A stretch of 64,000 bases of DNA from Xiashengella succiniciproducens (GTDB lineage Bacteria > Bacteroidota > Bacteroidia > Bacteroidales > Marinilabiliaceae). The stretch lies in contig NZ_CP098400.1 of NCBI RefSeq assembly GCF_023674465.1, positions 682,001 to 746,000 of the forward strand, written 5' to 3'. The notes below the pieces were generated by a model. It ran no database searches and had not been told where the DNA came from. It was given only the letters and a program-made list of their open reading frames with translations. Positions 1 through 64,000 of the stretch are shown here, one piece after another (position 1 is the stretch's first letter; the number at the start of each line of letters is the position of its first letter). Both the position numbers and the translations under genes were made by a program.

Positions 1-168
1 TAGCAAATCATCGATATTATATCCTGATGATCCATACTTATGAAGATAAGACTTCACAGTATTCTTGCTAATGCCCAGAATGCGAGCAATCTCTTTCTTT
101 GCTTTACCTTGTTGGTGTAGCCGAAGTAACTGTTTTATCTGACTCATTGGTCTGGTTTTTCCTGCCAT
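1..168 (-). CDS. istA: IS21-family transposase IstA, N-terminal fragment
   Basis: The gene runs off the left edge; 56 codons are visible from the ATG at 168. The visible part begins MAGKTRPMSQIKQLLRLHQQ and continues into a helix-turn-helix (KKEIARILGISKNTVKSYL), the usual DNA-binding start of IS21 IstA. The DDE catalytic domain and the IstB ATPase would lie outside the window. Short repeats upstream (239-406) fit the multiple terminal repeats known for IS21. The HTH and the repeats together make the family call fairly secure. Whether the element is intact cannot be seen. Confidence 0.8.
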   Translation of the reverse strand, partial: MAGKTRPMSQIKQLLRLHQQGKAKKEIARILGISKNTVKSYLHKYGSSGYNIDDLL

Positions 169-238
169 CACAAGACTTTTTAGTGGATAGTTCCACTAAG
201 GAAACCAAAACCAGTGAATTTGATATGATTATCATAAA

Positions 239-406
239 GGGGGTCAACATGCTCCGGAATTTGGTGGTCGCCGAAGACGATGATTGCCCAACGTGATTTT
301 GCAATCTTTAATATTGGGGGTCAGCATCTGCCGGAATGACAGAAAAACACTGTATTTATTTTACTCGGTTTTTCTCCGGAACTAGGGGGTCAACATGCTC
401 AGGATT
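239..406. repeat. IS21 terminal-end multiple repeats
   Basis: Three copies of a 20-24 bp word of the form GGGGGTCA(A/G)CATnTnC(C/A)GGA start near 239, 316 and 385, all in the same orientation. IS21 elements carry several such sub-terminal direct repeats as transposase-binding sites. The outermost lies near 385-410, so the element probably ends close to 410. The rest of 169-645 holds no gene; from 570 it carries an inverted repeat described separately. Confidence 0.65.
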
Positions 407-569
407 ATCCAGGGGGTTTGGAACTTTTCCTTGTCAACCCGTTATAAAGCTACCAAAAAGCGAAAAACTTTCCAAATTCATTATCAGCCCAAATAAAATA
501 AACACGCTGTTGTGCACTGGCGTTAAATTCTTCGTCGTTTTAATGTCTTTATTCGGTGCGTTTGGAAAA

Positions 570-632
570 GACACACTCTTTGCCAAGTTTAGGATTGTGG
601 GGCGGCAAATGCGACTTGGCAATGTGTGTGGC
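570..632. repeat. attC-like imperfect inverted repeat, element 1
   Basis: The left arm (570-588) reads GACACACTCTTTGCCAAGT and the right arm (614-632) ACTTGGCAATGTGTGTGGC. They pair over about 19 positions with two or three mismatches, around a 25-nt loop. The element sits directly beyond the 3' end of the first R-M operon. Similar arms (CAACG..TTTGGCA, TGCCAAA..GTTG) recur at the borders of other gene blocks up to 12.2 kb. The arrangement resembles the cassette recombination sites of integrons. A strict match to the attC core rules was not found, so attC-like is an inference. Confidence 0.5.
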
Positions 633-645
633 TGTGCTGTAGAAC

Positions 646-1704
646 TTACTTTAACTTTTTGTTGAGCATTTCTTTAATATTCAAATGTTTTGCATCTGAA
701 ATCTTTTTTGAATTTTCATCAACTAGTTTTATCCAGTCAGTCACTTTTTCGTTTTCTGTTGTTTTTATACCCCAATACTCAGATAATTCAGACGGAGAAG
801 TAAGTGCTAACGTTTCAATAATCGAGTCAAAGTTTTTAAATAAGTTTACCAATACTCTAGGAACACTATTGTAAACAATTTCCCCAATCATAATTTGCCC
901 TTTTCCCGTTGCTGTAAACAAATCGCGAATATTTGGGCAAACAATAGCTTCACTTGTGACTAGCCAAATAGAAAACCTCCCAAATTTATCACTGCGATTG
1001 CTAAATAGTTCAGGAAAGTAAACCATTGCTTTGTTCTTAATGTCCTGTTTTTCAATAATCGATAGGTTGTTCCAGACTTTAATAACTAAGTTACTTGATT
1101 TTGCATTTTCTTGGTCAATCCACCATAAATCTTCCCCTGGTTTAAGTTTGCTCTTATAGTATTCAACTATTGGCTTTATCGGATTTTTGTTTTTCCTTAA
1201 TGTGTCGTAAGGTGCTTTTATTTTGTCAAAAATAGTTTTTCCTTTTTCAAGGTTCATGTCTATCAGGTAGCGTGGCGAGTGAGTAACAACCACTTCAGAT
1301 AAACATTCTTCATATGGACGACACCTGAATTCTATTGGACTTGCTAGTTTTGCGAAGAGCATAAAGATTCTTTCAACATCATCAACTCGTGTTGTTTCAA
1401 GAACACTATTTCCAGTTGTTTTCCAATGGTTTTGCGTAGTTGTTTTAACTTCAACACCGTAATATTTTTTTGCAATAATATCAGGGAATCTCTGACCTCC
1501 AATAAGTTCAATAGAATTTTCAAAGGGCGAACCAACTGCTAAATCTGTCATAACATCTTTAACCAATGGCTCTAACTTGTTGCCTGTAAGTGCAGAAATT
1601 GACTTGGCAGATTTCTTGGCTTGGTTGTTTAGTTCTTCAATGGTTGAGTTTAGTAGAAAGTCGAATTCCTTTCTGTTGGGTTCTGGGTTTGCTGAGATAA
1701 TCAT
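646..1704 (-). CDS. Type II restriction endonuclease, PD-(D/E)XK type
   Basis: A 352-residue cytoplasmic protein follows the C5 methyltransferase gene with a 3-bp gap, in the place expected for the partner nuclease. Residues around 75-92 read GGQRFPDIIAKKYYGVEVKT. This is the PD..ExK signature of a PD-(D/E)XK metal-dependent nuclease: D of FPD, then E-V-K. The rest is lysine-rich and predicted mixed alpha/beta, with no other motif recognised. The recognition sequence cannot be derived from the sequence and no named enzyme was recognised. It should cut the same site its neighbour methylates. Confidence is high for nuclease by motif plus position, low for subfamily. Confidence 0.75.
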   Translation of the reverse strand: MIISANPEPNRKEFDFLLNSTIEELNNQAKKSAKSISALTGNKLEPLVKDVMTDLAVGSPFENSIELIGGQRFPDIIAKKYYGVEVKTTTQNHWKTTGNSVLETTRVDDVERIFMLFAKLASPIEFRCRPYEECLSEVVVTHSPRYLIDMNLEKGKTIFDKIKAPYDTLRKNKNPIKPIVEYYKSKLKPGEDLWWIDQENAKSSNLVIKVWNNLSIIEKQDIKNKAMVYFPELFSNRSDKFGRFSIWLVTSEAIVCPNIRDLFTATGKGQIMIGEIVYNSVPRVLVNLFKNFDSIIETLALTSPSELSEYWGIKTTENEKVTDWIKLVDENSKKISDAKHLNIKEMLNKKLK

Positions 1705-1707
1705 CGC

Positions 1708-3075
1708 TTACTTTTTAAAATATAGATTCCAAATATCCTCAATTCGTTTTGCTAAATTATAGGCAAGTAGGGGTGGTACTGCATTGCCAATAATTTTGTA
1801 TGCTTGAGAAGGACTTACTAAAAATGAACCTTTTCTTCCATAACTTTTTTCAATCACAAATTCATAATCAGGAGGGAATGTTTGTATTAGTGCGCATTCT
1901 CGAACAGTAAGTCGCCTTTCTTTTAATCCCTTTTTCAACTCTTCATCAATTTTGCCTCCGTTTTCAGCGGATAGTCTTCTAAACTCAATATTCCCGTGAT
2001 GTTCGGCTCTAATAGTTGGGCCGATAGTATTTAGTTTGATTTCAGTTTGACCTTGACAATGAGAACCCATATACTTGGCTTTCGAAAAATACTTTTGCGA
2101 AAGGTCTTCAGATTGTTCTGGTTCTACCAAATTTTTAAAAACATCATTCAGCGTTACGTGACGTTTTAATCCGATGCCTTCAACTGTGTATGCGTGAGTT
2201 GGATTTGGGTAAGGATTGTAAATTTCCGAAATATTCTTTTTCGATAGTTCCACTAACGCTTTGTTTGATAGTGCAGATTTCCTAATTCCAATAAAAATTA
2301 CCCTTTCTCTTGATTGAGGAACTCCAAAGTTTGCGGCATGAAGAACCTGAGGTTCTAAAACAATGTAACCATTTTCTCCAGCACTCGAAAAATCGTTTTG
2401 AATTATTTCTTTTACATTTGAAAGATTTACAAGCCCTTTAACATTTTCGGCAATAAAAATCTTTGGTTTTGTGATTTCTATTACCTCCTTCATCCACATA
2501 TAAAGTTGACCTCTTGTTTCGATAGAAGCTTCATTATCCTTAATAATTTCTCCTTTATGATTTTTGTGCGAGTTAAAGCCGTTTCTTTTCCCTGCAACGC
2601 TAAAATCCTGACAAGGAAATCCTCCCGTGACGATATCAACATTATCAGGAAAAATATCTACACCAAGTTTATGGAGTTTTACTAAATCAACGATGCTGTC
2701 AGTATGAAAAGAATCTGGGTTGTGACCTCTTTTGGAGAAGTAGTTTATCCAAGCATTTCTTGCATCAGGAAGAATGTCATTAGCAAAAACAGTCTTAAAC
2801 CTAGTTTTTTTTAGCTGAATAAAACCGTTGTCAAGATATTTGTCAATAAAATGAGGTGTAAGTTTTTCATTAATTGATGAGGCAAGAACAGAAAATCCAC
2901 CTTCAAACCCTAAATCCATTCCACCACAACCAGAGAACAGAGAAAGAATATTTAATGTTTCAACCTTTCCCTTCCCGTTTAATCCTTTAACTTTATCAGG
3001 TTTGGTCGAAAACTTAATTCCTAGTTGCGGTTCTTCCGCTACATCAACTTCAAGTATTTCTTTATTGGTTCTCAT
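1708..3075 (-). CDS. DNA (cytosine-5) methyltransferase
   Basis: This 455-residue enzyme transfers a methyl group from S-adenosylmethionine to C5 of cytosine in DNA. The motifs appear in canonical order: motif I LFSGCGGMDLGFE (about 46-58), motif IV GGFPCQDFSVAG with catalytic Cys155, motif VI ENVKGL, motif VIII QSRERVIFIGIR, motif IX TVRECALIQTFPPDYEF and motif X YKIIGNAVPPLLA. About 40 residues precede motif I. A target-recognition region lies between motifs VIII and IX, where specificity would be set. It is the middle gene of an operon: controller gene, 2-bp gap, methylase, 3-bp gap, nuclease. Confidence 0.95.
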   Translation of the reverse strand: MRTNKEILEVDVAEEPQLGIKFSTKPDKVKGLNGKGKVETLNILSLFSGCGGMDLGFEGGFSVLASSINEKLTPHFIDKYLDNGFIQLKKTRFKTVFANDILPDARNAWINYFSKRGHNPDSFHTDSIVDLVKLHKLGVDIFPDNVDIVTGGFPCQDFSVAGKRNGFNSHKNHKGEIIKDNEASIETRGQLYMWMKEVIEITKPKIFIAENVKGLVNLSNVKEIIQNDFSSAGENGYIVLEPQVLHAANFGVPQSRERVIFIGIRKSALSNKALVELSKKNISEIYNPYPNPTHAYTVEGIGLKRHVTLNDVFKNLVEPEQSEDLSQKYFSKAKYMGSHCQGQTEIKLNTIGPTIRAEHHGNIEFRRLSAENGGKIDEELKKGLKERRLTVRECALIQTFPPDYEFVIEKSYGRKGSFLVSPSQAYKIIGNAVPPLLAYNLAKRIEDIWNLYFKK

Positions 3076-3077
3076 AG

Positions 3078-3386
3078 TTAATTGCTAACCGAATGGGTTT
3101 TTAAGTATTGAACTTTTTTTTCTGCAAGTTTAAGAACTCTGTCAGCGCAATTTTCATCCGCAATATCGTACGCAATCTTATCACTAATGTATTGAGCAAG
3201 AAGTTCCTCCTTGTCAATATCTAATGTTTCAGATAGCTTTAATATGAGTTCTTTGTTTGGTCTTCTTTCATTCCTTTCAATCTTGCTTAAAATTGCAGGG
3301 TCAATGTCAAGACTTGCAGCCACTTGTCTTAAAAGTAACCCAAGGCTTTCTCTTTTATTTCTAATTATCTGACCAATAGTTTCCAT
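3078..3386 (-). CDS. XRE-family controller (C) protein of the R-M operon
   Basis: A small helix-turn-helix regulator with the core RQVAASLDIDPAILSKIERN. It begins at the ATG at 3386 (METIGQIIRNKRESLG). A GTG seven codons upstream is also open, but it lies inside a palindrome that looks like the operator, so 3386 is preferred. C proteins typically time expression: they activate and later repress their own operon so that methylation precedes restriction. Position as first gene of the C-M-R operon fits that role. The region past about residue 65 is a short helical tail (VLKLAEKKVQYL) of unknown use. Confidence 0.8.
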   Translation of the reverse strand: METIGQIIRNKRESLGLLLRQVAASLDIDPAILSKIERNERRPNKELILKLSETLDIDKEELLAQYISDKIAYDIADENCADRVLKLAEKKVQYLKTHSVSN

Positions 3387-3400
3387 TTGAACAATATGTC

Positions 3401-3417
3401 TTGACACTATTTGTCAA
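3401..3417 (-). promoter_or_regulatory. Palindromic operator-like site upstream of C gene
   Basis: TTGACACTATTTGTCAA is a 17-bp palindrome (TTGACA, 5 bp, TGTCAA) whose proximal edge lies 15 bp from the C-protein ATG. C-boxes of R-M controllers are short palindromes just upstream of the C gene. That this is the C-protein binding site is inferred from position and symmetry. Between it and 3630 no gene was recognised. Confidence 0.5.
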
Positions 3418-3630
3418 ATATAAGATATGTTTCAAGTTTTATCAAGATGTTGCATTCAGAACTTTTTAACATTTTCTTAACGAGTTTAGAGTGTGCGTTG
3501 GAAAACGAAGGCTCTTTTGGCTGCGAAGCGGTCGCTTGTGGGTTGGGCGGCCAAATGTGCCTGAGTGTGTGGTGGATGTATCTTTCTGTAAGCGATAAAT
3601 TGGTCTATCTGTCTGGTTTTCTTCGCTTGT

Positions 3631-3754
3631 GCACAACGGTCACGTATATGAAACGTTTGGCATTTCGAAGCACTTTCCTGTCAAGTTACAAGAACTTTCG
3701 ATACGGGCTGAGACTCTCGATAACCCACTGACTGCCAAATGTTTTATATACGAT
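3631..3754. repeat. attC-like inverted repeat, element A, interrupted by the intron
   Basis: The left arm GCACAACGG..ACGTATATGAAACGTTTGGCA (3631-3662) is mirrored by TGCCAAATGTTTTATATACG (3733-3752), with a loop of about 70 nt. The distal part of the right arm appears displaced across the group II intron. The sequence after the intron (TACCGGCTGGGC, from 5670) restores ACCG, which pairs with the CGGT of the left arm. In the intron-free state this would be a roughly 140-bp element lying between the two R-M operons. Confidence 0.55.
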
Positions 3755-4263
3755 GTGTGTGCCTTGAATGGTAAATATAAACAAATTTTCACATTTTATT
3801 GTGTGAGAAAGTCCAGAGAGTGCAAGTCTCTTATGTACTTGGGTAACGCCAGGAAACATTAGTAAGTCGCAAGCTGGTTTGGAGTGATCCATGCAGTGAA
3901 GTAAGCGAGACTACAAAAATCTGAACTGACGAACAGGAACGGAATACGAGGCATAATTGTATGGGTGAGTAACCACATCATTGCGAAGCCCAACGAACAC
4001 CACAAGTACAGTTATGTAGATTCCGCAGGATTAGATGGAAGGACATTTACCTTACCGAGGGAGGTCTCTGATGTTGCGTTTTCAGCAATTCAGAGAAGTC
4101 AGCAGAGGTCATAGTACTTTGGAGATACGAGCCACAATAGATATGTGGAGGTCTCACAACCAAAGGAAGGACTGAACGTATTTTGGTTCTTAATTCACAA
4201 CGGAACGTGTCTTTTGACAGGTAGCCTTGGGAAAGCGGAACAGGTTAAAACAAATGAATAAGA

Positions 4264-5634
4264 ATGATTGAACAAGTACTACATCCTTACAATGTGCAGT
4301 GTGCCCTAAAGCAAGTAATTGCAAATAAAGGCAGTGCAGGCGTGGACGGAATAAAGGTGTGCGAGCTGACCGATTGTTTTCGGAAAGCGCAAGCACAACT
4401 TTATTCTTCCATACGAGAGATGAAGTACCTTGCTCAACCCATTCTTGGAGTGGATATTCCCAAAGGAAATGGTAAAACACGACTTTTAGGAATACCCACA
4501 GTAACAGATAGAGTGTTGCAACAAGCGGTGTCACAAGTTCTGATGCCAAAGTATGAGAGTGATTTTAGTGTTCATAGCTACGGATTCAGACCCAACAAAA
4601 GCGCCCGCCAAGGTGTTGGTAAAGCGCTGGATTACATCCACGAGGGGTTCTCGTTTATCGTAGATATTGACCTAAAGACATTTTTTGACGAAGTAGACCA
4701 TTGCTTACTTCTGAACCTACTTCACCAAAAGGTAAAATGCCCGATAACTATGCGTTTAATACGCAAATGGTTACGAGCTCCAATCCAAATCAATGGCAAA
4801 TTACGCAAACGAAGAAAAGGAGTTCCACAAGGTTCTCCCTTAAGTCCGTTATTGGCAAATATCCTGCTCAATGAGTTGGATAAAGAACTGACACGACGCA
4901 ATCTTCGGTTTGTGCGTTACGCAGATGATTTCAGCATTTATACCAAGTATAAAAGCCACGCAACTGCCACGTTAAAAGCTATTGAGAAGTTTTTGAAAAC
5001 CAAACTTAAACTCACCATTAATCGTGAGAAAAGTGGCGTTAGAAAACCAGTGCAATTTGAGCTGCTGGGATTCGGATTCGAATCAACTTACAAGAAGGGA
5101 GATAAAGGTAAATACCAATTGGTAGTAGGAAAGAAGGCGTGGGAACGGTTGAAACAGCGATTGAAATTCATCACCCGAAAAACTACTCCGAAGAGTTTTG
5201 ATGAGCGTATCCAACAGATTAACGAAGTCCAACGAGGATGGTTAAACTACTTTCGTGGAACAAGTATCAAAGGAAAACTCAAGAAACTGGATGGATGGCT
5301 ACGAAATCGACTACGCTATTGCATCTGGCATCATTGGAAGAAGCCCGAGCGGAAAAGAAAGAATCTTATTCGTTTAGGCGCTGACCAAGGCGATGCTTAT
5401 GCATTTAGTCGGTCTCGCAAAGGGGGATGGGCAATCGCTCAAAGTCCTATTTTAGGGACAACCATCACTATTTCAAGGCTAAAGAGACGCGGGTACATAT
5501 CTATGCTGGAACTTCATTTGTCGTTTAACCCATCAAGGTACGAACCGCCGTATATGCAACTAAACAAAATGACTGAGTGTCATTTGTGCAAGTTGGGAGC
5601 TTGCTCGCGTACGTACGGTGGTGTGAGAGCCTAA
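4264..5634 (+). CDS. ltrA: Group II intron reverse transcriptase/maturase
   Basis: A 456-residue protein with the reverse transcriptase fingers and palm. The order is FIVDIDLKTFFDEVDH (motif A), GVPQGSPLSPLLANILLNEL (motif B) and FVRYADDFSIY with the catalytic YADD (about 219-222). A maturase (X) region follows (RGWLNYFRG, LRNRLRYCIWHHWKKP). There is no C-terminal HNH endonuclease. The reading frame runs into domain V, so its last residues (EPPYMQ...SRTYGGVRA) are encoded by the catalytic RNA. The protein should assist splicing and copy the intron into DNA at target sites. Confidence 0.93.
   Translation: MIEQVLHPYNVQCALKQVIANKGSAGVDGIKVCELTDCFRKAQAQLYSSIREMKYLAQPILGVDIPKGNGKTRLLGIPTVTDRVLQQAVSQVLMPKYESDFSVHSYGFRPNKSARQGVGKALDYIHEGFSFIVDIDLKTFFDEVDHCLLLNLLHQKVKCPITMRLIRKWLRAPIQINGKLRKRRKGVPQGSPLSPLLANILLNELDKELTRRNLRFVRYADDFSIYTKYKSHATATLKAIEKFLKTKLKLTINREKSGVRKPVQFELLGFGFESTYKKGDKGKYQLVVGKKAWERLKQRLKFITRKTTPKSFDERIQQINEVQRGWLNYFRGTSIKGKLKKLDGWLRNRLRYCIWHHWKKPERKRKNLIRLGADQGDAYAFSRSRKGGWAIAQSPILGTTITISRLKRRGYISMLELHLSFNPSRYEPPYMQLNKMTECHLCKLGACSRTYGGVRA
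5542..5622 (+). ncRNA. Group II intron domain V with an expanded apical loop
   Basis: The 5' strand AACCGCCGTATATGC (5543-5557) and the 3' strand GCGTACGTACGGTGGT (5607-5622) form the domain V helix with the usual two-base CG bulge. In ordinary introns a GNRA tetraloop closes this helix. Here about 49 nt (5558-5606) replace it, and they themselves fold (ACAAAATGAC/GTCATTTGT, flanked by AACT/AGTT). The insert keeps the overlapping maturase frame open. The pairing is visible in the sequence; whether catalysis survives is unknown. Confidence 0.6.
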
Positions 5635-5695
5635 ACCTGAGCCATTTGGCTCAGGTCGGGCTACTCGATTACCGGCTGGGCTTCTTGTCTGTCCG

Positions 5696-6310
5696 TTATG
5701 GTTCTATGCCTAAAATTAGTAATGGAACTGGTGGGCTATTTCGTCCTTGTCGCATTACGTTGTAAACTTCTCCTTCGTAATAAGCCACGCCACTACTCAT
5801 TTGTGATTGCATTTTCTTTGTCGGCAGAATTTCAATTCCTAAGTTGATAACACCACCAGAGTAGAATAGCATATGTTTTACAAACAAGTCAAACGCAACA
5901 AAAGCATATTTGCCAAATTGAACTTCAACAGCAATTTTGTCCTTCACAAAGTCCGTTTGGTTGTAGCTATAAATTGGTTCTTTCTCTCCGTTGGCAATCA
6001 GAAATTCCTTTTGCTCTTTTGCAGACATTAGCACACTTTTTTCCATTAATTCTCGGTTGAGAGTAATGTAATAGTTGTATCTGCTTTCTGCCCATTTTCT
6101 TTTGTTGAACTCTGTATTAAACGCTTCGTTCAAGTCTATTGGGGATAAAAGACTGTTTCCGATTTTCCTTTTTTCCTTGCTGATTTTCGTTCTGAATTGG
6201 TCAGCGTCAATACTTGCAATAACTTGTTTAATTTCTTTGTAAAGGTCATTGTGGTGAACGATAAGGTATTCTTCTCCGTTCAGGTGCGAATATTTTTGTG
6301 CTATTTTCAT
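5696..6310 (-). CDS. BglII/BstYI-family type II restriction endonuclease
   Basis: A 204-residue protein. The C-terminal half, from VEVQFGKYAFVAFDLFVKH through GIEILPTKKMQSQMSSGVAYYE to PPVPLLILGI, matches the BglII family. The active-site spacing is preserved: Asp120, Glu129 and Gln131, i.e. D-x8-E-V-Q, with Gln replacing the usual Lys as in BglII itself. Family members cut sites containing GATC (AGATCT or RGATCY), so a GATC-core target is likely but not proven. The start codon overlaps the methylase stop (TAATG). The stop lies 27 bp from the group II intron end, so the gene is intact. Confidence 0.85.
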   Translation of the reverse strand: MKIAQKYSHLNGEEYLIVHHNDLYKEIKQVIASIDADQFRTKISKEKRKIGNSLLSPIDLNEAFNTEFNKRKWAESRYNYYITLNRELMEKSVLMSAKEQKEFLIANGEKEPIYSYNQTDFVKDKIAVEVQFGKYAFVAFDLFVKHMLFYSGGVINLGIEILPTKKMQSQMSSGVAYYEGEVYNVMRQGRNSPPVPLLILGIEP

Positions 6311-7275
6311 TAGTGTCCGTTTGTTCCGTTACCGTTTACAAATGCAAGTTCTGCCCATTCTTTTGGTATTTGAGCAACCTTATCTTTTCCTGTCGGCTTG
6401 TGGATTGGTTTATTAATTGGTCTTATTTTCAATTTCCCTTCTTTAAGGTCTTCAATTCTTTTGTTTGCGATTTTGCAATATTCTTTTTCTTTTTCAATTC
6501 CCATTCCGTTGCGGTTGTTTTTAATTGCTCCAATTACTGTTGAGCCAACACCAGCAAATGGGTCGAGCACCCAACTTCCTTCATCTGTCAATGCCAAAAC
6601 GCAACGTTCAACTAATTCAATAGGAAACTGGCAAGGATGTTCTGTTTTTTCAGGATGATTTGATTTTACATTCGGAATATCCCACATTGCCTTGTCCCAA
6701 TCTTGTTCGATTATTTCCCAAATATCACTCGGATTTTTGCCAAGTGGATTTCCAGATGGTTGTCCTTTTTTAGGACCTTTGAAATGTCTTTTGCCAGGAT
6801 ACTTTGAAGGAACTCTTACATTGTCCAGATTAAAAATATAGTCGTCTGTTTTGCTAAACCAAAGTAAAGTCTCATAACGTCCGCTAAAGCGGTTGCTGGC
6901 GTGAAGTCCGTGTCCGAAATGCCAAACAATACGATTACGAAGTTTCAGTCCGTGCTTTTTGAAAATTTGGTAGTAAAATATGTCAAGAGGGAAAATTTCT
7001 CCTTTGTCAACGTAATTGCCAACTTGCCAACAAAGATTTCCCTTGTCAGAAAGTGTCCTTACGAGTTCAGAAATGATTTCTTCCTGTGTTTCAAGGTATT
7101 TTTCAATACTTGTCTTGGTCTCATAAGATTTCCCCACATTGTATGGTGGTGAAGTCAAAATGAGGTCAAATTTGCCGTCTTCAATTTTCTTGAGAACGGA
7201 TAAGCAGTCACCGTTTTTTATAGCATAGTCGGTGTCTGGGCTTATGTAGTCAAATAATGGCTCTTTTACTCTCAT
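6310..7275 (-). CDS. DNA methyltransferase, beta class, probable N4-cytosine
   Basis: A 321-residue enzyme with the catalytic motif IV first (LILTSPPYNVGKSYE, about 39-53) and the S-adenosylmethionine-binding motif later (VLDPFAGVGSTVIGA, about 236-250). This is the order of beta-class amino-methyltransferases. The SPPY form is typical of N4-cytosine enzymes. The target-recognition region lies between the motifs (ASNRFSGRYETLLWF onward). It is translationally coupled to the BglII-like nuclease by a 1-nt overlap and should protect the same site. No controller gene was found. About 100 bp of AT-rich upstream sequence presumably holds the promoter. Confidence 0.9.
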   Translation of the reverse strand: MRVKEPLFDYISPDTDYAIKNGDCLSVLKKIEDGKFDLILTSPPYNVGKSYETKTSIEKYLETQEEIISELVRTLSDKGNLCWQVGNYVDKGEIFPLDIFYYQIFKKHGLKLRNRIVWHFGHGLHASNRFSGRYETLLWFSKTDDYIFNLDNVRVPSKYPGKRHFKGPKKGQPSGNPLGKNPSDIWEIIEQDWDKAMWDIPNVKSNHPEKTEHPCQFPIELVERCVLALTDEGSWVLDPFAGVGSTVIGAIKNNRNGMGIEKEKEYCKIANKRIEDLKEGKLKIRPINKPIHKPTGKDKVAQIPKEWAELAFVNGNGTNGH

Positions 7276-7392
7276 TTTCTTTGTCCTAAGTTATTTAGCA
7301 AAGTTACTTTTTTAATGTTTTAAGTCCGTCAAAATTGTCCCGAAGTTGTCAACGGTTTTGTTGTCGGTTCGGTTTTTTAGCCTTGCCGGTAA

Positions 7393-7746
7393 CGGGCTCG
7401 GGATTGGTGCTGAGAAACCCGGTTTTGCGAAGCAAAAGAGAGGGTAGAGCAGCATCCTAACCGGGTTTCATTGCACTAATCCTGTTGATGTGTGCAGTCG
7501 CTTCGCATGGCACTATCCTACATTGAAACACCCCTATCCCAAAACCCGGTTATTCCCGAGCCCGATGATATGCAATAGGTGGGAAAAGTGCGTAGCACGA
7601 CCACCGTAAAGCGAAGCGTATTGCATATCATCGTCCGCCGGTATGCGCAGTTGCCGCATCAGGGCGCTTTCGTGTCGGGTTACCTACAAGGTAAGCAAAT
7701 GAACCAACAATAGCAACCCCTCGGCCCGGCAATTGAGTATACCGGC
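7393..7746. repeat. Three stacked inverted repeats between R-M 2 and the IS91-like element
   Basis: The non-coding stretch 7276-7849 holds three strong inverted repeats. First, 7401-7422 pairs with 7461-7482 (GGATTGGTGC..GAAACCCGG with CCGGGTTTC..GCACTAATCC), inside an outer pair CGGGCTCGGGA (7393-7403)/TCCCGAGCCCG (7554-7564). Second, GATGATATGCAATA (7564-7577)/TATTGCATATCATC (7619-7632) is perfect. Third, 7637-7656 pairs with 7727-7746 (GCCGGTAT..AGTTGCCG with CGGCAATTG..ATACCGGC). They could be attC-like cassette borders or the replication-end hairpins of the IS91-like element. No gene was seen. Confidence 0.6.
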
Positions 7747-7849
7747 TGTTGAACTAAATCCCTACGGGATAGCTCCTTTCAAAAATAACACAAATCTTTC
7801 TAGCCGCAAGCCGTTATATCTGTATTATTCACTTTAAAATAATGCAGTT

Positions 7850-8764
7850 ATGAGAAAGAAAACAAGCTTAACTATTGTTGAGCGTGCCATGGTGCTTGTC
7901 CCTGAATTCAAGTCCAGGGCCGTGAAGCTGGAGCATCAGGTGGTACTTCGTGGCCAAAGCGCCAGCACCCTGAATAATTACATCAGGCGCATTGCCCTGT
8001 TTGTCATCCATTTTGAAAAATTACCCGAACAGGTTAGCGAAGACGAGATCAATGAGTACCTGGTTGCTTTGGCACGTGATCCCAAGGCGCCTTCGCGCAG
8101 CAGTTTCAAGCACATGGTTTACGGTCTTAGGTATTACTACCGTTTGTTGGGCATGAACAAAAAGGCCATTGCCCTGCCTTCATTGAAGCAGGACACCAAG
8201 TTGCCAATTGTCCTGAACCAACAGGAACTGAAAATGCTGTTTGCAGCACCTACACTGCTTAAACACCGGATAATCCTTACGCTCATTTATTCTGCCGGAT
8301 TGCGAGGGCAAGAGGTCATCAATCTTAAAATATCAGATATTGACTTTGAACGCATGGTCATCCACATTCGCCAGAGCAAATACAAGAAAGACCGAATAGT
8401 TCCCTTGTCCCCTACTATGGCCATTGGACTCGAGAAGTATCTCAGAGCCGAGAACCCGCATGTTTGGCTGTTCAATGGCAAAGAGCCTGACGGTCGCTAC
8501 AGCGTTAAAGGATTATCCTGGGTAATGCGGGAGAACCTTAAAAAGACCTCTATTGCCAAAAGTGTCAATCTTCATTCCTTACGGCATAGCTACGCAACGC
8601 ATTTATTGGAGCAGGGATTAAACATCGTAACCTTAAGGGATTTATTGGGCCATGCCGACATTTCTACTACAATGATTTATCTTCATATTGCTCAGTGCCA
8701 GCACATAAACCCTCACAGCCCTTTAGATACCCTTTATGGAAAAGCACTGCAAAAGCAAGCATGA
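7850..8764 (+). CDS. Tyrosine recombinase (XerC/D-like integrase)
   Basis: A 304-residue site-specific recombinase. The N-terminal SAM-like core-binding domain (about 20-100) precedes the catalytic domain. There the first Arg lies in LTLIYSAGLRGQEVINLKI, a beta-hairpin Lys in KYKKDRIVPLSP, the HxLRH box in LHSLRHSYATHLL, the second His in LLGHADIST, and the nucleophilic Tyr in TTMIYLHI. All catalytic residues are present. Its end overlaps the transposase start by 29 bp in another frame, which implies co-translation and a shared element. It lacks the extra IntI-type insertion as far as can be judged, so it is not called an integron integrase. Confidence 0.9.
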   Translation: MRKKTSLTIVERAMVLVPEFKSRAVKLEHQVVLRGQSASTLNNYIRRIALFVIHFEKLPEQVSEDEINEYLVALARDPKAPSRSSFKHMVYGLRYYYRLLGMNKKAIALPSLKQDTKLPIVLNQQELKMLFAAPTLLKHRIILTLIYSAGLRGQEVINLKISDIDFERMVIHIRQSKYKKDRIVPLSPTMAIGLEKYLRAENPHVWLFNGKEPDGRYSVKGLSWVMRENLKKTSIAKSVNLHSLRHSYATHLLEQGLNIVTLRDLLGHADISTTMIYLHIAQCQHINPHSPLDTLYGKALQKQA

Positions 8765-9920
8765 ATTGGCTCACATTGTCCGCCAATTTGGGAAATCCTT
8801 GTTGCAGAGCGGTGAGCTATCCCCCAAACAAATCAAGGTTTTGTACAACATCCTCCAGTGCCGCACAGCCTCTTTGGGTGGTCATGAGCAGGTTTGTAAG
8901 GATTGTGGTGTGATACACTACAGTTACAACAGCTGTCGAGACCGCCATTGTCCCAAGTGCCAGGGAACCAAACAGGCTCTTTGGATTGAGAAGCTGATGA
9001 AATCAACACTTGCGGTGAAACACTACCACATCATTTTCACGGTACCTCATGAGCTCAACCAGATTTATCTGTGGGACAGAAGGCTTTATTGCAACATCTT
9101 GTTCCGTGCTGCCAGCCGTACGCTGCACAGCTTCGGTTATACACATTACGGTTGTGAAACCGGAGCCGTTGCGGTGTTGCACACTTGGGGGCAGAACCTT
9201 TCTCTGCATCCGCATTTGCACTGCATTGTCCCGGCAGCCGGTTATTCCTTGTCGGGGAAATGGCGCCATATCGGCAAATATGATAATTATCTGTATCCGG
9301 TGCACCAGTTGAGTGCTGCCTTTAAAGGCAAATTTCTAGACAGCATAAAAAGGGAGCTGCGAAAACTTTCTGCAATGGATGGCTTTAAAGTCTGCTTAGA
9401 GAAGGCCCATCAAAAAAAGTGGGTGGTCTATTGCGAGCCCTCTATGGCAGGTGCCGAGCATGTTATCAGGTATCTGGGGCAATACACCCATCGCATTGCC
9501 ATCAGCAACCAGCGGATCTTGAACGTTGATCCAACACACGTAACTTTCGTAGCTAAAGACTACCGGGACCGGGCACAAAAGAAACCGGTATCACTGACCG
9601 GCGAAGAGTTTCTGCGTAGATTCTCTTTGCATGTAATGCCCGATGGTTATGTGCGTATTCGTCGATTCGGCATTTATCATCACTCTACAAAGCTTCATCT
9701 GGATTTACAATTTGTGCCCGATGAAAAGCCCGACATTGAGCAGATGGCAGCTGACCAAAACGATGAAACGGCCTCAGAGCGCATTTTAAGGCTGACTGGA
9801 TTTGACCTAACCAAATGTCCGCATTGCAAAGAGGGACGTCTGATTGTCATTAGAACCTTACCCAGGATACGGTCACCCGCAGGAAATCTGCCCTCATTGC
9901 TTTTTGCGAAGTTGCAGTAA
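8736..9920 (+). CDS. IS91-family HUH transposase
   Basis: A 394-residue transposase. The N-terminal zinc-binding segment is clear (CKDCGVIHYSYNSCRDRHCPKC, about 50-71). The HUH metal-binding motif follows in LHPHLHCIVPAAGY, and the region GQYTHRIAISNQRI carries the catalytic tyrosine (YLGQYTHR). A Cys pair (CPHCKEG) sits near the C terminus. This order matches Y1-type IS91/IS801 transposases, which nick one strand and drive rolling-circle transposition. The ATG at 8736 lies inside the recombinase gene. Confidence 0.92.
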   Translation: MEKHCKSKHELAHIVRQFGKSLLQSGELSPKQIKVLYNILQCRTASLGGHEQVCKDCGVIHYSYNSCRDRHCPKCQGTKQALWIEKLMKSTLAVKHYHIIFTVPHELNQIYLWDRRLYCNILFRAASRTLHSFGYTHYGCETGAVAVLHTWGQNLSLHPHLHCIVPAAGYSLSGKWRHIGKYDNYLYPVHQLSAAFKGKFLDSIKRELRKLSAMDGFKVCLEKAHQKKWVVYCEPSMAGAEHVIRYLGQYTHRIAISNQRILNVDPTHVTFVAKDYRDRAQKKPVSLTGEEFLRRFSLHVMPDGYVRIRRFGIYHHSTKLHLDLQFVPDEKPDIEQMAADQNDETASERILRLTGFDLTKCPHCKEGRLIVIRTLPRIRSPAGNLPSLLFAKLQ

Positions 9921-10224
9921 CCTACAAAACACCCCCTTAAAAACTTCATTGACATGAGGTTCGGCATCGTATTGCCTTAACGGTAGGTTTTCAGCCAAAA
10001 AGGAACAGATTTTCAACTTCTCAGCCACTACGACCAGTCACTTCTTAAGTTCAAATGCTTAAAAACGGGAAGACGGTACCACGGGTGGCCTTGCCAAAAA
10101 CATCAAAAACCGACTTAAAGTCCATAAAAGCAGGCTGCAGACCTAGCGGGATGTAGTTCAACCGAGAATAATCGCTGGGTCGTTCCGACCGCTCATATTC
10201 CTATATATTGTACGCTGGCTTTTT
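9921..10224. other. Non-coding end of the IS91-like element
   Basis: About 300 bp without a gene. It holds a short hairpin at 10178-10190 and a stretch next to the reverse transcriptase stop (CCTATATATTGTACGCTGGC, 10200-10219) that looks like half of an attC-like arm. Nothing else was recognised. Confidence 0.45.
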
Positions 10225-12039
10225 TTAATTTATGTTATACTGTACGTCCAACCACCTTAAATAATAAGGGTCAGAAATACTTTCTTTTACTCTTTTTTTG
10301 ATTGCACTATTTGTCCTTACTTTTTCAGAATTCAAAACAGAGCATAGGACTAAAAATTTGGAAAGAGGATAAGGTCTTTGTTTGTTTTTAGGAAACAAGT
10401 AAAAGTTCAATCGACTATTCGTGTTGTTTAACTTCGAAAAAGTCAAAATTTGATTTGCTAATGTTACTGTATTTGTGATTCCGGAAGAAATCTGATTGTA
10501 AAGTAGTTTTTCAACTTTCACATTGTTTGAAATAAGAAGTCTTGATAAAATAGCTGTTACTTGTCTTCTTAAAAATGTATCTGTCTGCCATAGGTTTTTG
10601 TAATTATCTATAAATCTGTACAAGTCTTCTGGATGGTTATATTTTGCTTTGAACCATAGCACACAATAAAAGTCAGAAGGCAACTTACGTTTGAACGAAA
10701 ATGCAGTTATTTTTTCCTCGAACTCTTTTAAAAATGCTTTGGATTTATCGTTTACTGGAATTTCCCAATTAGTAACAAGGTTGCATAATTGATAAAGAGA
10801 CAAATCATCAAAAATATCAATCTTGTCAAGAATTTCAATTACGACCTCAGATGACTTTTTTAGATAACCAATATTTGACAAATACATAAGTAAATGGCTC
10901 CTTAACCCTGGATGGTCTATGTATTTTTCGGTTATAATAGACAATAAGGATTTTGAATGTAGTTTGCTGTATGTGGTTATGTATCGTTTAGCAATTTTAT
11001 CCCAATATTTTGCTCCTCTATCTTTAAAATGCTTTTTGAATCGTTTATGTAACTCAGAACAAACCTTTTTATAGTCAGCATCAGTTTTCTTTGTCTTTTC
11101 GATACTGTCGATGTATCTATTAGCTTCTATTTGAAAATGATAAAATCCTTGCTCTTCGTCATAGATATCTGTTTTCGCAAGGTTCAAAGCAAGACCTCTT
11201 GTTTTGAGCATGTCTGAAACAGAACTTATAGTTTCTATTGCTTCTTTTTTTGTATCAACTCCAATTACGATGTCATCCATCCATCTTGTGAAGCTATTGT
11301 CTGTTTTTTGTTTAATTACTTCGTCAATTTCAAAAAGGAATGAATGAGCTAAAAGTCTAATTCCCTCAATATTTGTTGTTGGTAACCCTCGTTTTGTGTA
11401 AGGTAAGTAATCAGGTTTCCAAGCAATTTCTTGAATTATCCTAAAAAGTAGGTCAATTAAAACTTCGTCAATTTTACTATAACTGGTAAATACTTTTCTT
11501 AATTCATCTAAATCAATACTGTCGTAGTAATTTGAAAGGTCAGTTACTACTATTAATTCCTTCTCATCTTGAAAATGATAAATCTGTTTTTGAAGTTTCT
11601 TCCATTGTTGTCTCCAAGTCATATCGTACTCTTTTACTTCGTGAGGAAAAGCCATATTGTGCTTGTCTCGAGAATAAAAAGCATTCTCCGATGGTTGGTT
11701 TGAAAGGATTTTGTCTGCTATGTTTTCGACTAAGGTCTGTAAAACGACAGCATCATTTGGTTGAGGAATAACTAAATGTCGGCAAACACCAAACTTCTTT
11801 TCGATTCGATATATTAATGGCTGTGAAACTTTATACGTTCCGTTTAAGATTTCATTTCTAATTGCAAGAGCTCTTTCTTCAATATTGAAATTGAAATCGT
11901 AGTGGTCATAGAGGTCTCTTAAATCAAGACTTCTCAGCTGATTTTTGACTATTTTTCTCCAAACATCAGTCAGTTTTTTCTTCTCAAAAATTTTCGAGAG
12001 AGTTGCTTTTCTTAGTTTGTTGAATCTTTCTGTTTGCAT
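10225..12039 (-). CDS. Stand-alone reverse transcriptase, defence-type candidate
   Basis: A 604-residue protein. The RT palm is clear: VVTDLSNYYDSIDLDEL (motif A, Asp167), GLPTTNIEGIRLLAHSFLFE (motif B region) and RWMDDIVIG (Asp255-Asp256), giving WMDD instead of the YADD of introns and retrons. About 90 residues precede the fingers. The C-terminal 300 residues are Lys/Leu-rich and look all-helical, as in the repeat-like tails of Abi/DRT (unknown-group) RTs. There is no maturase domain, intron RNA or retron-like ncRNA signal nearby, so it is not an intron or retron RT. Two R-M systems in the same cassette-like region support an anti-phage role. The exact DRT class could not be assigned. Confidence 0.8.
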   Translation of the reverse strand: MQTERFNKLRKATLSKIFEKKKLTDVWRKIVKNQLRSLDLRDLYDHYDFNFNIEERALAIRNEILNGTYKVSQPLIYRIEKKFGVCRHLVIPQPNDAVVLQTLVENIADKILSNQPSENAFYSRDKHNMAFPHEVKEYDMTWRQQWKKLQKQIYHFQDEKELIVVTDLSNYYDSIDLDELRKVFTSYSKIDEVLIDLLFRIIQEIAWKPDYLPYTKRGLPTTNIEGIRLLAHSFLFEIDEVIKQKTDNSFTRWMDDIVIGVDTKKEAIETISSVSDMLKTRGLALNLAKTDIYDEEQGFYHFQIEANRYIDSIEKTKKTDADYKKVCSELHKRFKKHFKDRGAKYWDKIAKRYITTYSKLHSKSLLSIITEKYIDHPGLRSHLLMYLSNIGYLKKSSEVVIEILDKIDIFDDLSLYQLCNLVTNWEIPVNDKSKAFLKEFEEKITAFSFKRKLPSDFYCVLWFKAKYNHPEDLYRFIDNYKNLWQTDTFLRRQVTAILSRLLISNNVKVEKLLYNQISSGITNTVTLANQILTFSKLNNTNSRLNFYLFPKNKQRPYPLSKFLVLCSVLNSEKVRTNSAIKKRVKESISDPYYLRWLDVQYNIN

Positions 12040-12056
12040 TTAGTCTTTTTCAGCTT

Positions 12057-12190
12057 GCGTACAACGGATACATGTATAAAACGTTGGAGATTGCGGCCTT
12101 CGTCACTGTCTGCCGTTGCAAAAGCTGATGCGGGGCAGAAACATTCAAGTAACCACATAACTCCCAATGTTTTATACATGATGTTGGCGG
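12057..12190. repeat. attC-like inverted repeat, element B
   Basis: The left arm is GCGTACAACGG..ACATGTATAAAACGTTGG (12057-12087), and the right arm CCAATGTTTTATACATGATG with TTGGCGG after it (12164-12190). The arms pair over about 24 positions around a 75-nt loop. The arm words (GTACAACG, TTTTATA, GTTGGCGG) match those of element A at 3.6 kb. It lies between the starts of the RT gene and the end of the TonB-C gene, as a cassette border would. Confidence 0.55.
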
Positions 12191-12200
12191 GTCGTACTTT

Positions 12201-12986
12201 TTATTCTTCTTTTCCAAATATCACAGGTATAGTCCAAATTAGGTCAAACTGTTCTCCTCGTCTGTATAAAATATCCCTTTCTGGAATAGATTTCACAACT
12301 CGAACAGCTTCTTTATCTCTTTCATTATCCCAACCACGAATCACATTAACACTATCAATTTTCCCTTCTGCTGTTACACTTAAGATTTGTACAAAAACTC
12401 TTGCTTTTTCATAAGGTTCGCTGGTGATATTTGAGTAGTCAATGTTGTCTTGAATGTATTTTTTAAGTAACTCAGGATTCTCCGTAAATTTACTTTTTCT
12501 TGACTTAGAGTTATCGTAAATCTTTGTTTCAGTATGAATGCCATTTTTAAATGTAAATTCTTTCTCAAACTCATAAATCGAACCGTATCCCATATGTTCG
12601 TAATGAAGCAATTTTCCGTAAGGGTTTAAGATTGAATAACTATACCAATCAGCGAAGATTTTGCTTTTGGTATCTCTATCCTCGAAAATGAGTGACAAAT
12701 CAATTTTAGTTGAGTCGCCTTGAACTTCTAGTAAGAATAAGCTGTCATTCTTTAATTCCCAATAAGCAATGTAACCTCTCCAACAAGCTGTCGAGTTGTA
12801 ACCTAATTCAGCAAAAAGACTATCTGGTCTAAGGTGATTATCAAAATAGATTTCAAGAGGATTTGCGTAAATTGATAGTGTATCTCCTTTATAAATCAAG
12901 AAGTCAGGAATCTGAGCAGTCCCAAATGCTTTTTGATTTAAAAAGATCAAAGAAAACAGAATCAATATGTATGTTAGTTTCTTCAT
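12201..12986 (-). CDS. Secreted protein with C-terminal TonB-like domain
   Basis: About 261 residues from the ATG at 12986 (MKKLTYILILFSLIFLNQ, a signal peptide). An upstream in-frame ATG at 13091 would add 35 residues that look non-coding. The C-terminal 90 residues (VFVQILSVTAEGKIDSVNVIRGWDNERDKEAVRVVKSIP) have the TonB C-terminal-domain pattern seen in many small Bacteroidota proteins. Unlike true TonB there is no N-terminal anchor plus proline-rich spacer. The middle part was not recognised. It probably acts in the periplasm; the role is unknown. Confidence 0.65.
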   Translation of the reverse strand: MKKLTYILILFSLIFLNQKAFGTAQIPDFLIYKGDTLSIYANPLEIYFDNHLRPDSLFAELGYNSTACWRGYIAYWELKNDSLFLLEVQGDSTKIDLSLIFEDRDTKSKIFADWYSYSILNPYGKLLHYEHMGYGSIYEFEKEFTFKNGIHTETKIYDNSKSRKSKFTENPELLKKYIQDNIDYSNITSEPYEKARVFVQILSVTAEGKIDSVNVIRGWDNERDKEAVRVVKSIPERDILYRRGEQFDLIWTIPVIFGKEE

Positions 12987-13370
12987 ATTAGTATGCCCGC
13001 CAACACCTAAATAGGGGCAATTGCGTTTATGAGTATTATATGATTCAAAAAATTGTGTTGTAAGTGCTTGATATAACGATGATATAGACAAATTGTCTAT
13101 ATTTAGTTAGTCAACCTTGATGTTGCTATATGTCTAACAATTGTAGGAAAAATGATTGACATTGCCAACGTTATTTAACAATCCGTAAGCCAAGATCATT
13201 GCTTTCTTGCCTCATCGGTTGCTTATTGTTATTTCTTCCTGGTAAGCATTCTTTTAGGTTTACCAGAATCAGTTTGATTATTGTCAGGTGCTGGGTTTAG
13301 GTTTAGTAGATGAGTGGGCAGAATTATCAGAATAAGACAATATCTTTGTCCTTTCAAATTTTCGGTTTTG
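12987..13370. other. Gap with a 21-bp palindrome
   Basis: There is no gene in these 384 bp. A perfect palindrome, ATATAGACAA-A-TTGTCTATAT, spans 13082-13102 and is a plausible repressor-binding site or terminator. On the minus strand the part nearest the TonB-C gene contains TGTTGGCGGGCATAC (12990-13004), a word shared with the ends of the attC-like elements. The left edge of the conserved chromosome is probably here. Confidence 0.45.
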
Positions 13371-14288
13371 ATGAAGAAGTATCTTGAGAAATATCTTCTC
13401 CCGATTGCTATGGTAATCGGGATTAGCTTTCACAAACAACTTGCACTGTTATCACCTGCTATTCCATGGTTGCTGGCTGTTATGTTGTTTATCACATACA
13501 GCCGTGTAAGCTGGAGCGACATAAAAATCACAAAGTTTCAGTATATACTTCTTGCAATTCAGTATGTTGGCAGTGTATTACTTTACCTGGCGCTTCGCCC
13601 CTTTGATGAGGTGCTGGCGCAAGCTGCTATGATCTGCGTGCTGACGGCAACGGCAACTTCGGCTCCTGTAGTCGCCGGTATCCTGGGTGGTAGTATTGCT
13701 GCTACTGCTGCTTATTCAATTATCAGCAACCTCTCGGTTGCTTTTGTCGGTCCCTTGTTTCTTAGTGCAATTGGAGGGGGAGAGGAGACCCTGCCATTCT
13801 TCACAGCATTTTGGATGATTTTGCGAAGAGTGATGCCGGTACTCGTACTTCCTTTTGTGGGGGCAATTCTTTTGCAAAAGATTTCGCCAGCTGCCCACCG
13901 CAAAGTTCAGAATGCCCAGATTCTTACTTTCTATCTGTGGGCAGCGTCCCTCACTGTCGTAGTCGGTAATGTGACCCAGTTTGTCGTATTACACGATGAT
14001 GGCAATTATACGCTAGAGATCTATATAGCCATTGCTGCTATGGTAATTTGTCTCTTGCAGTTTAGCGGAGGTCGTGCCATCGGCAAGCGATTCGGCCGTA
14101 CAGTTGCCGGAGGTCAGGGCCTCGGACAGAAGAACACTATCCTAGCCATCTGGCTTACTCAGACTTACCTGAATCCGCTTGCCACACTGGGACCGGGTAT
14201 GTATGTGATATGGCAGAACATAGTTAATTCATGGCAGATATGGAATAAGGAAAGAAATGCGGAGGTCAACAGGGAAAAACAGCTCTGA
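13371..14288 (+). CDS. BASS-family (bile acid:sodium symporter-like) transporter
   Basis: About 305 residues from the ATG at 13371 (MKKYLEKYLLP). An earlier ATG at 13314 gives an unlikely leader. The protein is almost all hydrophobic, with eight to ten predicted membrane segments. Conserved-looking stretches are LTATATSAPVVAGILGG (about 95-111) and GQKNTILAIWLTQTYLNP followed by LGPGMYVIWQNI near the C terminus. They resemble the two discontinuous core helices of BASS transporters. The substrate is unknown; family members carry organic anions with sodium. It is followed 50 bp later by the esterase gene. Confidence 0.7.
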   Translation: MKKYLEKYLLPIAMVIGISFHKQLALLSPAIPWLLAVMLFITYSRVSWSDIKITKFQYILLAIQYVGSVLLYLALRPFDEVLAQAAMICVLTATATSAPVVAGILGGSIAATAAYSIISNLSVAFVGPLFLSAIGGGEETLPFFTAFWMILRRVMPVLVLPFVGAILLQKISPAAHRKVQNAQILTFYLWAASLTVVVGNVTQFVVLHDDGNYTLEIYIAIAAMVICLLQFSGGRAIGKRFGRTVAGGQGLGQKNTILAIWLTQTYLNPLATLGPGMYVIWQNIVNSWQIWNKERNAEVNREKQL

Positions 14289-14338
14289 TTACTGCGTTTC
14301 TCATCCGACTTTTTTATCTTGAACTAAAAATACTAATT

Positions 14339-15376
14339 ATGGATGCAGAAAGGTCCTTGTTACCTGTAAGGTCTCGCTGCAATGGAGTGGCTATTTCATT
14401 GACTAAGAGTCCTTATGATGAGCATACACTTAATGAGGCTCACCTAAGAGGGCGAGACTTTAGATTTGGACTTTGCACCTTGCTGCTTGCTATTTTCATA
14501 TACTTTTCTGCTTTTTCACAGGAAATATCTAAGGAGACCCCCATCTATTCAGTGAAAGACGGACAGGAGCTGAAAATGGATATCTACAGTGATGATTCAG
14601 CCGGAGCCGGCTTACATCCATGCCTTATCTTTGTTTTCGGTGGTGGATTTAAGGATGGCACACGCGATAATGAGATATACATTGATTTTTTCAGGTATTT
14701 TGTCGCAAGGGGCTACATCGTGGCTTCTATAGATTACAGGCTAGGCATGAAAGATACAGGGGCCCCCGGGATATTTGATACCAAGCCTCTGCAGAATGCG
14801 ATAAGTCTGGCTGTAAGCGATCTGTACTCGGCAACTGTTTATTTGCTGGATAATGCCGGCAAATTGGGCATAGACTCTTCATTGATACTGATAAGTGGAT
14901 CCAGTGCAGGAGCTATTGCCGCACTGCAAGCTGACTATCACCTGAGCAACTTACACGACATTGCTGCAGAACTACCCCGTGACTTTCGTTATGCAGGTGT
15001 GATCTCCTTTGCTGGGGGCGTGTTCAGTAAAGAAGGGGTGCCTGATTATAAACGGGGACCCGCACCGACACTCTTCTTCCACGGAAGTGCCGATAAACTG
15101 GTTCCCTATAAGCAGACCCGCTTCATGAATCTTGGTATGTTTGGCTCTCACGCCCTTGCCAAGGCTTTTAGAAAGAAAGGCTACACTTATGCTTTTTACT
15201 CCTTAAAGGACGTAGGTCATGAGGCGGCTGAATTTCCAATGAGTGAGATGATTCCTGAGACCGAGTCTTTCATAAGTTTGCTAATGCTTGAAGGACGTAC
15301 CTTAATGGTTGATATTGATTACATAGACCCAACCCGTAAGCCAGAAATGAAAGTTAAGCCATCAGATTATTATTAG
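14339..15376 (+). CDS. Secreted or membrane-anchored alpha/beta-hydrolase (esterase)
   Basis: A 345-residue protein. Residues 44-60 are hydrophobic (LCTLLLAIFIYFSAFSQE), a signal peptide or anchor. The 43 residues before it are polar and may mean that the true start is later at a non-ATG codon. The hydrolase fold carries an oxyanion-type FGGGF, the nucleophile elbow GSSAGA with catalytic Ser, an acid in HGSADKLVP and the His in VGHEA. The likely reaction is ester hydrolysis in the periplasm; the substrate is not inferable. Confidence 0.8.
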   Translation: MDAERSLLPVRSRCNGVAISLTKSPYDEHTLNEAHLRGRDFRFGLCTLLLAIFIYFSAFSQEISKETPIYSVKDGQELKMDIYSDDSAGAGLHPCLIFVFGGGFKDGTRDNEIYIDFFRYFVARGYIVASIDYRLGMKDTGAPGIFDTKPLQNAISLAVSDLYSATVYLLDNAGKLGIDSSLILISGSSAGAIAALQADYHLSNLHDIAAELPRDFRYAGVISFAGGVFSKEGVPDYKRGPAPTLFFHGSADKLVPYKQTRFMNLGMFGSHALAKAFRKKGYTYAFYSLKDVGHEAAEFPMSEMIPETESFISLLMLEGRTLMVDIDYIDPTRKPEMKVKPSDYY

Positions 15377-15434
15377 AATAGTTTGGGTTGGTATGCAATT
15401 TGCTATTTTTAACAAAGATTAAACACCTACTATC

Positions 15435-15881
15435 ATGAGAAAAATATTTACAATACTTGCAATGGCGCTGTTGGCCGCGTCGTGCAGGGGACCGGCAGGT
15501 CCTGCAGGACCTCCCGGAAGAGATGGTGAAGACGGTGAACCAGGAGCATATTGGAGGATAATGGACTTTGATATTATCAATTGGACAGAGGTTGAAGACG
15601 AATTCTTTTATGCTCAGTTTAATTTCCCGGAACTAACCAAGTTTATTTATGATAATGGAATAGTTCTGGCCTATATTGAAACTGAAGGAAAGTTTCAGAC
15701 TCCACTTCCATTTACCAGATACAAACAGGAAGTTATAGATGAACAGCTTTATTTCTGGGAAGAACATCTTGACTTTGAATATGAAATAGGTAAAATAACC
15801 TTTTATCTTACACCATCAGACTTCTATACCGGTGCTGGACAACCAGCAAGAACCAGGATCAGAGTCGCATTAGTTTACTAA
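15435..15881 (+). CDS. Collagen-like lipoprotein
   Basis: A 148-residue lipoprotein. The signal MRKIFTILAMALLAASC has a lipobox with lipidated Cys17. It leads at once into a collagen-type Gly-X-Y tract (GPAGPAGPPGRDGEDGEPGA), then about 110 residues of mostly beta-type sequence rich in aromatic and acidic residues. Short G-X-Y linkers after a lipobox are common in Bacteroidota lipoproteins and may space the domain from the membrane. No enzymatic motif is visible. Confidence 0.8.
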   Translation: MRKIFTILAMALLAASCRGPAGPAGPPGRDGEDGEPGAYWRIMDFDIINWTEVEDEFFYAQFNFPELTKFIYDNGIVLAYIETEGKFQTPLPFTRYKQEVIDEQLYFWEEHLDFEYEIGKITFYLTPSDFYTGAGQPARTRIRVALVY

Positions 15882-15896
15882 AAATACCAGTGTGTA

Positions 15897-18257
15897 TCAT
15901 TCAGTCTTCAGCAAATCCGCCGGATTAGCTGAAGCTGCTTTCCATGTCTGACCGCTTACTGTGATTAATCCGGCAGCCAGAGTCAGCACCCCGGCCAAAA
16001 CAAAGAGACCTGGTTCCATAGGAACTTTGACAATAAAACTCTTAAGCCAGTTTTTAAGGAATAATACTGCAATAACAGATGCCAGTGGGAAGGCTATGGC
16101 ATACAACCTGATGAGGTCTTTATTGAGCAGGTGGATAAGCCCTTCCGTCGTTGCACCGTTCACTTTTCTGATAGCAAGTTCCTTCATCCTCCTCTGAGAC
16201 TCATGGAAGGTAATCGAGAATAAACCACTAATGCTTATAGCAATAGTTACTATCAGTGCAATATTTAGTATTCTCCTGATACTACGCTCCCTTTCATATT
16301 GTTGTTGGTATGTCTCATCAAGGAAATAATACTCGAAAGAATCATTTTGCGCCTTTTCCTTCCATTCCTTTTCAATAGCATTTATTGCCATAATGGGATT
16401 GCCCGTAATTTTAAAGAAAATGGGATTGCTCTGTTCGCGTGACAAGGGCAGAAAGACTTGTGGTTCAGGAGCATGGTGCAGGGACTTGAAATAGGCATCC
16501 CTGATAACTCCCTTTACAATATATGGTTGACCTTCTTCTTCAGCCAGCTTGCCTCCAACGGAAACAAACTGGATGGTTTTGTCAATGGGATCGGTTAATC
16601 CCAAGACTTCTGCGGCTCTCTCATTGATAACACATTCTCTTACAAAAGGTCTATCATCTCGGAAAGGGTTCTCGCCTGCAACAAACTCAACTCCAAAAAA
16701 GTCAAAATAGTTGGCACTAATCTCTGCGAGGTCCATTAATACAGATTGCCCTGTCTCCCTGTTTCTTACTCCGATACCATTTCCCGACCAAAGAGGCAGG
16801 TCGTACTGCTTCATTGCAACATCCACTATGTAGGGATTGTCCATCATCTCATTTTTCAGGCTCTTGTAATCAGAGCCAAAGTCTCCCCAGCCCCATACAT
16901 AGACAATATTTTCGTTGTCAAAACCCAGGTCATATGCCTGGATAAACCGTATCTGCTTGTTTATAAATAGTACAATAACAAGCAGGCAAATGGAAGCAGT
17001 AAACTGGAAAACGACAAGCAGTTTGCGAAGCAACGTGAGTTGCTCCCTCTTGAACCTTCCCGACAGGGTATCGGTGATTCCGATAGTTGTTAGTTTTAGA
17101 GCAGGAATTGTACCTGCCATTAGGCAGGTTACAATAATTATGGCTACCATAAAAAGATAGAGGAGAGGATCTTTAAGGTCAATACGGGTTTCTGTTCCCA
17201 TATGGGCATTGAATACAGGTAGGAGCACAAGGCAGATCAAAAGTGCACCGGCAAGTGCCAATAGTACATACATAAGGGTTTCTAGATAGAAATCCTTAAC
17301 AAGCCGGCATTTTTCAGCACCATGAGCTTTTTTTATTCCTATCCCCTTTGCTCTGACGAAGGTAATTGATACAAAGAGGTTGGAGAAGTTGACCGAGGAC
17401 ACAACAAGTATTACCAGGGCTATTACAAGGAGGGTATAAAGCTCTTTCTTGTTACCTTTAATGGCACTGTCGAATTCGGCATCACCCTTTCCGAAATGGA
17501 TATCTCTCAAATGCTGCAATTCAATCCCGATTTTCCCTTCCCTTAGAAAGGAAGGGACACCGAATTTGCCGATTTCCAAAAGCTGCTCCTCAATGGTAGG
17601 GATAACAGCATTCTCGTTGAGTATGAAATAAGTGTCATAACTAAAACCGCTGTCCCATTGACTTTCTTTGTAATCTGCGAAAAGAGGGAAGACTATATCT
17701 GCCTGTATGTGGGAATTGGATGGCATGTCGAACATAACACCCGATACAGTGAAATCTTGTGTATGAAAAAAGAGACGGCGCCCGATTGGATCGACATCCG
17801 GAAACAGTCTTCGGGCAGCTGATTCACTAATTACAACCTTATCACTATTACTTAGAACATATGCCGGATCACCATCCTTAAGAGGGAAAGTAAAGAATGT
17901 GAAGAAATTACTGTCACATACCAAATTGGTCATACCTAAGTGTAATTCATTATCAATGATTACACCATCCGTTTTCTTCACTACCCGGCACATTGCCTCA
18001 ATACCCGATATCTGGTTAATAGCAAGTTCCCCAAGAGGTTTGAACGAAGTTGCGGCAGTAATCTCATTTTCGTTCATCACAAAGGACTGGGTAACTCGAT
18101 ACATCCGATCCCCCCGTTCGTGGAAGTTGTCAAAGCTTAATTCGTTTATAGTCCAGAGCCCGATAATCAGAGCAACTGCAATACCGATCCCAAGACCAAT
18201 AAGATTGAGCGTACCTGCTACTTTTTGCCTTTTGAAGTTTCTTACAAACTGCTTCAT
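15897..18257 (-). CDS. ABC transporter permease, MacB/FtsX type
   Basis: A 786-residue permease. One N-terminal membrane segment (LIGLGIGIAVALIIGLW) precedes a large periplasmic MacB core domain. A helix bundle follows at about 270-390, then a second periplasmic domain and a last FtsX domain. That domain includes the ESQRRMKELAIRKVNGAT motif (about 686-703) typical of FtsX-family permeases coupling to the ATPase. The two-repeat layout is characteristic of Bacteroidota export permeases. It is last in an operon with the ATPase and adaptor, so it probably exports a peptide, lipid or drug across the envelope. Confidence 0.9.
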   Translation of the reverse strand: MKQFVRNFKRQKVAGTLNLIGLGIGIAVALIIGLWTINELSFDNFHERGDRMYRVTQSFVMNENEITAATSFKPLGELAINQISGIEAMCRVVKKTDGVIIDNELHLGMTNLVCDSNFFTFFTFPLKDGDPAYVLSNSDKVVISESAARRLFPDVDPIGRRLFFHTQDFTVSGVMFDMPSNSHIQADIVFPLFADYKESQWDSGFSYDTYFILNENAVIPTIEEQLLEIGKFGVPSFLREGKIGIELQHLRDIHFGKGDAEFDSAIKGNKKELYTLLVIALVILVVSSVNFSNLFVSITFVRAKGIGIKKAHGAEKCRLVKDFYLETLMYVLLALAGALLICLVLLPVFNAHMGTETRIDLKDPLLYLFMVAIIIVTCLMAGTIPALKLTTIGITDTLSGRFKREQLTLLRKLLVVFQFTASICLLVIVLFINKQIRFIQAYDLGFDNENIVYVWGWGDFGSDYKSLKNEMMDNPYIVDVAMKQYDLPLWSGNGIGVRNRETGQSVLMDLAEISANYFDFFGVEFVAGENPFRDDRPFVRECVINERAAEVLGLTDPIDKTIQFVSVGGKLAEEEGQPYIVKGVIRDAYFKSLHHAPEPQVFLPLSREQSNPIFFKITGNPIMAINAIEKEWKEKAQNDSFEYYFLDETYQQQYERERSIRRILNIALIVTIAISISGLFSITFHESQRRMKELAIRKVNGATTEGLIHLLNKDLIRLYAIAFPLASVIAVLFLKNWLKSFIVKVPMEPGLFVLAGVLTLAAGLITVSGQTWKAASANPADLLKTE

Positions 18258-18292
18258 TTCCTGGTATTATGATAAGGTTGATAAATATTGCC

Positions 18293-18967
18293 CTACAGCT
18301 GAGTCTCGGGAACTATTTTACCATCGAATAGGTTAATAGTCCTATGCGCATAAGAAGCATCATGCAATGAGTGAGTAACCATCACTATAGTGCTGCCCTC
18401 ACGATTAAGTTCAGTCAGCAGCTTCATTACCTCAGTTCCGTTGTTGGAGTCAAGGTTTCCTGTAGGCTCATCGGCAAGAATTAGCTTTGGGTTTGCGATA
18501 ACTGCTCGGGCTATGGCGACCCTTTGCTGCTGACCTCCCGAGAGTTGGTTGGGAAAGTGATTAGCCCTGTGACTGATATTCATCCTGCGTAGAACTTCCT
18601 CTACTCTGGCTTTGCGCTCTGAACTCCTTATCTTAAGGTAGTTGAGTGGGAGCTCAACGTTTTCATAAACGGTCATTTCCTCTATCAGGTTGAAGCTTTG
18701 GAATACAAAGCCGACTTTGCCTTTTCGTGCGCGTGTTCTTTCCTTTTCCTTCAGGTTGCCTACCTCTATCCCGTCAAGGAGGTAGTTGCCAGAAGTGGGA
18801 TTATCAAGCAAACCCAGTATGTTGAGCAGTGTGGATTTTCCGCAGCCGGATGGACCCATTATTGCAACGAATTCACCTTTTGCCACTTCAAATGATATAT
18901 CATTTAGTGCAAGAGTCTCCACTTCTTCGGTTCGGAATACCTTGGTTAGGTTTTCTACCTTGATCAT
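18293..18967 (-). CDS. ABC transporter ATP-binding protein, LolD/MacB type
   Basis: 224 residues with all ATPase motifs: Walker [13 protein letters not shown] (about 39-50), Q-loop VFQSFNLI, signature [14 protein letters not shown], Walker [10 protein letters not shown] and the switch His in MVTHS. It energises the neighbouring FtsX-type permease. The gene lies 30 bp downstream of the adaptor gene and 35 bp upstream of the permease gene. Confidence 0.95.
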
Positions 18968-18997
18968 GTCTAATGTATTTTGAGTTTATAAATTAGC

Positions 18998-20248
18998 TTA
19001 TTTAAGTATTATTTCCACGGCGTCTCCGAATGCATCATAACTGGAGGTAATTACCTTTTCTCCGGGTTGCAGTCCGTCAATAACTTCATAGAAATTGGGG
19101 TTTTGCCTTCCCAGTTTTATAGGTCTCTTCACGGCCTTCTTTTCGTCGGATGTCAGGACAAAGATCCACTGTCCTCCTGTAGTGTTGAAGAATGCTCCAC
19201 GTGGTATCATAATAGCTTCTACCGGTTGTCCCAGTTGCAAACTGATGTAATAAGTTTGTCCGGCTCTGATATTATCCGGTCTTTCGCCTTCAAACCTGAA
19301 CTCGGTCTTAAACTGCTTGTTCCTGACTTCCGGGAAGACTTTTCTGACCTTCAGAGCATAGTTGCGGTCCTGTCTTTCAAAAGTAGCCTCCAGTCCTGTC
19401 CTCACCCTGTCAATGTAGTGCTCATCTATCATAGCCTCTACCTTGAAGTCGGACAACACATTGATTTGTCCTATGCGCCCTCCGGTTGGGATATTTTGTC
19501 CAATCTCAACATCCAGTAGTCCAAGCTGGCCATCGACAGGGGCCTTAACATTCAGATTGTCCTTACGCTGACGGATTATTTTGAGGTTTTCCCTCATATT
19601 ACTTAGGCTTTCTTCAAGTTGCCTGACCTGTATACTGCGGTAAATTGAGTCCTGTCTTTGTCGCGCTTCAATCAGTTGCCTGCTGTCAAGGGCAAACTCA
19701 TAATCTTCCTTAGCCCTTAGATATTCTTCGCGTGATACCAGGTTCTCCTCAAATAGAAAGCTCTGCTGTTCGAAGTTGCGCAGTTTGCGTTTTACATCCA
19801 GTTCGAGTTGCAGTCTTTCCTTCCGGAGGTTGAGCAGCTCCTGTTCCATGGCAATCTGTGTATTACGCAGGAAGTTCTCCTTTTCAGCCAGTTGGGCTTC
19901 ACTATCGAGGATGTTGAGACTAAGCATTGGATTGCTCAGCCTGACTATTACATCCCCCTGTTTCAGGTTGGCTCCTTCCTCCACCAGTTTCTCTTCAACC
20001 ATACCACCTTCGATGGCGCTTATCTGAATAGTACTTACCGGGAGCACCTGTCCATTGACCCTGATATAATCGTTAAACTCACCTTGGGTAACTGTTGATA
20101 TGGTAACACGGTTGTTCTCAACATTCAGTCTTTTTACGTGGTTGCCAAAAATCAGCCATAGTAACATAACTGCAAGGAAAGCACCTCCTGCAATCATTGG
20201 AATATGCTTTTTCTTAATACCCGTTTTTTTTTCAATAATCCTATCCAT
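18998..20248 (-). CDS. HlyD/MacA-type periplasmic adaptor
   Basis: 416 residues. An N-terminal membrane anchor (IAGGAFLAVMLLWLIFG) is followed by a lipoyl-type half (INGQV.., EEGANLKQGDVIVRLSNP). A long coiled coil spans about 95-215 (LAEKENFLRNTQIAMEQELL and onward), then comes the second lipoyl half (VKAPVDGQLGLLDVEIGQ) and a beta-barrel domain. This is the layout of membrane-fusion proteins linking an inner-membrane exporter to an outer-membrane channel. It is the first gene of the ABC operon, divergent from a sigma54-type regulator. Confidence 0.9.
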   Translation of the reverse strand: MDRIIEKKTGIKKKHIPMIAGGAFLAVMLLWLIFGNHVKRLNVENNRVTISTVTQGEFNDYIRVNGQVLPVSTIQISAIEGGMVEEKLVEEGANLKQGDVIVRLSNPMLSLNILDSEAQLAEKENFLRNTQIAMEQELLNLRKERLQLELDVKRKLRNFEQQSFLFEENLVSREEYLRAKEDYEFALDSRQLIEARQRQDSIYRSIQVRQLEESLSNMRENLKIIRQRKDNLNVKAPVDGQLGLLDVEIGQNIPTGGRIGQINVLSDFKVEAMIDEHYIDRVRTGLEATFERQDRNYALKVRKVFPEVRNKQFKTEFRFEGERPDNIRAGQTYYISLQLGQPVEAIMIPRGAFFNTTGGQWIFVLTSDEKKAVKRPIKLGRQNPNFYEVIDGLQPGEKVITSSYDAFGDAVEIILK

Positions 20249-20267
20249 AGTACTTATATGTTCGGTT

Positions 20268-20320
20268 CAAATAAGGTCACGGGACCTTATTTGTTTCAAT
20301 CTGAGTCCAATACCATGCCA
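20268..20320 (-). promoter_or_regulatory. Regulatory region of the ABC exporter operon
   Basis: A perfect inverted repeat CAAATAAGGTC-ACGG-GACCTTATTTG (20268-20293) lies 20 bp before the adaptor ATG. Upstream on the minus strand, TTGGCATGGTATTGGA (about 20306-20321) resembles a sigma54 -24/-12 promoter (TGGCAC..TTGCA), with the -12 box imperfect and one base closer than consensus. The divergent gene encodes a sigma54-type activator, which makes a sigma54 promoter plausible. The inverted repeat could be a transcript hairpin or the regulator-binding site. Confidence 0.4.
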
Positions 20321-20459
20321 ATCGCATAAATATGTTGGTATACAGTGCTTTGGTTATTATGTGGCGAAATTTAATGTAAAGATATTTTACAGCTACTGTA
20401 TAGTTTCTTACCTTAATACTAGTTTTGCGCTAAATGTCAGATATTTAATCCGTGTAGAA

Positions 20460-21824
20460 ATGAAAAAGGGTCATATACTGGTAGTTGACGACAACAAGAA
20501 CGTGCTCAGTGCTTTAAAGATACTACTTCAGTCGCGGTTTGGCGGGGTGACACTGCTTTCCTCACCCAATACACTGTTGAGCACAATCAGGGAGAAGTCC
20601 CCTGATGTAGTACTGCTGGACATGAACTTTTCAGCCGGAATAAATACGGGTAATGAGGGTTTGTTTTGGCTTGGGGAGATCAGGAAGTACTTTCCGGATT
20701 TACCTGTAGTCTTCATAACAGCATACGGTGAAGTTGACCTTGCCGTGCGTGCCCTCAAAGAAGGTGCAGTGGATTTTGTTGTTAAGCCATGGGATAATGC
20801 CAAGCTGGTTGCTACCTTGCAGTCTGCAATGGAACTGAGCTTGTCAAGGAAGGAAGTTACAAGGCTTAAAGAGAAGCAGCAGGTTCTGACACATACTGTC
20901 AGCAACACTGATGAGTTCTGGGGCAGGTCGGAGTCAATAAAGAACCTTCTGAAGATAGCTGACAAGGTAGCAATGACTGATGCCAATGTGCTTATTACAG
21001 GGGAGAATGGAACCGGTAAAGAAGTTATTGCGCGAAGGATACACAGGTTGTCGCTAAGGGCTTCGGAGCCTATGGTGACTGTGGATATGGGAGCCCTGAC
21101 GGGCACATTATTCGAGAGCGAACTCTTTGGACATATCAAAGGAGCCTTTACAGATGCACGAAGTGACAGGGCAGGCAAGATCGAAGCTGCGGATAAGGGG
21201 ACTCTATTCTTGGATGAGATAGGTAATCTGGACCTTCCTCTTCAGGCAAAGTTGCTTACGGCTATTCAGTCTAGAGAGGTTGTGAGGGTGGGTAGCAACA
21301 GGCCCGTGCCTGTTGATATACGTCTGATTTGTGCAACAAACAAGAACCTGTTTCAGGCAGTCAGGGACGGGCAATTCCGGGAGGATCTTCTTTACCGTAT
21401 CAATACAATACATATTGAGATGCCGGCATTGAGAGAAAGGAGAGAGGATATACCGGGACTTGCATTGTATTTCCTTCAGCGTTTTGCTGACAAGTACAAC
21501 AAGCAGGGAGTTCGTTTTAGCGAAGAAGCACTTGTAAGGATGCAGGAGTACAACTGGCCTGGGAATATTAGGGAGTTGCAACACACTGTCGAGAAGGCAG
21601 TGATCTTATCTGAGAGTATTACAATTGGGCCAGGCGACCTCTATCTAGGTCCGGGCAGACAGGAACCAATACCCGATCTAGGGGATATGACCCTTGAGGA
21701 TATGGAGCGCGTTATGATTGAGAATGCAATAAAGAGAAATAATAGCAATATGTCTGCAGTGGCCAAGGAACTTGGAATTTCACGGCCTACACTTTATAGT
21801 AAGCTTAAGAAATTTGGGCTTTAG
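20460..21824 (+). CDS. Sigma54-dependent response regulator (NtrC type)
   Basis: 455 residues from the ATG at 20460 (MKKGHILVVDDNKNVL). The frame stays open upstream, but that part is not protein-like. The receiver domain has acidic DD at 10-11 and the phosphoacceptor Asp in VVLLDMNF. The AAA+ domain carries GENGTGKEV (Walker A), IKGAFTDAR (the sigma54-contacting loop, GAFTDA instead of GAFTGA) and GTLFLDEIGNL (Walker B). The C terminus is a Fis-type HTH (NMSAVAKELGISRPTLYSKL). It should activate sigma54 promoters when phosphorylated, most likely by the kinase encoded 31 bp downstream and possibly at the divergent exporter operon. Confidence 0.92.
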   Translation: MKKGHILVVDDNKNVLSALKILLQSRFGGVTLLSSPNTLLSTIREKSPDVVLLDMNFSAGINTGNEGLFWLGEIRKYFPDLPVVFITAYGEVDLAVRALKEGAVDFVVKPWDNAKLVATLQSAMELSLSRKEVTRLKEKQQVLTHTVSNTDEFWGRSESIKNLLKIADKVAMTDANVLITGENGTGKEVIARRIHRLSLRASEPMVTVDMGALTGTLFESELFGHIKGAFTDARSDRAGKIEAADKGTLFLDEIGNLDLPLQAKLLTAIQSREVVRVGSNRPVPVDIRLICATNKNLFQAVRDGQFREDLLYRINTIHIEMPALRERREDIPGLALYFLQRFADKYNKQGVRFSEEALVRMQEYNWPGNIRELQHTVEKAVILSESITIGPGDLYLGPGRQEPIPDLGDMTLEDMERVMIENAIKRNNSNMSAVAKELGISRPTLYSKLKKFGL

Positions 21825-21855
21825 TCTACTGGTAGGAAATAAATATCAGATTTCC

Positions 21856-23277
21856 ATGTTCAAATCAATAGAGTATAAGCTATATATAGGGATGGCATTG
21901 TTGCTGGCGTCTGTGGCGGCAGCAACCTACTTTGCCATTAGTGGTGAGTATCTTTATTTTGGGCTTTCCATATTGGTGACACTATGGATGCTTGTGCTGT
22001 TACGTTGGCATTTTAGCAAGTTTAACAAGAACATCGTTTTTCTGCTTAACGCATTGGAAAACGGGGATTTTAGTTTTAGGTTCAGGGAGACAAGGTTGTC
22101 GGTAAGGGAGAGGGAACTCAATCGTATGCTCAACAGGATTAAGGAAATCCTGATTAAAGCCAGGAATGAGGTTCAGGAGAATGAGAAGTTTCTTTCAGTG
22201 ATATTGGAAAGCATACCAACAGGTATATTTATACTAAGCGAAGACGTGGTGCTAAGTTGTAACAGTGCAGCATTACAGCTCCTAGGACTTCCGGTTTTAA
22301 CCCATATCAACCAGCTGTCGATGGTAGGAAGGGATTTGCCGGATACCATCAGACACCTTGGCTCTAATGATATTACCACTATCAGGGTGCCAAATGAGAG
22401 GGAAGTTTTGCAGCTCAGCCTTAGATCATCAATGACAGTTGTGAAGGGTGAGAAGATGAAGATTATAACTCTTCAGAATATAGGCAGCGAACTGGAACAT
22501 GCGGAGATGGACTCATGGATCAGGCTTATTAGGGTATTGACCCATGAGATTATGAACTCGATTGCTCCGGTAACATCTCTTACTGATACTCTGTTGTCCG
22601 CCTATACCGAGGCAGACAATTACCCGGAGGAGGTAGGTGGTGAAGATTACGGTTCTGATCAAGCTAATGGAAATGATGAGACTTCTCTACAATCTGAAGA
22701 AGCTTTCTCACTGCGTCAGGATACCATTGAGGCCTTGCAAACAATTAATTCCACAGCACATGGACTAATAACATTTGTAAATTCATACAGGCAGTTTACA
22801 GGTGTGCCAAAGCCGCGTCTAAAGCCTGTGTCATTAACACAACTGATAGAAGATACCATTGCACTTGAGGTTTCTGAGGCAGATAGGAGAGGGGTGAAAT
22901 TAAGCGCGGAACTACCTGAAGGGGATATTGTCATTGCAATTGACGAGGCTCAGATCAGACAGGTACTGATCAACCTTATCAAGAATGCTGTAGAAGCTAT
23001 TGGAGTCAGGTCAGATGCAAGTATAAGGGTAGTCCTGAAGGCCACTGAGGATAAGGTAATACTTGATGTATATGATAACGGACCGGGTATCCCCGATGAT
23101 GTACTGCCTGATATTTTCGTGCCCTTTTTTACAACCAAGGAGCAAGGCAATGGTATCGGACTGAGTTTGTCACGTTATATAGTGAGATTACATGGAGGGA
23201 CACTTACTTATTTCAGGGAAGGAGGGTGGACTGTGTTCCGGCTTTTGTTTGTGGTACGGAATGTTCTGCAGGAATAG
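21856..23277 (+). CDS. Membrane sensor histidine kinase, NtrY-like
   Basis: About 473 residues from the ATG at 21856. Two N-terminal membrane helices (IGMALLLASVAAATYFA and LSILVTLWMLVLL) lie close together, so the periplasmic loop is minimal. A HAMP-like helix, a PAS domain (VILESIPTGIFILSEDVV), the phosphoacceptor His in RVLTHEIMNSIAPV and an ATPase domain follow (N-box LINLIKNAVEAI, DNGPGIPDD, FFTTKEQGNGIGLSL). An acidic insert sits after the His box (about 255-290). It is paired with the upstream response regulator. Confidence 0.9.
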   Translation: MFKSIEYKLYIGMALLLASVAAATYFAISGEYLYFGLSILVTLWMLVLLRWHFSKFNKNIVFLLNALENGDFSFRFRETRLSVRERELNRMLNRIKEILIKARNEVQENEKFLSVILESIPTGIFILSEDVVLSCNSAALQLLGLPVLTHINQLSMVGRDLPDTIRHLGSNDITTIRVPNEREVLQLSLRSSMTVVKGEKMKIITLQNIGSELEHAEMDSWIRLIRVLTHEIMNSIAPVTSLTDTLLSAYTEADNYPEEVGGEDYGSDQANGNDETSLQSEEAFSLRQDTIEALQTINSTAHGLITFVNSYRQFTGVPKPRLKPVSLTQLIEDTIALEVSEADRRGVKLSAELPEGDIVIAIDEAQIRQVLINLIKNAVEAIGVRSDASIRVVLKATEDKVILDVYDNGPGIPDDVLPDIFVPFFTTKEQGNGIGLSLSRYIVRLHGGTLTYFREGGWTVFRLLFVVRNVLQE

Positions 23278-25204
23278 TATATGATTCGGACACCGTTTGT
23301 ACGTGATGTATTGCAACGGGGATAATGATTTTGAAATGAGTTCCCTTATCTGGTTCGCTTGTTACATTTATATAACCGTTATTACGGGAAACAAATTCAT
23401 TGGTCAGAATCAGGCCGAGTCCCTGCCCTTTCTCATTTCTTGTACCCCAGCTGGGTTTTTGTTCAGTCAACTTGAACAAAGAGCCCAACTGCTCAGCGTC
23501 CATTCCCACACCATTGTCTGTAACATCCAGTACTGCAGAGTTTTCCTGGATGCTGATTCCAACCACCACCTGACCTCCTGGCTTAGTAAATTTCAGTGCG
23601 TTATTGACAAGATTGCGAATCACAATACCCCAACTATTGATGTCCGACTCAATTACAAAAGTTTGCAGTTCGGTTTCAAATCTGAGATCAATTTGCTTGA
23701 TAATAGCAGTTTGATTATATGCTTTTGTAAGTTTGGAAGCAAAAGGAATCAGGTCAAATATTTCCTTATTGGTATTGAGTATGTTTTGCTGGTTAACACT
23801 CCAGTGGAGGAGGTTATTGAGCATGAACTCAATGCTTTTAAGTGTTTCGTCAATTGAGTTGTTAAGTTTCCTAGCTTCCTCAATCTGGTTGTTTTCCAGA
23901 TATTGCTTAAGCATTTGCGAGAGACCAGTAATAGTAGCAATAGGACTACGTAAGTCGTGAGAAATAATTGAGAATAACCTGTCTTTGGATGCATTAACTT
24001 GTTCCAGTTCCTTCTTACTCGCCTTAAGAGCCTGTTGCTTTTGCAGCAGTTCCTTGTTCATCGCCTTTCTTCGTTTACCATTTCGATAGACAACAGCAAG
24101 GAGGAAGACAACGACAACAAAGCTTATTATAGTAAGCCATAGGATAATGTGCATCAATCTTCTTGATGCCTCCATTCGGTCAAGTTCATTTTGTTTCTGA
24201 GCCACTTCAAAGTCCGCTCTCATATTTGCCATCTGGGTTATTGTTTCTATATTGATAATACTGTCGCGCAAGTGCAGGTATTTGTTTTGATAGTCATAGG
24301 CCAGATGGTATTCGCCCATAGCCGCATAGACACTCATCAGTTGTGCATAGGCGTCTCTTTTTCTAATTGGTGATTCCTCTTTTTTTGCTGATTCCACAGC
24401 TTTTTGCGCGTAATTAAGTGCTATGTCCATCCTACCAGCAAGCATCTCGTTTTCAGATGCGTGAATGTAATATGGGATTAACGCTTGTATATCTTTTTTT
24501 TCTTCTAAAAATTTCACAGCAAAGGAAAGGTTGACGCGAGCTGAATCCAGTTTATTCTGCCGCTTCTGAATAACACCAATATTACCCTGAATATAAGCTA
24601 ATACTGGCAGGTTGTCTGTTGTTTCGTAATACTCCTTGGCTTTACTGTAAAGAATCAGTGCAGAATCCAGATTATTTACTGCAATATAATTGTTGGCCAT
24701 TTGAAATTGGGTGCTGGCTATATATTGATCAGCTGAAATTGCCTTGAATTGTTTGAGGGCAATTTGTAAGTATTTTATGGATGTATAGTAGTCTTTAATT
24801 TGATAAAAGGCCCCCCCAATTGTAAAGGAAGCAAATCCTTCTTCTGGTGTGAGTTGATTTGTTTTGGCTATCTCCAAACTCTTTAAAAGTAACTCAAGTC
24901 CTTCCTGATTATTAGCAGCATGAATAATGTTGTATTGGCCTTGTTCATAATAACCGTAAAACAGGTGATAGTAGGAGCCTGATTTTTCAGCTTCTTTGAT
25001 TAAAAGGTTGGTGAGACTTATGAAACTATCCTCATAATTGATGTTATGTATTGTAGTAAGCAGAAGATCGCATTTCTCGAGAGATGAAAGTGAGCTATTA
25101 GTCTTAAGGATATGTAAACAACTATCCGCCAAAGACCTTGATCGGGCATTTGTGGTACAACATATTATGAGAAGTCCAATGGTTAAAATTATAAACTGCC
25201 GCAT
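23213..25204 (-). CDS. TPR-containing sensor histidine kinase
   Basis: 663 residues. A signal peptide (MRQFIILTIGLLIICCTTNA) precedes about 300 residues of tetratricopeptide repeats in the periplasm (for example FQMANNYIAVNNLDSALILY). A membrane helix at about 345-370 (IILWLTIISFVVVVFLLAVV) and a coiled coil follow. The kinase core has the phosphoacceptor His in LFSIISHDLRSPIATI, N-box VIRNLVNNALKF, DNGVGM and GQGLGLIL. No cognate regulator is adjacent. Its last 65 bp overlap the convergent kinase gene in antisense. Confidence 0.9.
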   Translation of the reverse strand: MRQFIILTIGLLIICCTTNARSRSLADSCLHILKTNSSLSSLEKCDLLLTTIHNINYEDSFISLTNLLIKEAEKSGSYYHLFYGYYEQGQYNIIHAANNQEGLELLLKSLEIAKTNQLTPEEGFASFTIGGAFYQIKDYYTSIKYLQIALKQFKAISADQYIASTQFQMANNYIAVNNLDSALILYSKAKEYYETTDNLPVLAYIQGNIGVIQKRQNKLDSARVNLSFAVKFLEEKKDIQALIPYYIHASENEMLAGRMDIALNYAQKAVESAKKEESPIRKRDAYAQLMSVYAAMGEYHLAYDYQNKYLHLRDSIINIETITQMANMRADFEVAQKQNELDRMEASRRLMHIILWLTIISFVVVVFLLAVVYRNGKRRKAMNKELLQKQQALKASKKELEQVNASKDRLFSIISHDLRSPIATITGLSQMLKQYLENNQIEEARKLNNSIDETLKSIEFMLNNLLHWSVNQQNILNTNKEIFDLIPFASKLTKAYNQTAIIKQIDLRFETELQTFVIESDINSWGIVIRNLVNNALKFTKPGGQVVVGISIQENSAVLDVTDNGVGMDAEQLGSLFKLTEQKPSWGTRNEKGQGLGLILTNEFVSRNNGYINVTSEPDKGTHFKIIIPVAIHHVQTVSESYTIPAEHSVPQTKAGTQSTLLP

Positions 25205-25264
25205 AATTCAAGGTTGTTTTGATGGGTCACTCCATTGGTCCGAGAGCATTGATTCTTTTTCGGA

Positions 25265-25630
25265 TTAAGGAATTCTTAGCAATGGTAAATCAGGGTCTTT
25301 CAACTTTTGGTTTTCGTCATTCAACTCATTAATGTCTTTACACATTTCAAATTCGATAGCATAGGTCAGCTCTCCTTCTTCTTTGTCTGATGCATAGACT
25401 TCCCATTGGTTGAAGTCAACTTTGCGGGGCTTTCCATTAAGAATGCTTAAGTCTCCTTTGAGTTTAATGCCGGTAATCTCAGAGATTCTTGAGCATTTGT
25501 CAAGTTTCCATACAATCTTGCAATCATGCTTGGCATGAGTGACAATATGTTCGCCCTTGTGTCCTTCTGAATCTCTATACTCTAAACGCCCTTTTCTATT
25601 AAGGCTTACATAAATTATTACTTCTGACAT
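25265..25630 (-). CDS. Hypothetical protein, 121 residues
   Basis: No family was recognised. The protein is soluble, without a signal peptide, and rich in charged residues with alternating beta-type patterns (GRLEYRDSEGHKGEHIVTH; YAIEFEMCKDINELN). The ATG at 25630 has good downstream coding character. It stands alone between the TPR kinase and the SDR gene. Confidence 0.55.
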   Translation of the reverse strand: MSEVIIYVSLNRKGRLEYRDSEGHKGEHIVTHAKHDCKIVWKLDKCSRISEITGIKLKGDLSILNGKPRKVDFNQWEVYASDKEEGELTYAIEFEMCKDINELNDENQKLKDPDLPLLRIP

Positions 25631-25803
25631 AATTATGGGGCTTGGTTAGTGAAATATTAGGTTGTTTATGTTTTAGTTGTTTCGTTGACTAAATTTAACC
25701 ATTATACGCTTTACTCCATTTAAATGTTCAATATTTAACTGTTAGATTATCCTATATGGGAGAAGTCTGTGTACTTTAGCTATCGGATTGAAAAAATTGG
25801 CAA

Positions 25804-26559
25804 ATGAAGAAAACTGCATTGATAACAGGAGCTACAGCTGGGATTGGCCGTGCTACTGCATTAAAGCTGAGTGGAATGGGATATGATGTCATAGTGACCG
25901 GTCGCAGGGCAGAAAGACTTGAGAAGCTGACCCTGGAAATAGAAGGAAAAGGAGGGAGCTGCCGTACGCTCTGCTTTGATATTCAGAGTAAGGATGAGGT
26001 TGACAAGGCAATGGACAGCCTGGGAGAACAGCTCGACAATATTGATCTTTTGGTCAACAATGCCGGACTGGCTGCTACAGCTGAGCCAATCCAAAGTGGT
26101 TCCTGGGAGGACTGGGAGAGGATGATTGATACCAATATCAAGGGGCTTTTGGCGGTAAGTAAAAGAGTAATACCTGGAATGATTAAGCGGAGTTGTGGAC
26201 ATATTGTCAATCTGAGCTCAATAGCAGGCAAGGAAGCCTATGCCAATGGCAATGTGTACTGTGCAACAAAGCATGCAGTAGAAGCCCTTACCAAAGGTAT
26301 GCGCATTGACCTCCTTCAGTATGGTATTAAAGTCTCTTCAATCTCACCTGGTATGGTCGAGACTGAGTTCTCAATAGTTCGCTATCATGGAGACAAGGAC
26401 AAGGCCGATGCAGTGTACAAGGGGTTAACTCCACTTACTGCTGAAGATATTGCAGATGCTATTGAATTTATAGTAAGTCGTCCACCTCACGTCAATATCA
26501 ACGACATTCTGATTATGCCCACGGCACAGGCAAGTGCCGTGTACAACCACCGGTCCTAA
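25804..26559 (+). CDS. Short-chain dehydrogenase/reductase
   Basis: 251 residues, the normal length for a classical SDR. The nucleotide-binding motif TGATAGIGRA (8-17), the Arg pair in VTGRRAERL (NADP preference), NNAG (about 87-90), catalytic Ser in LSSIAG and YCATK (Tyr and Lys of the active site, about 155-159) are all present. It resembles YdfG-type 3-hydroxy acid or serine dehydrogenases. The substrate is not certain. A -7-like TACTTTAG lies about 35 bp upstream of the ATG. Confidence 0.92.
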   Translation: MKKTALITGATAGIGRATALKLSGMGYDVIVTGRRAERLEKLTLEIEGKGGSCRTLCFDIQSKDEVDKAMDSLGEQLDNIDLLVNNAGLAATAEPIQSGSWEDWERMIDTNIKGLLAVSKRVIPGMIKRSCGHIVNLSSIAGKEAYANGNVYCATKHAVEALTKGMRIDLLQYGIKVSSISPGMVETEFSIVRYHGDKDKADAVYKGLTPLTAEDIADAIEFIVSRPPHVNINDILIMPTAQASAVYNHRS

Positions 26560-26637
26560 TGAGATGATCTAAGTTTACCTCTGTGCCTCAAGTGCCTGGA
26601 CGCAAACTAAAGATAGGAGATGCCGTTTTGCTTTTGA

Positions 26638-27057
26638 TTACTGTTCTTTGGAATAAGTTATCATCCAGTAGGTACCAAACTTATCTCTGAAGCTTCCGTA
26701 GTAATCGCCCCAGAACATATCTGACATTGGCATCTCAACTTTGCCTCCGGCAGATAGTTCACTAAATAACCTGTCGGCTTCTTCGCGACTTTCTGTAGAA
26801 ACACAAACATAATTGCTGCTTCCCGCAACAAAGTCCTTGCGCATTGATTCGGGCACATCAGATCCCATGAGGTGATTGTCACCAAAGGATATGCTTACAT
26901 GCATAACAAGGTTTTTGTCCTCTTCAGGCACTTCAATGGCGTCAGTATCACCCATGCGGGAGAAATAAGAAAATTCTGTACGGAATGCGGCTTTGTAAAA
27001 ATTGAATGCTGCTTCGCAGGTTCCGGGAAAGTTGAGGTACGGATTCAGTTGTCTCAT
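26638..27057 (-). CDS. VOC-fold protein, PhnB-like
   Basis: 139 residues of the glyoxalase/bleomycin-resistance fold. It starts with LNPYLNFPGTCEAAFNFYKAAF, carries VMHVSISFGDNHLMGSDVP in the middle and ends FGTYWMITY, the standard PhnB-like pattern. Members are small metalloenzymes or binding proteins and the substrate here is unknown. It lies 23 bp downstream of a double-domain relative, probably in the same operon. Confidence 0.85.
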   Translation of the reverse strand: MRQLNPYLNFPGTCEAAFNFYKAAFRTEFSYFSRMGDTDAIEVPEEDKNLVMHVSISFGDNHLMGSDVPESMRKDFVAGSSNYVCVSTESREEADRLFSELSAGGKVEMPMSDMFWGDYYGSFRDKFGTYWMITYSKEQ

Positions 27058-27080
27058 AATTGTAGTGTTTTTGGAGGTTA

Positions 27081-27917
27081 TTATTTGGCGGCAGCTCTGA
27101 GTTTTGCGATATCCAGTTTTTTCATCTTCATCATTTCCTGCATAACACCAGGTTTTTGTACAAGATCTTTCATATCTGAGGGTGTAATTTGCCAGCTTAC
27201 ACCAAACTTATCCTTCAGCCATCCGCACATGCTTTCCAAACCACCATCAGACGTGAGTTTAGACCAATAAGCATCAATTTCATCTTGTGTGTCGCATTCA
27301 ACTACAAGCGACATTCCTTCGGACAGTTCAAAGTTATGAGGGTAAGAGCTGTCCATAATCATAAGGAGATAGTCGAGTATCTTAAACTCGGCATGCATAA
27401 TATTCCCCGGTGCTTCGCCTTCTTCTCCAGTATATCTGAGTATCCCCCTCATTTCGGAGCGTGGGAATACAGAAGTATAAAATTTCATTACCTCCTCAGC
27501 CCTGCCATTGTTAAGACCAATACACATGATTGTGGGAACCACCTTTTGTATGATGTTTTCTGCGTCACCGGTGTACAGTTGCCATGATACGCCATATCGG
27601 TCTTCTATCCATGAATATTTCGGACTGAAAGGATAGGAGTCAAGCGGCATCAACTCCATACTTCCTTCCTTAAGTTTGGAATGGATTTTAATTACGTCAT
27701 TCGCATCTTCCGTCAGATACATAAGAGATATCGAAGGATTGGGTCTGTACAGGTTGCCTCCGTTGAGGATCAATATGCGCTGTCCACTGATTGTAAAAAC
27801 TGTTGCAGCGCTGTTCTGATCTACGATCTCGGCATCCGGGAAAACTGAAACATAGAATTCAGCCATTTCCAGTGCGTTGTTGTTTGACCAGATACATGGG
27901 TAGATTGGCTTTTGCAT
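27081..27917 (-). CDS. Two-domain VOC protein, PhnB-like
   Basis: About 278 residues from the ATG at 27917 (MQKPIYPCIWSNNNALEMAE). The upstream frame to 28046 looks non-coding. Two tandem VOC domains are visible: residues 1-130 (SISLMYLTEDANDVIK, YGVSWQLYTG) and 135-275 (TIMCIGLNNGRAEEVMKFYT, KFGVSWQITPS). Duplicated PhnB-like proteins are common and of unknown substrate. It forms a likely operon with the single-domain gene downstream. Confidence 0.85.
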   Translation of the reverse strand: MQKPIYPCIWSNNNALEMAEFYVSVFPDAEIVDQNSAATVFTISGQRILILNGGNLYRPNPSISLMYLTEDANDVIKIHSKLKEGSMELMPLDSYPFSPKYSWIEDRYGVSWQLYTGDAENIIQKVVPTIMCIGLNNGRAEEVMKFYTSVFPRSEMRGILRYTGEEGEAPGNIMHAEFKILDYLLMIMDSSYPHNFELSEGMSLVVECDTQDEIDAYWSKLTSDGGLESMCGWLKDKFGVSWQITPSDMKDLVQKPGVMQEMMKMKKLDIAKLRAAAK

Positions 27918-28159
27918 TGCTGTGTCGTTTAAAGTGATCACTGCCCGCCTACAGGTTTTATTGAATCCTGTTTTTCTCGAATCGATTGTATAACAGATGA
28001 ATGCCCAGTTGTGTTCTCTCGGATGCCATACTTTTTCATGAAGCAATTGCCCCTATTCTGGAAAATCATATCGTTCAGACGTCAGGAATCTCCGGCTCCT
28101 AAGCTCTTTTCTGGGTTTCTGAGCCAGTCAAAGGGAACGCTGAGCATTATGCAGGAAGG

Positions 28160-28966
28160 TTAATTTTTTTGTATCCCCTTTTCCTCTTTGTACTTTTTAG
28201 CAAGTAATTCGATTTTGTTCATTGCCATGATAATATTGTCAGCATTGGAGATTTTAAGGTTCTTGTTGCAGTAAACGATAAAGTCATTGAGTTCTTTGCC
28301 CTCGAATCCTGAAATCATGGCTATGATGTCAGGTCCCGCAATCTGATCCCGGAATTGATAATGCTTTTGCTCAGCCCTGGCTTCTTGTAGCGACAGTTTG
28401 CTGTTTTCAGTTTTGCTAAACTTTGAGTAAATGAATGACGCAGGACTGAAGATTGCACCCATAACTCCCATGTTTCCTACGTCCGGGCGTTCATTTGGAG
28501 GTAATTTTGATATTTGGCTTCCGAAATTTGAGGGAAGGTGAAGGTCTATTTTGGGACTGTCATCTTCAAACTTTGGAAAGATCATGGGGTCGAGAATACC
28601 CTGATACCCATAGATATTTACCTCCTTCAGTTGATAGAAGTTGTGACTGAGTTTTACAATTATATTGCCGGTATGGTATGTGTCAGCCTGGTTTAGAACT
28701 ACTGTCTTTGCTTCGAATCCCATTGAAACGACCCTTATTGAGTCCTCTACTGGAAGGCTCAGTTTTATGCATCCTTCTTCATTGACGACAAAGGATGTGA
28801 TTTTGGAGTAGCTTGCAATGGTGGCCTTTGGGATAATCGCATTGTCCTCGGAGCGTATGCAGATATTCCATACGGCCGTAGAATCAGGGTCGTTGGCCGT
28901 CAATGGGCAAATAAGGGCTAAATGGCATATAAGCAGAAGGCATGTCCTGCGGTAGATACTGGTCAT
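28160..28966 (-). CDS. Secreted protein with carboxypeptidase-regulatory-like domain
   Basis: 268 residues with a signal peptide (LLLICHLALICPLTA). Residues about 30-110 follow the beta-sandwich pattern of surface CarboxypepD_reg-like domains (AIIPKATIASYSKITSFVVNEEGCIKLSL...VVSMGFEAKTV), often found at the start of TonB-dependent receptors. No receptor barrel follows. The C-terminal half is helical and charged. It is likely periplasmic or outer-membrane associated; the function is unknown. The 188 bp on its 5' side hold nothing recognisable. Confidence 0.6.
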   Translation of the reverse strand: MTSIYRRTCLLLICHLALICPLTANDPDSTAVWNICIRSEDNAIIPKATIASYSKITSFVVNEEGCIKLSLPVEDSIRVVSMGFEAKTVVLNQADTYHTGNIIVKLSHNFYQLKEVNIYGYQGILDPMIFPKFEDDSPKIDLHLPSNFGSQISKLPPNERPDVGNMGVMGAIFSPASFIYSKFSKTENSKLSLQEARAEQKHYQFRDQIAGPDIIAMISGFEGKELNDFIVYCNKNLKISNADNIIMAMNKIELLAKKYKEEKGIQKN

Positions 28967-29154
28967 TGCTTTGGCTGGGACTTTGGTTCAGTATTTCACT
29001 ATTGGTAAGGAATAGCAGGACAATGACCTTAATGCAATTTCTATGCCAGCACATTGGAGACGACAACAGGTTAAGGACCCTTTGACGGATTGTGGGCCCA
29101 ATCAGTGGTGTCTGAGTCTTTAGCTATAGTGCCTGAGCCTGTCGAGGGTCCGAA

Positions 29155-30666
29155 CTACAATTTACCGGAAGCCTTCAGATAATAGGTGTGGTTGAGCTGT
29201 AAGCGGCTTAGGGCATCGATATACTGGCTATAGGCATTTTGCCACATGCTTTGAGCCTCCATAAACTCCGAGAGGGTTTGCATCCCGGTCTTGTAGCGGT
29301 TTTCGCTGACTCGTAGGTTTTCTTCAGCCTCTTTCAGCGCTTTTTCAGTAAATTCCGCTTCAAGCAGGGATTCATCCAGCTTATTGATAGCCTGCGCCAG
29401 CTCCAGTTCCATCATTTGCCCCAGATTCTCTCGTTGGAGCTTTGCAATTTCCTTCTCTGCTTCTGCTGCTTTAATCTTGTTACGACCCTCTCCCCAATGA
29501 AATACCGGTATATTGACCGACACAAGTGCAGAGAAAGAAGTCGCATCCAGCAGTTTTGTACCGTTCATCTCCAGGCCGTTGATATAGCCGTAGTTGGCGG
29601 CGAGCCCTACCTGTGGCAGGAAGTCACTACGGGTAAGCTTGATTTCTTGTTCCTTGAGGAGTATCTGTTGTTCAAGCATCGCATATTCTGGCCTTCCTGT
29701 GTAGTCTCTTTTAATATCCAATTCACCTGCAATTGCATCATCAAGTGACTCTGGAAGTTTAACATCTGCATCTAACGGCAGTCCGGTAACGAAGCAAAGA
29801 TTCATCATTGCCAGTTTAAGTCCGTTTTGTGCACGACGAAGCTGTAGTTCGGCTTCGTTGAGTTTAACCTGAACTTTGAGCACATCATTCTGATGACGCA
29901 GACCCACATCACGTGCATTCTCAACATCTCTGAGAAGGGATTCTATCAGGTCCCTATATGACTGTGCCAGTTTAACCAGTTCCCTGGTTTTGATACAGGT
30001 CCAATAGGCCTCGTCAGCCTTAACGATTAGCTCTGCACGTGTCAACTCCATATTTAGTTCAGCCACCTTGTTGCCAATTCGGGCCATACTGTATGCCGAA
30101 CTGATTTTGCCTCCCATGTAAATTGGTTGTTCGGCAGTTAGCCCTGCCATCCATGTGTTTTTCAGATCAAAGAGTAGTTTGATATCAGGGAAGTATGCAT
30201 ACTGCTGGAAAATTGGATTGCCATCAGGTCCAATTACCGGAGTCCCACCGGGCCCAACGAGCACGTTGGGCACCAGTTCGCCGGTAGCCGGATCAGGCAC
30301 ATAGGTTGGCAGGTAGTTACCTTCAAGCTTTGCCTCAAAATCAGACTGGGTGTAGAGGTAGTTACCGGTTATAGAAAACTTAGGCAGGTAGTTGGCTTTA
30401 TACGCCTTTACAGTTGCCTCCGACTTAAGCTTGTTTTGTCGCGCAATAGAGGTGGCCTTATTGTTTTCAAGTGCGAGGCTACGGCAAAGTTCAGGAGTCA
30501 TCAATTCACCTGCATGATAGTCCGGTCCTCCCACTTCTTCCGACGAAGCTATTGGAGTCCACTCAGTCTCAGGCATTCCTGCCTCATCAACGATGTCTTG
30601 CCCTTGCAGCGCAGGGGACATAAACAGATATGCGGTTGCAGTCAGTATAGCTATATGCAGTCTCAT
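29155..30666 (-). CDS. TolC-family outer membrane efflux protein
   Basis: 503 residues with a signal peptide (LTATAYLFMSPALQGQ). It has the duplicated long-helix pattern of TolC proteins (ELCRSLALENNKATSIARQN; VENARDVGLRHQNDVLKVQ; ENLRVSENRYKTGMQTLSEFMEAQ). A proline/glycine-rich insert (about 125-155) has repeated GPGGTP/GPDGNP turns and may be an extracellular loop. It is last gene of an adaptor-RND-TolC operon and forms the outer-membrane exit duct. Confidence 0.92.
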   Translation of the reverse strand: MRLHIAILTATAYLFMSPALQGQDIVDEAGMPETEWTPIASSEEVGGPDYHAGELMTPELCRSLALENNKATSIARQNKLKSEATVKAYKANYLPKFSITGNYLYTQSDFEAKLEGNYLPTYVPDPATGELVPNVLVGPGGTPVIGPDGNPIFQQYAYFPDIKLLFDLKNTWMAGLTAEQPIYMGGKISSAYSMARIGNKVAELNMELTRAELIVKADEAYWTCIKTRELVKLAQSYRDLIESLLRDVENARDVGLRHQNDVLKVQVKLNEAELQLRRAQNGLKLAMMNLCFVTGLPLDADVKLPESLDDAIAGELDIKRDYTGRPEYAMLEQQILLKEQEIKLTRSDFLPQVGLAANYGYINGLEMNGTKLLDATSFSALVSVNIPVFHWGEGRNKIKAAEAEKEIAKLQRENLGQMMELELAQAINKLDESLLEAEFTEKALKEAEENLRVSENRYKTGMQTLSEFMEAQSMWQNAYSQYIDALSRLQLNHTYYLKASGKL

Positions 30667-30707
30667 CTTTCATTGAATTTCGATTAGTTAATATATTTCA
30701 GGGACGA

Positions 30708-33700
30708 TCAGTTGCGCTTTATCTTAATTCCGAAAAAGTAGGCATAAAGAACAGGGATAAAGAGCAGGGTTATTAAGGTACCGATAAGCAGGCCTCCCAT
30801 TATCACCACTGCCACAGGGCCGAAGAGAGCATCGTTAAGCAGGGGGATCATACCCAGGATAGTTGTAAGTGAGGCAAGCATAACAGGACGGAAACGATTT
30901 TCCGAACTATCCATCAATGCCTTTACAGGGTCCATCCCGGATGATAGCTGCAGGGTTATCTCGTCCATTAGCACAATACCATTTTTGATAAGCATTCCCA
31001 CCAATCCGAGAGCTGCAACCATAGCAACAAAACCGAATGGTTTGCCGGAGATCAGGATGCCTGCAATTATCCCGATAAGCAACAAGGGCATACACAGGAT
31101 GATAATCAGAGGTTTTCTGACGTCCTTGAACAACATTATCAGTATGGCGACCATCAGGACTACAGCCAAGGGGTAGTACATAAAGAGGTAGGTCATAGCC
31201 TCGTTGCTTGCCTGATATTCCCCTTCCCATCTCAAACTGTAGCCTTCCGGCAGTGGAATGGCTTCAATCTGGGCTGCAATACTTTGCCGGGCGTTCTCAA
31301 CTGCATGTCCGGGCATTGGATAGCACTGTACCCTCATGGCACGTTCGCCGTTACTACGGATAACCAGCGGGTTTTCCCATTCAATACGGACCCCATTTGC
31401 AGCCTGTCTCAGGGGTATAGTCTGGAACAGCGATTCCAGAATATCCTCTTCTGAGACTGCACCGGTAAACAAGCCCTGTATCATTTGCCTGTCAATTCCT
31501 GCAATTGATGGCATCAGTCCAAAGATCGGTGTGTTCTCAAGAGACTTCAGTGGTTTGCCATCCTTGTCAACGCACTTGAGGTTGATAGTACGGCTTTCTA
31601 CACCATCGTAGAAGGTTCCTATCGGGATGCCGTCAGTTGCACTCATCAGCGAGATTCCAATATCCTGACGGGTCAGACCCAGGTTACGAGCTATAGGCTG
31701 GTTGTAGTCCACCGTCAAAACCGGTACTTTTGGTTCCCAGTCTGTAGTGGGCATGTAAACCATATCACAATTGTTGATTATAGCGGTAGCTTGCGCTGCA
31801 AGCTGCCGCAGTACTTCCGGATCGGGGCCTCTGAATTCGATCTCGATAGGAAACTTCTTATACATCAGGTTGTAGCGCTTCACCCTGACGTAGGCATCGG
31901 GATAGTTTTCGTTAAGGTAATTCTGTATTTCCTCGATAGAAGCTACCAATGCCTTGTTGGATACATAGTCAACAATCAGTTCTCCGTATGCAAGAGAAGG
32001 ATCAGCGATAGTTCTTACCAGGTTGTAACGGCTTGGGGTACCGCCAATGGAAGTAGTTACATGCCTTACATCCTCCCTTGCCAGCAGGTATTCTTCTATT
32101 TCCATGAGGTCGGAGCGGGTACGGGAACTGTTAAGCCCTTCCTGCAACTTGTATTCTATGTAGAGCTGGTCGTATTCCATATCCGGAAAAAAGCCCTGAG
32201 GAAGAAACCTGTAGCAGTAAATGCTAATCAGTACCAGGCCGAAGCCAATGCATAGGGTAATGATACGGTGGGAAAGTGCCCAATAGAGCACTTTCCGGAA
32301 AGTGTGGTAGAATTTGTTGTCATATGGGTCCTTTCCGGCATAGCTGTCTTTTATCTTAATCCACTTGTCTGCCATTATCGGGATAATGGTAAGAGCGAGT
32401 ACCCAACTAAGAAGCAGTGACACTGCAAGCACGATAAACAAGTCGCGTACATAGAATCCGGCTGTGTCGGGCGACATATAGATAGGGAGGAAGGCAAGGA
32501 TGGCTATCAGGGTTGCTCCAAGCAGAGGCAGGGCAGTCTTTACACCAATGGCGGTAAGTGCCTTTCTGCGGTCATGTCCCCGTTGCAGGTCTATCTGAAT
32601 ACCATCGAGTATCACAATAGCATTGTCTACAAGCATTCCCATTGCCAGCACGAAGGATGCCAGTGACACCCTTTGTAGCGTACCGTCAAAGAGCTGCAAT
32701 ATCATTATCGAGCCGAAAACAATTATCACAAGGTTAATCCCGAGTATCATACCACTACGCATGCCCATGGTAAAGATCAGAAGGATAACCACTATGAGAA
32801 CTGACTCAAAAAGGTTTAGGATGAATGAGCTGAGAGCATCCTTTACCCTTTCAGGCTGGAAAAATATCTTGTGCATCTCCATGCCAGCAGGCAGGCGTTC
32901 AGCCTCGAGTCTTGAGATAAGTTCTTCGACCTTAATACCAACCTTTGTTATATCAGTACCTCCAAGTGCAGAGATGGCAATTCCCAATGCCGGTTTGCGA
33001 TCGTAACGGAGCTCATTGCGTACCGGAGTGGCATATTTCTCCGAAATACGGGCTATATCACAAAGTCGTAATTGGTCACCTTCATGTCCCTGGATAAGGA
33101 GATTGCTAATATCATCCACGTTGCGGTAGCGATCGTTGACCGTTACTCTCAGTCGTGCTTCACCACTTTCATAGTAGCCCGAGTATATCGTCTGGTTTTG
33201 TCCCTGAAGAGTGGCCAGCACTTCAGCAGGGTGTACACCCAGGTTTGCCAGTTTGTCTTCGAAAAGTTCAATCTCTATATTGAGCTCATGTTCCCCATAA
33301 ATACTGACATTTGATATTCCGTCAATCTTGAGTATCTCCTTTTTGATAAGTTCGGCAAACCTGACAGCTTCACTGTTTTCGTAACCTTCATAAGAAAGGG
33401 CATACATCATTCCATAGACGTCTCCAAAATCGTCCATCACGATCGATGGCTGACAGCCCTCAGGCAGGTCGTTATGAACCATGGCGACCTTACGTCGCAG
33501 CACGTCCCAGTGCTGCTCCACATCGGCATCAGGCACCAGTGTTGATAGTTCGACCGAAATCAGAGAGGCATCATTCATCGAGCGACTGCTGATGTTGCCG
33601 ACATTCTTCATCGAGCGGATACTTTTCTCGAGCTTATCGGTCACTTCAAGTTCCACCTGATGAGCAGAGGCTCCCGGGTATAGTGTAAGTATAGTAGCAG

Positions 33701-33833
33701 TTTTGACCTTTATTTCCGGGTCTTCCATCTTGCTCATGCTGCGATAGGCAACGATGCCACCTGCAACAAGCACAATGGTCAGGAACCACACCAGGGTTCT
33801 GTTGCCCAGGGCCCATGATCCCACATCTTTCAT
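30708..33833 (-). CDS. RND-family efflux permease (AcrB-like)
   Basis: 1041 residues, normal length for the family, with twelve predicted membrane helices. The first follows ALGNRTLVWFLTIVLVAGGI, and helix clusters lie around 335-480 and 860-1035 (SFVLAMGMLVDNAIVILDGI with acidic residues of the proton relay in helix IV). Two large periplasmic loops are present. Drug or lipid export by proton antiport is the expected role; the substrate cannot be inferred. Its ATG overlaps the adaptor stop by 4 bp, which indicates translational coupling. Confidence 0.95.
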   Translation of the reverse strand: MKDVGSWALGNRTLVWFLTIVLVAGGIVAYRSMSKMEDPEIKVKTATILTLYPGASAHQVELEVTDKLEKSIRSMKNVGNISSRSMNDASLISVELSTLVPDADVEQHWDVLRRKVAMVHNDLPEGCQPSIVMDDFGDVYGMMYALSYEGYENSEAVRFAELIKKEILKIDGISNVSIYGEHELNIEIELFEDKLANLGVHPAEVLATLQGQNQTIYSGYYESGEARLRVTVNDRYRNVDDISNLLIQGHEGDQLRLCDIARISEKYATPVRNELRYDRKPALGIAISALGGTDITKVGIKVEELISRLEAERLPAGMEMHKIFFQPERVKDALSSFILNLFESVLIVVILLIFTMGMRSGMILGINLVIIVFGSIMILQLFDGTLQRVSLASFVLAMGMLVDNAIVILDGIQIDLQRGHDRRKALTAIGVKTALPLLGATLIAILAFLPIYMSPDTAGFYVRDLFIVLAVSLLLSWVLALTIIPIMADKWIKIKDSYAGKDPYDNKFYHTFRKVLYWALSHRIITLCIGFGLVLISIYCYRFLPQGFFPDMEYDQLYIEYKLQEGLNSSRTRSDLMEIEEYLLAREDVRHVTTSIGGTPSRYNLVRTIADPSLAYGELIVDYVSNKALVASIEEIQNYLNENYPDAYVRVKRYNLMYKKFPIEIEFRGPDPEVLRQLAAQATAIINNCDMVYMPTTDWEPKVPVLTVDYNQPIARNLGLTRQDIGISLMSATDGIPIGTFYDGVESRTINLKCVDKDGKPLKSLENTPIFGLMPSIAGIDRQMIQGLFTGAVSEEDILESLFQTIPLRQAANGVRIEWENPLVIRSNGERAMRVQCYPMPGHAVENARQSIAAQIEAIPLPEGYSLRWEGEYQASNEAMTYLFMYYPLAVVLMVAILIMLFKDVRKPLIIILCMPLLLIGIIAGILISGKPFGFVAMVAALGLVGMLIKNGIVLMDEITLQLSSGMDPVKALMDSSENRFRPVMLASLTTILGMIPLLNDALFGPVAVVIMGGLLIGTLITLLFIPVLYAYFFGIKIKRN

Positions 33834-34897
33834 AGTAGTCCTCCCACATTAGATTTACCCGGCTTTGCCAGCAGTTTTACACTATCACCATCAGATAGAA
33901 AGCGCACCCCGGCGCTTACCACCTGTTCACCGGCCTGAAGGCCTCCAGAAACGATCACGCGCCCGTCATTTGTGACCCCGTCAATTTTGATTTTGCGAGC
34001 ATTGACTGTGAGTACGGTGGTATCACAAACCCAAACTGTGGGCTGATCATCAACCTCAAAAACCGCAGTGATAGGAATAGAAACCAGTCCGGTACTCTGA
34101 GGCTTGTATGCAATAGTAACAATGGTCGACATACCCGGGGAAGGCAGTTGAGAGCCTTGTTCCGCCTCGAGGCGGAACCTTAATGTATACAGTTGGTTGA
34201 GGTTTGCCTTATGATTGATAGAGATTAGTTCCAGAGGGAAGGTTTTTCCCGGGAAGATCTCGAAGTAGCATTCGAATTTATCAAACAGGTCACGTTTAAT
34301 GTATTCAGATGCAGGGATGTTGATTTCCACCTCAGGTACGTCTGAACTGAACATTGAGAAGACTGGCATGCCTGCTGCCACAGTTTCATTGCTATCGAAA
34401 AAACGTTTCTGGATATAGCCGTTGAAGGGCGCTTTTAGCTTTGTGTCCTCAAGGGCATTCTTGTGAGCTTCGTATTTGGCTGTTATCTGTTGCAGGCCCA
34501 GGCGAGCCTTGTCGTAGTCGTTTTCGCTAACGCTCTGCTTTTCGTAGAGCTTAATCACGCGTTCTGCCTCAGCCTTGATTTGAGTGTACTCGGCCTCTGT
34601 TGCAGCCAGTTGAAGCTGATAATCCCTCTGATCCATCTCAGCCAGTAGCTCCCCCTTGCGGACGAACTGCCCTTCACGGACGTGGATTTTTGCGATTGGG
34701 CCGCTGATGCGGAAGGCAAGGTTGACCTCAGAGGCCGGTTTGACCTTACCGGGGAAAGTAGCCGTCTTAACTTCGCCGTAGTTTTCGGCACTTGCAACCT
34801 TGACGGTTCTGATTGTTTCCTTTTGTTGTTCACGTTGCATGCATGAAGGCATGCAAAGTACAACCACGCATGAAATTCCTGTCAGAATATTTCGCAT
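33830..34897 (-). CDS. RND efflux periplasmic adaptor lipoprotein
   Basis: About 355 residues from the ATG at 34897 (MRNILTGISCVVVLCMPSCM). A lipobox ends at Cys19. An earlier in-frame ATG at 35008 would bury the signal peptide, so it is rejected. The order is N-terminal beta-barrel strand, lipoyl half (IHVREGQFVRKGELLAEMD), helical hairpin (about 85-130), lipoyl half (KAPFNGYIQKRFFDSNETV) and barrel domains. It joins the RND pump to the TolC channel and is the first gene of the operon. Confidence 0.92.
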   Translation of the reverse strand: MRNILTGISCVVVLCMPSCMQREQQKETIRTVKVASAENYGEVKTATFPGKVKPASEVNLAFRISGPIAKIHVREGQFVRKGELLAEMDQRDYQLQLAATEAEYTQIKAEAERVIKLYEKQSVSENDYDKARLGLQQITAKYEAHKNALEDTKLKAPFNGYIQKRFFDSNETVAAGMPVFSMFSSDVPEVEINIPASEYIKRDLFDKFECYFEIFPGKTFPLELISINHKANLNQLYTLRFRLEAEQGSQLPSPGMSTIVTIAYKPQSTGLVSIPITAVFEVDDQPTVWVCDTTVLTVNARKIKIDGVTNDGRVIVSGGLQAGEQVVSAGVRFLSDGDSVKLLAKPGKSNVGGLL

Positions 34898-35565
34898 CGC
34901 AATATTAATTAACAGATGATTTAAAACGTTGCAGCGGAGCCGATTAAAGGCCGATCCGCATTTAGTGCAAATGAGCAAGATAAAATCACTTTTGCACAAG
35001 ATGGTCAAATTTTAAAAATAAAGAGAGGAAAATTCAACGAAGGTTGCATAAAATCAGCTTGAAAAGTAGAGAATGGAGGATGAGTATGCAGTAGATGCAT
35101 TTGAGCTGCTGTTGCACCTGTATGGTTATGCTGTATAACATACTAAAAATCAAACAGACTCGTCAAGTTTGTGGAGTTTTCTTTTTGATGTCTGTTGAAT
35201 AGTTTGGTATTTTTATACAGTTTCAAAATATAGACCCATATCCCACAACTTTCACTTAGCCATTCTGTGACTGAGAACGACGGAGTCATGAATTGATTAT
35301 CTATCAGTCGTAGATTGTGATGGAGGTCTTGATACAGACTGGAACTTTAATTCTGCCAGTATCATAGAGGTTTGTGATGAGGCTGCAGTATGGATGGTTT
35401 CCATTTGGGTTGAGGCTCCTTGACGGTATCAGAATCAGAAATGCTATCTGTGGGCGGTTGATATAAGTTGCGATACAAGGTTTCCATTAACCGAGACTGG
35501 GCTGTACCAGTTTTTCTTTATGGGCAGGACAATAGTAATCAGAAGAAAAAAATACACTCCTGAAG
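34898..35565. other. Gene-poor interval of about 670 bp
   Basis: No convincing coding region, RNA gene, transposon end or large repeat was found on either strand. It presumably contains the promoter of the adaptor-RND-TolC operon on the right side of 34897 and the upstream region of the following membrane protein gene. Confidence 0.5.
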
Positions 35566-36195
35566 ATGATTGGTAATTTCATCCTTAAAGTAGTATTTGG
35601 AGCAGTAGTTCCACTTTTGTCTCTTATGGCGTTTTGGTGGAGTGCAGTTTTGATTGGTGCTGGTGATAGTATTATCTTGCTTAGTACCGTTAGCGGTTTA
35701 ATAGCAGGATTGGTAATTGAATATTTCATTGTGCGGAAAGGAAAGTTTTCCATATATAAGTTAAGAACGTCCACTCTGATATTAATATATGTGTTCTATA
35801 GTATTTGCTTCTTTGGATTTTTTCTGGGAGTGCCTGTATTTAACCTTGTCTTTGGACCAGTTGCAGGTTATTACTGGGCCAGAAAGTTGGTCAACAATAA
35901 CCCTGATAAAGTTGTCCTGCGGGAAGAGAAGACAAAGGTATCAGTATTTACTGCATTAATAATGGGATTGATTTGCCTTTTATCTGCATATTTTGCTTTC
36001 ACGGACGTGCACACGGCTGCAAACCTAAAAGGTATGTTCAATCTTTCCTTTGAAGTATCAAATGGTATGCTCATAGGAGTCTCTATTGCCGGTGGAGCCA
36101 TATTTTTTGTCAGCCAGTACTTCCTGACAGATGTTGCATTTGAAAAGACATACAGAAATTTATTGAATCTGTCAAAAACAACCAATTCTAAATAA
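35566..36195 (+). CDS. Integral membrane protein of unknown function
   Basis: 209 residues with about six hydrophobic segments (for example FGAVVPLLSLMAFWWSAVLI, ILIYVFYSICFFGFFLGVPVF, AGGAIFFVSQYFLT). No family was recognised. It ends 69 bp before the target-site duplication of the IS4-family insertion. It is probably a stand-alone gene. Confidence 0.6.
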   Translation: MIGNFILKVVFGAVVPLLSLMAFWWSAVLIGAGDSIILLSTVSGLIAGLVIEYFIVRKGKFSIYKLRTSTLILIYVFYSICFFGFFLGVPVFNLVFGPVAGYYWARKLVNNNPDKVVLREEKTKVSVFTALIMGLICLLSAYFAFTDVHTAANLKGMFNLSFEVSNGMLIGVSIAGGAIFFVSQYFLTDVAFEKTYRNLLNLSKTTNSK

Positions 36196-36221
36196 TTAGC
36201 ACAAGCAAGCAAATACTATTG

Positions 36222-36245
36222 TTGAGGAGAAATTCCTTAACTTTG
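36222..36245 (+). promoter_or_regulatory. Stranded Bacteroidota-type promoter
   Basis: TAACTTTG at 36238-36245 fits the -7 consensus TAnnTTTG, with TTG words 13-16 bp upstream (near 36219-36224). About 20 bp downstream lies ATTATGAAA, the first copy of the IS target duplication. This was most likely the promoter of the lipoprotein gene now at 37686, separated from it by the IS4-family insertion. Confidence 0.45.
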
Positions 36246-36272
36246 TTGAGAATCAAAAGTTATATTATGAAA

Positions 36273-37682
36273 CACTGTTGTCCGATAAAAACTTTTTAGA
36301 AAAAGTACGCGGGCAAATTTGAGTTTTGCCCGTCGTACTAATAATTGTAGCTTTGTATTCATCACAAAACAAGTCTACAATGAACAAAAGTACTTATTTT
36401 TTTGGACAATCGGTATTCGGACAGCTCATATCTATGGTAGATACAAGGATTATCGCCCGAAACAGCAAACGGTACAAGGCCGATCATTACGTGAAACGTT
36501 TCACGGCTAAGGATCACCTTATAAGCATGTTGTTTTGCGTCTTCGCCAAATGCTCCTCCCTGCGCGAGGTGGCGGGTGCAATGCTCGGTCTTTCAGGCAA
36601 GACCAGGCATTTCCAGCTCGGCCACATACCCTACCGGAGCACCTTGTCGGACGCCAACAAGCGCAGGAGCGTTGATTTCTTCTCGGGCGTGTACCACGAC
36701 CTGCTTCGCGAGTACCAACACGTGATCTCGGACACCCGCTTTAAAGATGTGTTGAACAAGCAGGTCGAGATCTTCGACAGCACGGTTATCAGTTTGTTCC
36801 AGGACATCTTGAAGTGCGTCGGCAGAACACCCTCGAACGGTAAACGCAAAGGGGGGATCAAGGTGCACACCGTTATCAATGTCGACGAGCCCGTTCCCAA
36901 GATGATATGGTTCTCATCCGCTGCCACGAACGATCACCTGCTGTTGAGGAAACTGGAACCGGATGACAACACTATTTACGTCTTCGACAAGGGATACAAC
37001 GATTATAAAGCCTTCAAGCTGTTTTGTGAAAAGGGAGCCGGATTCGTTACCCGCATCAAGGAGAACGCCGTTTACAAGGTGGAGCAAGAACTTTACATCG
37101 ATGAATGCATCCACAGCGGCGTGCTGGAAGACACTATCATCGAGGTGACCGTGAAGGAAGATGATGGCGGGAGCAAGCTGAAGTTGCGCAAGGTGGTGTT
37201 CTACGACAGGGTGTTGAAAAGGAAGTTCGAGTTCCTCACCAACCTGTTCGAGATGCGGCCCGACATGATAGCGGCCTTGTATAAAACAAGATGGCAAATA
37301 GAGCTGTTATTCAAGCAGTTAAAATCAAACTTCCCCCTGAAGTACTTCCTCGGGGATAACGAGAACGCGATAAAAATACAGGTATATTGCGCTTTGATCG
37401 TGAACCTCTTGCTCACGGTTATACAGAAGCGGTTGAAACGGCCTTGGGCATTCTCCAACCTGGTGTCATTTTGCAGGATACACCTGTTTAATTACCTGCA
37501 CTTGATAAAATTTTTAGAAAACCCGGAACGAGATTGGCAACGAGATGACCAGGATTTAGAGATGCTTACCCTTTTCAGGGGGGCTTACTTTTGAAAATAG
37601 AAAAATTATAAAAAGAAACGACTGATAATAAGCCGGTTAAAAGTAACGAAGAATCAAAATCGGTTTTTATCGGACGGCAATG
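36273..37682 (+). mobile_element. IS4-family insertion sequence, complete
   Basis: A 1410-bp element. The ends form inverted repeats of about 20 bp (CAYTGYYGTCCGATAAAAAC): 13 bp, GTCCGATAAAAAC at 36280 and its complement at 37663-37675, are perfect. A 9-bp target duplication ATTATGAAA flanks it (36264-36272 and 37683-37691). The single transposase gene is intact. The duplication contains the start codon of the following gene. Confidence 0.88.
36380..37594 (+). CDS. IS4-family DDE transposase
   Basis: About 404 residues from the ATG at 36380 (MNKSTYFFGQSVFGQLISMV). An N-terminal DUF4372-like segment is followed by the RNase-H-like catalytic core with Asp in EIFDSTVISLF, Asp in TIYVFDKGYNDYKAF, and the YREK-like motif YKTRWQIELLFKQLK with the catalytic Glu. 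Codon use is notably GC-richer than the neighbouring genes, consistent with recent arrival. Confidence 0.92.
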   Translation: MNKSTYFFGQSVFGQLISMVDTRIIARNSKRYKADHYVKRFTAKDHLISMLFCVFAKCSSLREVAGAMLGLSGKTRHFQLGHIPYRSTLSDANKRRSVDFFSGVYHDLLREYQHVISDTRFKDVLNKQVEIFDSTVISLFQDILKCVGRTPSNGKRKGGIKVHTVINVDEPVPKMIWFSSAATNDHLLLRKLEPDDNTIYVFDKGYNDYKAFKLFCEKGAGFVTRIKENAVYKVEQELYIDECIHSGVLEDTIIEVTVKEDDGGSKLKLRKVVFYDRVLKRKFEFLTNLFEMRPDMIAALYKTRWQIELLFKQLKSNFPLKYFLGDNENAIKIQVYCALIVNLLLTVIQKRLKRPWAFSNLVSFCRIHLFNYLHLIKFLENPERDWQRDDQDLEMLTLFRGAYF

Positions 37683-37685
37683 ATT

Positions 37686-38156
37686 ATGAAACAGATTGTA
37701 TTACTTGTATTTGTAGCATTTGCTGCTATAGGATGTACACAGCAAAAGAGCCCTGAAGTTCCAGTGGTAGATGAAAAGGCAATAACTGGAACTATAATTG
37801 CCCTGGAGAAAGAAGCTTTGGGTAGATGGTATAGCGGAGACCCTGATGGTTTTCTTGAATTGTCAGCAGAGGATGTGACCTATATGGACCCGGCACTGAA
37901 TAATACAATAGTTGGTCTTGACAACTTAAAGAAGTATTATGAGCCAATAAGAGGTATGGTTCAATCCAACCATTTTGAACTTGAGAACACTCAGGTTATA
38001 ACCAATGGCAATCTGGCTGTGCTCAACTACAACCTTCGCAATTACGCCATAGATAGTCAAAGTCAGTGGAACTGCACAGAGGTTTACCGACTTGAAGCTG
38101 ACGGTAAATGGAAAATCGTTCATACTCACTGGACTCACTATACTCCTAAGCAGTAA
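37686..38156 (+). CDS. NTF2/SnoaL-like lipoprotein
   Basis: 156 residues from ATG 37686 (MKQIVLLVFVAFAAIGC, lipobox Cys17). The mature part (LEKEALGRWYSGDPDGFLEL, DVTYMDPALN, VHTHWTHY) has the cone-shaped NTF2/DUF4440 pattern of small ligand-binding or enzyme domains. The ATG and the AAA after it are part of the target duplication created by the IS4-family insertion. The frame is intact, but the native upstream region now lies beyond the IS. Confidence 0.75.
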   Translation: MKQIVLLVFVAFAAIGCTQQKSPEVPVVDEKAITGTIIALEKEALGRWYSGDPDGFLELSAEDVTYMDPALNNTIVGLDNLKKYYEPIRGMVQSNHFELENTQVITNGNLAVLNYNLRNYAIDSQSQWNCTEVYRLEADGKWKIVHTHWTHYTPKQ

Positions 38157-38219
38157 GGTGAAAGCAATCCAAGCTGAGCTTAAATAAGAATTGTTCCTGT
38201 AGGTGTAGGCTTCCCCTTT

Positions 38220-38528
38220 TTAGTACAGTTCAAAAGTAGACAAATCTTTCTTATCCCGACAACCGTTTTGAGTGGGTTTCCCCGGTTGTATATATTTGAA
38301 CTCTATCCCGTTTGTCTTGCTCCAGTTTTGCGCTATTTTGGCTATAAACTCTGGACCGTTGTCCATGCGTATGTTCTCCGGTTTCCCGTACCTGTTTACC
38401 AAGTGCTTCAGCACCCAGATGACCCTGCTGAGCCGCAACAAACGACACGCCTTGCCGATGTCTTTGCCGTTGTCGAACTCTTTTAGGATGCCCGCTATCT
38501 GTGTCGGGCTGAAGGTGCTTCTCTTCAT
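38220..38528 (-). pseudogene. Collapsed IS3 transposase (OrfA-OrfB fusion fragment)
   Basis: The frame begins MKRSTFSPTQIAGILKEFDN, the usual OrfA start. It soon jumps to IRMDNGPEFIAKIAQNW and FKYIQPGKPTQNG, the second catalytic Asp region of the OrfB DDE core. The first Asp and the final Glu regions are missing and the tail is aberrant. It is a decayed copy, not a functional gene. Confidence 0.8.
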
Positions 38529-38582
38529 CTGCTTTACGTTTCTTAAAAGTTATACATTTTAGTCTACTTTTAAAACGTACTG
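38221..38582 (-). mobile_element. Internally deleted IS3-family remnant
   Basis: About 360 bp bounded by imperfect inverted repeats: AGTACAGTTCAAAAGTAGAC at the left, and the complement AGTACGTTTTAAAAGTAGAC at the right. The interior fuses the start of an OrfA-like protein to the last part of an OrfB-like integrase core. It lacks transposition capacity but could be moved in trans by a full relative. It abuts the first propeller gene of the array. Confidence 0.75.
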
Positions 38583-38602
38583 TTTTTGGGGGAGCTTACA
38601 AC

Positions 38603-40125
38603 ATAACAACTATCGCATAACCACAAAAGCCTTCATCCATTCTACATTTTAAGGCTTGTCAAAAATGATAAAAAGCAAAACTATGAGAAGAACAGTTTTT
38701 GTATTAATTATTTCTGCACTCATCTCATGCAAAAATAATAGCAAAGAAAACACTAGTGGCGTTAAAGAGAGCATTTCTACAATTGAGGTGTTGGTCTCCC
38801 AAAACGACCTACAGATTGCAAACAAAAATGTAGAACCAAACTACATTTTCCTGGAACAAAGAGATAAAAATAGTGCAATTGCTGATATAAGTAAGCTCAT
38901 ATACTTTGATGATAAGATAATCATCCTAGATAAGCAAAGTAACAAGGTGTTCCTATTTGATAATTCAGGGAACTTTATATCTGAAATTGGAAGGGCAGGA
39001 AAAGGACCGGGTGAGTTCTTAAGAGTTTCAGATATACTGATCTCTAAACCAGACAGTTGTATAGAGCTGCTTGATGCAGGTTCTCAAAAGATCCTTAGAA
39101 TGGATAAACAATTTAATTATTTTACTTCAATCAATTTACCATTCTTTTGTCAAAATTTCCACAAATCTATTCAGGGGGAATACTGGTTCTTCACAAATAA
39201 TCAAGCCAATACATCGAAAGACACAAAGGAGTCATTCAATATAATAAAAGCGGATGAAAACGTCGAAAACTTGTCCTTCTTTATTCCAATCCAGGAGCAC
39301 ATGAAAGACCTTGTGATAGCTACTCCATACAGCTTTACCAATTCTGTTAATGCATCGATCTTTGCTTTACCACTCGAAAACACACTATATTCCATACACA
39401 ATGATACAGTTACCAGGAAATATGTGATTGACTTTGGAGAAAACAACCTTCCCCTTAAGTATATTGAACCTTTAAAAAAAATAGAAACTACCAATTTTCC
39501 TGAAAGGTTCAATATTCTAAATCAGATAAATAAGACAGATTACGCGTATATGATCCATTCGGTTTTCGAGACAGACCATCATGTATATTTTCAGTTTCAA
39601 AGGGACAAGAAAGTCTACGGTACTCTTCTTAACAAAGATGATTGGCAATATAAAACTGGGATAATTCCACCTCTGTTTGGCCAGCCAGTTTATTTTACAA
39701 ACAATCAAATCAGCACAGTTATATATCCACATAATTTATCTGGTGTTGCATCAGACTCTTCAAAAGGAGAGTTAGAATTATTGCTAAGCAAAGTAAGAGA
39801 AAATGATAATCCAATAATCAAACAAATCATGATTGAATAATTCATCCTTAGTAATTATCCAAGCTGCACAACTAGGAATAACAAAAAAACTATATCTATG
39901 AAACAGCTATGCATCCTATTCTTAATATTATTCCAAATGTCTTGCTCAAATCTTTCGCCGGCTGAGCAAGAGCTGCGTAAAACGATCGACAAACATCTTT
40001 GTTACGATCTGCTTGAAACTGTTAGACAAGGAAACACTTTCCTGACCTTGGAGGAATTAAGGCAACAATACGATTACTTGTCGGTAGTGTATTTGCAAAA
40101 TGGTTGTCGGCCGTGCTATCCGAAG
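38603..40125. repeat. Long direct repeat R1, copy 1 (partner 59258-60780)
   Basis: About 1.5 kb containing the propeller gene and the 5' half of the thioredoxin-like gene is nearly identical to 59258-60780 (offset 20,655). Only a few base changes were seen in the propeller gene. Identity stops just after the CRPCYPK codons of the thioredoxin-like gene. This is a recent duplication or conversion tract. Confidence 0.9.
38665..39840 (+). CDS. 6-bladed beta-propeller lipoprotein (propeller 1)
   Basis: About 391 residues. The ATG at 38665 gives MIKSKTMRRTVFVLIISALISC with lipobox Cys22; 38683 is an alternative start. The mature part follows the Bacteroidota 6-bladed propeller pattern: KVFLFDNSGNFISEIG then GRAGKGPGEFLRVSDI, the hallmark blade motif G-x-G-P-G-E-F. 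It should be anchored in the outer membrane or facing the periplasm. These proteins are of unknown function and often stand next to NVEALA-type peptide genes, as here. It is nearly identical to propeller 1' at 59320. Confidence 0.85.
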   Translation: MIKSKTMRRTVFVLIISALISCKNNSKENTSGVKESISTIEVLVSQNDLQIANKNVEPNYIFLEQRDKNSAIADISKLIYFDDKIIILDKQSNKVFLFDNSGNFISEIGRAGKGPGEFLRVSDILISKPDSCIELLDAGSQKILRMDKQFNYFTSINLPFFCQNFHKSIQGEYWFFTNNQANTSKDTKESFNIIKADENVENLSFFIPIQEHMKDLVIATPYSFTNSVNASIFALPLENTLYSIHNDTVTRKYVIDFGENNLPLKYIEPLKKIETTNFPERFNILNQINKTDYAYMIHSVFETDHHVYFQFQRDKKVYGTLLNKDDWQYKTGIIPPLFGQPVYFTNNQISTVIYPHNLSGVASDSSKGELELLLSKVRENDNPIIKQIMIE

Positions 40126-40404
40126 TTTATTGAGTGGCAGCAAATGGCCGACTCGCTTCATTATCCGGACAATTACTCCGTTTTGTTTGTAATACAGGGA
40201 AACAGTTATGAAGGATTTATGAACGAAGTGTTGAATATTGATTATGTGAAAGATCGTTACTACATCATTATGGATCCTGAATTTAAATTTCTTGAAGCGA
40301 ACAAGGACATTCCACGCTGGATTATCGATGCATTGGTGTTAATCGATGCTGAAAACAAAATCATGATGGTGAGGGCGCCCTGGCTCAATGAGAAAATAGC
40401 CTAA
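39898..40404 (+). CDS. Thioredoxin-like lipoprotein (Trx 1)
   Basis: 168 residues with lipobox Cys16 (LILFQMSC). The predicted fold is thioredoxin-like: beta strand LSVVYLQNG, then CRPC (about 73-76) at a helix start, then DNYSVLFVIQG, a domain insert, and the conserved DIPRWIIDALVLIDAENKIMMV strand pair. The CxPC motif suggests thiol-disulfide exchange in the periplasm, perhaps on the Cys-rich peptides of the array. That partner assignment is inference. It lies 57 bp downstream of propeller 1. Confidence 0.75.
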   Translation: MKQLCILFLILFQMSCSNLSPAEQELRKTIDKHLCYDLLETVRQGNTFLTLEELRQQYDYLSVVYLQNGCRPCYPKFIEWQQMADSLHYPDNYSVLFVIQGNSYEGFMNEVLNIDYVKDRYYIIMDPEFKFLEANKDIPRWIIDALVLIDAENKIMMVRAPWLNEKIA

Positions 40405-40509
40405 GAGACATTGGTTTCGGTTATCATTTGTCGCTTCATCAGCAACACCCCAAAACAGCAACAGTGCACATTTTAATTTTATTTAACAAACTCTACCCCT
40501 CCCCGGCTA

Positions 40510-40549
40510 TTTGCAATCCTCAACAAATATTAACACTTTTGTAAAAGTG
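40510..40549 (+). promoter_or_regulatory. Conserved promoter-like element before ligase 1
   Basis: TTTG (40510-40513), 20 bp, then CACTTTTG (40534-40541) fits the Bacteroidota -33/-7 pattern except for the first -7 base. CACTTTT-GT-AAAAGTG (40534-40549) also forms a palindrome over the -7 box. The whole 180-bp interval is conserved upstream of all three ligase genes. Confidence 0.5.
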
Positions 40550-40586
40550 ACATCCCCCTTTAATCCAAACGCCTCCTTACACCCAA

Positions 40587-42032
40587 ATGAAAAAAGGCAG
40601 CGCCCATATCGTAACCCTGGTTCAGCTGCTGATCCTATGCGCCATGTTCTCAACGGCGTTTCTGGTGTCCCGGGGCTTCTTTAACGACCCGCTTACCGCC
40701 AAACAATACGGTCTTGAAATCTGCGCGCTGTTTGGTGCAGTTCTTCTAACGCTCACCCTTATCGCCGCAGCACTTGTACTGCCTCCCGCGCAATCCAGGG
40801 CAGCCTGGATTGCAGGCACGGTCGGGTGCCTATTCGTGTTGACATGCCATCCGGTATTTAAGTCCTTCTGGCATAGTTTAAAAAATAAGCTTCATTCCTT
40901 CTCAATACCCATGCGGGTATTGTGCTTGCTTGCCATCCTGCTTGTCGTTCTGGTTATAGGCTTTGGACTTTACACCATAAAAAAGGGCTCGGCAGACGGC
41001 AGAGTGCTCATTTGGCAGGTCACCAGTCAGCTGATAAAACAAAAACCCATAACTGGTCATGGTTCAGGTGCATTTGCTGCGCTGTATATGAATGAGCAGG
41101 CCAACTGGTTCGAAGCAGGCAAAGGAACCAAAACACAATCTATGGTGGCCGGCTCACCGGAAGCTCCCTTTAATGAAGCATTGAAGCTCTGGCTGGAGAA
41201 GGGCCTCCTTGCTGTTGTTCTGGCCGGTGCCCTACTGTACTTCTTATTGAGAGATCAAAGTTTTCCAGCGGCCTCATCATGGCAAACAGACCAGGACCAA
41301 GAGCAATCATTTGCTGGCCCAGTCCCATACATCGGTGTCAAGGGTTCTTTGCTTGCCCTGTTGGTCTTCAGCTTCTTCTCCTATCCCTTCGCTATCAGCT
41401 CCTTTGTTTTGCAGCTGGTCTTTTTAACAGCGCTTTTAGCTGGTGCCTCCAAAACAATACTTACAATAAAAGGGCGCAAGACCATCTTGCTTACCCTGCC
41501 ATTTGCCATGACCATTCTGGTGGTTAGCATCCATTATTATCCACACCGCAAGGAGCATTACCAGGCAATGAGCTTATGGAACGAAGCCGAACGCTGGTAT
41601 AATTTCCGCGCCTATCAGGCAGCAGTGGAGACTTACGAAGAAGCACTGCCTGAATTAAATACCAACGGCCTGTTTCTCCAAATGTACGGCAAGGCCTTAA
41701 GTATGACCGAGAAGCACGAAGAAAGCAACAAAGTACTTATTCTTGCTCAAAAGTACCTCAGCAGTCAAATCATTCAAAATACGCTTGGCGACAACCACAA
41801 AGCTATGGGCAACTTTGAAGCTGCAGAAAAGGCTTATCGTAAAAGCAGCCTTATGATTCCCTCATCACTGCTGCCCAAGTACCTGTCTGCTAAACTATTT
41901 ATAGATAGCGACCAGCTCAATAAAGCAAAACAAACCGCAGATGATATTCTCAAAAGCACAATAAAAGTTGAGTCATCGGCAACAAGAGAAATAATAAGAG
42001 AGATGAAAAATATATTAGATACAGATGAGTAG
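40587..42032 (+). CDS. O-antigen-ligase-like membrane protein with TPRs, internally deleted (ligase 1)
   Basis: 481 residues. It keeps the N-terminal helices, the Wzy_C-type segments (LPPAQSRAAWIA; DGRVLIWQVTSQLIKQKPIT with GHGSGAF; APFNEALKLWLEKGLLAVV) and C-terminal tetratricopeptide repeats (about 330-470). Against ligase 2 it lacks 156 residues after Leu58, removed in frame between two CACCCTT words. Several membrane helices are missing, so activity is doubtful. Related enzymes transfer lipid-linked glycans to lipid A or proteins. The acceptor here is unknown. Confidence 0.75.
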   Translation: MKKGSAHIVTLVQLLILCAMFSTAFLVSRGFFNDPLTAKQYGLEICALFGAVLLTLTLIAAALVLPPAQSRAAWIAGTVGCLFVLTCHPVFKSFWHSLKNKLHSFSIPMRVLCLLAILLVVLVIGFGLYTIKKGSADGRVLIWQVTSQLIKQKPITGHGSGAFAALYMNEQANWFEAGKGTKTQSMVAGSPEAPFNEALKLWLEKGLLAVVLAGALLYFLLRDQSFPAASSWQTDQDQEQSFAGPVPYIGVKGSLLALLVFSFFSYPFAISSFVLQLVFLTALLAGASKTILTIKGRKTILLTLPFAMTILVVSIHYYPHRKEHYQAMSLWNEAERWYNFRAYQAAVETYEEALPELNTNGLFLQMYGKALSMTEKHEESNKVLILAQKYLSSQIIQNTLGDNHKAMGNFEAAEKAYRKSSLMIPSSLLPKYLSAKLFIDSDQLNKAKQTADDILKSTIKVESSATREIIREMKNILDTDE

Positions 42033-42050
42033 TTAATAACATGGGAAAAA

Positions 42051-42305
42051 GAAGAGGAAGCCCTCAGTGCTAGGCCGCACCAGCTTCCTCTTCGGACTCC
42101 CTCCAAACTTAAAAAGAAAGGAGGTAATGCATTTATGAAATAGGTGGTATTAAGCCAAAATCATCTGGATTAATTCCACAAAGATAAAGATTTAAACAGG
42201 TAACCATATTAATGGATTACAAAAAATGTACCTGCCAGGCAGTGATGTATTACTAAAAAAAGTTTTAATTCAACAAGCTGTTTTTTAAGCAGCTAATCTT
42301 TAACA
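42051..42305 (+). ncRNA. Conserved multi-hairpin leader, copy 1
   Basis: Stem-loop 1 (42051-42093) has an 11-bp perfect stem GAAGAGGAAGC/GCTTCCTCTTC with a variable loop. Stem-loop 2 (42100-42124) pairs CCTCC with GGAGG, masking a Shine-Dalgarno-like sequence just before ATGAAATAG. A hairpin around CTGCCAGGCAG and a last one AGCTG/CAGCT just before the peptide gene follow. The same order occurs at 47.9, 54.8 and 62.8 kb. It is interpreted as a structured leader or small RNA controlling the peptide gene. Confidence 0.6.
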
Positions 42306-42321
42306 AGAAATTCTTATAAAA

Positions 42322-42651
42322 ATGAAAAAGAAAATAATTCTTGCATCAGCAACCGTTTTATTTGCAGTAGCAACCATGTTTAATATGAATATGTTACAAG
42401 GTAATAGTGTGGGCGATGTGTCGCTCGAGAGTATTGCATTGATGGCGAAGGCGTCGGGTGAAGGTGACGGAAACAATTCGGGTGAAGGTGACGGAAACAA
42501 TAAAGCCGAAGGAAGTAAAACCGAAAAGGTCGTTACGTGTGTAGAGTTTAATTATGTCTTTTTTAAATGCAGTAGAACTAAGGAAGTAACGACAACTGTA
42601 CCTTGTTGTACAGGAGGAACTTCAACCTGTTCGGCTTCAATAGATTGCTAA
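42322..42651 (+). CDS. NVEALA-like secreted Cys-rich peptide (peptide 1)
   Basis: 109 residues. The N-terminal MKKKIILASATVLFAVATMF is signal-like. GDVSLESIALMAKA (about 33-46) is the family motif, equivalent to the D-V-x-L-x-N-V-E-A-L-A of NVEALA proteins. The tail has a perfect 8-residue tandem repeat (SGEGDGNN) and seven Cys, ending SASIDC. The leader is nearly constant across the array while the tail differs completely, as in precursor peptides or variable ligands. Confidence 0.75.
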   Translation: MKKKIILASATVLFAVATMFNMNMLQGNSVGDVSLESIALMAKASGEGDGNNSGEGDGNNKAEGSKTEKVVTCVEFNYVFFKCSRTKEVTTTVPCCTGGTSTCSASIDC

Positions 42652-42663
42652 TTATTTCAAAAC

Positions 42664-42691
42664 ACCATCCACTTTTTGTTAAGTGGATGGT
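42664..42691 (+). terminator. Hairpin after peptide 1
   Basis: ACCATCCACTT-TTTGTT-AAGTGGATGGT, a perfect 11-bp stem 12 bp after the peptide stop and 45 bp before propeller 2. It is followed by an A/T-rich stretch but no long U-run, so it may be a partial terminator or an mRNA-stabilising hairpin. Confidence 0.6.
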
Positions 42692-42735
42692 ATTTTATAA
42701 CAAACGGTATATCACACTTTATATCTAACTATATT

Positions 42736-43914
42736 ATGAAACACATATTTTTCTTGTTTTCTGTTTTGTTCACTATCATTTTTATAAGCAGTTGTAATTT
42801 AAACACAACTAGCCATGAGTATCGTGATGTTTGTGATAACACTATCGTTATCGGTGTAACACGCCAAGATTTGATTGATTTCAAGCCCGGTCTGCTATTT
42901 GACAAATTTGATTTAATTCCACTTGAAGAAAGTGCTGAATCATTAGTTGGAGTAATCAAGAAAATGGTAGTAAAGGATTCAGCTATTTTTATTTTAGATG
43001 ACACTAGAAAAATATTACTAAAATTTGATGCTATAGGAAAATATTTGGGTCAGATTGGTTCTATAGGTAGAGGTCAAGGAGAATATTTGCAGCTTGCTGA
43101 TTTTCAAGTATCCAGAGATACTATTTTATTATGGGATTATAGACAAAAGAAAATGGCGTTCTACACCCTGGATGGCTCCTTTATTAAAGAACAGGTCACA
43201 AATGACTATTTTTTATCATTTGCCAAATTAGATAATGACTATTGGGCTTATACAGCCGGAATTAATGAGGAAGGGTCAGGTAAAGAAGGATTCAATCTCA
43301 GAAATTATAAAGGGAACCTTAATTCAAATGATATTTTTGATTTCTTACCCGCTAGCAATTTTTACCCGCGTACATTCAATAAAACAAACATTTTTAATTA
43401 TGGTGACAGTGCAATATTTTCATTTGGATTAAGCAATGTAATTTATAGAATATCTAATTCTGGAATTCATCCATATATATTCGTTGATGCCGGTAAGAAT
43501 TCAATTCCTTATAATACAATTAAGGATCAGCCTTTAAGCATGCAAGAGTGTTCTGATTACGTTAACAATAATGATTATATTGGAATAATCTCCAATTGCC
43601 TTGAATCTAGTCGGTATTTGTACTTTAATGTCACTGAAACGAAAACGGGAGAACTAATTCATACAATTTATGATAAAGTAGACAAGAAATCTCTGAGTTT
43701 CAAGGATATTGTTGAGGATGATTCAAACGTAATAATTAGTGGAACACCTTGCTTTATAGATGATGTATATTTTTACTACCTTTTACCAAGCTTCTATTTT
43801 GATATTCCTAATATTGAAGAATTTATTAAGCAGTATTGCATTAGTGATACATATACAATCAATAACTATAATACTATTTTGATTCGGGCAAGGATCAAAG
43901 ATAGTTTGAAATAG
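42736..43914 (+). CDS. 6-bladed beta-propeller lipoprotein (propeller 2)
   Basis: 392 residues from the ATG at 42736 (MKHIFFLFSVLFTIIFISSC, lipobox Cys20). The blade motif IGSIGRGQGEYLQLADF and the following LLWDYRQKKMAFYTLDGSFI match its relatives in the array, but overall similarity is low. Upstream in-frame codons from 42676 overlap the hairpin and are rejected as start. It is followed by a degraded thioredoxin-like gene. Confidence 0.8.
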   Translation: MKHIFFLFSVLFTIIFISSCNLNTTSHEYRDVCDNTIVIGVTRQDLIDFKPGLLFDKFDLIPLEESAESLVGVIKKMVVKDSAIFILDDTRKILLKFDAIGKYLGQIGSIGRGQGEYLQLADFQVSRDTILLWDYRQKKMAFYTLDGSFIKEQVTNDYFLSFAKLDNDYWAYTAGINEEGSGKEGFNLRNYKGNLNSNDIFDFLPASNFYPRTFNKTNIFNYGDSAIFSFGLSNVIYRISNSGIHPYIFVDAGKNSIPYNTIKDQPLSMQECSDYVNNNDYIGIISNCLESSRYLYFNVTETKTGELIHTIYDKVDKKSLSFKDIVEDDSNVIISGTPCFIDDVYFYYLLPSFYFDIPNIEEFIKQYCISDTYTINNYNTILIRARIKDSLK

Positions 43915-44030
43915 GATTGAATCAACACAAGTGCACTAAAAACGCAATTATTGTGAAAGATCCTCATTCACTTTATTGTGGATTGATCAAACAATACTAA
44001 ATTGGTATCTAACATAACACAGATTGAACT

Positions 44031-44656
44031 ATGATTTCATTTATATCAAAATATTTTACATGGATTCTTTTTGCTGTAATTACATGTTTCTTTTTGTTTT
44101 TTAATATCAATATTCGAAAACAGTCAAGTGAACATAAATTACGCGAAAAGTTATATGCAGATTCTATTGCTAATTATCAAACTGTCATAAAAGATTTAGC
44201 ACTTTTTCAAAAGTACGAAATTAGCTCTAGTGGTAATTCGATTCTACAAGATATTACATTGGAAAGCATACATGGTAATAAAACTTCTTTTGAAACTGTT
44301 GTTAATAAGACATAATATATAGGTTTACAGAATCAGACTGCATAGATTGCATGGAGCAACAATTCTTATATATTCAAGAGTTATTGAGTAATATGAACTT
44401 TGACAATATAATTTTAATTGGCAATTTTCCATCAAGGCATAACATAGAAGCTTTTAAAGAGACTTTTGGAATAGAATGGCCTGTTTTCAATTACACTGAG
44501 AAATTAAACCTTCCAATAGAAGACTTAAATTTACCTTATTTCTTTGTTATTAATAGTGATATGAAAGCATATAACTTTAGAGTTGCGTCTGGGGTTACTT
44601 CATTAATCATAGAAAACTATCTACTTGGAATAGAGAATATGATGACTGGTGACTGA
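44031..44656 (+). pseudogene. Membrane-anchored thioredoxin-like gene, frameshifted
   Basis: The first frame (44031-44315) encodes an N-terminal membrane helix (YFTWILFAVITCFFLFFNI) and a helical linker. The second (about 44320-44656) encodes the redox core with ESDCIDCMEQQ, a CxxC, and LPYFFVINSDMKAYNF. They are joined by a one-base shift around 44313-44322 (AAGACATAATATATAGG). It resembles the periplasm-facing redoxin genes found near NVEALA loci. As it stands the protein is split. Confidence 0.7.
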
Positions 44657-44677
44657 CAAAAGATAAAGACAAGTTTT

Positions 44678-45045
44678 ATGAAGAGAATCGCATTTTTATT
44701 GATCCCGGTTGTGCTTTATGCCTGCTCAAGCTCGCAGGCGGGAGAAGCTGATGGTGCCGAGGTGGCTCGCTTATCGCATGTTGAACCATCTGCCCCCGTT
44801 GGCGCGAGTTTGCAACTCGTGCCAAACTCCTTAGACTATCTATCGAAGGATTTGCGTGAGAACATTAACAAATCCCTTCACCATGGGAAGTTTGAAACCG
44901 TACTTCAGGGAAACAACCTGTTGTCGTTCAACGAGCTCAAGCAACAGTTTAATTACCTTTCTGTTGTATGCCTGAAAAATGGTTGTCTGCCCTGCTAACC
45001 CAAATTTATTGAGTGGCACGAAAAGCCAGTCACCAATGATCAGTA
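44678..45045 (+). pseudogene. Chimera of adaptor signal peptide and thioredoxin-like gene
   Basis: The N-terminal 40 residues (MKRIAFLLIPVVLYACSSSQ and AGEADGAEVARLSHVEPSAP) match the start of the adaptor gene at 45189. After an inverted repeat (44798-44827) the frame becomes thioredoxin-like (LLSFNELKQQFNYLSVVCLK) and ends at TAA right after CLPC (44998). There other copies have CYPKFIEW, and the codons after the stop still read PKFIEWHEK. It is thus a fusion followed by a Tyr-to-stop change. Confidence 0.75.
44798..44827. repeat. REP-like palindrome at the fusion junction
   Basis: GTTGGCGCGAGTT-TGC-AACTCGTGCCAAAC is a 30-bp imperfect hairpin lying in frame at the junction of adaptor-like and thioredoxin-like sequence. 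Its shape is that of REP/BIME palindromes, often mobile or recombinogenic. The 190 bp after the pseudogene are made of short near-repeats (AACTG, AAACTCC) with no gene. Confidence 0.5.
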
Positions 45046-45188
45046 AGCAATGAGCTGAATATTGAAAACTGATAACTGGTAACTGAACGTTGGATATTGA
45101 ACTTCGAACTTAAAACCGTGAATCGTAAACTTTTATCTTTAAACCATCATCCTTGAATTTAAAACTCCAAACTCCAAACTCTTGTCCC

Positions 45189-46336
45189 ATGAAACACCTG
45201 TCTTTCCTACTCATCGCAGTAATTTTTTACGCCTGCACCACCTCCAACGCCGGCGAAGCCTCCGAATCGGAAGCTATTGACGCAGCCCGTCTATCGTATG
45301 TTGAACCATCGGCCACCGAAGTAGGCACCGTAACAGTGCGCAAGGCCAATTTTGATATGGAGCTGGTGAGCAATGGCCGGCTGGAGGCACAACGCAAGGC
45401 AGTGGTCCCTTTCAGGGTGCAGGAGCAGATAAATGCAGTATATGTCACCGAGGGCGAAAAAGTCGCTGCTGGCCAGGTGCTGGGAAGTGTAGATGCTTTC
45501 ACCTATAAAAAACGACTCGATGAGGCCAATAACACCTACCAACAGGCAATGATCGACGTAGAGGACAGGCTCCTGGGCTATGGCTATCAGATGGCCGACA
45601 GTCTGCAGATTCCCGAGAACATCATGAAAATGGTGCGCATACGCAGTAATTATAACTCGGCCGTTATAGCTGTGGAGGAGGCCAAACGCAACCTGGAACA
45701 AACAACCATTACAGCGCCCGTCAGCGGAGTGGTTGCCAACCTGGAGGCAAGCATACACAATCCCTCCAGTGCCTGTAAGAAGTTTTTGAGGTGCTCGATT
45801 TAAACACCATGCACCTGGTATTTCACCTTCTCGAGACAGAGCTCTCAGGCATAAAAACTGGACAAACAGTGGAACTCACACCCTTTGCCCTTCCGGGTGA
45901 GTCGTTCAGGGGCACCGTAACCAGCATCAATCCGGCCGTCGACGACAAGGGCATGATACGCATCACCGCCACCGTTCCCAACCCCAATCATCGACTGATG
46001 GATGGGATGAACGCCCGTGTGTTATTAAAAAACACCATCCCCAATTGCCTCATCATCCCCAAAGAAGCAGTGTTATACCGACAAAACCGGCAGGTCGTCT
46101 TTATATACGAAGAGGGCAAAGCCATCTGGAAATACGTGGAGACCAGTCACGAAAACTCAACCCATGTAGCCATCAGCGACGGTCTGGAAGAAGGCATGGA
46201 GGTGATTGTGGAGAATAATTTGAATTTGGCCCACGAGAGTCTAGTTACACAGAGCTCTCTTAGGTTTGCAACAAACAATGCGATTTCAAAAAGCGAGGTT
46301 AATTTTATTCTTTTGTTGTATGAAAGCTGGAATTAA
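45189..46336 (+). pseudogene. RND-type periplasmic adaptor, frameshifted and truncated
   Basis: The lipoprotein signal MKHLSFLLIAVIFYAC leads into a membrane-fusion protein: lipoyl half INAVYVTEGEKVAAGQVLGS, helical hairpin, second half TTITAPVSGVVANLEA. Around 45780-45792 (AAGTTTTTGAGG) the frame shifts by one base. The barrel domains continue in the second frame (EVLDLNTMHLVF to VIVENNLNLAHES). The last 25 residues look foreign, next to the IS110 element. No pump or channel gene accompanies it. Confidence 0.75.
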
Positions 46337-46379
46337 CCGACTGAAAGAGGTAAACTATACAGAGGACTAAACAAAATTT

Positions 46380-46498
46380 ATTCTGTGAATCAGACCTCGC
46401 TCAGTCAAGCTGATAGACACCATATAGAATGTTGGTTACAAACCATTAAGAGTGTTGGTGCAAGCAGCTATCGGTTAATTCCAACAAAAAACAAAAGT
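46380..46498 (+). ncRNA. Candidate IS110 bridge RNA region
   Basis: The left non-coding end before the transposase ATG can fold: GCTGATAG and ACACC (about 46409-46422) pair with GGTG and GCTATC (about 46458-46473), enclosing a small hairpin GGTT-ACA-AACC. In IS110 elements the bridge RNA is encoded in this flank and carries target- and donor-binding loops. The assignment rests on position and fold only. Confidence 0.4.
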
Positions 46499-47521
46499 AT
46501 GAAAAGGTTTTTTATTGGTATTGATTTTTCAAAGTTAAAATTTGACGCCGCCCTATTCGATGGCAAAACGACTACAGTATTGGACATGAAAGAGTTTAAA
46601 AATCAGGAATCAGGATTTAAGGCGATGACAAAATGGATTAAATCCATGACAAAATCTGACTCCTCTCGCTGGCTTTTTTGTGGAGAACACACTGGTTTAT
46701 ACTGTATTGCATTTGGCAAATACATGGTTCAAAAGAAGTATGACTTTTGGTTGGAACCAGGTTTGAGAATTAAGTATTCGCAAGGCATGACCAGAGGGAA
46801 AAGCGATAAAATTGAAGCTATTCAAATTGCCGATTACGCTTACCGGCACCGCGACAAGGCTGTTTATCATCAAGGCCTGAACCCATTGTTGGAACAACTC
46901 AAAGATCTAATTGCTTACCGCAATAGACTGATTGATAACAAGAAGTCATTAGAGGTATCCTGCAACGAATTGATCAGGGTTAAGGTTGACAACACAACAG
47001 CCGAGTACATTTACCAAGACAGCCAAAAGATGATCCAATCATTGATTAGCAGCATCAAAACAGTAGAAGCGAAAATTCAGGAAATACTCTATCAAGAGGC
47101 ATGCCTAAAAGAGAATTACGACTTGCTCATTTCCATAAAAGGCATTGGAATGATCAATGCCGTGTTGGTGTTGGTTTTTACGGGCAACTTCACCTTGTTC
47201 TCAGATGCCCGTAAGTTTGGATGTTATTGCGGAATGGTTCCTTTTGAGCACTCATCCGGCACATCAGTAAAAGGACGAGACAAAATCAGTCATTTGGCCA
47301 ACAAATCTGTCAAAACCTCTTTGACCCAAGCAGCAAGAACCGCTGTAATGCATGATGCCAGTCTAAAGGCGTATTATCAACGTAAGAAACTAGAAGGTAA
47401 GCCCGATCGATTAATTATTAATAATGTTAGAAATAAGCTAATACACAGAATGTTTGCTGTAGTTAAAACACGAAGAAAATATGAAAACAACTATCAACAC
47501 CCTTTGCAATTTGCTGCATAA
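46499..47521 (+). CDS. IS110-family transposase (DEDD recombinase)
   Basis: 340 residues from the ATG at 46499 (MKRFFIGIDFSKLKFDAALF). The RuvC-like DEDD domain shows Asp in FIGIDFSK, Glu in FCGEHTGLY, and Asp residues in GKSDKIEAIQIADYAY. The C-terminal Tnp_20 domain begins LLISIKGIGMINAVLVLVF and carries KGRDKISHLANKSVK with the catalytic Ser region. The protein is complete and probably active. Confidence 0.92.
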   Translation: MKRFFIGIDFSKLKFDAALFDGKTTTVLDMKEFKNQESGFKAMTKWIKSMTKSDSSRWLFCGEHTGLYCIAFGKYMVQKKYDFWLEPGLRIKYSQGMTRGKSDKIEAIQIADYAYRHRDKAVYHQGLNPLLEQLKDLIAYRNRLIDNKKSLEVSCNELIRVKVDNTTAEYIYQDSQKMIQSLISSIKTVEAKIQEILYQEACLKENYDLLISIKGIGMINAVLVLVFTGNFTLFSDARKFGCYCGMVPFEHSSGTSVKGRDKISHLANKSVKTSLTQAARTAVMHDASLKAYYQRKKLEGKPDRLIINNVRNKLIHRMFAVVKTRRKYENNYQHPLQFAA

Positions 47522-47579
47522 TTTTTTTTCGTTTTATTGATTTGTAAACGACTAATTTGACTCGATTAGACTGAAGGCA

Positions 47580-47791
47580 AAACCCGCAGGGCTCGGTCTT
47601 GACGAAGGAGGATCGAGTCATACCTTTGTTTTTAAATTAATAGAATCACCTAAAATAAGAAGATTTTAATTTGGAATAACCATAGAAACCCGCAGGGCTC
47701 GGTCTTGACGAAGGAGGATCGAGTCATACCTTTGTTTTCAAATTAATAGAATCACCTAAAATAAGAAGATTTTAATTTGGAATAACCATAG
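47580..47791. repeat. Tandem direct repeat, 2 x 106 bp
   Basis: Copies at 47580-47685 and 47686-47791 differ by a single base (TTTTTAAA versus TTTTCAAA). Each begins AAACCCGCAGGGCTCGG and ends AACCATAG. A GACTCGAT word at about 47560 can pair with ATCGAGTC inside each unit. Either this is a duplication of the IS110 right end or a pre-existing intergenic duplication. No gene is present between 47522 and 48112. Confidence 0.85.
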
Positions 47792-47871
47792 AATTCACAG
47801 AGGGAATAATAATAAAAATTCAGTGAAACTCCGTGTCTCCACCGTGCTCTCCGTGAAACAAATGGGAAAAA

Positions 47872-48100
47872 GAAGAGGAAGCCCCTGTGCTCCGCAGCCC
47901 ATGCTTCCTCTTCCGACTCCCTCCAAACTTAAAAAAGAAAGGAGGTTTGAATGATGACGTAAAGATAATAATTTCGAAAAGACACAGGATTACGAACCGT
48001 GATATTTCGAAAAAATGCTACAGCAAGGCAGTAGGGCATTTAAGTTAAGTTTAGAAAACGAATAGCTGTTTATTATCAGCAGCGAATCTTTACATGATTA
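47872..48100 (+). ncRNA. Conserved multi-hairpin leader, copy 2
   Basis: Stem-loop 1 (47872-47913) has the same GAAGAGGAAGC stem with a different loop. Stem-loop 2 pairs CCTCC (47920-47924) with GGAGG (47941-47945), followed by ATGATGACGTAA, a three-codon ORF. The third hairpin is diverged (AATGC-TAC..GCAGTA-GGGCATT). The last is AGCTG..CAGC just before the peptide gene. Layout equals copies 1, 3 and 4. Confidence 0.6.
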
Positions 48101-48112
48101 AAATTTATAATA

Positions 48113-48368
48113 ATGAAAAAAAAAGATAATTTTCGCAATAGCAACAAGTTTTTTCGCAGTAGCGACTGTGTTTAATATGAATCTGTTACAATCAAGCAAT
48201 GCCGGTGATGTTTCACTTGAAAGTATTGCGATAATGGCGCAGGCTCAATATGCAGGAGAAACTGTGCCTGGATATACTAACGCTGAGAATACCGTATGTA
48301 GTATTCCGGGCGGAATGTGTGATGTTAGTGCGCAAAATCCCTGTCAGGCAGGATATGACTGCGATTAA
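48113..48368 (+). pseudogene. NVEALA-like peptide gene with an A-run frameshift (peptide 2)
   Basis: It is identical to peptide 6 (63025) except that the third and fourth codons are expanded to a run of nine A. The extra base throws the ATG at 48113 out of frame with the rest. The intact family frame continues to 48368 (DVSLESIAIMAQAQ, then AGETVPGYTNAENTVCSIPG and four Cys). Slippage in the A-run could restore it, so phase variation is possible. Confidence 0.75.
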
Positions 48369-48380
48369 TAATTTTTATCT

Positions 48381-48403
48381 GGTCGCCGGTGTTTCCGGCG
48401 ACC
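48381..48403 (+). terminator. Hairpin after peptide 2
   Basis: GGTCGCCGG-TGTTT-CCGGCGACC, a perfect GC-rich 9-bp stem between the peptide and propeller 3 genes. It is identical to that after peptide 6. Confidence 0.65.
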
Positions 48404-48446
48404 ATATACTCAAAAATTAGAAATTAATTCTTAATTAAACCCTGAT

Positions 48447-49619
48447 ATGCTTAAAAAGATGCGAACATTTTTATTTTTTTCAATAATTGTTGGGATTTCT
48501 ATTATCTCAGTTTCTTGTAATAATAGGTCCCATAAAGAAAACGAGTATGAAACCATATCAATAACCCCTTCAAACAAACAGCTACCAATGTCGCAATTTA
48601 TTGGTCAAATTGAATATATTAAACTCACAACACCCAAGGGAATGGCTTTAGGGAACATTGAAAAGGTTATTGTACACGATGATCTCTTTTTTGTTCGCCA
48701 TGGCTCATCAAATCCTTCCGTGTCAGTGTTTAATAGTGAAGGGGAATTTCAATATAATATTGGAAAGCAAGGCAGAGGTCCGGGTGAATATGTTGCATTA
48801 AATGATTTTAATATAGATAGGACGCAAAAAACGGTTATTATAATGGATTTAATGCTGCAGAAAATGCATTTTTATAATCTTGACGGTGCATACGTAAGGT
48901 CAGATGCATTACCCATACATGCTTTGAAATTTTCATCTTTAAAGAATGGTGATTATATTTTCTGGGTTGGAAATCTATACAATGAAGTAATGAATAAGAA
49001 TGAGACGACTTTGTGGAATCTCTATGTTGTCAATCCGGATTTGAGTATTAAAGAAAAACATCTTGAGGTTACAAAAGAATTCATGAGTGTTATGAATGGG
49101 TCATTGCCCAGTAGCCTTTCTCCATGTGAAGATGGAGTAAATATTTATGCTCCACTTAGCAATTATATATACCATTATAATGACAGAGGAGAATTTTCAA
49201 CAAAGTATTACCTCGATTTTGGCTCGCTAAACTGCAATTTCCTTAGCGAATTACATCAATATAAAGGCATTAAAAGTTCCTTTGCGTTTAATTTAAGAAA
49301 AACCGGTGCTACATACTATCCCAACCAATTGTTCGAGTTCAAAAAATATTTGTATTTCACATTTATCTCCAATGATGATATGTATTCGGTGTATTACGAC
49401 AAGGAAAATAAGTCTTCTCATGTTACCTTGGGGTATCCAGTTGATGATATAAACGGAGCAATATTTGGCCGAGCTGTAGCGAGTACTCGTAATAGTCTCA
49501 TAACTGTTATTGAACCAGTTCGATTAATGGATGACAATAATAACGTGCCGGAAAAACTGCAGCATTTAAACTTAACCCCTAATAGTAATCCTGTTTTAGC
49601 AAAATATACGATGCGATAG
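48447..49619 (+). CDS. 6-bladed beta-propeller lipoprotein (propeller 3)
   Basis: 390 residues. The signal MLKKMRTFLFFSIIVGISII ends in a lipobox SVSC (Cys24). Blade motifs are SVSVFNSEGEFQYNIG and KQGRGPGEYVALNDF, then MDLMLQKMHFYNLDGAYV. It is a complete gene and is the full-length reference for the truncated copy at the right window edge. No thioredoxin-like or ligase gene follows directly; an IS1380 element does. Confidence 0.82.
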   Translation: MLKKMRTFLFFSIIVGISIISVSCNNRSHKENEYETISITPSNKQLPMSQFIGQIEYIKLTTPKGMALGNIEKVIVHDDLFFVRHGSSNPSVSVFNSEGEFQYNIGKQGRGPGEYVALNDFNIDRTQKTVIIMDLMLQKMHFYNLDGAYVRSDALPIHALKFSSLKNGDYIFWVGNLYNEVMNKNETTLWNLYVVNPDLSIKEKHLEVTKEFMSVMNGSLPSSLSPCEDGVNIYAPLSNYIYHYNDRGEFSTKYYLDFGSLNCNFLSELHQYKGIKSSFAFNLRKTGATYYPNQLFEFKKYLYFTFISNDDMYSVYYDKENKSSHVTLGYPVDDINGAIFGRAVASTRNSLITVIEPVRLMDDNNNVPEKLQHLNLTPNSNPVLAKYTMR

Positions 49620-49854
49620 CGTATTGACTTATTCCGCATATAAATTAAAAAAAAGCGAGGAATTCATAAACCATATTAATGAAGCAAAAAAACATTCTTT
49701 TCATTATTTTGTCTGAGGCCATTAGGTTTTAAATATACAATAACTTTTAACTATACTAATTCGCTATTTTGAGTAATATAAAAAGAGATATAATTCATCA
49801 CATGTTTTAATTCAAACAGGCTGTTAAATCACACAGCTAATTTTTTATCTTTTA
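49620..49854. promoter_or_regulatory. Leader remnant cut by IS1380
   Basis: Near its end this non-coding stretch has TTTTAATTCAAACAGGCTGTT and CACACAGCTAATTTT. It is the same AGCTG/CAGCT-type hairpin that precedes the peptide genes at 42.3 and 55.1 kb. The hairpin is now separated from its peptide gene (51604) by the IS1380 element. The 11-bp stem-loop 1 is not present here. Confidence 0.5.
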
Positions 49855-51587
49855 CCTATATTGAGCGATTTATACAAAAAAAAATAAAAGATAGCTTGCT
49901 TATAACCTTGATAATGTGTATTTTAGAGGTATTAAAATAAAAAAACAACACTTCACCATTTAGGTGCACAAGACTATCTTTTATGAGTACGAAGATAACA
50001 AAAATCGGCATTACAACCAATAAAATTTCTGGTCGTGGAGGGCTCCCTTTATTTCTTCGCTACACTGAGCAAATTGGCTTATATGGGCTAATATCGCGTA
50101 ATGTTTCTTCTCTGCTTACTGGAAACAGCAAAGGCTTGCAGCTTCAACAGTTTGTAAAACAGATTGTTGCATTTTTTATAGATGGCACAAATATGGCCAT
50201 AAGCAGTTTTGATCAAAGTAAAAAGGATGAAGGATATGCATGTTTGCTTGAATGCAAGACCGACCAATTGGCCTCTTCTCACCAGGTCAAACGTTTTTTT
50301 GGGAAGCTGTCCGTTATTTCAAACTCGGTATTCAATAAGATACTTAATGAACTGTTTATCTGGAGGCTTCACATATCCAAACCCAAAGTTATAGAACTGG
50401 GCATTGACACCATGGTTTTGGATAATGACGATGCTGCGAAACGCGAAGGTTGCGAGGTCACTTACAAGCGTAAGAAAGGGTTTCAGCCACTTCATATATG
50501 CTGGGGCTCGTTTCTGATAGACGTGACCTTTAGAAAAGGAAGTGCTCATTCCAATCATGGATCAGATTACACCGACAGGGTACGCTCTATAGTAAATCTG
50601 ATACGCAAGAGATACTCCAAAGAAGTCCCTATTGTGGTGTGCGCCGATAGTGGGTTTGCGGATCAGAAAGCGTACGAGATATTCGAGCAAGAGCTTAATA
50701 TACATTACATTACAACAGGAAAATTGTACAATGATGTTACTGAATATGTAAAGGCTTTACCCATTGACACTTTGGGCAAAATCACTAAAAATAAAGCAGT
50801 CTGGCAATTTGCGGAATTTGCCAGCAAGTTGAAATCCTGGTCCAAGTTTCGTCGTTGCTTTTTTACCAGATTGCACCGGGATGATACCGGGCAGTACGTA
50901 ATGGAATTTGGTAAGCCTGACAGCGTCATCTATACCAATATCGGGAACTGTCCTGTCGCTGACAAAAGGCTTCGGGCATCCGGTGGAGATGAGTGGTTTA
51001 AAGCTGATACCATCATACGAAAATCACACCAAAGAGGAGCCGACGAGTTGATACATCGTAGCATTAAAGAGCTTGCTACCAGAGAACAACTTCCTTTTAA
51101 ATCCTTTGGAATGAACAGAGCCTATTATTTTATGCTGGTAGTTACACACTTTATTTTCGAAGCATACAAACAAGATGTTACCGCAGAGGTTATTCCGGTA
51201 ACCGTATATCCTAATACATTCAGAAGAAAGCTTATTGATTTTGCTGTCAAGATAACCTCAAGGGCAAGGAGTATTGTCCTGAATGTCACCAGAGTAATTT
51301 ATGAAACGATAAATATTGAAGAGTTATGGGAACGGTGTCAGTCACCGCCGAAAATTCAGTTTGCATAAGGCAGAACAACATACCTCAGGATTGTAAACCC
51401 GTAGTGGTAATGGGAGACTTATGTCCAGACCCATAGAAAATGCGATAAAGTTCGGTTTGAGTGAAAAACAGAACTGAATTTTCGTTGAAAAAGTACACGA
51501 AAGAAGCCTACCTCTGAGAAAATTTCCGTTTTTTTGAAATCAAGTGAGACGACGGGGGCAGGTGAAATTACGAATCGCTCAATTTAG
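49855..51587 (+). mobile_element. IS1380-family insertion sequence
   Basis: A 1.73-kb element. The left end CCTATATTGAGCGATT matches the complement of the right end, CCTAAATTGAGCGATT (51572-51587), with one mismatch. One intact transposase gene is inside. A clear target duplication was not found; the flanks TTTA and TTTT differ by one base. It lies between the leader hairpin and a decayed peptide gene. Confidence 0.8.
49983..51368 (+). CDS. IS1380-family transposase
   Basis: 461 residues. The DDE core shows ELGIDTMVLDNDDAAKREG (first Asp), VVCADSGFADQKAYE (second Asp) and SHQRGADELIHRSIKELATR with FKSFGMNRAYYFMLVVTHF (Glu region), the signature of IS1380 transposases. The gene is complete. 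Confidence 0.9.
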   Translation: MSTKITKIGITTNKISGRGGLPLFLRYTEQIGLYGLISRNVSSLLTGNSKGLQLQQFVKQIVAFFIDGTNMAISSFDQSKKDEGYACLLECKTDQLASSHQVKRFFGKLSVISNSVFNKILNELFIWRLHISKPKVIELGIDTMVLDNDDAAKREGCEVTYKRKKGFQPLHICWGSFLIDVTFRKGSAHSNHGSDYTDRVRSIVNLIRKRYSKEVPIVVCADSGFADQKAYEIFEQELNIHYITTGKLYNDVTEYVKALPIDTLGKITKNKAVWQFAEFASKLKSWSKFRRCFFTRLHRDDTGQYVMEFGKPDSVIYTNIGNCPVADKRLRASGGDEWFKADTIIRKSHQRGADELIHRSIKELATREQLPFKSFGMNRAYYFMLVVTHFIFEAYKQDVTAEVIPVTVYPNTFRRKLIDFAVKITSRARSIVLNVTRVIYETINIEELWERCQSPPKIQFA

Positions 51588-51603
51588 GTTTTATTCAATT
51601 ATT

Positions 51604-51812
51604 ATGAGAAGAAAATAGTTTTTGGAAATGCACAGGTTTTTTCATAGCATTAACTGGCTTAATAACAATATATTATAAGTTAGAAGTGCCCATGTGTTTC
51701 ATTAGAGAGTATTGAGGTGATGGCTCAGGCGCAAAGCAGTGAAGATATAAATATGCTACCCGAAGCTACCTTCTTATGTGGCTTTCAACATACGGCTAAA
51801 TCGTATGTCTGA
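51604..51812 (+). pseudogene. Decayed NVEALA-like peptide gene (peptide 3)
   Basis: ATGAGAAGAAAATAGTTTTT at 51604 corresponds to the family start with bases lost, giving an early stop. Further on a different frame still reads VSLESIEVMAQAQSSEDI then NMLPEATFLCGFQHTAKSYV before TGA at 51812. The motif is preserved while the signal segment is broken, so the gene is not translated as a normal precursor. Confidence 0.7.
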
Positions 51813-52144
51813 AGCCTTAAGGCATTTATCTGATAAACTTATGACAACTCACCGCCCCGATGATTGTATCAGCAGCGTTAATATAACTAAGGAATTCAAC
51901 TCAGCAAGGCATACTCTTGTGAAAGGAGTAAAGGGGCAGACTGATTGATTGTCCGAAATTCATTAACAGGGCTGCAAACGACCTGTTTTCTAATACTGTA
52001 TCTCCCATACGGCAACCAATAGAGGCTTTCTTTAACTGGATTAATGAAAAAACAAGTATTCAAAGTGCGTCAAACGCTAGGTCCACTAATAGTCAATGCA
52101 TTAAAAAAACTGGCGCTTATATTGGATTTATATTTAAACCATAA
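51813..52144 (+). pseudogene. Transposase remnant
   Basis: Short in-frame pieces such as MSEALRHLSDKLMTTHRPDD and SPIRQPIEAFFNWINEKTSI look like the C-terminal part of a DDE transposase. They lie in different frames and are interrupted by stops. The family was not identified. The remnant fills the space between the decayed peptide gene and Trx 2. Confidence 0.5.
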
Positions 52145-52176
52145 TTCGCATTATAAAAAATAACAACTCTAATTCA

Positions 52177-52689
52177 ATGAAAAAGATTCTATTTGCATTA
52201 TCAGGGGTCATTTTTTTAGTCTCCTGCAACCGCCTTTCCCCAAGAGAAAAAGACCTACAGGACAGCCTGAAAAAACCCCTGCATGTGGAGCTGTTCGAAA
52301 CTGTGCAACAGGGTAATATTGTTATGCCCTTTGAAGAATTTCGCCTACAGCACAACCACATATCAGTGGTTTACCTGCAAAATAGCTGCAGACCTTGCTA
52401 TCCAAAATTCATCGAGTGGCAAAACAAAATGGATTCCATCTATACGCCTATTGATTATACCGTACTGTTTGTTATCGGTGGTGGTAATCGATACGACGAA
52501 TTCATGTCACAGGTGCTGGATTTAGAGTATGTGGAAGATAAATTTTATACAATTATGGATCCGGAATTCAGATTCCTAGAAAACAACAAAGATATTCCCC
52601 GCTGGATTATCGACAGTTCGATGCTCATTGACCGAGATAGCAAAATCAAAATGGTGGGAGCGCCCTGGCTCAATGAGGAAATGGCCTAA
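52177..52689 (+). CDS. Thioredoxin-like lipoprotein (Trx 2)
   Basis: 170 residues, lipobox Cys17 (VIFLVSC). The redox motif is SCRPCYPKFIEW, then DYTVLFVIGGG and DIPRWIIDSSMLIDRDSKI, ending APWLNEEMA. It is an intact member and diverges from Trx 1 along its whole length, unlike Trx 4. It lies 180 bp upstream of ligase 2. Confidence 0.78.
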   Translation: MKKILFALSGVIFLVSCNRLSPREKDLQDSLKKPLHVELFETVQQGNIVMPFEEFRLQHNHISVVYLQNSCRPCYPKFIEWQNKMDSIYTPIDYTVLFVIGGGNRYDEFMSQVLDLEYVEDKFYTIMDPEFRFLENNKDIPRWIIDSSMLIDRDSKIKMVGAPWLNEEMA

Positions 52690-52792
52690 GAGACATTGGT
52701 TTCGGTTATCATTTGTCGCTTCATCAGCAATACCCCAAAACAGCAACAGTACACATTTTAATTATAATTAACAAAAATTACCCCCCGAATTA

Positions 52793-52824
52793 TTTGCAAT
52801 CCTCAACAAATATTAATTTTTTTG
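52793..52824 (+). promoter_or_regulatory. Promoter-like element before ligase 2
   Basis: TTTG (52793-52796), 20 bp, then TTTTTTTG (52817-52824). It is the same position as before ligase 1 and 3, but with the palindrome over the -7 box reduced. Confidence 0.4.
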
Positions 52825-52869
52825 TAAAAGTGACATAGACTTTTAATCCAAACGCCTCCTTACACCCAA

Positions 52870-54783
52870 ATGAAAAAAGGCAGCGCCCATATCGTAACCC
52901 TGGTTCAGCTACTGATCCTATGCGCCATGTTCTCAACGGCGTTTATGGTGTCCCGGGGTTTCTTTAACGACCTGCTTACCGCCAAACAATACGGTCTTGA
53001 AATCTGCGCGCTGTTTGGTGCAGTTCTTCTAACGCTCACCCTTCCTTTTAAAAGACAGATTAAGTTTACAAAAGCCGATGGCCTTGTAGTTCTTTTTGTT
53101 CTGTGGCACCTCCTTAGCGAGCTCCTTTCAGATGCGCCCTACAGCTCCTATAGTAAAACGCTGTTTAACACCCTTCTCTGGAGTTTAATCTATGTTTTTG
53201 TCCGTAACCAATCTGCTGGTCCTCTTTTTCATTGGGGAGGGGTCAGTCTGTTTCTACTTATTGCGCTGGGCCAAGCAGGTTTGGGTTTGATGCAGTTGTA
53301 TGGATTCTCCCCATCCCATCATGCATTATTTAGTATTACCGGAACCTTTCACAATCCAGGTCCCTTCTCAGGGTTTGTCGCAAGTGCACTTCCAATGGCT
53401 TTAGGTATTATTGCATTTCCGGCCTTGGTGTTGAATGCTGCGAAAGCCATCACTCCAAACCACCCGGTTCATTTATCTGTTTTTTTTAGAGTCTTAGCCT
53501 GGACCACCCTTATTGCCGTAGCATTTGTACTGCCTCCCGCGCAATCCAGGGCAGCCTGGATCGCAGGCACGGTCGGGTGCCTATTCGTGTTGACATGCCA
53601 TCCGGTATTTAAGTCCTTCTGGCATAGTTTAAAAAATAAGCTTCATTCCTTCTCAATACCCATGCGGGTATTGTGCTTGCTTGCCATCCTGCTTGTCGTT
53701 CTGGTTATAGGTTTTGGACTTTACACCATGAAAAAGGGCTCGGCAGACGGCAGAGTGCTCATTTGGCAGGTCACCAGCCAACTGATAAAACAAAAACCCA
53801 TAACTGGTCATGGTTCAGGTGCATTTGCAGCGTTGTATATGAATGAGCAGGCCAATTGGTTCGAAGCAGGCAAAGGAACCGAAGTGCAATCTATGGTGGC
53901 CGGCTCACCGGAAGCTCCCTTTAATGAAGCATTGAAGCTCTGGCTGGAAAAGGGCCTCCTTGCTGTTGTTCTGGCCGGTGTCCTACTGTATTTCTTGTTG
54001 AGAGATTATAGCCCTCCATCTTCCTCGACATGGCAAGCAGTCCGGACTCCGGGACAATCACTTTCCCACTCAGCCCTGTACATCGGTGTCAAAGGATCTT
54101 TAATAACCCTATTGGTTTTCAGTTTCTTCTCCTATCCCTTCGATATCAGCACCTTTGTTTTGCAGTTGGTCGTCTTGGTAGCACTCTTAGCAGGAGCAAG
54201 CACGCAATTATTTAGTATTACTGGATCAAGAGCGCTGTTTCTGACTTTACCGACAGCTTTTGCAATTATCATAGTCTCTGTCTATTTTCTCCCTCAACGT
54301 CAGGCGCATTATCAAGCGATGAAGATCTGGAATCAAGCAGATCAGTTATACTACTTAACAGCTTACAAAGCATCCGTAGCAGCCTACCAGGAAACATTCC
54401 CTCAATTACAAAATAACGGACTTTTCCTTCAGATGTATGGCAAAGCACTCAGTATGACCGAGAAGCACGAAGAAAGCAACAAAGTACTTATTCTTGCTCA
54501 AAAGTACCTCAGCAGTCAAATCATCCAAAATACGCTTGGCGACAACTTTAAAGCGCTGGGCAACTTTGAAGCTGCAGAAAAGGCATATCGTAAAAGCAGC
54601 CTTATGATTCCCTCATCACTGCTGCCCAAATACCTGTCTGCTATACTGTTTACGGAAAGCAACCAGCTCAATAAAGCAAGACTATTGGCCGAAGATATCC
54701 TCAATAGTCCAATAAAAGTGGAATCTTCCGCAACAAAAGAAATAATGAGAGAGATGAAAAAAATTTTAGATACAGAAGAGTAG
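52870..54783 (+). CDS. Full-length O-antigen-ligase-like protein with TPRs (ligase 2)
   Basis: 637 residues and the only full-length copy. About eleven membrane helices occupy 1-450, including the segment 59-214 absent from ligases 1 and 3 (TKADGLVVLFVLWHLLSELL...GGVSLFLLIALGQAGLGLMQ). The Wzy_C region has LPPAQSRAAWIA, then DGRVLIWQVTSQLI and GHGSGAFAALYM in a periplasmic loop, and APFNEALKLWLEKGLL. TPRs occupy about 500-630. The family transfers glycans from lipid carriers to lipid A-core or to proteins. An acceptor role for the secreted peptides is a hypothesis only. Confidence 0.82.
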   Translation: MKKGSAHIVTLVQLLILCAMFSTAFMVSRGFFNDLLTAKQYGLEICALFGAVLLTLTLPFKRQIKFTKADGLVVLFVLWHLLSELLSDAPYSSYSKTLFNTLLWSLIYVFVRNQSAGPLFHWGGVSLFLLIALGQAGLGLMQLYGFSPSHHALFSITGTFHNPGPFSGFVASALPMALGIIAFPALVLNAAKAITPNHPVHLSVFFRVLAWTTLIAVAFVLPPAQSRAAWIAGTVGCLFVLTCHPVFKSFWHSLKNKLHSFSIPMRVLCLLAILLVVLVIGFGLYTMKKGSADGRVLIWQVTSQLIKQKPITGHGSGAFAALYMNEQANWFEAGKGTEVQSMVAGSPEAPFNEALKLWLEKGLLAVVLAGVLLYFLLRDYSPPSSSTWQAVRTPGQSLSHSALYIGVKGSLITLLVFSFFSYPFDISTFVLQLVVLVALLAGASTQLFSITGSRALFLTLPTAFAIIIVSVYFLPQRQAHYQAMKIWNQADQLYYLTAYKASVAAYQETFPQLQNNGLFLQMYGKALSMTEKHEESNKVLILAQKYLSSQIIQNTLGDNFKALGNFEAAEKAYRKSSLMIPSSLLPKYLSAILFTESNQLNKARLLAEDILNSPIKVESSATKEIMREMKKILDTEE

Positions 54784-54801
54784 TTAATAACATGGGAAAA
54801 A

Positions 54802-55062
54802 GAAGAGGAAGCCCTCTAGCTCGCACGCTACAGCTTCCTCTTCGGACTCCCTCCAAACCTAAAAAGAAAGGAGGTAATGCAATTATGAAATATGTGGTAT
54901 TAAGCCAGGAATATCTTGAATAATGCCACAAAGATAAAGATTTAAACAGGTAACCTTATTAATGGGTTACAAAATAATGTACCTGCCAGGCAGTGATACA
55001 TTTCATAGTAAAGTTTTAATTCAATAAGGCTGTTATTGAAAATCAGCTAAATTTTACAAATT
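54802..55062 (+). ncRNA. Conserved multi-hairpin leader, copy 3
   Basis: Stem-loop 1 is at 54802-54843, with the same 11-bp stem and a loop CCTCTAGCTCGCACGCTACA. Stem-loop 2 is at 54850-54874 (CCTCC/GGAGG). The masked Shine-Dalgarno precedes a 12-codon ORF (MKYVVLSQEYLE, ATG 54885). Then CAGGTA..TACCTG, ATGTA..CTGCC-AGGCAG..TACAT and GGCTG..CAGC hairpins lead to peptide 4. The small ORF is longest in this copy. Confidence 0.6.
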
Positions 55063-55077
55063 AGAAAATTTAATATC

Positions 55078-55548
55078 ATGAAAAAGAAAATAGTTTTTGC
55101 AGTAGCAACCGGATTCTTTGCAGTAGCAACCGTGTTTAATATGAATTTGTTACAATCAAATAAGGCTGGGGATGTTTCACTTGATGCTATTGCCGTAATG
55201 GCGCAGGCGCAGAAAGAGATAGAAGAAGATAAGAAAGAAGACATCTATCATAAAGGAACCACGGGAACTAATTGGAAAACATATACAGTGGACTGTGAAC
55301 TTGGACCAAGTATATCTGTGACAGAAGAAAGGTACGGCGGATCTCATTCTAGCTCTTTTGGAGCAAGTGTCCCTATTCCAGGCACCCCAGTTTCAGTATC
55401 AGCAAACAGAAGTACTTCTGCTTATTATCATAAGCAAACGACAAACAGGCAACCAATTCCACCTAAAACGATTATAAAAGATGTATGTGGATCTGGTGTC
55501 GGTTTCTGTTTGGAATCTGCACCTAAAAGTGGGAATCCATGCTCATAA
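55078..55548 (+). CDS. NVEALA-like peptide with long tail (peptide 4)
   Basis: 156 residues. MKKKIVFAVATGFFAVATVF and GDVSLDAIAVMAQAQ (about 32-46) are the constant part. The tail is the longest in the array: charged KEIEEDKKEDIYHK, a Ser/Gly-rich centre (GGSHSSSFGASVPIPG) and four Cys, with three in the last 22 residues (VCGSGVGFCLE, NPCS). It keeps the pattern of a Cys at or next to the C terminus. Confidence 0.75.
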   Translation: MKKKIVFAVATGFFAVATVFNMNLLQSNKAGDVSLDAIAVMAQAQKEIEEDKKEDIYHKGTTGTNWKTYTVDCELGPSISVTEERYGGSHSSSFGASVPIPGTPVSVSANRSTSAYYHKQTTNRQPIPPKTIIKDVCGSGVGFCLESAPKSGNPCS

Positions 55549-55572
55549 TAAATAGTAATTAAACTCACATTT

Positions 55573-55618
55573 AAATCAATTCTACGGCTTTTCATTTGAA
55601 ATAACGTAGAATTGATTT
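55573..55618 (+). terminator. Hairpin after peptide 4
   Basis: AAATCAATTCTACG (55573-55586) and CGTAGAATTGATTT (55605-55618) form a perfect 14-bp stem with an 18-nt loop between peptide 4 and propeller 4. Confidence 0.6.
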
Positions 55619-55636
55619 ACTTCAAAACATGAAAAT

Positions 55637-56890
55637 ATGAAGAAAATTGCATTGTGTTTTTTGCCAATAATAGTAACCTCTTGTACTTTTTTAAATAAAA
55701 GAATACCAGAAAAATTTAAAGATGTTGATGTTAACCAAATTACAGGTAATATTAAGACAGGCTCGGTAAAAAAAGGATTGAACAAAGAGATTGCCATTGA
55801 GGATTTTGATCTAAATTTTGAATTGTTTCTACCTGATATCATTGAAACAGCTTATGGTATTAAGTTAGATAATGCTCCAGATGCACTTATAGGTTCTATT
55901 GAAAAAATCAGGTTGTCTGATAATTACATTTTCCTGCTTGATAGATACACTACAAAATCAGTGAAAAAGTTTAATATAGATGGAAGCTTTATTACAAACA
56001 TTGGACAAAAGGGTAATGGTCCAGGTGAGTATATTCAACCAACTGATTTTTATTTAGGGGACAGTATTATTGTTATATATGATCAATTTAAATCATCACT
56101 TTTGTTTTACGATTTGGATGGCAATTTTATTAAAAACAAAAACATACCTTTTTTTGCTGTCTCATTCCATATCTTTGACAGTAATACATACGTCTTCCAC
56201 ACGCTCGACTCTGATAATTATCATTTACCTGACATAATAAATTATTCTTTGGTTTGGACAGATTCTACTTTCAATGTTAAACATGTGAATGCATTTAGGG
56301 AAAAAGATCGATATTTGAGCTTTCTTTCGAAGAACAATATGGATCTATATAACAACAAGTTATATTACCACGAACCATTTAATGACACAATCTTCAGAGT
56401 TTCTGCTTCCGGGGACATTTATTACGATTATATCATTACTTTTCCAGGAAATGAACTTCCCAGAAAACTCCTATTGAAAGAAAACAAAAAAGATTTCTTA
56501 AAAGCAACTGATATTAATTCCACAAACAACTACGTTGTGAAAACTTCCAATCCGATTATCACAAAAGATTTCATATTTATGCCGATAGTGAGAAACGCAA
56601 GTAAGGTTAGTATTATTTATAATTCCAACAGGTTACTATTAGATGTATGTAATTACAGTAGTGATCAACCTATCTCATTTATGCCACCATTTCGCAATAT
56701 CCTGAATTGTAAAGATAATACAATCATAGGATATGTTAATTCATACGAAATTTCCGAACATTTTGAGTATATGAAACGAGAAAACCGCCTTCATTTATTA
56801 ACAGAAGAATTTATTGATTTGGCTAAAAATGTTAATGAAACAGATAACGCTATTATTGTTTTTTCCAAATTGAAGAATGTTGAACAATAG
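55637..56890 (+). CDS. 6-bladed beta-propeller lipoprotein (propeller 4)
   Basis: 417 residues, signal MKKIALCFLPIIVTSC (lipobox Cys16). An N-terminal extension of about 50 residues precedes the first blade. KKFNIDGSFITNIGQKGNG then PGEYIQPTDFYLGDSIIV is the blade motif. It is intact and diverged from propellers 1 to 3. It is followed by the IS-interrupted Trx 3 gene. Confidence 0.8.
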   Translation: MKKIALCFLPIIVTSCTFLNKRIPEKFKDVDVNQITGNIKTGSVKKGLNKEIAIEDFDLNFELFLPDIIETAYGIKLDNAPDALIGSIEKIRLSDNYIFLLDRYTTKSVKKFNIDGSFITNIGQKGNGPGEYIQPTDFYLGDSIIVIYDQFKSSLLFYDLDGNFIKNKNIPFFAVSFHIFDSNTYVFHTLDSDNYHLPDIINYSLVWTDSTFNVKHVNAFREKDRYLSFLSKNNMDLYNNKLYYHEPFNDTIFRVSASGDIYYDYIITFPGNELPRKLLLKENKKDFLKATDINSTNNYVVKTSNPIITKDFIFMPIVRNASKVSIIYNSNRLLLDVCNYSSDQPISFMPPFRNILNCKDNTIIGYVNSYEISEHFEYMKRENRLHLLTEEFIDLAKNVNETDNAIIVFSKLKNVEQ

Positions 56891-57351
56891 ATTGTGTGAT
56901 TATTTTGTTTTAATGTACTTCAATTAAAACTTTATCAAAGTATTCTTACAACTAAAAATGAACGATATAGTTATAAATTCTATAATAAAGCAGAATAGGT
57001 TACTACTCTCTTTACTAATTTCACTATTTTCCTGCTCCCCTCCAACTCAAACAGAAAAAGACTTAAAGATGGTTATTAATACAACCATCAACTTTGGAGA
57101 AATAGACACCGTCTTTCATTCGGGCGGATTATTAACTATGCAGCAGTTGAGTACAGATTATAAATACAAATCTGTAGTTTTTCTGCAAGATGGCTGCCAA
57201 CCTTGCTATCCAAAGTTTGTAGAATGGCACTGTAGACTTACCCCTTATCAGACAACTACAAAATAGACATTTTTTTTCTTGAACCATATTTCTAAATGCT
57301 TTTTCAGTGAGCTGAGAGGTTCTGTCAAGGGCGGCTGAGGAACGAAGCCGT

Positions 57352-58230
57352 TTATATACCCTTGACAGGTTCTGGCAGCGAACTTTCTTTGCTATTTAAA
57401 ATATGGTGGTTATACTCGTTTTTAACATAATCTAAGGGAGATTTACCTCCCAATGATTTATGTGGATGAAATTCATTATAATCATCCATCCATTCTGAGA
57501 CCAGATGTCTAACCTCAGATAGGTCATTAAACAAGTATGCATCGAGAATGTCCTCTCTGAAAAAGCGGTTAAATCTTTCAATATATGCATTTTGGGTTGG
57601 TTTTCCAGGTTGAATGAATTTTAACTTAATTTCGTTGTCTTTTGCCCATTTCTGCAGAGCATTAGAGATAAACTCAGGCCCATTATCAACTCTTATTTTC
57701 ATAGGTTTTCCTCGCCAGAATATGATTTCATTAAGCACTTTTATTACACGTTCTGCTGGTAAAGAGAAATCCGACTCAATGGCCAAGGCTTCTCTGTTGT
57801 AATCATCAATAATATTTAATACTCGGAATCTACGGCCATAAATCAAGCTGTCACTCATAAAATCCATAGACCAAGTATGATTGATGCCATTGGGTTGCTC
57901 CAGTGGTTCTTTTATACGAGCAGGCAACCTTCTTTTTCGTTTTTTGCGTAGGTTTAGCTGTAGCAAGCGATAGACTCTCAATACTCGCTTGCGGTTCCAT
58001 CTATAGCCTTCTTGGCGTATTCGACCATAATATTCATCAAAGCCACGCGTTGGAAGTTTCTCTGACAGTTCTTCCAACTTGTTGATGACTTCAACATCGT
58101 TTCGTTTGCTTTCATAATACCACATGGAGCGATGCAATCCAATCAATCGGCACGCCCTGCCGATGCCGATCAAGTATGTGGAATGCAAGTATTCGGCTCG
58201 CTCTTTTTTCTCGCAGGGCTTTAAAACTTT
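57352..58230 (-). CDS. IS3 OrfB (DDE integrase core), made by -1 frameshift
   Basis: The open frame continues from the OrfA slippery site (VLKPCEKKERAEYLHS) without needing its own start. The first internal ATG is at 58188. Catalytic residues: Asp in WSMDFMSDSL, Asp in KIRVDNGPEFIS, Glu in QNAYIERFNRFF. The HHPYN-type tail is present as FHPHKSLGGKSPLDYV. All parts of an active IS3 transposase are here. Confidence 0.9.
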   Translation of the reverse strand, partial: KVLKPCEKKERAEYLHSTYLIGIGRACRLIGLHRSMWYYESKRNDVEVINKLEELSEKLPTRGFDEYYGRIRQEGYRWNRKRVLRVYRLLQLNLRKKRKRRLPARIKEPLEQPNGINHTWSMDFMSDSLIYGRRFRVLNIIDDYNREALAIESDFSLPAERVIKVLNEIIFWRGKPMKIRVDNGPEFISNALQKWAKDNEIKLKFIQPGKPTQNAYIERFNRFFREDILDAYLFNDLSEVRHLVSEWMDDYNEFHPHKSLGGKSPLDYVKNEYNHHILNSKESSLPEPVKGI

Positions 58231-58487
58231 TTTCCAAGCAAATCCTTTAGCATCAAGTTATCTAAACTCTGATCTGCATACATCTGCTTGAGTTTACGGT
58301 TTTCTTCCTCCAGTTCTTTTAAACGTTTTAACTGAGAGGCTTCCATACCAGAATACTTCTTGCGCCAATTATAAAATGTAGCCTTGGCAATGCCATGCTC
58401 GCGACATATCGTTTGAGCATCAATACCACTTTCATACTCCTTTAGAATTTTTACAATTTGGCTTTCTGTGAATCTTGTTTTTTTCAT
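58221..58487 (-). CDS. IS3 OrfA (HTH protein)
   Basis: 88 residues beginning MKKTRFTESQIVKILKEYES. It has the helix-turn-helix DAQTICREHGIAKATFYNWR and a leucine-zipper-like tail (LKRLKELEEENRKLKQMYAD). Near its end lies A-AAA-AAG (minus strand, 58233-58227), the standard -1 slippery site for making the OrfAB transposase. Confidence 0.92.
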   Translation of the reverse strand: MKKTRFTESQIVKILKEYESGIDAQTICREHGIAKATFYNWRKKYSGMEASQLKRLKELEEENRKLKQMYADQSLDNLMLKDLLGKKF

Positions 58488-58969
58488 AACTCTGTTTTGA
58501 CTGCTTAAAATTAATAATTTGTCTAATTTTAAACTGTCCGATTTTCAGGGAAGGCTACAGCACGAAAAAATGGATTCTATCGATATCAGGGATAACTACA
58601 CTGTCTTGTTTGTAATAGCTGGTTCACAATATTCTGGTTTTATGTCCAAAGTGTTAGATCACGGTTATGTAGATGATAGGTTTTATATCGTCATGGACAC
58701 GGAATTCCAATTCCTTGCGGCCAATAAGGATATTCCCCGCTGGATTATTGATGCTTCGGTGCTTATCGACTCGGAAAATAAAATCAAAATGGTGGGGGCG
58801 CCCTGGATTAACGAGGATATGACAAAGCTGTTTTATGAGATTGTGAGCAAGGGGAAAAGCTGAGGATTATCTGAGAATCAACTAAATTAAAAAAGAAGGC
58901 ATGGATATTACTGTAACTTGATTATATTTAAGAAAGGTCTTCTGACCCGGATTAACACCTAACTTAATT

Positions 58970-59222
58970 ATGAAATACCTTATTCCTCTATTGTTACCCA
59001 TTGTTTGCAGTAGCAACTGTATTTAATATGAATTTGTTACAGAGGAATAACAATGAAAGTCCTTCCTTAAACGCTGTAATAGTGATGGCTCAAGCTCAAT
59101 CTGAAAGTTGGACTAACTGTACTAATTGCTATGCTCAGGGATATTATTGTCATGGTGTATGGACTTACAAGTGCCTTTTGGGAGGAACAACGTGTAATGT
59201 CTCTGGGCAAATGCCTTGCTAA
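58970..59222 (+). pseudogene. NVEALA-like peptide gene with replaced 5' end (peptide 5)
   Basis: The ATG at 58970 opens MKYLIPLLLPIVCSSNCI and stops. From about 59001 another frame reads the family part FAVATVFNMNLLQRNNNESP, SLNAVIVMAQAQ, and then a tail with seven Cys (WTNCTNCYAQGYYCHG...KCLLGGTTCNVSGQMPC). The first 30 bp look borrowed from another signal-peptide gene and join out of frame. Without a start it is probably silent. Confidence 0.65.
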
Positions 59223-59229
59223 TTATACT

Positions 59230-59253
59230 GAGAGTCCATTTTCTTGGACTCTC
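59230..59253 (+). terminator. Hairpin after peptide 5
   Basis: GAGAGTCCA-TTTTCT-TGGACTCTC, a perfect 9-bp stem 8 bp after the stop and just before repeat R1 begins. Confidence 0.6.
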
Positions 59254-59257
59254 ACTT

Positions 59258-60780
59258 ATAACAACTATCGCATAACCACAAAAGCCTTCATCCATTCTAC
59301 ATTTTAAGGCTTGTCAAAAATGATAAAAAGCAAAACTATGAGAAGAACAGTTTTTGTATTAATTATTTCTGCACTCATCTCATGCAAAAATAATAGCAAA
59401 GAAAACACTAGTGGCGTTAAAGAGAGCATTTCTACAATTGAGGTGGTGGTCTCCCAAAACGACTTACAGATTGCAAACAAAAATGGAGAACCAAACTACA
59501 TTTTCCTGGAACAAAGAGATAAAAATAGTGCAATTGCTGATATAAGTAAGCTCATATACTTTGATGATAAGATAATCATCCTAGATACGCAAAGTAACAA
59601 GGTGTTCCTATTTGATAATTCAGGGAACTTTATATCTGAAATTGGAAGGGCAGGAAAAGGACCGGGTGAGTTCTTAAGAGTTTCAGACATACTGATCTCT
59701 AAACCAGACAGTTGTATAGAGCTGCTTGATGCAGGTTCTCAAAAGATCCTTAGAATGGATAAACAATTTAATTATTTTACTTCAATCAATTTACCATTCT
59801 TTTGTCAAAATTTCCACAAATCTATTCAGGGGGAATACTGGTTCTTCACAAATAATCAAGCCAATACATCGAAAGACACAAAGGAGTCATTCAATATAAT
59901 AAAAGCGGATGAAAACGTCGAAAACTTGTCCTTCTTTATTCCAATCCAGGAGCACATGAAAGACCTTGTGATAGCTACTCCATACAGCTTTACCAATTCT
60001 GTTAATGCATCGATCTTTGCTTTACCACTCGAAAACACACTATATTCCATACACAATGATACAGTTACCAGGAAATATGTGATTGACTTTGGAGAAAACA
60101 ACCTTCCCCTTAAGTATATTGAACCTTTAAAAAAAATAGAAACTACCAATTTTCCTGAAAGGTTCAATATTCTAAATCAGATAAATAAGACAGATTACGC
60201 GTATATGATCCATTCGGTTTTCGAGACAGACCATCATGTATATTTTCAGTTTCAAAGGGACAAGAAAGTCTACGGTACTCTTCTTAACAAAGATGATTGG
60301 CAATATAAAACTGGGATAATTCCACCTCTGTTTGGCCAGCCAGTTTATTTTACAAACAATCAAATCAGCACAGTTATATATCCACATAATTTATCTGGTG
60401 TTGCATCAGACTCTTCAAAAGGAGAGTTAGAATTATTGCTAAGCAAAGTAAGAGAAAATGATAATCCAATAATCAAACAAATCATGATTGAATAATTCAT
60501 CCTTAGTAATTATCCAAGCTGCACAACTAGGAATAACAAAAAAACTATATCTATGAAACAGCTATGCATCCTATTCTTAATATTATTCCAAATGTCTTGC
60601 TCAAATCTTTCGCCGGCTGAGCAAGAGCTGCGTAAAACGATCGACAAACATCTTTGTTACGATCTGCTTGAAACTGTTAGACAAGGAAACACTTTCCTTA
60701 CCTTGGCTGATTTAAGGCAACAATACGATTACTTGTCGGTAGTGTATTTGCAAAATGGTTGTCGGCCGTGCTATCCAAAG
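59258..60780. repeat. Long direct repeat R1, copy 2
   Basis: This is the partner of 38603-40125. Three amino-acid differences were noted in the propeller gene (Leu/Val, Val/Gly, Lys/Thr in the first 100 residues). Identity ends at the thioredoxin-like active site. Confidence 0.9.
59320..60495 (+). CDS. 6-bladed beta-propeller lipoprotein (propeller 1')
   Basis: About 391 residues, nearly identical to propeller 1 with the same lipobox (LIISALISC) and blade motif GRAGKGPGEFLRVSDI. ATG 59320 is chosen, with 59338 as alternative. Here the gene is preceded by peptide 5 and its hairpin, which shows the context propeller 1 probably lost. Confidence 0.85.
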   Translation: MIKSKTMRRTVFVLIISALISCKNNSKENTSGVKESISTIEVVVSQNDLQIANKNGEPNYIFLEQRDKNSAIADISKLIYFDDKIIILDTQSNKVFLFDNSGNFISEIGRAGKGPGEFLRVSDILISKPDSCIELLDAGSQKILRMDKQFNYFTSINLPFFCQNFHKSIQGEYWFFTNNQANTSKDTKESFNIIKADENVENLSFFIPIQEHMKDLVIATPYSFTNSVNASIFALPLENTLYSIHNDTVTRKYVIDFGENNLPLKYIEPLKKIETTNFPERFNILNQINKTDYAYMIHSVFETDHHVYFQFQRDKKVYGTLLNKDDWQYKTGIIPPLFGQPVYFTNNQISTVIYPHNLSGVASDSSKGELELLLSKVRENDNPIIKQIMIE

Positions 60781-61038
60781 TATATTGAATGGCACAGACA
60801 GTTGGATTCAATTTCTTTACCTAATCATTATACTGTGCTATTTGTAATTCAGGGCAACAAATATGAGGAGTTTATGAACGAAGTGTTTAATTACGAATAT
60901 GTAGATAGTAGGTATTATACAGTGATGGATCCTGAGGGTAAGTTTCTTGAATCGAACAAGGATATTCCTCGCTGGATTATTGAATCTTCGGTGTTGATTG
61001 ATTCTGAGAACAAAATTAAGATGGTAGGGGCGCCCTGA
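60553..61038 (+). CDS. Thioredoxin-like lipoprotein, mosaic and slightly truncated (Trx 4)
   Basis: 161 residues. The first 78 residues, through GCRPCYPK, match Trx 1 with a single Glu-Glu to Ala-Asp change. The remainder (WHRQLDSISLPNHYTVLFVI...DIPRWIIESSVLIDSENKIK) is of another type. The stop TGA replaces the TGG of APWLNE in the other copies, so the last seven or so residues are lost. The redox fold looks complete, so it may still work. Confidence 0.7.
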   Translation: MKQLCILFLILFQMSCSNLSPAEQELRKTIDKHLCYDLLETVRQGNTFLTLADLRQQYDYLSVVYLQNGCRPCYPKYIEWHRQLDSISLPNHYTVLFVIQGNKYEEFMNEVFNYEYVDSRYYTVMDPEGKFLESNKDIPRWIIESSVLIDSENKIKMVGAP

Positions 61039-61167
61039 CTCAATGAGAAAATAGCCTAAGAGACATTGGTTTCGATTATCATTTGTCGCTTCATCAGCAA
61101 TACCCCAAAACAGCAACAGTACACATTTTAATTATATTTAACAAATCTTACCCCCCTCCCCCGAATG

Positions 61168-61199
61168 TTTGCAATTTTCAACAAACATTAACACTTTTG
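61168..61199 (+). promoter_or_regulatory. Promoter-like element before ligase 3
   Basis: TTTG (61168-61171), 20 bp, then CACTTTTG (61192-61199), with CACTTTT-GT-AAAAGTG over the -7 box. It is the same as before ligase 1. Confidence 0.5.
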
Positions 61200-61244
61200 T
61201 AAAAGTGACATCCCCCTTTAATCCAAACGCCTCCTTACACCCAA

Positions 61245-62738
61245 ATGAAAAAAGGCAGCGCCCATATCGTAACACTGGTTCAGCTACTGATCCTATGCGC
61301 CATGTTCTCAACGGCGTTTATGGTGTCCCGGGGCTTCTTTAACGACCTGCTTACCGCCAAACAATACGGTCTTGAAATCTGCGCTCTGTTTGGTACGGTT
61401 CTTCTGGCGCTCACCCTTATCGCCGCAGCACTTGTACTGCCTCCCGCGCAATCCAGGGCAGCCTGGATTGCAGGCACGGTCGGGTGCCTATTCGTGTTGA
61501 CATGCCATCCGGTATTTAAGTCCTTCTGGCATAGTTTAAAAAATAAGCTTCATTCCTTCTCAATACCCATGCGGGTATTGTGCTTGCTTGCCATCCTGCT
61601 TGTCGTTCTGGTTATAGGCTTTGGACTTTACACCATAAAAAAGGGCTCGGCAGACGGCAGAGTGCTCATTTGGCAGGTCACCAGTCAGCTGATAAAACAA
61701 AAACCCATAATGGGTCATGGTTCAGGTGCATTTGCAGCGTTGTATATGAATGAGCAGGCCAACTGGTTCGAAGCAGGCAAAGGAAGCGAAGTGCAATCTA
61801 TGGTGGCCGGCTCACCGGAAGCTCCCTTTAATGAAGTATTGAAGCTCTGGCTGGAAAAGGGCCTCCTTGCTGTTGTTCTGGCCGGTGCCCTACTGTATTT
61901 CTTGTTAAGAGACAAAAGTCTTCCAGCGGCCTCATCATGGCAAACAGACCAGGACCAAGAGCAATCATTTGATGGCCCAGTCCCAAACATTGGTGTCAAG
62001 GGTTCTTTGCTTGCCCTGTTGGTCTTCAGCTACTTCTCCTATCCCTTCGCTATCAGCTCCTTTGTTTTGCAGCTGGTCGTCTTGGTAGCACTCTTAGCAG
62101 GAGCAAGCACGCAATTATTTAGTATTACTGGATCAAGAGCGCTGTTTCTGACTTTACCGACAGCTTTTGCAATTATCATAGTCTCTGTCTATTTTCTCCC
62201 TCAACGTCAGGCGCATTATCAAGCGATGAAGATCTGGAATCAAGCAGATCAGTTATACTACTTAACAGCTTACAAAGCATCCGTAGCAGCCTACCAGGAA
62301 ACATTCCCTCAATTACAAAATAACGGACTTTTCCTTCAGATGTATGGCAAAGCACTCAGTATGACCGAGAAGCACGAAGAAAGCAACAAAGTACTTATTC
62401 TTGCTCAAAAGTACCTCAGCAGTCAAATCATCCAAAATACGCTTGGCGACAACCATAAAGCACTGGGCAACTTTGAAGCTGCAGAAAAGGCTTATCGTAA
62501 AAGTAGCCTAATGATTCCTTCTTCATTGCTGCCCAAATACCTGGCTGCTAAACTATTTATAGATAGCGACCAGCTCAATAAAGCAAAACAAACCGCAGAT
62601 GATATTCTCAAAAGCACAATAAAAGTTGAGTCATCAGCAACTAGAGAAATAATGAATGAAATGAACGAAATAGTTACAAAGAGTTTAACGGAGAAGACAC
62701 ACAGGCACACAGAGGAAAAAACAATAAAGCCTCAGTAA
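61245..62738 (+). CDS. O-antigen-ligase-like protein with TPRs, mosaic and internally deleted (ligase 3)
   Basis: 497 residues. It shares the 156-residue deletion after Leu58 with ligase 1. From 61245 to about 62070 it follows ligase 1, from about 62070 to 62430 ligase 2 (STQLFSITGSRALFLTL..; YYLTAYKASVAAYQETFPQL), then ligase 1 again (KLFIDSDQLNKAKQTADDIL). The end differs from both (SLTEKTHRHTEEKTIKPQ), running into the upstream part of repeat R2. It is probably impaired by the loss of membrane helices. Confidence 0.75.
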   Translation: MKKGSAHIVTLVQLLILCAMFSTAFMVSRGFFNDLLTAKQYGLEICALFGTVLLALTLIAAALVLPPAQSRAAWIAGTVGCLFVLTCHPVFKSFWHSLKNKLHSFSIPMRVLCLLAILLVVLVIGFGLYTIKKGSADGRVLIWQVTSQLIKQKPIMGHGSGAFAALYMNEQANWFEAGKGSEVQSMVAGSPEAPFNEVLKLWLEKGLLAVVLAGALLYFLLRDKSLPAASSWQTDQDQEQSFDGPVPNIGVKGSLLALLVFSYFSYPFAISSFVLQLVVLVALLAGASTQLFSITGSRALFLTLPTAFAIIIVSVYFLPQRQAHYQAMKIWNQADQLYYLTAYKASVAAYQETFPQLQNNGLFLQMYGKALSMTEKHEESNKVLILAQKYLSSQIIQNTLGDNHKALGNFEAAEKAYRKSSLMIPSSLLPKYLAAKLFIDSDQLNKAKQTADDILKSTIKVESSATREIMNEMNEIVTKSLTEKTHRHTEEKTIKPQ

Positions 62739-62783
62739 AACTCCGTGTTTCCACCGTTCTCTCCGTGCAACAAATGGGAAAAA

Positions 62784-63010
62784 GAAGAGGAAGCCCCTGT
62801 GCTGCGACGCCCATGCTTCCTCTTCCGACTCCCTCCAAACTTAAAAAAGAAAGGAGGTTTGAATGATGACGTAAAGATAATAATTTCGAAAAGACACAGG
62901 ATTACGAACCGTGATATTTCGAAAAAATGCTACTGCAAGGCAGTAGGGCATTTAAGTTAAGTTTAGAAAACGAATAGCTGTTTATTATCAGCAGCGAATC
63001 TTTACATGAT
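62784..63010 (+). ncRNA. Conserved multi-hairpin leader, copy 4
   Basis: Stem-loop 1 is at 62784-62825 and stem-loop 2 at 62832-62857 (CCTCC/GGAGG). The third hairpin AATGC-TACTGC-AAG-GCAGTA-GGGCATT (62927-62953) is perfect in its core; copy 2 has a mismatch there. The loop of stem-loop 1 differs from copy 2 (CCCTGTGCTGCGACGCCCAT), although flanking sequence is nearly identical. This suggests that the loop changes fast. Confidence 0.6.
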
Positions 63011-63024
63011 TAAAATTTATAATA

Positions 63025-63279
63025 ATGAAAAAGAAAATTATTTTCGCAATAGCAACAAGTTTTTTCGCAGTAGCGACTGTGTTTAATATGAATCTGTTAC
63101 AATCAAGCAATGCCGGTGATGTTTCACTTGAAAGTATTGCGATAATGGCGCAGGCTCAATATGCAGGAGAAACTGTGCCTGGATATACTAACGCTGAGAA
63201 TACCGTATGTAGTATTCCGGGCGGAATGTGTGATGTTAGTGCGCAAAATCCCTGTCAGGCAGGATATGACTGCGATTAA
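63025..63279 (+). CDS. NVEALA-like secreted Cys-rich peptide (peptide 6)
   Basis: 84 residues with an intact start (MKKKIIFAIATSFFAVATVF). The motif GDVSLESIAIMAQAQ lies at about 31-45, and the tail YAGETVPGYTNAENTVCSIP continues GGMCDVSAQNPCQAGYDCD with four Cys. It is the functional version of peptide 2. The signal segment predicts export, and the motif region ends near where a leader could be cleaved. Confidence 0.8.
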   Translation: MKKKIIFAIATSFFAVATVFNMNLLQSSNAGDVSLESIAIMAQAQYAGETVPGYTNAENTVCSIPGGMCDVSAQNPCQAGYDCD

Positions 63280-63291
63280 TAATTTTTATCT

Positions 63292-63314
63292 GGTCGCCGG
63301 TGTTTCCGGCGACC
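63292..63314 (+). terminator. Hairpin after peptide 6
   Basis: GGTCGCCGG-TGTTT-CCGGCGACC, identical to the hairpin at 48381-48403 and in the same place relative to the peptide and propeller genes. Confidence 0.65.
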
Positions 63315-63357
63315 ATATACTCAAAAATTAGAAATTAATTCTTAATTAAACCCTGAT

Positions 63358-64000
63358 ATGCTTAAAAAGATGCGAACATTTTTATTTTTTTCAATAATTG
63401 TTGGGATTTCTATTATCTCAGTTTCTTGTAATAATAGGTCCCATAAAGAAAACGAGTATGAAACCATATCAATAACCCCTTCAAACAAACAGCTACCAAT
63501 GTCGCAATTTATTGGTCAAATTGAATATATTAAACTCACAACACCCAAGGGAATGGCTTTAGGGAACATTGAAAAGGTTATTGTACACGATGATCTCTTT
63601 TTTGTTCGCCATGGCTCATCAAATCCTTCCGTGTCAGTGTTTAATAGTGAAGGGGAATTTCAATATAATATTGGAAAGCAAGGCAGAGGTCCGGGTGAAT
63701 ATGTTGCATTAAATGATTTTAATATAGATAGGACGCAAAAAACGGTTATTATAATGGATTTAATGCTGCAGAAAATGCATTTTTATAATCTTGACGGTGC
63801 ATACGTAAGGTCAGATGCATTACCCATACATGCTTTGAAATTTTCATCTTTAAAGAATGGTGATTATATTTTCTGGGTTGGAAATCTATACAATGAAGTA
63901 ATGAATAAGAATGAGACGACTTTGTGGAATCTCTATGTTGTCAATCCGGATTTGAGTATTAAAGAAAAACATCTTGAGGTTACAAAAGAATTCATGAGTG
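63358..64000 (+). CDS. 6-bladed beta-propeller lipoprotein, partial (propeller 3')
   Basis: 214 codons are visible before the window edge, identical in sequence to propeller 3 (signal, lipobox SVSC, GRGPGEYVALNDF blade). The right end of the gene is outside the window. Confidence 0.85.
   Translation, partial: MLKKMRTFLFFSIIVGISIISVSCNNRSHKENEYETISITPSNKQLPMSQFIGQIEYIKLTTPKGMALGNIEKVIVHDDLFFVRHGSSNPSVSVFNSEGEFQYNIGKQGRGPGEYVALNDFNIDRTQKTVIIMDLMLQKMHFYNLDGAYVRSDALPIHALKFSSLKNGDYIFWVGNLYNEVMNKNETTLWNLYVVNPDLSIKEKHLEVTKEFMS

Follow-up and report, generated by a model that had tools for sequence, protein, structure and literature searches.

The nearest described system to the RNA reported here is that of the FopS and GibS small RNAs of Bacteroides thetaiotaomicron, with which it shares a design: multi-copy paralogous Bacteroidales sRNAs in which a conserved 5′ seed is followed by an intrinsic terminator (PMC11697453, PMC7366714). 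FopS has canonical sigma-ABfr promoters, and the sRNAs of this kind are 65–70 nt long (PMC11697453, PMC7366714). According to PMC11697453, the 5′ stretch of FopS is single-stranded and its paralogues have sub-diversified little; pairing with the start regions of SusC-like mRNAs is a further trait of FopS. In the accessible parts of these sources, no link to peptide genes is described (PMC11697453, PMC7366714). A second point of comparison is the extended Shine-Dalgarno (SD) sequence of rpsU, which serves bS21 autoregulation and uses the same 16S 3′-tail sequence and its complement (PMC9976891); there the SD lies on an mRNA, whereas the RNA described here would carry an anti-SD copy on a conserved transcript.

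Here we describe a repeated element in a 64,000-nucleotide stretch of the Xiashengella succiniciproducens genome (contig NZ_CP098400.1, positions 682,001 to 746,000), hereafter the window. Judging from sequence comparison, we put at roughly 0.8 the probability that the element is a discrete small RNA gene on the minus strand, one of a family placed back-to-back with secreted-peptide genes. It differs from FopS in that its 5′ end, ACCUCCUUUC, lies in a predicted hairpin (the fold pairs the 5′ ACCUCC with GGAGG, so that the FopS-type single-stranded seed is not seen), in a terminator loop that diverges by copy, and in the divergent secreted-peptide genes beside it. The resemblance between the two systems is one of design. 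A search of Rfam 15 gave no match to the RNA.

A predicted small RNA gene on the minus strand

The element occurs four times in the window, at 42.05, 47.87, 54.80 and 62.78 kb as an earlier note on this DNA had listed, and a fifth time ~8 kb past the window end (G000:C1:753933). Its 11-bp stem, GAAGAGGAAGC/GCTTCCTCTTC, was recovered at all four positions (42051-42061/42083-42093, 47872-47882/47903-47913, 54802-54812/54833-54843, and 62784-62794/62815-62825), and a pattern search of the complete 3.1-Mb genome gave exactly five copies, with zero matches for the reversed control pattern. Allowing at most one mismatch, the stem pattern has 9 matches against 0.96 expected, with 0 of 100 shuffles reaching that number. 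Comparison of the four window loops bears out that each is different. The other features of the same note were found as well: a CCTCC/GGAGG hairpin and two inverted repeats, CTGC/GGCAG and AGCTG/CAGCT.

Read on the minus strand, every window copy has a TAnnTTTG-like −7 box, a constant start ACCUCCUUUCU, a strong hairpin, and then TTTTTCCC, as in an intrinsic terminator; in full, the order is −7 box, ACCTCCTTTCTTTTT..., GGAGGGAG, terminator stem, variable loop, stem, and TTTTTCCC. For the primary sigma factor of Bacteroidota, the −7 consensus has been published as TAnnTTTG (PMC7366714). Copy 1 is of a long type with a predicted length of ~130 nt (42043..42173, minus strand, exact ends estimated; R2 match 42041-42130 minus, 93.3 bits), with a −7 box TATCTTTG at 42179..42186, an ACCTCC...GGAGG 5′ hairpin at 42100..42125 in which ACCTCCTTTC is the near-invariant start, and a terminator hairpin plus T-run at 42046..42093 (11 bp stem, variable loop 42062-42082), all on the minus strand. 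Copy 3 is also long (54794..54923, minus strand; 95.9 bits; −7 box TATCTTTG at 54929..54936, minus strand), and copies 2 and 4 are of a short type of ~90 nt (47864..47954 and 62776..62866, both minus strand; R2 matches of 104.1 and 102.8 bits; −7 box TATCTTTA at 47960..47967 and 62872..62879, minus strand), the ends of all three again being estimates.

We assign the element to the minus strand because of a G.U asymmetry, the T-run, the −7 box, and the stronger fold. Across 46 homologues, one-sided changes in the terminator stem give 16 G.U cells in the minus reading versus 1 A.C, the T content of the 8 nt beyond the hairpin is 5.0 on the minus strand versus 1.3 on the plus strand, and the consensus fold reaches −21.7 kcal/mol on the minus strand versus −13.5 on the plus strand. 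The motif TAnnTTT[GA] lies no more than 26 nt from CCTCC at 27 of the 46 loci, versus 2.4% of control windows, and about 10 further copies are of the long type, having the box at −62 to −68 and an insert of ~50 nt that often includes a 5′ hairpin. A −7 box, 14–22 nt (short) or 62–68 nt (long) before CCTCC, is present in about 37 of 46 copies, and 9 of 46 loci have none recognisable under the TAnnTTT[GA] pattern. Conservation falls off a few bases past the T-run of TTTTTCCC. The element accordingly combines a putative promoter of its own with a covarying stem and T-run on the same strand, as expected of an sRNA gene with an intrinsic terminator, and the strand, promoter, and terminator of the predicted RNA are supported by comparative data. 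Most copies (for example L008, L010, L013, and L021) also have, in the minus-strand −35 region on the stretch that separates the RNA promoter from the peptide gene, inverted repeats whose arms vary by copy while their symmetry is kept; these are a possible candidate operator for divergent transcription.

Covariation and the constant 5′ end

The earlier note had spoken of a structured RNA, and a covariance-model comparison of the 46 homologues gives this strong support. Ten of the 11 terminator-stem pairs have pairing-preserving changes on both sides, evident by eye in GAAGGGGGAGC/GCTTCCCCTTC, GAACAGGAAGC/GCTTCCTGTTC, and GCAGGGCAACC/GGTTGCTCCTGC, and the number of two-sided changed cells is 43 versus 5.4 in shuffles (0 of 500), with slid controls far lower. 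Overall, 98.4% of cells pair. All of these pair counts lean towards the model structure, to which the alignment was fitted. An apical inner stem beyond GC/GC is weakly supported (p = 0.035).

The first hairpin behaves differently from the terminator: its 5′ side, CCTCCTTTC, is almost unchanging, and its 3′ side alternates among GGAGG, GAAAGG, and AGGGGAG. A constant 5′ side opposite a switching 3′ side indicates that some other constraint probably holds the 5′ end of the RNA. The constant start ACCTCCTTTCT (that is, ACCUCCUUUCU) exactly matches the final 11 nt of the 16S rRNA in this organism, whose 16S 3′ end reads ...ATACCTCCTTTCT; the 16S complement was read in L148.

Homologues and partner genes

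By DNA search, 8 of 61 genomes carry the element. A covariance model detected it in 11 of 71 genomes of the family, spread over 9 of 21 genera, and a broader covariance model found 11 carriers among 393 genomes of the order. Named carriers include Alkaliflexus imshenetskii, Alkalitalea saponilacus, Natronoflexus pectinivorans, Anaerophaga thermohalophila, Marinilabilia rubra, and Geofilum rubicundum. One extra carrier genome in the phylum (L114) has a perfect −7 box; the model matches L115, inside a long ORF, and L116 were excluded as likely chance. About a dozen Bacteroidales families carry the RNA with differing terminator stems and a shared CCUCCUUUC start. The pattern of promoter plus start has matches in 30 of 295 genomes, above the reversed control, although several of these fall in coding sequence and are chance. 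Among its matches is a shorter class of RNA, of about 65–75 nt and starting with CCTCCTTTC (L212, L213, L215, L220, L225, L226, and L227), in which the CCTCC start pairs directly with the terminator 3′ arm (AAGGAGG-TTTTT); two of these are divergent from GG-leader peptides that weakly match TIGR04149. Phages and plasmids gave no convincing match: fifteen IMG/VR contigs share GGAAAAAGAAGAGGAAGC only, and no viral contig matched the fuller RNA pattern.

Where the flanking DNA is long enough, the RNA nearly always lies divergent from a gene for a small secreted peptide, which comes next on the plus strand. In the window, these peptide genes lie on the plus strand at 42322..42651 (cassette 1), 48114..48369 (cassette 2, with a frameshift close to its start when compared with the near-identical cassette 4), 55078..55548 (cassette 3), and 63025..63279 (cassette 4); none has a Pfam match over the cut-off, and we call them NVEALA-like by motif resemblance. 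A 6-bladed beta-propeller gene (DUF5128) follows peptide 1 on the plus strand at 42676..43914, and others lie likewise at 48447-49619 and 55637-56890. Elsewhere, the partner genes belong to NVEALA (PF14055) and TIGR04149 radical-SAM RiPP precursor loci: L082 has a Pfam NVEALA protein as its neighbour (46.9 bits), and L093 and L084 each adjoin a TIGR04149 RiPP precursor (54.4 and 40.5 bits). A reverse search from 30 NVEALA loci of the order found an exact CCTCCTTTC at 8 of 30, two of them already found by the model, against a chance expectation of about 0.02 per locus (9 bases over about 6 kb of strand). In every case the motif lies immediately upstream of the peptide gene on the opposite strand; most have a −7 box, and the terminators are unrelated. 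The exact-motif check found no such RNA at the other 22 of 30 loci. Our literature searches returned no paper on NVEALA in Bacteroidota and, for small RNAs with propeller genes, only an unrelated iron study. Elsewhere in the window, a Group II intron D1-D4 RNA (RF02001, 111.8 bits) lies at 3878-4050, and a HlyD-type membrane-fusion protein (45153-46336) spans two overlapping frames and is thus probably broken.

Variation of the terminator loop

Variation in the terminator loop is non-random, and the loop types look reassorted by recombination. The same loops recur in other genera and genomes (that of copy 2 in Alkaliflexus, of copy 5 in Natronoflexus, and of copy 4 in a metagenome-assembled genome), and the central loop hexamer reappears with different flanks. 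Copy 5 is a mosaic that breaks at the RNA gene, being like copies 1/3 upstream and like copies 2/4 downstream. Copies 2 and 4 are 99.2% identical over 2 kb, with differences clustered at and left of the loop: three in the loop, 10 more in the 53 bp immediately left, and almost none in the next 2 kb. We considered hypermutation of the loop and dropped it, since the differences left of the loop put the edge of a duplication in or near the RNA gene, so that recombination suffices. Cassettes 2 and 4 themselves (47796-49854, and 62708-64000 with its continuation in L005) stem from a very recent duplication, and beyond these 2 kb a further 1.7 kb, including a DDE transposase, is 100% identical.

Alternative explanations

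The earlier note placed the element on the plus strand, as the leader of the peptide mRNA, in which a hairpin would hide an SD before a mini-ORF and thereby allow translation-coupled attenuation. The sequence AGAAAGGAGGT is indeed a perfect SD, with an ATG 3–12 nt past GGAGG in 25 of 46 copies, and extended SDs do work on Bacteroidota rpsU (PMC9976891). The plus-strand reading, however, turns the one-sided stem changes into A.C mismatches (the 16 versus 1 asymmetry), and it finds no T-run on its strand; the mini-ORF is missing in 21 of 46 copies and in the rest runs for 1–15 unrelated codons of no consistent length, and the conserved ATGACGTAAAGATAA/ATGTGACAAAGATA block is explained by the minus-strand −7 box. 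With promoter box and terminator both on the minus strand, the apparent SD is the complement of the 5′ end of the minus-strand RNA, and we consider a leader very unlikely. A micropeptide ORF through the hairpin (MGKRRGSP...) was likewise rejected, as homologues have CTG, GCG, or TAG for the ATG before GGGAAA. A bidirectional or convergent terminator that lies between the upstream gene and the peptide operon and does not function as an RNA would suit the position between ligase and peptide genes that the earlier note reported, which holds for copies 1, 3, and 4, each between a ligase gene 3′ end and a peptide gene; yet copy 2 (47.87 kb) is preceded by an IS110 transposase and repetitive filler. 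The T-run is moreover on the strand heading away from the peptide, and a near-invariant 5′ ACCTCCTTTC and a dedicated −7 box would be superfluous in a terminator, which makes this reading similarly improbable.

The element could also be a DNA site at which site-specific or single-strand recombination would shuffle the cassettes, the loop serving as an address. Cassette mosaics do break there, as in copy 5, and loop types recur across genera, so the earlier note's 'recombination site' stands insofar as the RNA gene marks mosaic boundaries. Those boundaries are, however, explained by plain homologous recombination, for which a conserved ~90 bp repeat is already a substrate; no recombinase was consistently seen next to the element, and a promoter box, a T-run, and a G.U asymmetry are marks of transcribed sequence. 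This has the slimmest prospect of the explanations considered.

Possible function

For a minus-strand RNA gene, the most likely function is regulatory, with the copies forming a multi-copy sRNA family. Transcription by the primary Bacteroidota sigma factor would yield an RNA of about 90 nt, or of about 130 nt where a further 5′ hairpin is present, from the TAnnTTTG-type promoter on the minus strand, ending at the intrinsic terminator with the varying loop. The constant 5′ end ACCUCCUUUCU, loosely held in the first hairpin, would be a shared seed that base pairs with a small number of target mRNAs at GGAGG-type sites; copy-specific recognition may come in addition from the exchangeable apical loop; and divergent transcription would couple the RNA level to the state of the peptide cassette, whose partner gene is NVEALA-like here and an NVEALA or radical-SAM RiPP precursor elsewhere. 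Pairing of seed or loop with the start region of the neighbouring peptide was no better than for non-cognate pairs, and the full seed complement at gene starts in six genomes was near control, with no enrichment; in the organism's own genome, 4 of 7 non-RNA matches to the seed complement are 16S genes. Because these cognate-pairing and seed-complement searches gave no preference, the regulatory mechanism is one that we infer, and the seed mechanism taken by itself is possible but doubtful. Of two genes considered as targets, rpsU lacks an SD in 7 of 8 carrier genomes, and rpsR has an SD in 4 of 6 readable ones.

Bacteroidota ribosomes hide the 16S 3′ tail, and SD pairing is not normally used. 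The 5′ end of the RNA might be a true mimic of this tail, an anti-SD copy that captures a few SD-led mRNAs (for example rpsR) or tail-holding platform proteins, with apical loops as cassette addresses, coupling secreted-peptide expression to ribosome specialisation; we think this unlikely. The identity of the start with the 16S 3′ tail does pose a directly testable question of translation control, and several carriers are cultured type strains. We found no description of the regulation of Bacteroidales secreted peptides (NVEALA proteins and radical-SAM RiPPs), for which the RNA gene would be a first handle; lying beside peptide genes across families, it may also be a marker by which to find such loci. 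One locus (L161, G028:C46) has a gene that looks cydB-like by eye, judged from the N-terminus alone, and that carries a full SD GAAAGGAGGTCCAAATG, which is rare in the phylum.
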